A DNA stretch of 32,599 nucleotides from a virus. The stretch is taken from the IMG/VR virus record IMGVR_UViG_3300020186_000064, positions 1 through 32,599 of that record, one strand, 5' to 3'. Shown here in pieces: positions 1 to 32,599 of the stretch. A program made the translations under genes and the position numbers. Each line of letters opens with the position of its first letter. Within the stretch, counting starts at the first letter, position 1. Under the pieces are notes generated by a model. The model searched no databases. It was not told the DNA's origin and saw nothing but the letters and a program-made list of their open reading frames with translations.

Positions 1-180
1 TTCCAGGGGTCCGGAGGGGGGTCGGGGGTCTCGCTTGGTGATGAAAATGTGTCTGTAAAAAATCGGGGAGCTGATGAACAACGGGCCCTTTTTTGGGGCA
101 GTGGGGGCGATGCAAATCAGCAACCGGACCCCCGTATCAGATTTTGCATCCTTTGAACTGGGGGCAACGTAGGAGACCGC
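1..180. other. Non-coding region upstream of terminase genes; candidate packaging (cos/pac) site
   Basis: I see no convincing gene here. Two inverted repeats stand out. CGGGGGTC at 23-30 is complementary to GACCCCCG at 127-134. GATGCAAATC at 109-118 pairs with GATTTTGCATC at 140-150 with one bulged base. The start is very G-rich. In lambda-type phages the packaging site lies just upstream of the small terminase gene, so position and dyads suggest a terminase recognition region. No cut site can be deduced from sequence alone. Confidence 0.35.
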
Positions 181-519
181 ATGACAACCACAATGAGCCG
201 CAGCGATATGAAAATGCTGGAACGCGGCATACGGCAGAAGTGGGACATTCCGGATCAAGCGCTGTCAATGGTCCCGATGAAGATGCTCGGCATCATGGCA
301 AAGGGGACAGACAGAGACGCAATTGCAGCGGGCAGAGTGATTGCGGCTCTGATGGAAATGAATAACGACATTGACAACCCCGTGGCGCTCGTGGCGCATC
401 AGCATACACATCAGTTTTCCCCGGTAACGGCAGACAACATTGAGCAACAGCGAGCTGCACTACTTGGAGAGCTCCATCGAATCCGCCACCTCTCAGGAGG
501 AGCTGCAGGCAGCGTCTGA
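181..519 (+). CDS. Hypothetical phage protein upstream of the small terminase
   Basis: This 112-residue protein is not one I recognise. It starts at an ATG five bases after AGGAG (171-175), a good ribosome binding site. It is predicted mostly helical and soluble, with no cysteine pairs and no membrane segment. Its C-terminal part (about residues 78-105) is a Glu/Arg/Gln-rich helix. Its 3' end overlaps the small terminase gene by about 80 bases, so the two are probably translated from one message. Position at the head of the packaging operon suggests a DNA-binding or packaging accessory role, but this is inference only. Confidence 0.7.
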   Translation: MTTTMSRSDMKMLERGIRQKWDIPDQALSMVPMKMLGIMAKGTDRDAIAAGRVIAALMEMNNDIDNPVALVAHQHTHQFSPVTADNIEQQRAALLGELHRIRHLSGGAAGSV

Positions 520-1033
520 TTTGTTGTTGGAAGCAAGGGGCAGGATTGCATCCCGTGACAGATTTGACCTGCACACACTGACGGAGGTTGCAGAATTCTT
601 CGGACTTGACGAACACACAATCAGGACGTGGCGGCTGAAGACACCACCGATGCCGGGCGATCCTGGCAAGTGGCCGATCAGGCAGATAGTGCAATGGAGG
701 TGCAACTGGATTCAACAGAGCGACCTGGCATCAGCGAAGCGGCAACAGGATTTCGAACTGGGACAGATTCAGGTCGAGCAAAAGCGGCTGGAGTTGGATC
801 GTGACAAGCTGCTGAGCCTTGACAGAACCGACGTGGAGTTGTGGGCGAGCGTGGCACTAACAGAGCTGAAGGCCGGAGTCATGCAGTTGCCTGAGATGCT
901 GGCAGCAAGTGCTCCGGCGGAACTGAAATCATTTGTGCGTGAAGAATCAGACAGACATTGTCGCGACGTGCTCACAGCAACGTGCCGTCGGTTGGAGATG
1001 GCGGAACTCGGAAAGGTTACTGCTGCAGAATGA
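440..1033 (+). CDS. Probable terminase small subunit (Nu1-like)
   Basis: The 197-residue product has a helix-turn-helix near residues 47-66 (LTEVAEFFGLDEHTIRTWRL), of the kind used by Nu1-type small subunits to recognise packaging DNA. A long charged helix follows (about 85-130), probably for oligomerisation. The stop codon overlaps the start of the large terminase gene as ATGA, which fits the lambda Nu1-A pair. The given start is a TTG deep inside the preceding gene with a weak ribosome site. An AGGAGGAG at 495-502 hints that initiation could be further downstream, although no ideally spaced in-frame start follows it. The family call rests on motif and context. Confidence 0.7.
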   Translation: MSNSELHYLESSIESATSQEELQAASDLLLEARGRIASRDRFDLHTLTEVAEFFGLDEHTIRTWRLKTPPMPGDPGKWPIRQIVQWRCNWIQQSDLASAKRQQDFELGQIQVEQKRLELDRDKLLSLDRTDVELWASVALTELKAGVMQLPEMLAASAPAELKSFVREESDRHCRDVLTATCRRLEMAELGKVTAAE

Positions 1034-2916
1034 TAGCGTTGAAAGCTACCAGACTTTTGAAACCTCAGCCGCGAGTACATACCGCAGACTGGCTGCAGCG
1101 TCATGTCACGATGCCCAAGGGGACCGAAACAGGCGGACTGCCGTTCTCGCTGGCGTCGTTTCCGCATGTCAGCGGAGTGCTGGCGGCGTTCGATGATCGG
1201 TCAGTCCGGCGTGTGGTTTTGCAGTGGGGTACCCGCCTCGGCAAGACCACAAGTTGCCTGAGTCTGATGGCTATGGTTGCGGCGACTGAGCCTCGCAACA
1301 TGATGTTCGCGAGCCCCACGAAAGACGCAGCCGCACGGGTGATCGGGTCAAGGCTGTATCCGATTCTTCGAAACGCTGACGGCGTGCGGGAGCAACTGCC
1401 GCCCGAGGCACGGCAAAGCAAGTTGCACGTCAAAATGGAGACGTGCCAGATTTTCGTAGGCTGGTCGGGATCAGAGTCAAGCCTCGCCGACGTTGGAGCA
1501 TGGTTCGGGACTGCGTCGGAGATCGACAAGTGGGACGACTCGGCGTCAAACGAAGGCGACTCACTCAAACTGTTCGTGAATCGTTTCAAGGGGTTCCCGG
1601 ATCACAAGATCATTTTTGAATCGACACCAACAATCAAAGGACGCAGCCGAATTGAAAAGCTGATGAAAGAATCGAATCAGCATCGCCGCTACGTTCCGTG
1701 TCCGCACTGCGGGGAGTTTCAGACACTGAGAAAAGGTGACGAGTATTCGCCAGGAGGATTCCGGTGGGACCGTGATGACCACGGAAATTCATCTGCCGAA
1801 ATTGCATTCCGCACAGCGTACTACGAGTGCGAGAAGTGCATCGGGAAAATCGAAAATCATCATCGCGTCCAGATGCTGCGGCGTGGCGTGTGGTGTCCGG
1901 ACGGATGCACTGTTTCAGTCAGCGGAGAGATCACGGGGACAGCAACAAAGTCGGGATCTGACACGGTCGGATTTGGCCCGCTGGCATCTTGGTACGCACT
2001 TACCGAGACGTGGGGGAGCTTTGCTCGCGCGTGGATCCAGGCGCAGAAGAGGCCGCGTGATCTGCAAGATGTCGTCAACGGGTACATGGGCGAGACGTGG
2101 GAAATCAAGCGCACGAAGAGCACTCCGGAAAAAGTCGGCGAACGACTATCGACAACGACGCGGCGCGGAACTGTTCCGGACTTTGGTCGCTTCCTCACGG
2201 TGACTGTCGACCGGCAGGCGGCAGACGGCGGCTTCGTGAAATGGGTTGTTCTCGCGCATGGGGAAAGCGATCAGGCCGCAGTGGTCGATTACGGGATGTC
2301 AATCACACTTGAGTCGATCTGGGATATCGTGATTCGAGCAACGTATCCGCACGCCGACGGCGGGAACGGACTGGTTCCGGTTGCTGCCGCAGTTGACTCA
2401 GGTTGGGATACAAAAAACACATACGACTTTTGTAACACTCACCCCGGAATGTTGGCCTGCAAAGGGTCATCGACTGACCTGCAAGGCCAGCCGTATAAGC
2501 TCGCCACTGTTGGCGAAAGTCGACACTCTTCTGACGGACAATTGCTGTTTCACGTCAACACGGATTTTTGGGAAACCGATCTGCAGTCGAGGCTTGAAGA
2601 CAAGTTGCCCGGAGAACCGGGAGCGCTGACCCTTCCGGCGGGCGCACAGCATGACATTGATTTTCTGTGCGAGATGTGCAACTCGACACTCACTGACAAG
2701 ATCGACGGGCGAGGGAATGCGCGGATGACTTGGGTGAAGAGTGACGAAAATGCACCGAACGACTTTCGCGATGCCGTGCGGTATGGACTGGCGCTGGGAA
2801 GAGCGTGGATTGAAGAGCGGGGCGGAATGCCGAATCGTAGCGAAATCGCGACAGCCACGAAGGCCGTCACATACTCAGGAGATCGAAGACCCGATGGACG
2901 AACATGGACAGAATAG
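1030..2916 (+). CDS. Terminase large subunit, GpA family
   Basis: This 628-residue protein is the ATP-driven packaging motor and the nuclease that cuts concatemeric DNA. The ATPase Walker A variant is WGTRLGKTT (residues 66-74). An acidic segment, EIDKWDD (about 164-170), occupies the Walker B position, and FESTPT (about 196-201) fits the coupling motif. A zinc-binding pair of the GpA type is visible: CPHC at 224-227 and CEKC at 267-270. The C-terminal nuclease has acidic residues in TVDRQAADGG (D394) and AAVDSGWD (D456, D460). I chose the ATG that overlaps the small subunit stop (ATGA) rather than the TTG at 958. Length is typical for GpA proteins. Confidence 0.95.
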   Translation: MIALKATRLLKPQPRVHTADWLQRHVTMPKGTETGGLPFSLASFPHVSGVLAAFDDRSVRRVVLQWGTRLGKTTSCLSLMAMVAATEPRNMMFASPTKDAAARVIGSRLYPILRNADGVREQLPPEARQSKLHVKMETCQIFVGWSGSESSLADVGAWFGTASEIDKWDDSASNEGDSLKLFVNRFKGFPDHKIIFESTPTIKGRSRIEKLMKESNQHRRYVPCPHCGEFQTLRKGDEYSPGGFRWDRDDHGNSSAEIAFRTAYYECEKCIGKIENHHRVQMLRRGVWCPDGCTVSVSGEITGTATKSGSDTVGFGPLASWYALTETWGSFARAWIQAQKRPRDLQDVVNGYMGETWEIKRTKSTPEKVGERLSTTTRRGTVPDFGRFLTVTVDRQAADGGFVKWVVLAHGESDQAAVVDYGMSITLESIWDIVIRATYPHADGGNGLVPVAAAVDSGWDTKNTYDFCNTHPGMLACKGSSTDLQGQPYKLATVGESRHSSDGQLLFHVNTDFWETDLQSRLEDKLPGEPGALTLPAGAQHDIDFLCEMCNSTLTDKIDGRGNARMTWVKSDENAPNDFRDAVRYGLALGRAWIEERGGMPNRSEIATATKAVTYSGDRRPDGRTWTE

Positions 2917-3262
2917 CAAGAAGCACAATCCGCCAATGAAATCCGTCGAGAAGCCCGTGGTGTCGCGGACATCGGCTCCCGCTCCGACAGTATTGCCTGC
3001 GAGCGTTGACCCGCCACCTGAGATCACTCGCACGTCATCCGGTCGCATGATGGCACCACATCGACGCTGCCCGCTGTGCTGGGAACGCTGCCAGGGCTAC
3101 GGAACGTCGTACAGCACGGCTCCGAATGGCCGGACGTATTACAAGTGCATCCAGACGCTGTTGCCTGAGCACCCGCCATGCGGTCACACGTGGAGCGTGT
3201 TAATAGAGTTGCACTCGGTTACCGTGCAACACAGGATCGTTCACCTTGACGGTGAGCGTTGA
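2894..3262 (+). CDS. Small zinc-ribbon protein, unknown function
   Basis: The 122-residue product has a disordered, Pro/Ser/Lys-rich N-terminal half. Its C-terminal half has four cysteines spaced as a possible zinc ribbon (CPLCWERC, then YYKC and PPCGHTW). I do not recognise the family. The chosen ATG lies 12 bases after AGGAG (2877-2881) and within the last codons of the large terminase gene, so translation is probably coupled. Longer in-frame starts exist, but they would bury the gene in the terminase. It may be a nucleic-acid-binding accessory protein, as an inference from the zinc ribbon only. Confidence 0.6.
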   Translation: MDEHGQNSKKHNPPMKSVEKPVVSRTSAPAPTVLPASVDPPPEITRTSSGRMMAPHRRCPLCWERCQGYGTSYSTAPNGRTYYKCIQTLLPEHPPCGHTWSVLIELHSVTVQHRIVHLDGER

Positions 3263-3288
3263 CAACAGGTCATGGGTCTTGGTATCGT
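3259..3288 (+). promoter_or_regulatory. Possible sigma70-type promoter
   Basis: TTGACA (3259-3264) is a perfect -35 match. After 18 bases comes TATCGT (3283-3288), which matches four of six -10 positions. It would start a transcript near 3295, inside the hairpin-rich gap ahead of the A-rich insert. There is no experimental support and the host consensus is unknown. Confidence 0.35.
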
Positions 3289-3296
3289 GCCCGCTC

Positions 3297-3346
3297 AATC
3301 ACTCGGCAAGGAGTGATTCAGTCGACTTTCGCGGGCTCCGGCTCGC
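3297..3346 (+). ncRNA. Tandem hairpins ahead of a terminator; possible small RNA or leader
   Basis: AATCACTC (3297-3304) and GAGTGATT (3311-3318) form a perfect 8-bp hairpin with a 6-base loop. A second GC-rich hairpin follows (GCGGGC TCCG GCTCGC, near 3331-3346, one G-U pair). With the terminator at 3353-3394 and the promoter-like sequence at 3259-3288, this could be a short structured RNA of about 100 nt or an attenuated leader. I cannot assign it to a known RNA family. Confidence 0.3.
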
Positions 3347-3352
3347 ACTGAG

Positions 3353-3394
3353 AAACCCACACACAGGACTTGCCTCTTGTGCTGTGGGTTTTTT
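3353..3394 (+). terminator. Intrinsic terminator before the A-rich insert
   Basis: AAACCCACA (3353-3361) pairs perfectly with TGTGGGTTT (3383-3391), and the run of T bases extends from the stem. It would stop or reduce read-through from the terminase operon, or attenuate expression of the downstream zinc-finger gene. Confidence 0.75.
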
Positions 3395-3412
3395 CGTTTG
3401 GAGTGAAAAAAC

Positions 3413-4231
3413 ATGATGAAATCATGTCGCATTTGCGGAATCGCATTTAATGCTCCTGCGAATCATAAGACATGCGGAACCGTGTGTGGCAAGACGCTGA
3501 GTCGAAAAACAGCTAAACGTATGCCGAAGTACCGCAATTGTGTGATCTGCAAAAAAAACTTTCGGCTCAAAACAAGTGGGTCCGAGATAACGTGTAGTAA
3601 AGAATGTAGTGTTGAAAGAAAACGCCAAACGACTAACACGAGACAGCGAAAAAAACGCGGGACAACAGAAACGATTTCGTGTGTTATTTGTGGCAAGCCC
3701 GTAGCGGTTTGGGGGACCACAAAAACGCATGAAGGCGAGTGTCGTGATGAGCTGCGAAATCGGTACAAACCAATCTGGAAAGCAAAAAGAAGAACCATCG
3801 ATCGGGAAAAGACTAGGGCAACTCGGGCTAAATGGTTGGAAAATCCACAGAACAGGGAAACTGTACGAAAGTCACAAAGGAACTGGAACGCAAGACACAG
3901 GAGTGATCCCGAACAAATTGCAAAACGGCGAAGGTCGGAAGCAAATCGTAGGGAAAAACAAAAAGCAAAGGGTATTAAGCGATCGTTGATTGATCAGAGA
4001 AGCGCATCTCTTCGACACGCGGTCATTCGGTCAGAAATGACGGCAGACCAAATAAAAGAGTACCGCAGAAAAAAAGCGGCAGAGATGCGAAAGAGAATGG
4101 CGGATCCCGTAAAGGGTGCGAGAGTTCGTGAGTTGAAGCGGGAAGAACGAAAAAGAAAACACAAGGGCGTGTTTGCTATTAGCGTGTTGCGTGCAATTGA
4201 AGGTTTAAGCGACTTAATTAAAGGAAATTGA
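3413..4231 (+). CDS. Lys/Arg-rich protein with tandem zinc-finger motifs
   Basis: The 272-residue product begins with three CxxC-type units (CRICG near residue 5, CVICKK near 43, CVICGKP near 90), each followed by further Cys residues. The rest is a very basic, Lys/Arg-rich, probably helical and coiled region with repeated RRK/KRK patches. This layout suggests nucleic-acid binding. I do not see an HNH or other catalytic motif, although zinc modules of this kind occur next to phage homing nucleases. The gene is visibly richer in A than its neighbours, and it sits in a terminator-bounded insert, which suggests recent acquisition. Function unknown. Confidence 0.75.
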   Translation: MMKSCRICGIAFNAPANHKTCGTVCGKTLSRKTAKRMPKYRNCVICKKNFRLKTSGSEITCSKECSVERKRQTTNTRQRKKRGTTETISCVICGKPVAVWGTTKTHEGECRDELRNRYKPIWKAKRRTIDREKTRATRAKWLENPQNRETVRKSQRNWNARHRSDPEQIAKRRRSEANRREKQKAKGIKRSLIDQRSASLRHAVIRSEMTADQIKEYRRKKAAEMRKRMADPVKGARVRELKREERKRKHKGVFAISVLRAIEGLSDLIKGN

Positions 4232-4235
4232 TAGA

Positions 4236-4859
4236 ATGTCAACTGCTACGATTGTCGAAAAAGGCACGGGCCACAGGAACGATATCGCATCGTCACTAGA
4301 ACAAATTAAGTCAGAACACGATGTGCAGTCATTGCTGTCTCAAATGAATGACTGCTTGGCTCTCACCGCAGACTCCATAATGAAAATTGGAGCCATTGTT
4401 CGCAGGCTTGAACAATTGGAAGTCGATGTTTCTTCATTGCGAATACCAAACATGGACTACTTCCGGCGAATTGCTCACGGAAGTATGCTTCCCGGTGTGT
4501 TCGTCAGTCTAGCGGGAAGCCCGCTTATAATGCGGCGCGTTTCCAGATTGCCGATTCCGGATCAGCAAAAAATTGTTAATGGTGAACCAGTAAAGGTTAT
4601 CCTCAGAGGAGGCGACCACATGATGATATCTGTTGACAATATGACGACAAAGCAAACAAAGCAGGTGTTTGCTGTCGATCACATCCGGAGCGACTCACAA
4701 CAAGCTGCATGGCTTGTGGCTGATGAACAGTCTATTCCTGCGAACACAGAGAGGCCACCAGTGATGCTCGACCGCCGCCGCAACGGAATCGTTATTGGTG
4801 AAGTGTTCGTGAGTGCAAGTGATCTTGCAAAATACCTTGGAGATCTTGCGGAGAAGTAA
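4236..4859 (+). CDS. Hypothetical protein, partner of the zinc-finger gene
   Basis: This 207-residue protein has an N-terminal helical part (residues 1-70, including a possible coiled coil near 45-65), then a mixed alpha/beta C-terminal half. It starts four bases after the previous stop, with AAGGA at 4221-4225, so the two genes form one operon. No catalytic motif is recognisable. A segment near residues 85-115 could be a helix-turn-helix, but I cannot confirm this. It ends just before a strong terminator. It may be a regulator or a superinfection or defence gene of the moron type, but I have no direct evidence for a role. Confidence 0.75.
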   Translation: MSTATIVEKGTGHRNDIASSLEQIKSEHDVQSLLSQMNDCLALTADSIMKIGAIVRRLEQLEVDVSSLRIPNMDYFRRIAHGSMLPGVFVSLAGSPLIMRRVSRLPIPDQQKIVNGEPVKVILRGGDHMMISVDNMTTKQTKQVFAVDHIRSDSQQAAWLVADEQSIPANTERPPVMLDRRRNGIVIGEVFVSASDLAKYLGDLAEK

Positions 4860-4885
4860 AACAGGAATAAGAAATACTGATCCAC

Positions 4886-4917
4886 AAAGGCAGGGCGGTT
4901 TTCCGTCCTGCCTTTTT
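4886..4917 (+). terminator. Intrinsic terminator closing the two-gene insert
   Basis: AAAGGCAGGGCGG (4886-4898), a TTTT loop, and CCGTCCTGCCTTTTTT (4903 on) form a 13-bp stem with one G-U pair followed by a T run. This is a strong rho-independent terminator downstream of 4236-4859. Confidence 0.85.
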
Positions 4918-4956
4918 TCATTGGTAAACTTGGTAATGCCTGCCCGTGCCGGCTGA

Positions 4957-4971
4957 TCACACACTGTGTGA
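4957..4971. promoter_or_regulatory. Perfect 15-base palindrome abutting the gpW-like start codon
   Basis: TCACACA, C, TGTGTGA (4957-4971) is a perfect inverted repeat that ends directly before the ATG at 4972. It could be a protein-binding site or an RNA hairpin that hides the start. A direct repeat, TTGGTAA, lies just upstream (4921-4927 and 4930-4936). Because a strong terminator precedes it, the late operon may need a promoter here. Confidence 0.35.
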
Positions 4972-5184
4972 ATGACAGCGGCAGAAGAACTCACGCTTAC
5001 CGACGCGGCAATCACCTCATGCTTGACGGCACAGTCCTACACTGTGTCAGGTCGCGTGAAGATGATGGCGAACTATTCCGCCCTGACGAAGCGGCGTGAC
5101 GAACTGCTGCGACAAATTATTGAAGCTGCCGAAAGCGGCGGGTCAATGTGCTCGCTTGGTCTCCTGATGGAGCCCTCGCTATGA
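4972..5184 (+). CDS. Head completion protein, gpW-like
   Basis: The 70-residue product matches the length and pattern of gpW-like head-tail joining proteins: an N-terminal helix, a short beta hairpin (SYTVSGRVKMMANYS, about residues 22-36), then a second helix with a basic-acidic face (KRRDELLRQIIEAAES). In lambda, W lies between the large terminase and the portal gene, exactly as here. gpW plugs the portal after packaging and prepares it for tail attachment. The stop overlaps the portal start as ATGA. The start has no clear ribosome site but follows a perfect palindrome. The call depends partly on gene order. Confidence 0.7.
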   Translation: MTAAEELTLTDAAITSCLTAQSYTVSGRVKMMANYSALTKRRDELLRQIIEAAESGGSMCSLGLLMEPSL

Positions 5185-6830
5185 GCCTTGCTCTGTCCGA
5201 TCGAATCATAAGCCTCTTGTCTCCACGTTGGGCATTGTCGCGAGCTTCTGCAAGGGCCACGTTACAACAGATGGCCACGGTTGTTGGTGGCTCTGGCGGT
5301 TACGATGCGGGGAAGCTGACCAGATTTACACGAGGTCGCTCCGGGTCGGACGGAAAAGAAAACAGCATCCCGACTGAGCAGCTCGACAGACTGCGGTCGA
5401 GCGCATGGAACGCATGGCGAAACAATCCATATGCTCGCAAGATCGTCAGGGCGATCGAAGCAAAGGTGATCGGCCCGGCGATGATTCCTGAGTCGCTCGC
5501 AATGAATGCCGACGGCTCACCAAACACGGAATTTCGGAAGCGGTGTAAACAACTCTGGACTGCAATCGACTGCGGATTTGATGTTCGGGGACTGCCAGGC
5601 CAAGGCGGGCAGACAATGCCGGGTCTTCAGCGACTTGCTCTGCGCGCGTGCGTATTGTCAGGAAATGTTCTCTACCAGCTGGTGCCTGTCGACAATGCTG
5701 AAATGCTTCGCCGGGATCTCCCGGTCGCAATGGCTTTGCAGTTTATCGACATATCGCGACTCACAAATGATGTCCCGCCGCACGAAATCAAACGCGGGCA
5801 TTCGCTCTATCGCGGAATCGAGTTCACGCCGAACGGTCAACGTGCAGCGTACTGGGTTACAGACGGCGTTCCGGGTTCAGTAGAAGGCCAGAAAGCGAGA
5901 AGAATTCCGGTCGAACAAGTGCGTCATTTATTTACCGAGGACGACATTGATCAGGTAATAGGCGTGACATGGTTTGCAGCCTCGATGATGCCGATGCGTG
6001 ACGCGAACGATTTGCAGTTCAATGTCCTGAAATCAACCGCAATGGCCGCTTGTGTCGCAATGGGCATTCGCAAGCCAACAGGAAAAGCTCGCTTCGGGCT
6101 AAATGCGGCATCGGAAAACCAATCCGGCACTTCTGACGGGACAGACCTGACCGACGCTGACGGCAATGCAATCACAAAAATGCAGCCTGGAATGATCGTC
6201 AATCTTGGCGAGACTGGTGACTTGCAAACGTTCTCACCAAACCAGCCGAACATCAATCCGGAAGGGTTTGTGCAGCATATGCTCCGCGGTGTCACGGCAG
6301 GAATGCCAGCCGTGAAATCAAGCACGGTGATCGGAGACTATCGCCAGTCGTCATTCAGCTCCGAAAAGGCTGCTGACAATGACATATGGCCAGAAGTCAT
6401 GGCTCTTCAAGAATGGTTTGCGAGCGGGTTTTGTCAGCCAATCTACGAAGCCGTCGTGAAGGCCGCAGTTGTCAGTGGATACTTTGGACCGACGCTGTCG
6501 GTCGAGGCATTTGCGGAGCAGCCGAGTCTGTACCTTGCCGCAAAGTGGCAAGGTCCGGTTGCTCAAAGCATCAACCCGGAAAAAGATATCACTGCTGCCG
6601 CAATGCGAATGCAACACGGGCTTAGTTCCCCGCAGATGGAATGCGCTCGAATGAACGTGTCATGGTCGGACGTGCTCAACGACGTCGCGGACTTTTACGC
6701 GACTGCAGAATCCAAGGGCATTCCCGAAGCGGTCGTCAACAACGTGTTCAGCGTTGACGCTCAGGACCAACTGGCGGCAGAGACAGTCGCGGCAAACGCA
6801 GATGCAAATAAGGAGTCAGCGAATGCCTAA
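5181..6830 (+). CDS. Portal protein, lambda (GpB) family
   Basis: This 549-residue protein forms the dodecameric ring through which DNA enters and leaves the capsid. The N-terminal signature of lambda-type portals is clear: RSSAWNAWRNNPYARKIVRA followed by IEAKVIGPAMIPE (about residues 72-105). Later conserved blocks include the LRACVLSGNVLYQLVP strand region and a C-terminal EKDITAAAMRMQHGL segment, typical of the family. I selected the ATG that overlaps the gpW stop (ATGA, with GGAG at 5169-5172), not the upstream in-frame TTG at 5148. The 3' end overlaps the capsid gene by eight bases. Length is normal for the family. Confidence 0.93.
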   Translation: MSLALSDRIISLLSPRWALSRASARATLQQMATVVGGSGGYDAGKLTRFTRGRSGSDGKENSIPTEQLDRLRSSAWNAWRNNPYARKIVRAIEAKVIGPAMIPESLAMNADGSPNTEFRKRCKQLWTAIDCGFDVRGLPGQGGQTMPGLQRLALRACVLSGNVLYQLVPVDNAEMLRRDLPVAMALQFIDISRLTNDVPPHEIKRGHSLYRGIEFTPNGQRAAYWVTDGVPGSVEGQKARRIPVEQVRHLFTEDDIDQVIGVTWFAASMMPMRDANDLQFNVLKSTAMAACVAMGIRKPTGKARFGLNAASENQSGTSDGTDLTDADGNAITKMQPGMIVNLGETGDLQTFSPNQPNINPEGFVQHMLRGVTAGMPAVKSSTVIGDYRQSSFSSEKAADNDIWPEVMALQEWFASGFCQPIYEAVVKAAVVSGYFGPTLSVEAFAEQPSLYLAAKWQGPVAQSINPEKDITAAAMRMQHGLSSPQMECARMNVSWSDVLNDVADFYATAESKGIPEAVVNNVFSVDAQDQLAAETVAANADANKESANA

Positions 6831-9105
6831 GGCGTCCAGACAATTCCCTGAACTCAGCAAGCGTGAAGACGCGCCGCTCGAAATGGTGTCGCGGTCTCTT
6901 GAGCTGCGGTCAAAGACTTTTGATCACGACGCGCGCACGGTCGAGGCCGTGATTTCGACCGAAGCCCCGGTGCTGATGCCGGACTTTGAACGAATGGAAA
7001 TGATGCCGGAGATATTGCTGTCGAGCGGCATCGAGTTTCCCAAGTCGCGACAGGTTCCGTTTCTTGACTCACACAACAGACGATCAGTCAAAGATCAACT
7101 CGGCTCTGCCCGTGCAATCACAATCGGTGACGGGCAGGTGACATCAACGCTGACGTTTAGCAAATCTGCAAACGCTGAGGATGCGATCAGCGGTGTTCGC
7201 GATGGGCACATCACCGACGTAAGTGTCGGCTATGAAGTCAAGAAGCGGGTGTATGTTCCCGCCGGTGAAAGCAAAACGATTAGCGGCCGTCAGTTCGATG
7301 GCCCGCTAAATGTCGTAACGAAGTGGCGGCTCCGGGAAGTCTCGTTGACTCCGATCGGCGCTGACGCACAAGCAAAGCTGCGTGGACTCGATCCGGCAGC
7401 GTTCCGTTTTGAGTCCACAAAGAAAGGACAATTTCAGATGAACGAAGAACTTCGCGCGTTGCTTGTGTCAAAAGGCATGTCGGCAACATTGACCGACGCA
7501 GAGGCTCAGGTATGGCTGGTGACAAATCGCAATTTACTCAGTGATCCCCCAACGCCACCTGAAAAAATCACGATAGAAAAAACTGAGGCAGGTCGCGATA
7601 TAACAACCGACACGATCCAGGAAATGATTGAAGCTGCGACCACAAACGTGATCCGCAAGGAACGGACTAGGGCCGAGGCGTTTCGCAAGGAAGTGGACGC
7701 ACTGTGCGAGTTGTCAGGTTTGCCTGCAGAAGCCGAGCACTGCCGCGGTCTGGACTCGCAGGACGCAGTTCGCCAGCACTTGCTGACGGTACGAAAAAAC
7801 ACCTCTTCAGAAGTCGGGTTTGCTCCGTCAATCCGCGTCACTGGTGAAGGCTCTGACCGTTTTTTGGCCGACGTGAAAACTGCGCTCACTCTGCGAGCAC
7901 TGGAATCAGTGTCGCCTCCATCTCCCGAGGGAAATGTTTTTGTCGATCGGCTTGCTGAAACGCGAGCTAAAACGATGGAACGAGTGTTTCCGAAAGCTAC
8001 ACGGGCAGCAGGTGCTGAACAGTGGAAAACAGCATCCATGTTCGACATTGCACATGAAATTGTGCGGTCAGTTATGGGTGTCGAGACGCGCGGTATGAGT
8101 CGTGAGAATATCGCGATCATCGCGATGTTTGGCTCGCAGCGGGCAACCGACATGGGCATTCAGTTCCGGTCTTCCGGGGCTGCGTATAACAATACGGGAT
8201 CGTTCGCGAACCTTACGTTGGACGCGATCAACAAAAGCATGATGCTGGGCTATGTTGAAGCTCCATCGACCTGGGAAGGTCCGATGAAACGAGGGGCGTC
8301 AGTTGATGACTTCAAAAACATCAATCGTATGCGAATCGGGTCCATTCCAAACCTTCCGGTTTGGAACGACAACGACAACCCGGTCAAAGCGTCGATGGCT
8401 GACGCCAAGGAAACATATGCGGTTGAGTCTCGTTCACTGGAACTGGACTTTAGCTATCGGCTGCTGGTCAACGATGACATGGGGGTTCTCGGACCCGCTC
8501 CGTCTCAACTCGGTGCAGCCGCTCGCCGGACTGTCAACGCGGTTGCTTGGTCTCAGATCACAAGCAACCCGACGATGTCCGACGGTCAGGCCTTGTTCCT
8601 TGCAACCGCAACAGGAAACCGCAAGCGGTCGAACCTGACCACAGGCGCAACAACACCCACAAACCTTAGCCTTCAGGTTTTGAAGAATAAGATGCGCCAG
8701 ATGCGAGGCGAGAACACGCCGGAAGGTGCTGAGTCTGCCGACATTTTGAACCTGCAGGCAAGGTATCTCGTGGGGCCTGGGGCTCTGGATACCACGATTA
8801 TGCAGCTTGTTATGTCGGTTGCTGATCCGGTTACGTCAATTTCTTCCGCCGTTTACAACCCATCGAATACGCTGATTCCGGTCATCGAGCCTTTGCTCGA
8901 CGTCGCGTCAACGTCGGCGTTCTATCTGTTTGGAGATCCGTCACAGATTGATACCGTCGAGGTGTCGTTTTTGAAGGGTCAGGAAACTCCGGTTGTTCGC
9001 TCGTTCATGAACGAAAGAACGATGAGCCAATCGGCAATCATTTTGCAGACGTTCGGCGCTGCTCCGCTGAATCATCGCGGAATGCAAAAGCACGACGGAG
9101 CATAG
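6823..9105 (+). CDS. Prohead protease fused to major capsid protein
   Basis: This 760-residue polyprotein joins two jobs. Residues 25-195 are a caudovirus prohead protease: His84 in FLDSHNRR, Ser134 in DVSVGY, and an acidic residue in LREVSLTPIGAD (E172 or D181) form the likely triad. Residues 206-330 are helical and charged, resembling a scaffold or delta domain. Residues 400-760 look like an HK97-fold major capsid protein (RTVNAVAWSQI, ARYLVGPGALDTTIM and SAFYLFGDPSQIDTVEVSFL). The start has AAGGAG (6810-6815) seven bases upstream. An internal ATG (Met206, 7438) with AAAGGA (7423-7428) nine bases upstream could yield a separate scaffold-capsid product. Such fusions are known in some phages. 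Confidence 0.92.
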   Translation: MPKASRQFPELSKREDAPLEMVSRSLELRSKTFDHDARTVEAVISTEAPVLMPDFERMEMMPEILLSSGIEFPKSRQVPFLDSHNRRSVKDQLGSARAITIGDGQVTSTLTFSKSANAEDAISGVRDGHITDVSVGYEVKKRVYVPAGESKTISGRQFDGPLNVVTKWRLREVSLTPIGADAQAKLRGLDPAAFRFESTKKGQFQMNEELRALLVSKGMSATLTDAEAQVWLVTNRNLLSDPPTPPEKITIEKTEAGRDITTDTIQEMIEAATTNVIRKERTRAEAFRKEVDALCELSGLPAEAEHCRGLDSQDAVRQHLLTVRKNTSSEVGFAPSIRVTGEGSDRFLADVKTALTLRALESVSPPSPEGNVFVDRLAETRAKTMERVFPKATRAAGAEQWKTASMFDIAHEIVRSVMGVETRGMSRENIAIIAMFGSQRATDMGIQFRSSGAAYNNTGSFANLTLDAINKSMMLGYVEAPSTWEGPMKRGASVDDFKNINRMRIGSIPNLPVWNDNDNPVKASMADAKETYAVESRSLELDFSYRLLVNDDMGVLGPAPSQLGAAARRTVNAVAWSQITSNPTMSDGQALFLATATGNRKRSNLTTGATTPTNLSLQVLKNKMRQMRGENTPEGAESADILNLQARYLVGPGALDTTIMQLVMSVADPVTSISSAVYNPSNTLIPVIEPLLDVASTSAFYLFGDPSQIDTVEVSFLKGQETPVVRSFMNERTMSQSAIILQTFGAAPLNHRGMQKHDGA

Positions 9106-9117
9106 TGAATGAAGCAC

Positions 9118-9149
9118 GGGAGCGGCAGGCGTTCTGCCGCTCCCATTTT
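9118..9149 (+). terminator. Terminator-like hairpin after the capsid gene
   Basis: GGGAGCGGCAG (9118-9128) and CTGCCGCTCCC (9134-9144) form a perfect 11-bp stem with a 5-base loop, followed by ATTTTC. The short T run makes it a weak to moderate terminator or an mRNA-stabilising hairpin. It may help set a high capsid-to-downstream expression ratio. Confidence 0.65.
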
Positions 9150-9217
9150 CTCGGGAGTTGTTTCCCGCGAGTAGCGTTGAGGCGAGTAGCCGAACCAATT
9201 CCTAAGGGGGATTTGCA

Positions 9218-9895
9218 ATGATTAATCGAGGGGTAGCGTGTTTTGAAGGCTTGTTCAATCGGGCTCAGGAGTTCTCAACAACTCCAGGAGCACATGGCTG
9301 GACGATCGCTGACACAAGTGCTGCTGGAACGCCAACGTATTTGTGCGAAACCGCAGACGGCGGGGCGGCAGCTTTGACACTGGAGTCAACCAGCGAAGCT
9401 CAGATTGTGACACTATACCACAAGGACGTGTTGGCGTTTGATCTGGCTCAAATTCAGTTCGTTGAAATAATCGCAAAGGTCTCGGGAATTAACTCCGTCA
9501 CGACGCTGGTCATGGGTCTTGGTAACGCACGAAATGACACCGCGGATAGTGTTGGCGTGAATGCCTGGTTCAGAATGCAGGGGTCGGGTTCTACCTCTGC
9601 CGTTCTCACGGAAACGGACGACAACACTGTCGACAATGACGACAAGGCGACCGGCGCAACACTGGCGGCTGTCTATAAAACATTCAAGATTGATTTCTCG
9701 AACGGGCTCACAGACGTACGTTTTTTCGTGGAAGGCGAACGAGTGTCCGCCGCTACGACGTTCACGATGGCCAATATCACCGCCGGGCAAAATGTCCAGC
9801 CGATGATCATGATCCAAAAGGCTTCTGGAACTGGCGTTCCGTCTGTGACGATTGCTCAGTTCAAAATCCAGTACCGATATGCACACGGGGCGTAG
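9218..9895 (+). CDS. Putative capsid decoration or minor structural protein
   Basis: The 225-residue product is rich in Thr, Ala, Val and Gly with alternating hydrophobic patterns, predicting an all-beta fold. Residues about 45-190 could be a jelly-roll or carbohydrate-binding-like sandwich. It has no catalytic motif. It starts after a strong ribosome site (AAGGGGG, 9204-9210), consistent with high expression. Position between the major capsid and connector genes is where decoration proteins usually lie. The family is not one I can name, so the role is inferred from position and composition. Confidence 0.65.
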   Translation: MINRGVACFEGLFNRAQEFSTTPGAHGWTIADTSAAGTPTYLCETADGGAAALTLESTSEAQIVTLYHKDVLAFDLAQIQFVEIIAKVSGINSVTTLVMGLGNARNDTADSVGVNAWFRMQGSGSTSAVLTETDDNTVDNDDKATGATLAAVYKTFKIDFSNGLTDVRFFVEGERVSAATTFTMANITAGQNVQPMIMIQKASGTGVPSVTIAQFKIQYRYAHGA

Positions 9896-9956
9896 TCCTG
9901 GCTGATCAGTCGGCGTTCATTTAGACAATCAATCTCGAATTCAAAGGACAATCATA

Positions 9957-10601
9957 ATGGGCACATTATCGGCAGGCAGAGTCCGCGGGACTTCGGTTCC
10001 GGCATACGGCGACGGTGAAGGGGATCTGGGTATTACGAGTCGAGGCGAACTACTGATTGCATACGGCCTTCCGTTAAAAACGGATTTGGTTCGGCTCGGC
10101 GACACATACACCTGTCAGATCGCAACAGGGTCAGCGTTTACGCACGTCGCGACGATGCCGACCACTCGCTCGGAACTGTCTTTGTTCAACGGCGAGCCCG
10201 GCACAGGAAAGTGTTACGTGATCGATTCCATATGGTGGTTTTGTCTTACGTCGATCACAGCAGCGTCAGGTGCCACACTGATTTATCAAGTGTCGCCATC
10301 TGCAGCCGCTCCGACAGATGACGCGGCGCAGTTGATCAATTCGCCAATGGGCAAAGCCTACGGCGGTCGAGCTCGGCGAGCGGTTGCCACGACAGTCATG
10401 ACTGCAAACAAATGGGCTGCGCTAGCTTCTCAGCCTGCCGGTGCGGCTGTCTCAATTGGAGTCGGATTGGTGGCACAAGTCGAAGGCGGAATCGTCATCC
10501 CGCCTGGCGCAACTCTCGGAATCAACGTAGTTGTCGGGACTGCAACAGGCACAGCTTTGGTCGGTGTGTCGTGGCATGAGGCTCAACTGCGGATCTCCTG
10601 A
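9957..10601 (+). CDS. Putative structural protein, second beta-rich head gene
   Basis: This 214-residue protein has Gly/Ala/Val-rich beta-strand patterns and ends with a hydrophobic, strand-rich region (IPPGATLGINVVVGTATGTA). It has no recognisable enzyme motif. AAAGGA precedes the ATG by about ten bases. The stop overlaps the next start (TGATG). It resembles virion surface proteins found beside capsid genes in environmental phages and may be a second decoration protein or a capsid-stabilising protein. This is inferred, not proven. Confidence 0.6.
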   Translation: MGTLSAGRVRGTSVPAYGDGEGDLGITSRGELLIAYGLPLKTDLVRLGDTYTCQIATGSAFTHVATMPTTRSELSLFNGEPGTGKCYVIDSIWWFCLTSITAASGATLIYQVSPSAAAPTDDAAQLINSPMGKAYGGRARRAVATTVMTANKWAALASQPAGAAVSIGVGLVAQVEGGIVIPPGATLGINVVVGTATGTALVGVSWHEAQLRIS

Positions 10602-10960
10602 TGACTTTGGCTGCGATCATCGCATCTGACATAACTGACGTTTTTCTTGTCGTCGCGGACTTTGCAGAAACCTTTCTGCGATATGCCAAAGGCGACAAGG
10701 ACAACGCGACCATCGTTGTCGGGATCTTCACTCAGCAGCCGACTGTTGTGGCTGATAACCAACGTGGCAAAGGCTATGTGCGACGCGGGGAACTGCTGAT
10801 CAAAAGCACGATCACGGCTCATCATTCGGACGCATGGAAGATCGGGGACGCACGATACGAAGTCGAGTCGATTGACGAGCCTCAGTACGGTTCCCGAGTC
10901 GTTCGGCTCGTGCATTACGAAGCGGACATCAAGGGTGCAAGAAAGGTGGGGGACATATAG
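10601..10960 (+). CDS. Head-tail connector (FII-like or stopper) candidate
   Basis: The 119-residue product fits the size and position of the FII/stopper class, which closes the portal-adaptor complex and offers a platform for the tail. It has an N-terminal helix, a strand-turn region (YVRRGELLIKSTITAH) and a C-terminal beta hairpin with RVVRLVHYEAD. Its start is overlapped by the previous stop, and its stop is immediately followed by the GTG of the next gene. I cannot see a diagnostic motif, so the name rests on size, order and secondary-structure pattern. Confidence 0.55.
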   Translation: MTLAAIIASDITDVFLVVADFAETFLRYAKGDKDNATIVVGIFTQQPTVVADNQRGKGYVRRGELLIKSTITAHHSDAWKIGDARYEVESIDEPQYGSRVVRLVHYEADIKGARKVGDI

Positions 10961-11434
10961 GTGGCCGCACAAGATGTCAACACCACAATTGTGAACGTGA
11001 AAGCAATGCTGGCTGCATTGACGGCATGGCAAACGATCACTGGAACAGCATCGGCGGCAGAGGCCACGAAGCGGATTTATGAATACGGTGTTGAGGAAAC
11101 CGAGTACAGCCTTTGCCCGTGTATCGTAGTTGATATTGACGAGCAAAGATCGTCATGGACGGCTGGAGCATTGCGGGGAAATTTGACCGTTAATGTCACG
11201 ATCGAACTGGAAATCCCGGAATTCAACCGCAACACGTTTTCAACTCAAGCCGTGTGGTACTGGACTCAATTAAGTTCACTAATTGCAGGCATCAACGGGG
11301 CTGTGAATAACTCCGGCGGTCTGATGTTTGAAGAGGTGACGATGCCACTGAAACCCGGTCGGATTGATCCGTCTGAGAATCAGGGGCGTGTTGAATGGAT
11401 GAGCATAATCGGACTCGTGATCACGCTGCAATGA
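10961..11434 (+). CDS. Tail terminator-like protein (U-like)
   Basis: The 157-residue protein matches tail terminator proteins in size and in its alternating helix and strand pattern. The N-terminal helix (NVKAMLAALTAW) is followed by strands containing CIVVDIDEQ and NLTVNVTIELEIPE, and a final strand (SIIGLVITLQ). These proteins cap the tail tube and attach it to the head. It starts with GTG directly after the preceding stop, with a GGTGGGGGA ribosome site. The assignment is by order (connector, terminator, Z-like, tube) and fold pattern. Confidence 0.55.
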   Translation: MAAQDVNTTIVNVKAMLAALTAWQTITGTASAAEATKRIYEYGVEETEYSLCPCIVVDIDEQRSSWTAGALRGNLTVNVTIELEIPEFNRNTFSTQAVWYWTQLSSLIAGINGAVNNSGGLMFEEVTMPLKPGRIDPSENQGRVEWMSIIGLVITLQ

Positions 11435-11435
11435 T

Positions 11436-11900
11436 ATGATCAAACTTAGCTTTCTGATCAAATCGTTCGATCTGAACAAGCGGGCGCACGCGACGATCAT
11501 GAAGAAAATCCTTCGCGACGTTGCGACGCGGCATCAATACGAACGACTGCCAAAACACTTCGAAGAAATCGCATACGCGGAATACGGGGCGGCTCCCCGA
11601 ACAGACAAATACAACCTCAGGAAAAAAAACAAGTACGGGCACCAAAAGCCGAACGTGTATTCCGGAACGCTTCGCCGGGCAGTGCTGAAAAAAGTCAAGA
11701 TCACGGCCACACAATACAACAGCAGACTTGAGACCTCGGGAACATCCAGACACAGGCTGACGAACTGGCAACGGCGAGAAATCGAAGTCGTAAGTTCGAA
11801 AGAAACAAACCTCGAAAACAAGCGAATGGCTCGCGAATACAAGAGGCTCGCGACGTCCGACCAGTACCGAAGAAAACGCACTCGACGCACAAAGGGCTAA
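11436..11900 (+). CDS. Basic minor tail/neck protein (Z-like candidate)
   Basis: The 154-residue product is very basic (many Lys and Arg), with the segment YSGTLRRAVLKKVKIT (about residues 75-90) resembling the central part of Z or HK97 gp10-like neck proteins. The C-terminal 40 residues are highly charged and probably helical. It starts one base after the previous stop. In lambda-type genomes a Z-like protein lies among the connector and tail-terminator genes. The order here (terminator then Z-like) is the reverse of lambda, which leaves doubt about which of the two does which job. Confidence 0.5.
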   Translation: MIKLSFLIKSFDLNKRAHATIMKKILRDVATRHQYERLPKHFEEIAYAEYGAAPRTDKYNLRKKNKYGHQKPNVYSGTLRRAVLKKVKITATQYNSRLETSGTSRHRLTNWQRREIEVVSSKETNLENKRMAREYKRLATSDQYRRKRTRRTKG

Positions 11901-11906
11901 ACCAAA

Positions 11907-12794
11907 ATGGCGACATTCGTAGCGGCTGACATTATTCTGGGTGCGACAACGATTCGCGGCGTGACAAGCACGAACCCTCGATCCGGAAACGAGCATGTGA
12001 AACGGACGCCATCGGGAGGCGCAATTGTCGATCATGTGAGCGGAACAAAGTCGGAGCAGGTTACGGCGTTTACGTCAACTGACGTGGGCGTGTTGGCAGC
12101 ACTTGGAACGAACACGTTTTCCTCGGTCGGGCTGTCTCTCACGTCGTCCACGATTACGGTTCCGGTTAAGTCTCGTGCAAGTGGCGGGCTGTTTGCAAGC
12201 GGGTCAAACCACTGTGCGATCACTGGTGCAGCAGCGTTGACAATTCCAATTTCCTACGAGGTCTCGCAAGAGTCTGAGGCCGCGACATGCCAAGCGGAAA
12301 TTCATTGGATTTCGTCCAACGGAACAACGGCGGGGGCGACTGGCAGCGCCGGCAACGCTTTGGCCTCGCAGGCGTTTAGCTTCGAATACGGGCTCGGTCC
12401 AGCTTATATCAACGGAACGCTGATTGTGGGCGTGCAGTCGTTCAAGGTGACACCTGGCATCCGGCTCGTCAAGCACTGGTCTCAAGGGCTTGTACGACCA
12501 ACGATCATCAGTATTCAAGCCGTCGAACCGACGATTGAAATTGTGACTCAGGACATTGACGCAGTTATTGCGGCGTTCGGCGTGTTTACCGCAATGACAT
12601 CAGCAAACGTCTATATGCGACGGCGAGCTGATGCGGGCGTGTACTCAGCAACCGTGCTGGAAAACATCCGGTTTACGTTCGCTGGTGGCCTGACAGATAC
12701 CAGCTTTGAAGTCTCGGACAACAATAACGGGACAGCAACAATCACGCTGCACGGCAAGACGCTGACAAGCTCTTCGGCTGTAACAATTCCATAA
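11907..12794 (+). CDS. Major tail (tube) protein candidate
   Basis: This 295-residue protein is Thr/Ser/Val/Ile-rich with strong beta-strand alternation, as expected for a V-like tail tube protein. A central segment (AFSFEYGLGPAYINGTLIVGVQSFKVTPGI split across residues 148-178) and a late strand region ending in ATITLHGKTL fit the tube fold. It precedes the tape measure by two genes, the normal place for the tube gene. The start is seven bases past the preceding stop. No enzyme motif is present. Confidence 0.7.
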   Translation: MATFVAADIILGATTIRGVTSTNPRSGNEHVKRTPSGGAIVDHVSGTKSEQVTAFTSTDVGVLAALGTNTFSSVGLSLTSSTITVPVKSRASGGLFASGSNHCAITGAAALTIPISYEVSQESEAATCQAEIHWISSNGTTAGATGSAGNALASQAFSFEYGLGPAYINGTLIVGVQSFKVTPGIRLVKHWSQGLVRPTIISIQAVEPTIEIVTQDIDAVIAAFGVFTAMTSANVYMRRRADAGVYSATVLENIRFTFAGGLTDTSFEVSDNNNGTATITLHGKTLTSSSAVTIP

Positions 12795-12806
12795 GGTTTA
12801 GAAAAC

Positions 12807-13172
12807 ATGGCATCGGAAATCACGCTCAACACGCGCCTGCAACTGGCCAACGGCCAACTTGGAAAAGACGTTAACCCTGGCCGTATCCAGATCAACCAAA
12901 CAACGCAACTGGCGTTTGATTCGGTGCGCACGATTACAACTGGAGAGGTTACGGTTGCGCTAACCGGGCTGAGCACCCCTCACGTCGTGATGTTGTACAA
13001 TTTAGACGCGACGAATTACGTGCAGGCAGGCGTCGCGACGACGGTTTATCCGTTTCGCTTGTATCCGGCGTCGATTCCGTCAATCTTTGAAATCAACACC
13101 ACGTACACAACTTTGTACCTTGCGGCAAACGCTGCCTCGTGCAAGGTGTGGATTATTGCATTTGAACTCTGA
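12807..13172 (+). CDS. Small beta-rich tail-region protein
   Basis: The 121-residue product is beta-rich and hydrophobic at its C-terminus (LYLAANAASCKVWIIAFEL). I do not recognise it. It starts 12 bases after the tube gene and is followed, in the same reading frame, by the next gene with only six sense codons between the TGA stop and the GTG start. It occupies the slot where siphophages usually keep the first tail assembly chaperone, but its composition is not chaperone-like. A minor structural role is equally possible. Confidence 0.65.
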   Translation: MASEITLNTRLQLANGQLGKDVNPGRIQINQTTQLAFDSVRTITTGEVTVALTGLSTPHVVMLYNLDATNYVQAGVATTVYPFRLYPASIPSIFEINTTYTTLYLAANAASCKVWIIAFEL

Positions 13173-13190
13173 AAACATGGGGTTTCGCCT

Positions 13191-13868
13191 GTGCATTTTC
13201 TGGCATTTATTCCCGACATCAAACCGGCTGACCTTGAAAGTGCAGCAAAGGTTGCGGGGCTGACAGACCTGATCAGTGACAGCACACAGGATGTCGCGGC
13301 AAACGCGAACGGGCCGAACCAGTTGACAGGCGTCATGCTCGGATGGCTGTCGCCGACGAATCCGCACATTCACTTCGACGCTGCAAAGCAAACATGGCTC
13401 CCGTCGATTGTAAAGGATGACGCCGGCAAGCCGCGATACTGGATCGGGATCTGGACGGCATCAGTTCCGCATGAAAGCGAGATGCGCCGGGCATACACTC
13501 AGGACGGAACGCGGACAAGGCTGGGTGAGCAAACGTGGAAGCTCCCGACGCCGAGCACAGTCGACTCACGGGCCGTCTACAACGATGATGGCTCGATGCG
13601 CTGGGAAGTGATTCGCAAGTTCTCGTGGGTGTGCGACGAAGCTAAGTCGATGACAGCGGTCTATTTGGAAAACTTCGGTCTGCGAAACATGCTGTTTGCA
13701 GTCGATCCCGGCGAGCAGGTGGAATGGCTGTTGAAGCTGCTGCGAATCAATTATCGCATGACTCCCGAAGTCGCCGCGTACCTCGACCTGTGGGTCGGAA
13801 AGAAAAACGTCATTGACGTAGTGCTTTCAACGCTCGGTCTTTTCCGCAAGACGGAGGTGGAGTCGTGA
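13191..13868 (+). CDS. Tail assembly region protein (chaperone candidate)
   Basis: The 225-residue protein lies directly upstream of the tape measure gene, where tail assembly chaperones (lambda G and GT) lie. Its C-terminal half is helical (VEWLLKLLRINYR, then YLDLWVGKKNVIDVVLSTL), which would suit such a role. GTG is the likely start with GGGG (13179-13182) eight bases upstream. Its stop overlaps the tape measure start as GTGA. I see no slippery heptamer typical of programmed frameshifting before it. Function is inferred from position only. Confidence 0.6.
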   Translation: MHFLAFIPDIKPADLESAAKVAGLTDLISDSTQDVAANANGPNQLTGVMLGWLSPTNPHIHFDAAKQTWLPSIVKDDAGKPRYWIGIWTASVPHESEMRRAYTQDGTRTRLGEQTWKLPTPSTVDSRAVYNDDGSMRWEVIRKFSWVCDEAKSMTAVYLENFGLRNMLFAVDPGEQVEWLLKLLRINYRMTPEVAAYLDLWVGKKNVIDVVLSTLGLFRKTEVES

Positions 13869-15526
13869 CTGAGAAGATTGCAGTTGAATGGATTGCTACA
13901 GCCGCATCAATGACGCTCGCGCTGGACAAGGTGACGGCCAGGCTTGAACGACAGGAAAAACTGCTGGAGATGACCGGCGATACAGCTCTCAAGTCAAACA
14001 ACCTTGCGATCGGTTCTTTTGCACGATTGGAGCGCGAACTGAAGCAGAACGAGGCGGCACTAAAACGGATGGTGGTGGGTACGGCGGAATTTGATGCGCA
14101 GCGCAAGAAAGTCGACGCGTTAAAAACCGCTGTCGCGGGTGCGAAGCGAGAACTAAACGTACCTATCATTTCCTCATGGGGTGAAATTGCAACGTCGATG
14201 GGCGGTGCGACAACAACGGCAACAGCGTTGTTCCGCGCGCTGCAAAACGTAGCCGCAGCACAACGGCAGACAGTTTCCGAAGCGGCCGACCAGATTGTTG
14301 CAATTGACACGCTTGCGCGCAAGATGCAGATTCAAGCGGGGCTGACTGATCCGGAAACGAAAGCAGCAACACAGACCATCATTGATCAGTCATCTGACGC
14401 GGGACTGAAAGCGGAAGTAGGGTTCAAGGCCGCAACGCAGCTTGCCGGTTCGGGGTTCCAGGATCCAGTCGGGTCCGGCACCTTGAAGACAGTTCTCGAC
14501 ACAATTCAGGCAACCAGTTTTCAGGGCTCCCCCGAACAATTAGTCTCGGCTCTCACGGAGGCATTGAACGCCTACGGAATCCCGAAGACAAACGAAAACC
14601 TGAAGAGTTTGGCTGTGGCCGCTCAGGGCGTGTTCAAGCAGACAGATTTTCAGTTGACCGAACTGCAGGATTTCGCGAAGTCCGCTTCTGTATTTGAGTC
14701 GGCTGGCATGTCTCTGAATCAGGCGCTGGCGGGGTTCACGACGCTTCGTGAAGTGCTGCCAGCTGAACAGGCCGGTACTGGTATGCGGAACTTTGTGAAC
14801 ATCCTGAAGACCGCAGGCGGAGATAAGTCGAATACCAAGTCTTTGAACAGCATGGGGCTCAAGCCTGATCAGGTTGATTTCGTGGGGGAAAGTCTCGATC
14901 AGGTTCTGCAAACTCTCAAAGGTGCTATCGGCAACATGGACAAGGCGGAACGCCAGATCGCACTCGGCAACCTGTTCGGGCGAGAAAATATCGCCTCGGC
15001 GGAACTGTTGATTGCACGTCAGGACCGTGTTGGCGAGCTGGAGAAGCTCCAGAATAACCCGGCGCAGTTTGAGACTGATCTTGGTGTTGCAGCCGGGGGG
15101 ATGCAGGCCGAACGTAATCGGATTGAAAATCAGCGCTCGATTGACGCGATGAAAAACAGCGATGCAATGCTTGAGCTTGACACGAGTCAAAGACGGCGAG
15201 ACAACGAAGACAAGACCTTCGTGGAAAGTGCTACAGTGTCAGGTGTTCCGTTCGCCGGAGCCTCGGCGCAGTTGGCAACCGGAACGATTAGAAGTGTAGA
15301 CGCTGTTGCGGGTGCTCCTGTACTACGCGACACGTCAGTAGGGCTGGCCTCCGTTTTTAGCAGCCTGTTTGGAGCACAGAAACAGACGAACGCATTGTTG
15401 GAACGGCAAAACGAAATTCTGGCCGCACAAGCGGCATCTCCGGCTCCTGTTCAAATGCCAGTCAGGATCCAGGCACCAGCCGCACGACCGAAGGAATCTG
15501 CTTTGCCTGCAGTCACAGCGCCTTGA
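13865..15526 (+). CDS. Tape measure protein (TP901 core type)
   Basis: The 553-residue product sets tail length. An N-terminal coiled coil (about residues 20-95) is followed by a TP901-like core, recognisable by AGMSLNQALAGFTTLREVLP and the nearby GTGMRNFVNILK segment (about 275-320). A second coiled region lies at about 400-445. The C-terminal tail is Ala/Pro-rich with a Gln/Asn-rich coiled stretch (LLERQNEILAAQ). At roughly 1.5 angstrom per residue, the tail would be near 80 nm, short for a siphovirus. It starts with GTG overlapping the previous stop. Confidence 0.88.
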   Translation: MTEKIAVEWIATAASMTLALDKVTARLERQEKLLEMTGDTALKSNNLAIGSFARLERELKQNEAALKRMVVGTAEFDAQRKKVDALKTAVAGAKRELNVPIISSWGEIATSMGGATTTATALFRALQNVAAAQRQTVSEAADQIVAIDTLARKMQIQAGLTDPETKAATQTIIDQSSDAGLKAEVGFKAATQLAGSGFQDPVGSGTLKTVLDTIQATSFQGSPEQLVSALTEALNAYGIPKTNENLKSLAVAAQGVFKQTDFQLTELQDFAKSASVFESAGMSLNQALAGFTTLREVLPAEQAGTGMRNFVNILKTAGGDKSNTKSLNSMGLKPDQVDFVGESLDQVLQTLKGAIGNMDKAERQIALGNLFGRENIASAELLIARQDRVGELEKLQNNPAQFETDLGVAAGGMQAERNRIENQRSIDAMKNSDAMLELDTSQRRRDNEDKTFVESATVSGVPFAGASAQLATGTIRSVDAVAGAPVLRDTSVGLASVFSSLFGAQKQTNALLERQNEILAAQAASPAPVQMPVRIQAPAARPKESALPAVTAP

Positions 15527-15550
15527 TTTGGTTTTTGTAAGCGGAATAAC

Positions 15551-15949
15551 ATGGCGACTCTCACAATCGGTGTAAGGGATTTTGGAACGCATCTGTTCGG
15601 GACAATCAAAGCCCCGGCATTCGAGTTCTCGCGCGTGGCTCAAACATTTTTCGGAGTCGTCGGCGAACAAAACCTGTACGGAAAAGCTCACTTTCGCTAT
15701 TTGACATGCCCACTGCAACTGACAGGATACGCGACACACCTTACGTTGCAACAGGGTGTGGCAACGATGGCACTGTGGATGGGAACGACTGGAACGCTGA
15801 CATACAACCTTGGAGGCGGTGACAGCACGCCATTCACGCAGTGCATCTTCGAGGGATTCGAACCTGAGGAAGAGCCCTGGAAAGACGGCTCGGGTGTGAA
15901 TGGATGGAATCAACGAGGCACTCTCAAATTCAGACAGGTGGCATCATGA
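15551..15949 (+). CDS. Minor tail protein, distal-tail candidate
   Basis: This 132-residue beta-rich protein follows the tape measure gene. It has aromatic and glycine-rich strands (FEFSRVAQTFFGVVG, MALWMGTTGTLTYNLGGG). I do not recognise a named family, but proteins in this slot often form the distal tail ring. The stop overlaps the next small gene as ATGA, so it belongs to the tail operon. Confidence 0.6.
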   Translation: MATLTIGVRDFGTHLFGTIKAPAFEFSRVAQTFFGVVGEQNLYGKAHFRYLTCPLQLTGYATHLTLQQGVATMALWMGTTGTLTYNLGGGDSTPFTQCIFEGFEPEEEPWKDGSGVNGWNQRGTLKFRQVAS

Positions 15950-16131
15950 ATGAAGACATGGACAAAAGCTGGAAACCAGATCCGGAAACCGGGCTCCCGA
16001 CTCTCGACCAGCATCGGGAAGAAGTCCAGAAAACAATGACGCAAACGGGATTTGCATTGCCAGTCCCGAAGCCAGAGTCACTGCCCGTCGAAGTGCCTCA
16101 AGTCGCGATCGTGGATGAGCTTGACGAATGA
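15946..16131 (+). CDS. Small acidic, proline-rich tail-region protein
   Basis: The 61-residue product is acidic and proline-rich (PDPETGLPTLDQH; VPKPESLPVEVPQV), probably disordered. It starts at the ATG overlapping the preceding stop and ends overlapping the start of the large tail-tip gene, so it is tightly coupled at both ends. A role as a small assembly factor for its neighbours is possible but unsupported. Confidence 0.65.
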   Translation: MNEDMDKSWKPDPETGLPTLDQHREEVQKTMTQTGFALPVPKPESLPVEVPQVAIVDELDE

Positions 16132-18104
16132 CCACGGATGCGATCAACACCGCCGGGGCACTGGTATATGTTTACCCCGAGTTCCTGACGGCGCTCGGGC
16201 CTGCGGGCGGTGCTCCACCTGGCGAAGCTCAGACGTTCGACAACTGCTATGCCTCGACTGTCGTGCAGTCGGCTGGCGGCTCTCGCATGGACTATGCGGA
16301 GCTGCGGTACGCTCTCGCGGATTACCTTGTCGATCGTGATCAGCCGTCGTCATTCAAAAGAATGGTGGCGGTCTATCTGCAGGACGGGTCAAAAACGCGC
16401 CTTCATCTCGGCGACTACGTCAAGGAATCCGTGAAGGTCGAACAGGGCGGCGATTCCCTGACCGCTCAGAGTCAGTTGCGCAGTTATCACTTTGGGACTC
16501 CGGTAACGTACTACGATGTTCGCGACGCACTGCATTCCAGACTCACAGCGGCTGCGACAATCGTTGACGACATTGTGTTCAATCCGACGGTCGATGACCG
16601 CACGCTGTTCAATATGTCGTCGGAAACACGAGTAGGCCTTAGTGGGCGATTATGGACGCACCCGGAAATCGCCTTTACTCCAGACGGAATTGCGTATCAG
16701 GGACAATCGAGGGTTGAATGGACGCTGCAACGTGCGATCCAATCGCTGTGCGAACTGCTCAACCCGGAAGAGTTCATCCGCAATCCAACGTACGCTGAGA
16801 TTCTCGAAGCAATTCCTGTAAGCGGCGTGATTGAGATTCGCGACGTGCGGATTCCGCTCGGCACTCGGCTTCCGCAAGCGCTGGACATGCTGCTGATTCC
16901 GCTCGGGTACAATTGGTTTACGGACTATGCGACAGGGACAGCAAATCCGAAAATCAAGTTGTTCAAAATCGGGGTCGGGGAAGAGAAAACTCTGTTCTTG
17001 CAAACGCCTGGCGAGCTGTTGAATCTTGAATGGTCGAACGTAAATCAGTTGTCAGTGTCGAACGAGATCGGCGACAGTTTTAATCAGGTTCGGGCGCTCG
17101 GCGACTTTGAGGAAATCGAGTTCACGCTGCCGCTTTATCCGCGATGGGCGCAATCGGATGACCAGCTAACTGCTGACAGTCTGGACAAAGACTCGCTTTT
17201 GTTTTCTGGAAAAGAAACGGTGAGGAGACTGTGGGTCGCAAACGAAGCTGGCGATATTAGGTCTCCAGATATCCGCAATCGTGCTACGCAGTACACTGAG
17301 GACGTCCCGAATCTGTTCCCGTTTTTTGTTGGTGAATACCTTCCGCATCGCCGCACGATTGGTGAACCGATAACGTACATGGGCGGTGCCGACAGTCTTC
17401 AACGACGCCCGCATTTTCTGGAATACTCTATCAATTTAGGAACGGAATGGCTGGCCGCTCCTGACGACTGGTCAGTGAAGCTGTGTCCGGATCAAATCGG
17501 AGTATACTTTGACGGCAAGGGTCCGCCTGCAGAACTGCTAAGCGCTGGAACAAGCGGATGTCTTAGAATAACTGGAACGGTCAGGGGTGACAGCCGCGTC
17601 GAAGGACTTGCAACAAAGCAGTCATACGCGGTCAACGGTCGCACGATTGAGCAAGTGCTGGTTGTTCCGGACAAGTTTCAAAAACGCTCGCGGCAAGCAA
17701 CCGGGATCTACAAAAGTGTGTTTGCGGCGGAGACCGCAAACGGTGCGGACGAACGCGACGACACGACAAAGATTCTTGCGTATGCTGAAGCTATTCGAAA
17801 CCAGAACCATCATGCTGAGGTGGACTGCGAATTCCGGTTGCCCGGACATCACCTCAGTTATCAGATCGGGGATCTGATTTCCAAGATTGAAGGTCGTGAA
17901 ATCAACCTAAACGCTGCGGCAGCAGGCGCTCCGTCCAACAGGTTCCCGCAGATTGTTGAGCGGCGTTTTGAAATGTCCGAATCCGGGCCGTTCACAGTTT
18001 TGATTGTGGATCGTGGCATTGACCCGTCGATTGCCGAACAGCTCGCGCTGACGGGCGAAGTACAGCAGGCGGCGAGGGTCGCGACACGCAGGGCAAAGCC
18101 ATGA
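16128..18104 (+). CDS. Large tail tip/baseplate hub-like protein
   Basis: The 658-residue product has a mixed alpha/beta composition and is in the position of tail hub or tail-tip proteins, after the tape measure and distal-tail genes. Blocks such as VYLQDGSKTRLHLGDYVKES (about residues 82-101), a central helical segment around the RAIQSLCELLNPEEF stretch (about 203-217) and a beta-rich end with LPGHHLSYQIGDLISKI suggest a hub with several domains. There is no peptidase or lysozyme motif. ATGA overlaps link it to both neighbours. Confidence 0.65.
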   Translation: MTTDAINTAGALVYVYPEFLTALGPAGGAPPGEAQTFDNCYASTVVQSAGGSRMDYAELRYALADYLVDRDQPSSFKRMVAVYLQDGSKTRLHLGDYVKESVKVEQGGDSLTAQSQLRSYHFGTPVTYYDVRDALHSRLTAAATIVDDIVFNPTVDDRTLFNMSSETRVGLSGRLWTHPEIAFTPDGIAYQGQSRVEWTLQRAIQSLCELLNPEEFIRNPTYAEILEAIPVSGVIEIRDVRIPLGTRLPQALDMLLIPLGYNWFTDYATGTANPKIKLFKIGVGEEKTLFLQTPGELLNLEWSNVNQLSVSNEIGDSFNQVRALGDFEEIEFTLPLYPRWAQSDDQLTADSLDKDSLLFSGKETVRRLWVANEAGDIRSPDIRNRATQYTEDVPNLFPFFVGEYLPHRRTIGEPITYMGGADSLQRRPHFLEYSINLGTEWLAAPDDWSVKLCPDQIGVYFDGKGPPAELLSAGTSGCLRITGTVRGDSRVEGLATKQSYAVNGRTIEQVLVVPDKFQKRSRQATGIYKSVFAAETANGADERDDTTKILAYAEAIRNQNHHAEVDCEFRLPGHHLSYQIGDLISKIEGREINLNAAAAGAPSNRFPQIVERRFEMSESGPFTVLIVDRGIDPSIAEQLALTGEVQQAARVATRRAKP

Positions 18105-19552
18105 CGCGACGTGCGTTCAAACCTCTTGGAATCACCGTTGCGAATCCGACAACGGACTTTCGCGGGTCGAAGGCAACGCGACGCGAATTCAAGACCCTAA
18201 GCGGATCTCAGCAGACACCTGTCCCGCCGGTTCCTGGGAGTATTTACAGAACTGTGTCGCCAGCCGTTATTGCTGATTACAAAGGAATTTCAAACACTAC
18301 ATGGAGCACAGGTACAACTGGGGAAGCTGCCAGCCTAAATCGAAATATCATCTACAAATATTTCGTTGTGACAAGCCCGCGAACAACGTACGTTCAATAC
18401 ATCATGCCGCCGATTCGATGGTCGGTGAATGTTCCTGCCACAAATGGTCAGCCTTATGACATGTGGACGGCTCCGGGATCAAACATTTCGAGGGATGAAA
18501 CAACTTTTTCACTTGCCGCAAACAACGTCGGTGCATTGTGCTCAACATGGCTTCCCGCGTCCGGCGCTTCTCACGTTGTGCTGCCGACAAAAGTAAAGTC
18601 TGATGACGTCGGGATCACCGTTATTCCTAGCGGGAGTTCTGTCGTTACAGGTTTGCGGTGTATAAATCCGCCACAATTGAACTTTGCATACGTGTGGCCG
18701 AACATCGACAATATTGATGCGACAGTGAATACATTTCCCACGTCAAATCAAGGCAACGGACTTGGGTTTGACTGGACAAGAACCTATAAAACGGCAGTGA
18801 TACTTAATGGCGTTGAGCAAACGTCAAGGTATATTTTTCCTGTCGCGGGGGACACTATTCAATTTGATATGTGGTATGAACTACGGCACGTTCCGATGTC
18901 TTACCCAAATAACAATACAAGAAAGTTCTGCGCCGCGATTTTAACCAGCTATGTATCCAACGCAAGCACGCGGGTTTCAGATGCGCGCTGGTTGCAACTT
19001 AGCGGCTGCGAAATGGCGGCAAACTTTCGCGAAACGCAGCACACCTACGAACTGACATTGAACGGGGCAATGACTTGGCTAATGCCAAATGGAACCACGA
19101 CGCAAGCGATGAGAACCTGGCTGCTGTGGGTTCGCTCAGACGCCAGAGAAGGAGAAATCGGATGGTATCATTCTGGCACCTTATTCAACGGAAGTCATCC
19201 TGGCGCACCGTACTTTAAGGCAATCAATTTGTTTTGGAAGCGCGAGATGCCATACATCGTCGTGACGTGGGCAGATGCGTTTGCGGCAACATATGGAATT
19301 CGAGCGACCGCTGTGTACTCGCCAGCTTCTGACGGAAATTATTTAACGACTACTGTCCCGCGTGACGAGGCGGTGACGATCACTCATGCACCGATGGGCT
19401 GTTTTAATCAAGGCGGTACGACGCAGTTTAATTTGGTTGAGTGGACACCTTATGGGTCCGGAAAAGTATATTGGAGGGGCCGACGACCGGGCATTATTCC
19501 AGTTGAACCGCAGGTGCCAACGTCTGTGACTGTCACCAGGACGTCGAGATAA
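18101..19552 (+). CDS. Probable tail fibre or receptor-binding protein
   Basis: This 483-residue protein ends the tail operon, where receptor-binding proteins usually lie. It begins with a short basic segment and a proline-rich linker (TPVPPVPGS, about residues 40-48), then a long Asn/Thr/Trp/Tyr-rich beta region to the end. Base composition looks slightly lower in GC than the tail genes before it, as often seen for exchanged adhesin genes. I see no enzymatic motif. Function is inferred from position and composition. Confidence 0.65.
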   Translation: MTRRAFKPLGITVANPTTDFRGSKATRREFKTLSGSQQTPVPPVPGSIYRTVSPAVIADYKGISNTTWSTGTTGEAASLNRNIIYKYFVVTSPRTTYVQYIMPPIRWSVNVPATNGQPYDMWTAPGSNISRDETTFSLAANNVGALCSTWLPASGASHVVLPTKVKSDDVGITVIPSGSSVVTGLRCINPPQLNFAYVWPNIDNIDATVNTFPTSNQGNGLGFDWTRTYKTAVILNGVEQTSRYIFPVAGDTIQFDMWYELRHVPMSYPNNNTRKFCAAILTSYVSNASTRVSDARWLQLSGCEMAANFRETQHTYELTLNGAMTWLMPNGTTTQAMRTWLLWVRSDAREGEIGWYHSGTLFNGSHPGAPYFKAINLFWKREMPYIVVTWADAFAATYGIRATAVYSPASDGNYLTTTVPRDEAVTITHAPMGCFNQGGTTQFNLVEWTPYGSGKVYWRGRRPGIIPVEPQVPTSVTVTRTSR

Positions 19553-19596
19553 ACCGAAATCAACCTCAGGACCGTCGTAGACCCGCAGCAATGGGA

Positions 19597-19622
19597 GAGA
19601 CTGATCAGCAGTGGTCAGTCTC
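19597..19622. terminator. Hairpin between convergent genes, possible bidirectional terminator
   Basis: GAGACTGATCA (19597-19607) and TGGTCAGTCTC (19612-19622) form an 11-bp stem with one wobble pair and a 4-base loop. It lies between the end of the fibre gene (+) and the end of the thermonuclease gene (-). T runs are weak on both sides, so efficiency is uncertain. Confidence 0.5.
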
Positions 19623-19630
19623 GCTGCGTT

Positions 19631-19981
19631 TCAATACTTCCGATACACCGCAAACCCCGCATGAACCATGAGGTCATTCACACAGCCAGCTTCGGTGTAA
19701 ATCTCCGCCAAGTACCGCCCGTACTTCTCCTGATCGTCCTTGACGGTCTGCAGGTTCACCCGCGAGCCGGACGGGATCTGCTGCCTCAACCAGTCCCGCG
19801 CGGCGATCCCATGCGGTCGTGATTCGCCACGAAGCTCCGGAGCGTCGATCCGATTCAGCCTGAGTTTCTGTATCACAGCGATCCCGTATCCGAGATCGAC
19901 CGAGACAGTAATAGTGTCGCCGTCGTAGATCGAAAGAACGACTGCGGAGTATCGGTAGTCTTGCCAGTTTTCGAGCGGCAC
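19631..19981 (-). CDS. Thermonuclease (staphylococcal nuclease-like)
   Basis: This is a small nuclease of the SNase family, which cleaves DNA or RNA using calcium. Numbering from the upstream in-frame ATG at 19990, all catalytic residues are visible: D25 in YDGDT, R44, D49 and E52 in RLNRIDAPE, and R92 in KYGRYLAEI. AGGAGG (19991-19996, minus strand) touches that ATG, too close for initiation. The in-frame GTG at 19981 is nine bases away and is the better start, giving 116 residues. No signal peptide is visible, so it would act in the cytoplasm. It is the only leftward gene in the window and diverges from the XRE regulator, sharing an operator region. Confidence 0.9.
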   Translation of the reverse strand: MPLENWQDYRYSAVVLSIYDGDTITVSVDLGYGIAVIQKLRLNRIDAPELRGESRPHGIAARDWLRQQIPSGSRVNLQTVKDDQEKYGRYLAEIYTEAGCVNDLMVHAGFAVYRKY

Positions 19982-20030
19982 TATTGTCATCCTCCTGCAA
20001 GTCTCTGGGTCGTCTCGCGAATCAACCGTT

Positions 20031-20047
20031 GCCCGCGATCCGCGGGC
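20031..20047. promoter_or_regulatory. GC-rich dyad in the divergent control region
   Basis: GCCCGCG (20031-20037), loop ATC, and CGCGGGC (20041-20047) form a perfect 7-bp dyad beside the first XRE operator. It may form an mRNA hairpin in the leader of the leftward thermonuclease gene or be a protein site. Confidence 0.35.
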
Positions 20048-20065
20048 CGTAACAAACTACTTACG
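20048..20065. promoter_or_regulatory. Putative operator 1 of the XRE regulator
   Basis: The sequence is CGTAA, eight bases, TTACG. The same CGTAA-n8-TTACG design occurs downstream of the regulator gene at 20360-20377. It is placed between the divergent thermonuclease and regulator genes, upstream of a promoter-like TTGATT (20068-20073) and TATGAA (20090-20095). Matching dyads on both sides of a repressor-like gene suggest autoregulation. Confidence 0.55.
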
Positions 20066-20108
20066 TTTTGATTGACTGTCGAGGCACATTATGAAAGAAT
20101 GATCCGCT

Positions 20109-20336
20109 ATGCGTCGATTCATAAACAACGCTGAATCGCTCCGACTGCAGCAAGGACTGACGATACAGGCACTGGCTGATCAGATCGGTATGCTGCGTCC
20201 CCAGCTCAGCAATGTTCTCAGCGGGAAAAACAGCCCAACGCTCGAAACGATGGAGCGAATTGCGACCGGCCTTGGCGTGGACGTGAGTGATTTGCTGGAA
20301 AAAGCACGGAAAAAACGACTTGCAAATTCTGCGTAA
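20109..20336 (+). CDS. XRE-family helix-turn-helix regulator
   Basis: The 75-residue product is a single Cro/CI-type DNA-binding domain. The helix-turn-helix is LTIQALADQIGMLRPQLSNVLSGK (about residues 17-40, described here in part), followed by the typical PTLETMERIATGLGV dimer-side helices. It lacks the protease-sensing C-terminal domain of full CI repressors, so it is Cro-like or a small repressor. Two CGTAA-n8-TTACG operators flank it, and a third half-site (CGTAACAAA) lies at 20331-20339 over its stop codon. It probably controls the leftward nuclease and rightward early genes. Confidence 0.9.
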   Translation: MRRFINNAESLRLQQGLTIQALADQIGMLRPQLSNVLSGKNSPTLETMERIATGLGVDVSDLLEKARKKRLANSA

Positions 20337-20359
20337 CAAAATTGAAACGGATCTCTTGA

Positions 20360-20377
20360 CGTAATAAACTTGTTACG
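20360..20377. promoter_or_regulatory. Putative operator 2 of the XRE regulator
   Basis: CGTAATAAACTTGTTACG is an imperfect palindrome with the same CGTAA-n8-TTACG design as 20048-20065. It overlaps a promoter-like TTGACG (20356-20361) and sits ahead of an intrinsic terminator, so binding here could affect transcription leaving the regulator gene. Confidence 0.55.
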
Positions 20378-20387
20378 ATACCCTGCC

Positions 20388-20416
20388 CCCGTCAGCCACC
20401 GCTGACGGGTTTTTCG
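20388..20416 (+). terminator. Intrinsic terminator after the XRE gene
   Basis: CCCGTCAGC (20388-20396), loop CACC, and GCTGACGGG (20401-20409) form a perfect 9-bp stem followed by TTTTTCG. This is a strong rho-independent terminator for the regulator transcript. Confidence 0.88.
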
Positions 20417-20518
20417 TTTCAGGACTTGTCACCTGCAGCCCGATCCCCGGGCGAGTTATCCGGAGCTTCCGGACAACTGGTGACGCACGGAGGCGGCCGC
20501 CGAAAGCGGTCGTCATGG

Positions 20519-20725
20519 ATGGTGACCATGATGTCGCGCGCTTCCGCGTCAGACCTACTCTCAAAGACCGACCTGGAGCAGCGTCTCCAGATGTCCTCCA
20601 AGGCCGTGAATCAACTGATTGTCCAGCTTGGATTCCCTTCTCCCGTCGACGTCGTGGACGGCCGCTACCGCTGGCGCAAAGAGGACATCGAGGCTTGGAT
20701 TGCTGGCAAGGAGGTGCAGAGATGA
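20519..20725 (+). CDS. AlpA/excisionase-like DNA-binding protein
   Basis: This is a small winged helix-turn-helix protein of the AlpA/MerR type: LLSKTDLEQRLQMSSKAVNQ, then a beta turn (VDVVDGRYRWRKEDIEAWI). Such proteins act as phage excisionases or transcription activators, and the gene lies just after the regulator. The start is uncertain. ATG codons at 20519, 20528 and 20531 are all in frame, and an upstream in-frame start at 20426 gives an unconserved-looking extension. The stop overlaps the next small gene as ATGA. Confidence 0.7.
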   Translation: MVTMMSRASASDLLSKTDLEQRLQMSSKAVNQLIVQLGFPSPVDVVDGRYRWRKEDIEAWIAGKEVQR

Positions 20726-20841
20726 ACCCAGACGTCCGCGTCGCACTCTGCGACCTCGTCCTCCCGCTCACGATCTGCCTGGCGTTAGCGTCGATTGTGT
20801 TTTTGCCGTTTGTCCTGCACCGCAATGACCGGGATTTTTAA
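20722..20841 (+). CDS. Tiny single-pass membrane protein
   Basis: This 39-residue ORF starts at the ATG overlapping the previous stop. One hydrophobic helix (LVLPLTICLALASIVFLPFVL split around residues 12-32) is followed by a short charged tail (HRNDRDF). It could be a small regulator of the membrane or a holin-like peptide, but it is shorter than typical holins and is not beside an endolysin. Coupled translation supports it as a real gene. Confidence 0.55.
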   Translation: MNPDVRVALCDLVLPLTICLALASIVFLPFVLHRNDRDF

Positions 20842-20856
20842 CAAGGAATGATGCGC

Positions 20857-21093
20857 ATGGCTGAACACTTTCGATTCGAAATCGGTTCATTTGTTGTCCC
20901 TGTTTTGCTGGACAAGGACCACTATTCCAGGATGCAAGTCGTGGTGCGAAAACTAGAGCAGTGTACCTGGGGCAGCCAGCTGTATTATCTGTGCAGGTCG
21001 GTGCAGTATGGACAGGTTGACCACGATCTGCATTGGTATTTGGAAATGGAGTTGCAGGCATGGTTGAATCCAGACGGAGAGAACAAAACATGA
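20857..21093 (+). CDS. Hypothetical small early protein
   Basis: The 78-residue product has a beta-rich start (FRFEIGSFVVPVLL) and a Trp/Tyr-rich end. I do not recognise it. AAGGA (20843-20847) is directly against an upstream ATG but nine bases from the ATG at 20857, which I therefore prefer. Its stop overlaps the next gene as ATGA. Confidence 0.6.
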   Translation: MAEHFRFEIGSFVVPVLLDKDHYSRMQVVVRKLEQCTWGSQLYYLCRSVQYGQVDHDLHWYLEMELQAWLNPDGENKT

Positions 21094-21341
21094 ACAAAAG
21101 CGAATCCGAAATGACGGTGCGGGCATCCGAGCTAAGAGAACTCGGGGCAACAGGACCGATACAGGTTTGGTGCCACCTGGTCGAATTCGACAATGTGGTA
21201 CGTTTTTTCTGGACAGTGTTTATGGAACAGGATGGCCAGACCTGTCAAATCAGCGGTGATTCCTGGCCCGAGATTATAAAAAAAGTGCGGGCTCTTTTAT
21301 CGACCGATCACGCGACGCGTGAACAGTTGCTGGCATTGTGA
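21090..21341 (+). CDS. Hypothetical small early protein
   Basis: The 83-residue product is unrecognised. It has a beta-strand pair (IQVWCHLVEFDNVVRFFWTV) and a C-terminal helix (EIIKKVRALLSTDHATREQLLAL split over residues 60-83). It is coupled to the preceding gene through an ATGA overlap. It is probably an accessory early protein. Confidence 0.6.
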   Translation: MNKSESEMTVRASELRELGATGPIQVWCHLVEFDNVVRFFWTVFMEQDGQTCQISGDSWPEIIKKVRALLSTDHATREQLLAL

Positions 21342-21433
21342 GTCACACCCGGTGACCCGTGACACGGTCTGAAACGCCAGGGATTTGGTGGCCGGGATTT
21401 GTTTGTCAATCACCATGAAAGGGAGTTCAAACG

Positions 21434-21622
21434 ATGTTGGTTTTGAGCAGAAAACAATCAGAGTTGGTCGTGATTCGCGTGCCTCCTTCAAGCGAAACGC
21501 AGGAAATCAAAGTACTGGTCACTGAGATTTGCGGCGACGTCGCACTGATGGGCTTTGACGCCCCGCGGGCAGTGACGATTCATCGTGAAGAGGTGCAGGA
21601 ACGCATCGATCAGGAGCAGTAA
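21434..21622 (+). CDS. csrA: CsrA-family RNA-binding translational regulator
   Basis: This 62-residue protein is a clear CsrA homologue. CsrA dimers bind GGA motifs near ribosome sites and block or stabilise messages. Hallmarks are present: the MLVLSRK start (L4, R6) and the DAPRAVTIHREEV strand with R51. The loop between the first two strands is longer than in E. coli (PPSSETQ). GGGAG precedes the ATG. The upstream gap has two GGGATTTG repeats (about 21380 and 21394) and the GGGAG itself, so autoregulation through GGA binding is possible. A phage-borne copy probably rewires host or phage translation. Confidence 0.93.
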   Translation: MLVLSRKQSELVVIRVPPSSETQEIKVLVTEICGDVALMGFDAPRAVTIHREEVQERIDQEQ

Positions 21623-21709
21623 AAACGCGGCTGTACCCACTCCATGCCGGGTCAATCAAATGCGTTAGTGGGCTGAATTGGCGGGCACTGCGGCACTGTG
21701 CGACCAATA

Positions 21710-21739
21710 CCGACGTGCGATCCGTCGGTTATTTGTTTT
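21710..21739 (+). terminator. Terminator-like hairpin between csrA and the recombination operon
   Basis: CCGACG (21710-21715) and CGTCGG (21723-21728) form a 6-bp stem with a 7-base loop, followed by TTATTTGTTTT. The stem is short, so this is a moderate candidate. Confidence 0.4.
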
Positions 21740-21761
21740 CAATTAGTATTGAGGATCTGCG

Positions 21762-22544
21762 ATGAAAATTCACAGCGGCAAAAAACAAGCACCGCGGCGA
21801 GTGATGTTGTACGGCACGCACGGAATAGGAAAATCAACTTGGGCTGCTCAGGCTCCCGGTTGTCTTTTCCTGAATCTGGAAGACGGCTTAAACGACATTG
21901 ACTGCCAACGTACCGGCGTCATCACCAGCGTCGATACCGTAATGGAATCATTGCAGTGGCTCGACACCACAAAGCACGACTTCAAAACCGTGGCCATTGA
22001 TTCAGCCGACTGGCTGGAGGGTTTGATTCATGCCGAAGTTGCGAAGACCGCTGGCAAGAAATCAATTGCGGAAATCGGGTACGGGGCCGGGTACAAGCAG
22101 GCTCTGGCCGTGTGGGACAAGGTTCTTTTTGCTTTGGACTGGCTGCGGACGGAGCGTGGTATCGGGGTGATCCTGATTGCTCACACTGCTATCAAGAGAT
22201 TTGATTCGCCGGAGTCGGATTCTTACGACCGCTATCAACCTGCGTTGCACGACGCAGCTTCCGCGATGCTGCAGGAATGGTGCGACGAAGTTTTGTTCGC
22301 TTCCTACAAGGTCTTCACGAAGAAGGAAGACATGGGGTTTAACAAAGAACGAGCAGTCGCAATCGGTGGCGGTGAGCGATACGTGCGGACGCAGGAAACA
22401 GCGGCGGTTTTGGCAAAGAATCGCCTGAGCCTTCCGCCAGAAATTGAATTTAGCTGGTCGGCTTATGCGGAGCATTTCCCGACGGCGGAGACAGGAAACA
22501 TTAGTGGCGTGGTTGTAGAAGGTTCCTCAAAGAAAGTGAGTTGA
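21762..22544 (+). CDS. Sak4-like RecA-fold ATPase (phage nucleotide-binding protein)
   Basis: The 260-residue product is a RecA-fold ATPase of the AAA_24/Sak4 type, used in phage single-strand annealing and recombination. Walker A is GTHGIGKS (residues 18-25), Walker B is KTVAIDSADWLE (D80), and a sensor-like strand is IGVILIAHTAI (about 134-144). It leads the recombination and replication operon; the next gene starts four bases after its stop and encodes a DUF669 protein, a frequent neighbour of Sak4-type ATPases. Confidence 0.88.
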   Translation: MKIHSGKKQAPRRVMLYGTHGIGKSTWAAQAPGCLFLNLEDGLNDIDCQRTGVITSVDTVMESLQWLDTTKHDFKTVAIDSADWLEGLIHAEVAKTAGKKSIAEIGYGAGYKQALAVWDKVLFALDWLRTERGIGVILIAHTAIKRFDSPESDSYDRYQPALHDAASAMLQEWCDEVLFASYKVFTKKEDMGFNKERAVAIGGGERYVRTQETAAVLAKNRLSLPPEIEFSWSAYAEHFPTAETGNISGVVVEGSSKKVS

Positions 22545-22548
22545 TTCT

Positions 22549-23040
22549 ATGGCAAGTCTTGAAGGGTTTGACGCAAATAAAGTCGAACCGAACACAGTGT
22601 TTGACGCAATCCCGGCTGGTGACTACCCGGTGATAATCGCTGACAGCAAGATGAGAGATACGAAGGACGGCAAAGGGAAAATGTTGGAACTGAAACTTCA
22701 GATTGTCCAGCAAGGGAAGTACATGAACCGCACGCTGTTCGATCGCCTGAATCTGAAGAACGCAAACGAGCAGGCGGTCCAGATTGCTCAGGGGACGCTG
22801 TCAGCAATCTGTCGTGCTGTAAATGTGCTTACTCCGAAAGACTCGGCGGAGCTGCACAACAAACCGCTTGTCGCGACTGTAAAACTCGGCGAGTACAACG
22901 GCAATCCGAAGAACGAAATTAAGGGCTACAAGCCGCTCGACAAGAAGACCGCGGCGAAGCCGAAGAACATGATTGAAGAAGCGTTCGAAGACGCTGGCGA
23001 AGTGGTGACTGCGAGTGAAAAGAAATCCCCCTGGAGTTAA
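22549..23040 (+). CDS. DUF669-family protein, probable single-strand DNA binding
   Basis: This 163-residue protein fits DUF669: GDYPVIIADSKMRDTKDGKG followed by MLELKLQIVQ near residues 24-55, then a conserved turn NGNPKNEIKGYKPL (about 121-134). Members are found beside Sak4 or Erf-like genes and probably act as single-strand DNA-binding proteins. The C-terminus is acidic (EEAFEDAGEVV), as in SSB tails. It is four bases after the Sak4-like gene. Confidence 0.82.
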   Translation: MASLEGFDANKVEPNTVFDAIPAGDYPVIIADSKMRDTKDGKGKMLELKLQIVQQGKYMNRTLFDRLNLKNANEQAVQIAQGTLSAICRAVNVLTPKDSAELHNKPLVATVKLGEYNGNPKNEIKGYKPLDKKTAAKPKNMIEEAFEDAGEVVTASEKKSPWS

Positions 23041-23045
23041 AACCA

Positions 23046-23912
23046 ATGACAACAATGACCGTCGAATCTGAAATCGAAAAAGCTCTGTCGGAGTTTTCGG
23101 AGCCTGATGCAATCCTGACAAAGCTGGCGGAGGACTATCTGCCACTTACGCTTGAAAAGGACGGCATCGACCGGATCACTGAGGCACGGAAACGCATGAA
23201 GCGGATTCGACTGGCGATCGAAACGAAACGCAAGGATCTCAAGGAGGCGTCCCTTAGATATGGAAAGGCCGTTGACACAGAAGCCAAACGGCTGACGGCC
23301 AAGGCAGAACCGATAGAACAGCATCTGTTGACGATGGAGCGGCAGCACGACGCGGAGCAAGATCGCATCCGCGAAGAAAAGCAAAAGGCAAAAGCGACTG
23401 TTCTCAATGAGCGTGTAACGGCGCTGCAGCCTTATGGAGTGATCGACGTTGCCGCGGTGACGGCAATGGATGACTTCGAGTTCAAAGCTCACTTGAAAAA
23501 GCGAGTCGAGGAATTCGAGGAGCGGCGAGAGGCGGCCGCGATTACTGAGGCCGAGCGGCAAGAGGCGTTGCGAATCGAGCGGGAACAACTTGAAGAGGAC
23601 CGCAAGGCTATCGCACGACAGAAAGCGGAACTGGCGGCACAACTTGAAGAGGCAAACGCAATTCGCAAAGCCGAACAGCAGCGGCTTCACGCTGAAGAGC
23701 GTGAGCGACATGCGGTCGAGGATCGCAACAGGCAAGAGGCATTGAAGCCGGTGATTGAGCAGGTGGAAGGATTCGCCGCGACGGTGTTTGTGGCAGCGCA
23801 AGCTCACTTTGTGACACTCGGAAACCCGTGGTGGGAGCAGGTCGCGAGTGATTCGTTGAGGGGGTGCATGAACGAGATTGGAAACACTGTTCGGGATCGG
23901 TTTTACCAGTGA
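23046..23912 (+). CDS. Coiled-coil protein of the recombination operon
   Basis: The 288-residue product is dominated by a long coiled coil (about residues 35-130 and 155-240, with heptad-like Glu/Arg/Ala). The C-terminal 50 residues form a separate small domain. I see no catalytic motif. Its location between a DUF669 protein and a helicase suggests a DNA-end or recombination accessory role (Gam-like or DUF1351-like), but this is inference. Its stop overlaps the helicase start as GTGA. Confidence 0.7.
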   Translation: MTTMTVESEIEKALSEFSEPDAILTKLAEDYLPLTLEKDGIDRITEARKRMKRIRLAIETKRKDLKEASLRYGKAVDTEAKRLTAKAEPIEQHLLTMERQHDAEQDRIREEKQKAKATVLNERVTALQPYGVIDVAAVTAMDDFEFKAHLKKRVEEFEERREAAAITEAERQEALRIEREQLEEDRKAIARQKAELAAQLEEANAIRKAEQQRLHAEERERHAVEDRNRQEALKPVIEQVEGFAATVFVAAQAHFVTLGNPWWEQVASDSLRGCMNEIGNTVRDRFYQ

Positions 23913-25609
23913 TACCCCGATACTACCAGACAGCCGCCAATAACGCCGTCTGGCGTTATTTGTCGGAGCAGCAAGGGAATCCATTGATTGTACTTCCTAC
24001 CGGGGCTGGCAAGTCGATCAGCATCGCGATGCTCGTCCAGCAAACGCTCGCGTTTGGTGGACGGGTCATCGTGTTGGCCCATCGCAAGGAGCTGCTGCAG
24101 CAGAACGCAGAGAAGATCCGGACGTTGCTGCCTGACGTCCAAGTCGGGATTTATTCAGCGGGGCTGAAGTCACGGGCCACGGATACTGACGTGATCTGCG
24201 CCGGAATTCAGTCATGCTACCGCAAGGCGGAAAACTTCGGGCGGCGTGAGCTGATCGTGATTGACGAGGTGCATCTCTGCTCAGATGACTCGGAGAGCAT
24301 GTATGGCCAGTTCCTGGCCGACATCGTGCGGCACAACCCCAGGGCAAGGCTGGCAGGTCTCACGGCAACACCATACCGGACCGGCGAAGGACCGCTTTGC
24401 GGACGATACAAGCTGTTTCAGCGGATCTGCTATGAGATCGAAACCGGGCGGCTGATCAAGGAGGGATTCCTGTGCCCGATCACCAACAGGCCAGCCGTCG
24501 CGACGGTCGACACAAGCGGCATCAAATTGCGAGGCGGCGAGTTTATTGAGGGGGACATGCAACGTGCCTTCGACACTGCTGACAACGTCGAGGCCGCTTG
24601 CCTGGAAGTCGTGGCAAAGTGCCACGACCGGCATAGCGTTTTAGTTTTCTCCAGTGGAGTCTCTCACGCCGAACATATTGCGGTGTTGCTCGCGTCAATC
24701 ACGGGAGAGACTGTCGGGCTGGTCACCGGCGACACGTTCCCTATGGAGCGGGCGAACACATTGAAGGTATTCAAACAAAACCAGTTGCGATGGCTCGTGA
24801 ACTGCGACGTTCTGACGACGGGATTCGACGCGCCGTGCATCGATGCGATTGCTGTCCTCAGGGCAACGATGTCGCCCGGATTGTTCGCTCAGATTGTCGG
24901 TCGAGGACTTCGCCGACATGAAGCAAAGACCGATTGCCTGATTCTGGATTTTGGCGGCAACATTGCCCGTCATGGTTCGCTCGACGATCCACAGTATGGC
25001 CGTGAATCAACCGCAACGAACGCTCGTGAGGCGATCGCATCTGACAACAACGGACGCGGAAAACAGTGTCTGGCCTGCGGACTCGACGTCCCTTCACGGT
25101 CTGTTGAGTGTCCGGAATGCGGCTTCATTTTTCCGCAGAAGCATGAAGGCACGGCTGACGACAAATCGCAGCTCACTGGCGAGACACCACCAGAACAATG
25201 GAGCGTCGTCGCTTGCGGATGGAGTCGTCACACGAAAAAAGATCCTGATTCGCTGCCGACGCTTCGCGTCAACTACGAAGTTCAGCCGCCGGACGTCGAG
25301 GGCGGAAACCTGACGTCGCAGGTCATCAGCGAATGGGTCTGCATGGAACACACCGGCTACGCTCGCACGAAAGCGGGTCTCTGGTGGCAGGCACGTTCGT
25401 CGTCTGAATGTCCTGACACGGTCGAGGCTGCTCTGGACCTGCTCAATCGCGGTGCGTTGCGGATGCCGTCTGCAATCACGACGACCAAAGACGGCAAATG
25501 GTATCGCGTCAAGTCGTGTGAGTTTGCTGACGAGATGCCTGAATCATGGCCGGATGCCGTTGAGGCGGCTGAGGTGTTTAGCGGCGATGGTGAGGATGTG
25601 CCGTTTTGA
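23909..25609 (+). CDS. SF2 DEAD/DEAH-type helicase with zinc ribbon
   Basis: The 566-residue enzyme is a superfamily 2 DNA helicase for phage replication. Motifs: PTGAGKS (residues 30-36), IDEVH (118-122), LTATPYRTG (151-159), and QIVGRGLRRHE for motif VI. A zinc ribbon (CLACG and CPECG, about residues 389-414) follows. The protein ends in GDGEDVPF, an acidic Pro-Phe tip like that of bacterial SSB. The GTG start overlaps the coiled-coil gene stop; an upstream ATG at 23864 is in frame but less likely. Confidence 0.9.
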   Translation: MIPRYYQTAANNAVWRYLSEQQGNPLIVLPTGAGKSISIAMLVQQTLAFGGRVIVLAHRKELLQQNAEKIRTLLPDVQVGIYSAGLKSRATDTDVICAGIQSCYRKAENFGRRELIVIDEVHLCSDDSESMYGQFLADIVRHNPRARLAGLTATPYRTGEGPLCGRYKLFQRICYEIETGRLIKEGFLCPITNRPAVATVDTSGIKLRGGEFIEGDMQRAFDTADNVEAACLEVVAKCHDRHSVLVFSSGVSHAEHIAVLLASITGETVGLVTGDTFPMERANTLKVFKQNQLRWLVNCDVLTTGFDAPCIDAIAVLRATMSPGLFAQIVGRGLRRHEAKTDCLILDFGGNIARHGSLDDPQYGRESTATNAREAIASDNNGRGKQCLACGLDVPSRSVECPECGFIFPQKHEGTADDKSQLTGETPPEQWSVVACGWSRHTKKDPDSLPTLRVNYEVQPPDVEGGNLTSQVISEWVCMEHTGYARTKAGLWWQARSSSECPDTVEAALDLLNRGALRMPSAITTTKDGKWYRVKSCEFADEMPESWPDAVEAAEVFSGDGEDVPF

Positions 25610-25624
25610 AAGGAGTAACGAAGT

Positions 25625-26077
25625 ATGGAATACACGATCAAGGCTCACCCGACTCTGTACAAAGGAGTGATGTACAGGTCGAGACTCGAAGCACGCTGGG
25701 CCGTGTTCTTTGATTTGGCTGGATGGAAACATGAGTATGAGCCGATTGACCTGCCGGGCTGGTCGCCTGACTTTAGATTGCAATTTGAATCAGACTTTAA
25801 CGCACATATGGGCGTGATGAAATACGACCTTCTGGCAGAGGTTAAGCCGTATTACAAGTCGTCTGACTTCAAAAACCATAAGTGCATGGATTACGTAACA
25901 TTGAAAACTGGTGGTGTTTGCTGTCTTGGAAATAGTCCATCGTCTTCGGTCTTTGTTTTTCATTGCGGGTTTGAATGGGACGGCCCTATAAATATCGCAG
26001 TTGCCGTAAATAACTTTGATACAGAACCGCTCTGGAAGGAAGCTGGAAACAGAACGCAATGGAGGCCGAATCGGTGA
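25625..26077 (+). CDS. PD-(D/E)XK-family nuclease
   Basis: The 150-residue product has the catalytic pattern of small PD-(D/E)XK nucleases: E22 in RSRLEARW, D49 in SPDF, and E72-x-K74 in AEVKP. Enzymes of this shape are related to phage and TnsA-like nucleases. A strong ribosome site (AAAGGAG) precedes the ATG. The 3' end overlaps the primase gene. It probably resolves or trims DNA structures formed during replication; its exact substrate is unknown. Confidence 0.8.
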   Translation: MEYTIKAHPTLYKGVMYRSRLEARWAVFFDLAGWKHEYEPIDLPGWSPDFRLQFESDFNAHMGVMKYDLLAEVKPYYKSSDFKNHKCMDYVTLKTGGVCCLGNSPSSSVFVFHCGFEWDGPINIAVAVNNFDTEPLWKEAGNRTQWRPNR

Positions 26078-28290
26078 ACTCACATTCATCGGCTCTGTTC
26101 TTCGCGTCTCTTGGCTGGCATGTCGTCGCAATGGAATCCGGATCAAAAAATCCCGGAAGCATTGTCGGGCAAGGATGGCCTGAACACTGCACGACAGAGC
26201 CTGCAAAAATCAATCGCTGGTTTTCTGATCATCCTGATGCAAACATCGGGGTTCTTCTCGGGCAAAAAAGCAACGTCATTGACCTGGAGTATGACAGCGA
26301 TGAGGGAAGGCAAATCATCGAGCCAGCTTGTATCGGGATTATCACGCCGACTTACAAATCGGCGAAGTCTGTTCACAGGTTGTTTCGCTATGAAGATCGG
26401 TTCACCCCTGAAAAGGCAAAAGTGGGATTGAGAGGAACCGAATGGCGATTCGGTCAAGACTCTGCACAGAGCGTGTTCCCGCCTTCGTTGCACGAAACTG
26501 GCGTTCGCTATGAGTGGCTTCCAGGAATGTCGCCTGATGACTGTGCGGTACTGTCGTTGCCAGATGAGTTGTGGTTGCTGTTTTTGAAAATGAAGGCGGA
26601 GCATGAATTAAAGACAGCGAGGAACCCGACTCACCGCGTGCCTTCCCGATATGTATCGGGCGACAGCCTGCTGAATCGGACAAGGAAGTTCGTTGAGGAA
26701 ACAATGACATGGGAAAACATTCTCTCTGGAGACGGATGGAAGTATTGCCGCAAGCGTGGCGATGCTCAGGACTGGTGGAGGCCAGGTAAAACGTCAGGCT
26801 CAATCAGCGGAACGGTGAACTATGGCGGTAGCGGTACGCTCCGGATCTTTTCCGCAAATGTATCGCCTCTTGAATCAGAAAGCAGTTATGACAAGTTCTC
26901 ATATTTGTGTCGCACGAAGCACGGAGACAATCCTGTCGAGGCAGCGTTTGCATTGCTGCCTGAGCACATTCGGAACATGCCGCGTGGTAACAATCAAAGG
27001 CCAGTTGATTTATCGGGACTGATGAAAAGTGATCAACCTGATGAGATCGAAGATGAGGAGCTATGCCTTGAAATGGTTCCGGACTTTGGAATCCTCAGGG
27101 ATGTTTACGACTACTATTGCATTATCAGTCACAAGGCATCACCAATCATGGGGCTGTGTGTGGCTATCAGTCTGTGCCAGACGATTTTCGGGCGTCGGGT
27201 GGCTTCGCACACTGACATGAGGACCAACGATTATAACGTCATCGTTGCACCAACATGCAGCGGAAAGGAGGCTTGCGAACAAACAATCATTAAGATCCTT
27301 TCAGCCGCAGAGCCTGACGCTTCAAAACTACCATTGATCCCCGTGGATATTCAAAGCGGAAACGGGCTAATAACAGCGTTGAGTCTCGCTAAATCAGCAA
27401 TTTGGATTTGTGACGAGTTCGGAAAAGTCATGCAGTCAATTTTGAATCCAAAAACAGGGAACGACCATTCCAGAAAAATCGGCGATCACCTTTATCGACT
27501 TTACGGGAAAAGGCTTCATACCGGAGCTGCTCATTCAAAAGGAACATGCAACATCATCGAGCAGCCAAGCCTCTGCGTTCTCGGGCTGACGACAGACAAG
27601 GCGTTCCAGTCGTTTAACGCGGACCACATTACCGACGGCCTGATGTCTCGGCTTGCTTTTTGGATTGTCCAGAGTCGACCAGACAAAAAGACGGCAAAGC
27701 CGATTCCTGTCCCAGTCAAACTAGCCGATGACGTCAGCAAGTGGCTCACATTCAGCCCATGCGGGCTTCGGCCTGATGTTCCAGTTCCAAAGGTTATTCA
27801 GTTTTCAGAAGCGGCAAAGGAGCGATGGGAAGGTCATGACAAAAAAATTGACACGGCAATGAAAACTGAAGGAGACGCGAGAAGTGCAATATGGGGGCGC
27901 ACGTCAGGCAGGTCGATGAACCTTGCTTTGGTGTCTCGATGTTCCCGACTCTGCCGAGATCCTGAAGAAGCGAACTGGGATGAGGTTCTTGTCGAAGAGG
28001 AAGATGTTGAATTTGGCATCAGGATTTCAAACTGGATCACTCGCACAATGTGCGGACTGATCAGTGAAAACATCGCCGACAGCCATGCTTTGAAAGCTCA
28101 GCACATCCTGCTCACGGCGGTTGCGGAAAACCCGATTGTCGGGCGTCGCGAGTTGATGCGAAAGTTCAGGAGCATCACGTCAACGGAGCTTTCAGCTGCG
28201 GTCACCGTGTTGGTGGCTGACGGTAAAATCGAGGTAATTGAATCGCCGAGAACTGGGACCAAAGGTGTCTCCTATCGTGCCAAGGTTTGA
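26074..28290 (+). CDS. Primase-polymerase/helicase fusion protein
   Basis: This 738-residue replication protein has two parts. The N-terminal 180 residues resemble bifunctional primase-polymerase domains (LGWHVVAMESGSKNPG start, NIGVLLG, then VIDLEYDS with the metal pair D-L-E rather than the usual D-x-D). The second half is an ATPase: Walker A variant APTCSGKE (about residue 392) and Walker B IWICDEFGK (about 443), as in DUF3987-type helicases. The last 70 residues look like a winged helix. I prefer the GTG at 26074, eight bases after GGAGG and overlapping the previous stop, over the ATG at 26059. Confidence 0.85.
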   Translation: MNSHSSALFFASLGWHVVAMESGSKNPGSIVGQGWPEHCTTEPAKINRWFSDHPDANIGVLLGQKSNVIDLEYDSDEGRQIIEPACIGIITPTYKSAKSVHRLFRYEDRFTPEKAKVGLRGTEWRFGQDSAQSVFPPSLHETGVRYEWLPGMSPDDCAVLSLPDELWLLFLKMKAEHELKTARNPTHRVPSRYVSGDSLLNRTRKFVEETMTWENILSGDGWKYCRKRGDAQDWWRPGKTSGSISGTVNYGGSGTLRIFSANVSPLESESSYDKFSYLCRTKHGDNPVEAAFALLPEHIRNMPRGNNQRPVDLSGLMKSDQPDEIEDEELCLEMVPDFGILRDVYDYYCIISHKASPIMGLCVAISLCQTIFGRRVASHTDMRTNDYNVIVAPTCSGKEACEQTIIKILSAAEPDASKLPLIPVDIQSGNGLITALSLAKSAIWICDEFGKVMQSILNPKTGNDHSRKIGDHLYRLYGKRLHTGAAHSKGTCNIIEQPSLCVLGLTTDKAFQSFNADHITDGLMSRLAFWIVQSRPDKKTAKPIPVPVKLADDVSKWLTFSPCGLRPDVPVPKVIQFSEAAKERWEGHDKKIDTAMKTEGDARSAIWGRTSGRSMNLALVSRCSRLCRDPEEANWDEVLVEEEDVEFGIRISNWITRTMCGLISENIADSHALKAQHILLTAVAENPIVGRRELMRKFRSITSTELSAAVTVLVADGKIEVIESPRTGTKGVSYRAKV

Positions 28291-28303
28291 CCAAAAACCA
28301 CCC

Positions 28304-28324
28304 CGGGACAAGTAGGTTGTCCCG
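28304..28324. repeat. Perfect 8-bp inverted repeat containing an iteron copy
   Basis: CGGGACAA (28304-28311) and TTGTCCCG (28317-28324) are separated by five bases. The right half includes AGGTTGTCCC (28314-28323), the same core as the iterons downstream. Confidence 0.75.
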
Positions 28325-28410
28325 AGAAACAACAACACACTAGGCAAGACTCGTGAGTAACCCAAGGGAACAAATAGGCAAAGCGGGCTGTTTGGAAACT
28401 TGCGTATTTA

Positions 28411-28462
28411 GAGGTTGTCCGAGGTTGTCCGAGGTTGTCCCGAGCGTTTTGGGACAACCTCG
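28411..28462. repeat. Three tandem iterons plus inverted copy
   Basis: GAGGTTGTCC occurs at 28411-28420, 28421-28430 and 28431-28440, a 10-bp period that would place bound proteins on one helix face. An inverted copy, GGGACAACCTC, is at 28451-28461. Copy three and the inverted copy form a perfect 12-bp stem with a 9-base loop (28430-28462). Confidence 0.85.
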
Positions 28463-28496
28463 TCCACCAGTAAGGGAAAGCGTTTTGCAATGTATT

Positions 28497-28529
28497 CCCT
28501 CTCTCTCTCTCTTACTCTCTCTCTCTCTG
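28497..28529. repeat. CT microsatellite in the origin region
   Basis: The + strand is CT-repeat for about 33 bases, broken once by TTA. Such tracts melt or form triplex-like structures and are prone to length change. It sits between the tandem iterons and the second inverted-repeat pair. Confidence 0.8.
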
Positions 28530-28544
28530 TTCAGTATTTTTATA

Positions 28545-28643
28545 GAGGTTGTCCCAGTGTCCGGTGATGGGTGGGGGTATCGATGCCTGCCTTGATTCCC
28601 CCCTGCCCTTGCTCTCTCCTTATCGGAAAACTGGGACAACCTC
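28545..28643. repeat. 14-bp inverted repeat pair built from iterons
   Basis: GAGGTTGTCCCAGT (28545-28558) and ACTGGGACAACCTC (28630-28643) are perfect complements separated by 71 bases. Both contain the 11-base iteron core. They flank the final part of the gap, just before the next gene. Confidence 0.85.
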
Positions 28644-28655
28644 AAAGTCACCACC

Positions 28656-29189
28656 ATGAAATCAGAAATTCAAAAAGCAACCGACACGGCAAACGCAAAC
28701 CGAAAGCGATACCAGCTTTCGATTCTCCAGGAGCTGACCGGGCTTACTTGGACCGCAGAGCACAAATTCTGTGACAGCCGAAAATGGAGGTTTGATTTCG
28801 CCTGCCTGCCGATTGCTGTTGCAATCGAAGTCGAAGGCGGTGTATTCACGCAAGGGAGGCACTCTCGCGGGGCCGGGATGATCGCTGACATGGAGAAATA
28901 CAACACGGCTCAGCTATTTGGCTGGACCGTGCTGCGGTACACGCCGCAGCAATTTTCGGCTGGCGTGTGGGTCGATGACGTGGCGTACGTGACCACACTC
29001 AATCTACCGCAAAATCCAGAGTGGCATGAGGACATGATGCACGCTTTTGATACTGCTGTGAACTGCATGGAGTCGGAAGAATTCGGCGGTGACAACGCGG
29101 AAAGGCAAGAGGCTGCGTATCGAGAGGTGGCCACGAGGCTGCGACGCATGGCAGCGCGGTACAACAGAACTCACGGAATAACAAAATAA
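28656..29189 (+). CDS. Phage nuclease of the PD-(D/E)XK type
   Basis: The 177-residue product has RFDFA (D47) and IEVEGG (E58, E60) in RKWRFDFACLPIAVAIEVEG-like order, then GRHSRGAG and DMEKYNTAQLFGWTVLRYT, a pattern common in VSR/DUF559-like phage nucleases that process branched or mismatched DNA. A Holliday-junction or VRR-NUC role is possible. It starts right after the iteron region. Its ribosome site is weak, so expression might come from a message starting in the gap. Confidence 0.8.
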   Translation: MKSEIQKATDTANANRKRYQLSILQELTGLTWTAEHKFCDSRKWRFDFACLPIAVAIEVEGGVFTQGRHSRGAGMIADMEKYNTAQLFGWTVLRYTPQQFSAGVWVDDVAYVTTLNLPQNPEWHEDMMHAFDTAVNCMESEEFGGDNAERQEAAYREVATRLRRMAARYNRTHGITK

Positions 29190-29206
29190 CAAGGAGGGTG
29201 AGCGAC

Positions 29207-29443
29207 GTGAAAGTAAGAAGCGACGTGAGTGTGCTGGTATTTACAGAGTCGGATCACGAATTGCGTATCCAATACAGCAACCGGGGCGAGCCGTTTCGCG
29301 ACGGTGTGGAATGTGGGTTTTATCACCGGGACGGTGTAGCTTTTCCGGCCGTGCGGGTTCTGCTGAATCATGAGGAAGTTGAACAGCTTCGCGATAAGTT
29401 GACAGAGTTTTTGGGTGATGAAAAAGGTGATACGAATGATTGA
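29207..29443 (+). CDS. Hypothetical small protein
   Basis: The 78-residue product is unrecognised; it has beta strands (SDVSVLVFTESDHELRIQY) and a C-terminal helix (NHEEVEQLRDKLTEFL). AAGGAGG (29191-29197) touches an upstream GTG at 29198 but is nine bases from the in-frame GTG at 29207, which I take as the start. It is the last gene before the zinc-ribbon region. Confidence 0.6.
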   Translation: MKVRSDVSVLVFTESDHELRIQYSNRGEPFRDGVECGFYHRDGVAFPAVRVLLNHEEVEQLRDKLTEFLGDEKGDTND

Positions 29444-29452
29444 GGGGATGAA

Positions 29453-30133
29453 ATGATTTCAAGGCGCAACACACTGAAAACCATCGCAGCCGCGTTCATG
29501 GCTCCTACGATTCAGCTTCGCCAGTCGGTTTCCGATGAGCGATTGATGATGGCATTTTGCGAGCCAGACAGGGGTCGATACAGGCTTCAATACGAGTTTG
29601 AGAAGCCGTTCGGGTTCGGGTCATTGACTTATGCCAGCGATTACAAAGCGTTGATTCGATGCGAACTTGCGGGCCGGATCGAAGACGGAGAGAAAAGGCT
29701 CCCGCCAATCGCTGAAACATGGGATCGATACTGGATGCCACAAACGCAATGGCGTCCGCTGACTCCGGACGATCTCAGACCAACGGAAGCCTGCGATGGC
29801 AATTTCGGGTTCTGTCCGGAATGCGGTGATCGGCGGGTTTCAGCGGAATATCCAAAGGATGCTGCTGAGGCGGCTTCTTTGCCGGACTGGGACGTGGACG
29901 ACAACACGATACGAGACGTCTCGTGCCCGCGATGTCACGGCCGCTGGTACGGCGGGCCATCCAATGTTCGCATTTGCGGCGTGCTTCATTCGTCCTGGAA
30001 TCTTCGGCGAATTGTAGCTTTGCCGAATCCGCAGGTGTGCAAGTCGCTTTGGCTGGATCCGAAGTCAGATGCCAACGTCATTCTGTTTCGCGCGGATGGA
30101 TTCGAGGGAATGTCGATGGGGATGGCTGAGTAA
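29453..30133 (+). CDS. Zinc-ribbon protein with Tat-like N-terminus
   Basis: The 226-residue product begins ISRRNTLKTIAAAFMAP, which matches a twin-arginine signal (SRRxxLK plus a hydrophobic stretch). The central region has CPECG (about residue 122) and CPRCHG (about 161), a zinc ribbon. The mix of export signal and zinc ribbon is unusual for a phage-coded protein. The stop TAA is part of the first TAAC element (30131). Function unknown. Confidence 0.7.
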   Translation: MISRRNTLKTIAAAFMAPTIQLRQSVSDERLMMAFCEPDRGRYRLQYEFEKPFGFGSLTYASDYKALIRCELAGRIEDGEKRLPPIAETWDRYWMPQTQWRPLTPDDLRPTEACDGNFGFCPECGDRRVSAEYPKDAAEAASLPDWDVDDNTIRDVSCPRCHGRWYGGPSNVRICGVLHSSWNLRRIVALPNPQVCKSLWLDPKSDANVILFRADGFEGMSMGMAE

Positions 30134-30162
30134 CGCTTTGCATCACGTGGATGCGGAGAGCC
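30131..30162. repeat. TAAC element A (short class)
   Basis: It begins with TAAC, whose TAA is the stop of the preceding gene, then ATCACGTGG at position 12 and GGAGAG. It matches the left arm of the attC-like elements below but lacks the right arm and GTT box. Confidence 0.6.
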
Positions 30163-30195
30163 TTAAACCAGCGAAATGATGACTTGAGGTGCCCG

Positions 30196-30438
30196 ATGAT
30201 TGAGTGTCCGAAATGCAAAGAGGAACATGAACCAACAGGGATTCACGAAGACGATTCTGGAGAGATGGAATGCGAGTCGTGCGGATTCGCGTTCGTCGTC
30301 TACATCGAATACGACCCGAGCTATGAGATATCGTGTGTGGTACACCAGTTTGGAGAAATGCAAACTATCAGCGGGACGGACGCGCAGTTCTGCGTCAACT
30401 GCGGCAAGTGCAGGCTTGCAATCGAGGCGTCCGCATAA
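30196..30438 (+). CDS. Small double zinc-ribbon protein
   Basis: The 80-residue product carries CPKCK, CESCG and a C-terminal CVNCGKC. These cysteine pairs suggest one or two zinc ribbons. I start it at the ATG giving MIECPKC; an upstream in-frame ATG (30151) lies inside element A. TAA is also the start of element B. Its function is unknown; binding of nucleic acid or protein is plausible. Confidence 0.7.
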   Translation: MIECPKCKEEHEPTGIHEDDSGEMECESCGFAFVVYIEYDPSYEISCVVHQFGEMQTISGTDAQFCVNCGKCRLAIEASA

Positions 30439-30524
30439 CTTTCAAGATCACCCGGCAGCGGCGAGTGATGTCCAATTTCGAACGAACGCCCCACCGCTGC
30501 TCGGCGTGGATCTTGTTGTTAGTG
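30433..30524. repeat. attC-like element B (full inverted repeat)
   Basis: Left box GCATAAC (30433-30439) contains the stop of the preceding gene; right end has GTTGTTAGTG (30515-30524). The arms pair well: CAAGATCACC-CGG-CAGCGG on the left against CAAGATCCACGCCGAGCAGCGG-type complement on the right, with an unpaired A. Such imperfect stems with extrahelical bases typify integron attC sites. Confidence 0.65.
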
Positions 30525-30535
30525 CGAGTACGTCA

Positions 30536-30751
30536 ATGATGATTTGCGACCTATGCGAAGTGAAAACGCGAGCCATGTCACGTGATATTCCTTTTGCGGA
30601 ATTTCCGTCGGACATGTGCGACGAACATTGGAAGGAATTTCAGGAAGCGATCAAGCTGGCGACGAGCATCTTTCGCGGGTCGGCGATCACGGAAAAGGAC
30701 TGGGCGTCGTTTAAAAGTCGATTGATGGCGTCGCGAAATGTGAAGCACTAA
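30536..30751 (+). CDS. Small zinc-binding protein of the cassette array
   Basis: The 71-residue product starts MMICDLCEVKTR and has a second pair in MCDEH, a possible Cys/His zinc site. The rest is helical (KEFQEAIKLATSIF). Its ATG is 12 bases after the attC-like element B. The stop TAA opens element C. Unknown family. Confidence 0.6.
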   Translation: MMICDLCEVKTRAMSRDIPFAEFPSDMCDEHWKEFQEAIKLATSIFRGSAITEKDWASFKSRLMASRNVKH

Positions 30752-30780
30752 CGCAAAAGGTTAACCGGGTTGCCGGGAGA
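30749..30780. repeat. TAAC element C (short class)
   Basis: Starts with the stop TAA of the preceding gene. It has GTTAACCGG at position 12 and GGGAGAGG. Next gene start is 41 bases from the T of TAAC, exactly as in element H, suggesting a repeated junction unit. Confidence 0.6.
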
Positions 30781-30789
30781 GGATTACCA

Positions 30790-30960
30790 ATGAGTGAAAA
30801 CGAAACCACGGCGACTCCGGTTGAACCGCTTGTTGTGCCTGCCTTAACTCCGCTGCAGGAGTGCATGAAAGAACTGTGTACGGCGATCAACAAAGTTCAG
30901 GACTGGGAAGGGACTAGGGTTGGAGCTGCGTTAGAGAAAGCGGAAGCCTTGCTAACTTGA
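30790..30960 (+). CDS. Very small helical protein of the cassette array
   Basis: The 56-residue ORF runs from the ATG at 30790 to TGA at 30958-30960. It has a Pro-rich start (PVEPLVVPALTPL) and an amphipathic helix (ECMKELCTAINKV). An AGAGGAT precedes the start. It lies in a predicted two-gene cassette with 30536-30751. Unlike its neighbours it has only two cysteines (CMKELC). Confidence 0.5.
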   Translation: MSENETTATPVEPLVVPALTPLQECMKELCTAINKVQDWEGTRVGAALEKAEALLT

Positions 30961-30971
30961 TTAAGGCTGAC

Positions 30972-31023
30972 ACCTAACGCTTGCGGTAACCGGAACCGCT
31001 TTCGGTTCACCGCTTTGTTATTG
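30972..31023. repeat. attC-like element D (full, 52 bases)
   Basis: ACCTAAC (30972-30978) matches the RYYYAAC box of attC exactly. GTTATTG (31017-31023) is the right box, roughly GTTRRRY. Inner arms are GCGGT/ACCGC and GAACC/GGTTC, with unpaired spacers between, a near-textbook attC layout. Confidence 0.7.
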
Positions 31024-31037
31024 TGAGGAGGTAGGGT

Positions 31038-31253
31038 GTGACACAGATGTTATTGTTCAGCGAGCAGGTGCCAAAAAAAATGGAGCCGGTGTTCGTGTGT
31101 CCGTGTGGGTACACGTCACCTGTGTGCTGGTTTTCGCCGGACGAACCGCCGTTGTTGACTCTGGAGGACGATGACGACACCGTATGGTGCAGGGGCTGCT
31201 GCAGTGAGCTGCGACGCGTGCAAGTGACAGTGTTCTATGGTGAGTCAAACTAA
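31038..31253 (+). CDS. Small zinc-ribbon protein of the cassette array
   Basis: The 71-residue product carries CPCGYTSPVC and CRGCC, a probable zinc ribbon, and an acidic middle (LEDDDDTVW). GTG start with AGGAGG six bases upstream (31026-31031). It begins 21 bases after the predicted cassette boundary in element D. The TAA stop opens element E. Confidence 0.7.
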   Translation: MTQMLLFSEQVPKKMEPVFVCPCGYTSPVCWFSPDEPPLLTLEDDDDTVWCRGCCSELRRVQVTVFYGESN

Positions 31254-31341
31254 CGACCAAAATCACATGGCCGGGCGGCGAGTGACCGCCCAACCAAACC
31301 GAGAGACGCTGCCGCCGCTCCGGTTCAATGTTGTGTTATGC
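31248..31341. repeat. attC-like element E (full, 94 bases)
   Basis: Left box AACTAAC (31248-31254) includes the preceding stop. Right box GTTATGC (31335-31341). Arms pair CCGG-GCGGCG with CGCCGC-T-CCGG, leaving one extra base. The first 20 bases after TAA are almost identical to element F. Confidence 0.7.
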
Positions 31342-31361
31342 GGCGATTGGGGAATACTAGG

Positions 31362-31619
31362 ATGGACGAAATCACTACTGCCAAAATAAGGTTGCTGCCG
31401 TGTGCTAAAAATGTTTGCCAAGAGTGCGCGGTCGATCACCAACCAGACGAAGCACACAACGCACAGTCGTTGTATTACCAGTACAAATTTTACGGAAAGC
31501 ATGGTCGATGGCCCACGTGGCATGATGCGATTTCGCACTGCGACGCGGAAAGCCAAGCGCTTTGGAAAGAGGAATTGACGCGAATGGGTCACTGGTCGGA
31601 ACCAGTTCCGTCCGCATAA
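31362..31619 (+). CDS. Small protein of the cassette array
   Basis: The 85-residue product has C-x5-C-x2-C (about residues 14-22) and an aromatic, polar C-terminal half (YYQYKFYGKHGRWPTW). An alternative ATG lies at 31338 inside GTTATGC. I prefer 31362. Unknown function; the stop TAA opens element F. Confidence 0.65.
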   Translation: MDEITTAKIRLLPCAKNVCQECAVDHQPDEAHNAQSLYYQYKFYGKHGRWPTWHDAISHCDAESQALWKEELTRMGHWSEPVPSA

Positions 31620-31703
31620 CGACCAAAATCACATGGCCGCGACGAGCTGCGGGCCATGTGTGACGACTTCACTTCGCGGCTCTGGTGGATTGTGTTGTTG
31701 GAT
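31614..31703. repeat. attC-like element F (full, 90 bases)
   Basis: Left box GCATAAC (31614-31620) with the preceding stop. Right box GTTGGAT (31697-31703), an exact GTTRRRY match. Arms pair AATC-AC-GCCGCGA on the left against TTCGCGGCTCTGGTGGATT on the right, with bulges. An inner hairpin CACATGGCC/GGGCCATGTG is also present. Confidence 0.7.
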
Positions 31704-31717
31704 TGCGAGGGTGTTAT

Positions 31718-31942
31718 ATGGGATCAAAGAAGCCACCAGCTGAGCCACGTCCTGCGAACGTACCGACAAGCCCTCCTCCTCCGCGACAGGCGAAGTATGC
31801 GGGAATCTGCATGTGGGTTTGGAGCGAGGGGTATTATGAGTCCACATGTGGAAACTCGTTTTACTTTGACGCTGGTGGAAGACCAGAGGAACACAAATTC
31901 ACGTTTTGTCCGTACTGCGGAAAACATCTGAGTAGCAAATAA
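31718..31942 (+). CDS. Small Cys-rich protein of the cassette array
   Basis: The 74-residue product has a basic Pro-rich start (KKPPAEPRPANVPTSPPPP), then CMWVW, a later C and CPYCGKH, a possible zinc ribbon. ATG lies 20 bases after the predicted boundary in element F, with GAGGG upstream. TAA stop opens element G. Confidence 0.7.
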   Translation: MGSKKPPAEPRPANVPTSPPPPRQAKYAGICMWVWSEGYYESTCGNSFYFDAGGRPEEHKFTFCPYCGKHLSSK

Positions 31943-32038
31943 CTTCAGCGTTAACCCGGGCCGGAGCGAGCCCGTGTTCAAATTCAAACCAGCGTGTTCG
32001 ACGGCTCCGCGTTGAACGCTTTTTTAGGTGCGTTATGC
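31937..32038. repeat. attC-like element G (full, 102 bases)
   Basis: Left box AAATAAC (31937-31943) with the preceding stop; right box GTTATGC (32032-32038), whose ATG is the start of the next gene. Arms pair AGCGTT-AAC-C-CGG-GCCG with CGGCTCCGCGTTGAACGCT, with bulged bases. Confidence 0.7.
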
Positions 32039-32475
32039 CGACCACTAATTGCGAAAAAAAAGCGCGTGAAAAGGCTAGAGCGTTACATCGCGTCTGGAGG
32101 TCGTTGAATGATGGTGCTTGTCCCAGCTGCCACAAGTTCCACCAGGCCACACAGATCCTGCGGACAAAAAACATCATCGCGTGCCCGTCGTGCTCGTTCT
32201 CTGTGACGATGTTGGAGATTGCAAAGATTGAAAAACTGTTCGCACCAGAGATGAACGCGGCACTGAACATTTTTTTGCAGTGGCGGCGTGAACAGTCACA
32301 GGCTTGCGAATACTGTGATAAGCATTTGGTGTTGCGCGAAATTTGCCAGTGCCGTACGCGTTGCGATACGTGCGGATACTGGCTAACAGGCCAGAAGGAC
32401 GATTCCTCGACTCGTTGCCGGTGGTGTGTCACCAGCGGAGAGCCTGGGCCGCCAGGTGTTGCTGAGTCAAAATAA
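32035..32475 (+). CDS. Multi-zinc-ribbon protein of the cassette array
   Basis: The 146-residue product has many Cys pairs: CPSCH, CPSCS, CEYCD, CQCRTRCDTCG and CRWC, forming perhaps three zinc sites. N-terminal helix is basic (KKAREKARALHRVW). The ATG overlaps the GTTATGC box of element G. Likely a nucleic-acid-binding protein, but the target is unknown. Confidence 0.75.
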   Translation: MPTTNCEKKAREKARALHRVWRSLNDGACPSCHKFHQATQILRTKNIIACPSCSFSVTMLEIAKIEKLFAPEMNAALNIFLQWRREQSQACEYCDKHLVLREICQCRTRCDTCGYWLTGQKDDSSTRCRWCVTSGEPGPPGVAESK

Positions 32476-32504
32476 CGCTTCAGATCACTTGGCACGAACG
32501 AGAG
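32473..32504. repeat. TAAC element H (short class)
   Basis: Begins with the stop TAA of the preceding gene, then ATCACTTGG at position 12 and GAGAG. The next ATG is 41 bases from its T, as in element C. Confidence 0.6.
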
Positions 32505-32513
32505 AACTAACCA

Positions 32514-32599
32514 ATGAAAACCGACGAGGCTGAGTGCTCTAGTGGATCTGATTGTTCGTCACACGCGTGGCAATCGGAGGATAAAGAACCAACAGTGCG
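32514..32599 (+). CDS. Next cassette-array gene, truncated by the window end
   Basis: The visible 28 residues start MKTDEAECSSGSDCSS and run off the window. The ATG follows GAGAGAACTAACC, the same junction as at element C. Family cannot be judged. Confidence 0.5.
   Translation, partial: MKTDEAECSSGSDCSSHAWQSEDKEPTV

Follow-up and report, generated by a model that had tools for sequence, protein, structure and literature searches.

The question raised by this locus is whether the inverted repeats that separate a row of tiny genes at the end of a virus record are integron attC sites, and if so, how the genes between them could be expressed and exchanged. Integrons are bacterial gene-capture devices. 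The window examined here is the whole virus record IMGVR_UViG_3300020186_000064, 32,599 bases long, in which a primase gene is followed by a few small genes and then by tiny plus-strand genes parted by inverted repeats. The first-pass annotation had described these repeats as part of an integron-like cassette array, and they were seen in the sequence at the place where it had put them. The gene content includes:

958-2916, plus strand: GpA-type large terminase, a phage hallmark (phrog_15, E = 5e-111; PF05876)

Also encoded are a portal, a capsid/protease, a Sak4-like annealing protein, SSB, a helicase and a primase. With its terminase, portal and capsid genes, the window represents a tailed phage, probably of a planctomycete host. 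Neither a tyrosine recombinase (Phage_integrase) nor an integration site was found in the 32.6-kb record. The array reaches the end of the contig, and anything to the right of position 32599 is missing. No viral relatives were found for the protein encoded at 29453-30133. It was also noted that a small protein at 21434-21622 (MLVLSRKQSELVVIRV...) resembles CsrA and that a similar open reading frame is located near a prophage-like region at another locus (L012).

A generic scan for AAC...GTT stems on both strands of the whole 32.6 kb placed its five best plus-strand matches within 30.4-32.0 kb, and a stricter grammar that required two extrahelical bases 6 bp apart gave its three highest ranks in the window to the elements here called C, G, and H. 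Stretches of 20 kb surrounding true integron integrases (TIGR02249; found in 69 of 392 Planctomycetota genomes) were scanned with the same grammar, which identified site clusters adjacent to the integrase, with a polarity that nearly always pointed away from it. A search pattern derived from the window elements and one planctomycete attC matched 55 viral contigs, many of which contained 4 to 10 sites of the same polarity spaced 300-400 bp apart. Exact-pattern scans with one half of a window attC (TAACGACCAAAATCACATGGC and one variant) gave no match in viral or genome contigs, because attC sites are too variable for exact patterns.

We then used a covariance model (Infernal) built from 38 attC sites of other viral contigs, with the window excluded. 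A covariance search had been proposed in the first-pass annotation, and it recovered exactly 7 attC sites in the window, each of them on the minus strand and within 30433-32560, with E-values from 9e-15 to 7e-4 (cmsearch) and no further match up to E = 10:

30433-30524, minus strand: attC B, R' box GTTATGC on the minus strand (54.2 bits, E = 1.2e-11)
30746-30838, minus strand: attC C (50.1 bits, E = 1.2e-10)
30972-31023, minus strand: attC D, short (52 nt), R' box GTTAGGT (40.8 bits, E = 2.9e-8)
31248-31341, minus strand: attC E, the weakest site (23.5 bits, E = 7e-4)
31614-31703, minus strand: attC F, R'' box ATCCAAC, which fits RYYYAAC (43.2 bits, E = 7e-9)
31937-32038, minus strand: attC G, model match 31937-32029 (44.8 bits, E = 2.7e-9)
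32470-32560, minus strand: attC H (66.3 bits, E = 9.3e-15)

Eight related elements had been proposed, of which B, D, E, F, and G were described as having the attC layout. All 5 were matched by the model and C and H proved to be attC sites as well, their second halves lying within reading frames previously taken as the next gene, whereas element A (30131) is no attC. The AAC...GTT boxes are present in all 7 sites, the full RYYYAAC or GTTRRRY consensus only in some, and 6 of the 7 have kept their pairing, boxes, and extrahelical bases. The elements are folded stems, conserved in structure and variable in sequence, and 2 extrahelical bases in one arm give them their polarity. In attC G a long spacer precedes the R'' box, and in attC E the two halves pair poorly. 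The left 23 nt of attC E (31248-31270) and attC F (31614-31636) are identical while the rest differs, and attC E may be a hybrid produced by recombination between two attC sites. The array corresponds to a CALIN (at least 2 attC sites and no integrase nearby), although in a record that is itself a fragment; it is not a complete integron, no intI being present, as the first-pass annotation had also found, in the 32.6-kb record, which ends at 32599.

It might be argued that the elements resemble attC sites by chance and are no more than ordinary terminators or regulatory hairpins, since they sit between small co-directional genes and since short hairpins that are not attC occupy this place in a related phage (G427). 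We regard this as extremely improbable. The covariance matches, down to E = 9e-15, have an integron-specific layout, the same model also detects attC arrays next to true IntI genes on planctomycete chromosomes, and shuffled contigs gave runs of at most 1 site, as compared to up to 10 in the real contigs. In the alignment of the 38 phage attC sites, changes on both sides were observed at 17 of the 18 stem pairs, and 93.8% of the cells were paired, compared to 31% to 41% when the partner was slid, a value that is inflated because the training sites had been picked beforehand by a pairing rule. This selection does not account for the variety of the compensatory changes or for the fixed unpaired columns. 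Terminators were ruled out because pairing has been kept by compensatory changes while the AAC/GTT boxes and the extrahelical positions are fixed.

The choice of attC strand is set by the extrahelical bases. On the plus strand, these are located in the right arm of each window element, and the canonical attC strand is therefore the minus strand, with the G^TT cut at the left end of the element, where it reads TAA^C on the plus strand and G^TT on the minus strand; for attC B it falls between 30438 and 30439. This polarity is the opposite of that assumed in the first-pass annotation, and its cassettes of 499, 318, 362, and 335 bp are therefore shifted. With the cuts at the left ends, the predicted cassettes are 313, 226, 276, 366, 323, and 533 bp long:

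30196-30438, plus strand: flank gene A, with its stop codon TAA supplied by the R' box of attC B
30439-30751, plus strand: cassette 1, attC B and gene 30536-30751 for a CxxC protein, the stop codon TAA ending at the cut
30752-30977, plus strand: cassette 2, attC C and gene 30790-30960
30978-31253, plus strand: cassette 3, attC D and gene 31038-31253 for a CxxC protein
31254-31619, plus strand: cassette 4, attC E and gene 31362-31619 for a conserved phage/prophage protein family
31620-31942, plus strand: cassette 5, attC F and gene 31718-31942 for a CxxC protein
31943-32475, plus strand: cassette 6, attC G and gene 32035-32475 with several CxxC motifs
32476-32599, plus strand: start of cassette 7, attC H and a gene from 32514 that is cut by the contig end

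Upstream of flank gene A the covariance model found no attC. Of the 7 complete genes, 6 (A, B, D, E, F, and G) have a stop codon that ends precisely where the cut is predicted. The attC C site contains the plus-strand Shine-Dalgarno sequence and the ATG codon (30790) of its cassette gene and encodes the N-terminus MSENETTATPVEPLVV, and attC H contains the ATG codon (32514) of the gene that runs off the contig. The genes had been called zinc-ribbon genes; CxxC motifs are indeed present, but all Pfam zinc-ribbon matches were below the cut-off.

In a canonical cassette the gene follows the attC polarity and the attC site comes after the stop codon, whereas the genes in the window run in the opposite direction. 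Mechanical calls of reading frames from the window alone scored 2 cassettes as inverted, 3 as ambiguous, and 1 as having the same direction; coding on the plus strand is also suggested by the homologs of the cassette 4 protein, the CxxC motifs, and the placement of the stop codons. The cassette 4 protein (CQECAV..H.P..SLYYQYKFY...GRWPTW.DA..HC; loci L004-L018) belongs to a small conserved family that is widespread in phages and in prophage-like regions of many phyla. No attC sites were seen around its homologs in the loci examined, nor by the covariance model in the viral ones, and the family is therefore not bound to cassettes.

To compare phages with hosts, the same covariance model was applied to 24 phage contigs, including the window, and to planctomycete chromosomal integrons. 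Genes opposed the attC polarity in 75 phage cassettes and followed it in 12 (27 were ambiguous and 6 had no gene), whereas 3 host chromosomal cassettes had opposing and 51 following genes (Fisher p = 5e-23, cassettes within one contig not being independent). The median cassette length was 353 bp in the phages and 551 bp in the hosts. A Shine-Dalgarno sequence and an ATG codon on the gene strand were identified within 44 of the 146 phage attC sites, as against 2 of the 146 on the opposite strand and 1 of 89 host sites. The far arm of such a phage attC therefore encodes shared N-termini, which read ...TAPVxxLVM, ...HLGSSDCSS, or ...SCASPCSP depending on the frame; genes C (MSENETTATPVEPLVV) and H (MKTDEAECSSGSDCSS) of the window match 2 of these frames.

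To study exchange, related phages were compared cassette by cassette at the predicted G^TT points, a check suggested in the first-pass annotation, and swaps of whole cassettes were found. A 379-bp cassette was 99.2% identical between 2 loci from different metagenomes (L131 and L095), and a 331-bp cassette was 94.9% identical between L084 and L095. In both pairs the identity has its edges at G^TT, and the flanks, compared over 600 bp, show no similarity. The records behind L084 and L095 (G399 and G405) encode a portal, a capsid/protease, and a terminase. Near-identical cassettes in unlike neighborhoods point to recent exchange. The cassettes of the window itself were not recovered from any other array, and exchange was seen only in other phages.

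A phage (G436) with a large terminase 43% identical to that of the window, and another structural protein 51% identical, contains 5 attC sites at 33470-35236, of minus polarity and with plus-strand genes, and with phage genes on both sides; no integrase was found in the region of its array. The corresponding place in related phages holds different cassettes. In G427, which is equally related to the window, tiny genes with short non-attC hairpins are located at the like position. Since attC sites are present in G436 and absent from G427, this place is an accessory gene region in which attC sites are optional. The nearest terminase relatives of the window with short contigs had no attC in the sequence available. 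At the position of the window's cassettes, another virus record (L001, IMGVR_UViG_3300002835_000412, 12262-17640) contained some 15 tiny genes, with a short conserved element (taACAGCGG...CCGnTAG) behind each one, and no attC.

Strong matches to the covariance model came from 24 of the 294 Planctomycetota genomes searched, frequently with many in a single genome, and from 2 of the 299 genomes searched in the phylum of a Rhodospirillales MAG, and a planctomycete host is likely. The sedentary integrons of Planctomycetota share with the window the attC type of about 90 nt with 2 extrahelical bases, and the best host matches to the phage model reached 72 to 77 bits. They differ from the phage arrays in having longer cassettes, genes along the attC polarity, and starts outside the attC. 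One planctomycete chromosomal integron (L357, G013:C8:42000-61900) had about 30 attC sites by intI in canonical gene orientation.

The shared attC type, along with the position of the array at the contig end, is what would be expected if part of a chromosomal integron of the host had been joined to a prophage or misassembled. We consider such an origin very unlikely, as the array of G436 is flanked on both sides by phage genes, the cassette-exchanging G399 and G405 carry portal, capsid, and terminase genes, genes in host integrons are oriented the other way, and the window lacks an integration site and a tyrosine recombinase. Somewhat less improbable, but still unlikely, is that the sites are decayed relics, now mere spacers with start and stop signals in which recombination has ended. 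The lack of an integrase in the window, the poor hybrid site E, the short site D, and the existence of half sites like A would agree with decay, whereas the preserved pairing, boxes, and extrahelical bases in 6 of the 7 sites, the compensatory changes across the phage attC sites, and the signs of recent cassette exchange argue against it. The first-pass annotation had named 3 results that would speak against an integron-like array, namely no attC in a covariance search, a constant gene order without exchange in related genomes, and ordinary terminators; all 3 tests were run, and none gave such a result. We consider it very likely that the phage carries an exchangeable CALIN of cassettes with inverted genes, served by an integrase that is supplied in trans or encoded in genome sequence absent from the record.

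Integron integrases were identified in other viral contigs. One phage (G409) encodes a primase, terminase, portal, capsid, and tape measure protein together with an IntI of 398.8 bits (cut-off 265), the best PDB match of which was IntI4 (E = 5e-83). Here, 2 attC sites with inverted CxxC genes are followed by the IntI gene and directly thereafter by the terminase gene. A GpA terminase was located at or near the integrase in about 20 of the 80 best IntI-like viral loci, and in several of these the reading frames overlap; the integrase gene abuts or overlaps the large terminase gene in L227 (5980-8870), L235 (1991-4869), L239 (1217-3936), and L143 (10085-13035). The coupling may be functional. 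The viral IntI did not form a single clade in a tree in which all hosts were planctomycetes, and no origin is therefore claimed. In the viral contig G432 (the L102 record, 14754-15530), an integron integrase was matched weakly (107 and 59 bits), and one attC-like site was noted.

In the mechanism that we propose, an integron integrase supplied in trans by the host or a co-infecting phage, or encoded in the missing genome part, would fold the recombinogenic attC strand and cut at G^TT of the R' box, whereby single cassettes would be gained, lost, or swapped; we rate supply in trans as equally likely as an integrase of the phage's own. Each cassette would consist of one attC followed by one tiny gene on the strand opposite to that of normal integron cassettes, and all of them would be covered by a rightward transcript of the phage itself. 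Because translation would start inside or right beside the attC and the R' box would form the stop codon TAA, any cassette could be read in any position. Probably, though with less confidence than for the array itself, these phages represent a phage-specific integron class, in which inverted cassettes have the attC 5' of the gene as ribosome binding site, start, and N-terminal tag and the R' box as stop, in which some members keep an integrase between the array and the terminase, and by which phages of planctomycetes and others trade tiny proteins with putative accessory roles, cassette by cassette. If so, many uncultured phages would run their own version of an integron and exchange small accessory genes singly, in a modular format of site, start, gene, and stop through which a cassette could be expressed wherever it is placed. 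The attC would have a second job in translation, it would be clear where some of the tiny phage orphan genes come from, and a directly testable mechanism for exchange between phages and host integrons would be provided.

Cassette arrays were thought in the first-pass annotation to be not commonly described in phages, but 17 CALINs in phages had already been reported (Qi et al. 2023, PMC9892861), and 5 of the 6 phage attC sites assayed in that study were used by IntI1. Like the window, these CALINs have small cassettes in an attC array and lack an integrase. Planctomycetes are not mentioned there, and a terminase is mentioned once, flanking a CALIN. In phage TJE1 of the same study the genes follow the attC polarity, whereas those of the window are inverted; the window's attC sites carry start signals, and its array type occurs in many uncultured phages. 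In P12002L, no convincing attC was found by the covariance model, which is tuned to the 90-nt type. The complete integrons of the temperate phages Vibrio p16/p42, Shewanella M16-3, and a P1 derivative are described as captured host or class 1 integrons (PMC9892861). As in the IntI-bearing phages described here, their IntI is on the phage record, but the viral IntI of this study differ in being located between array and terminase, with overlapping frames, and in viral clades of the tree. Inverted phage cassettes, starts within attC sites, and a terminase-coupled integron integrase were not reported in the literature searched (preprints and subscription journals lay outside it), and the inverted, attC-initiated architecture and the terminase-linked integrase appear to be new. 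An integron-type integrase, annotated only as xerD/integrase-like, is likewise located beside an array of small genes in virus Rctr41k (KX853513), although its attC-like sites are 3' of the integrase and in the same direction as the genes. In this virus (KX853513.1, 4680-10101; L342), the attC-like sites are about 130 nt long and in canonical orientation.
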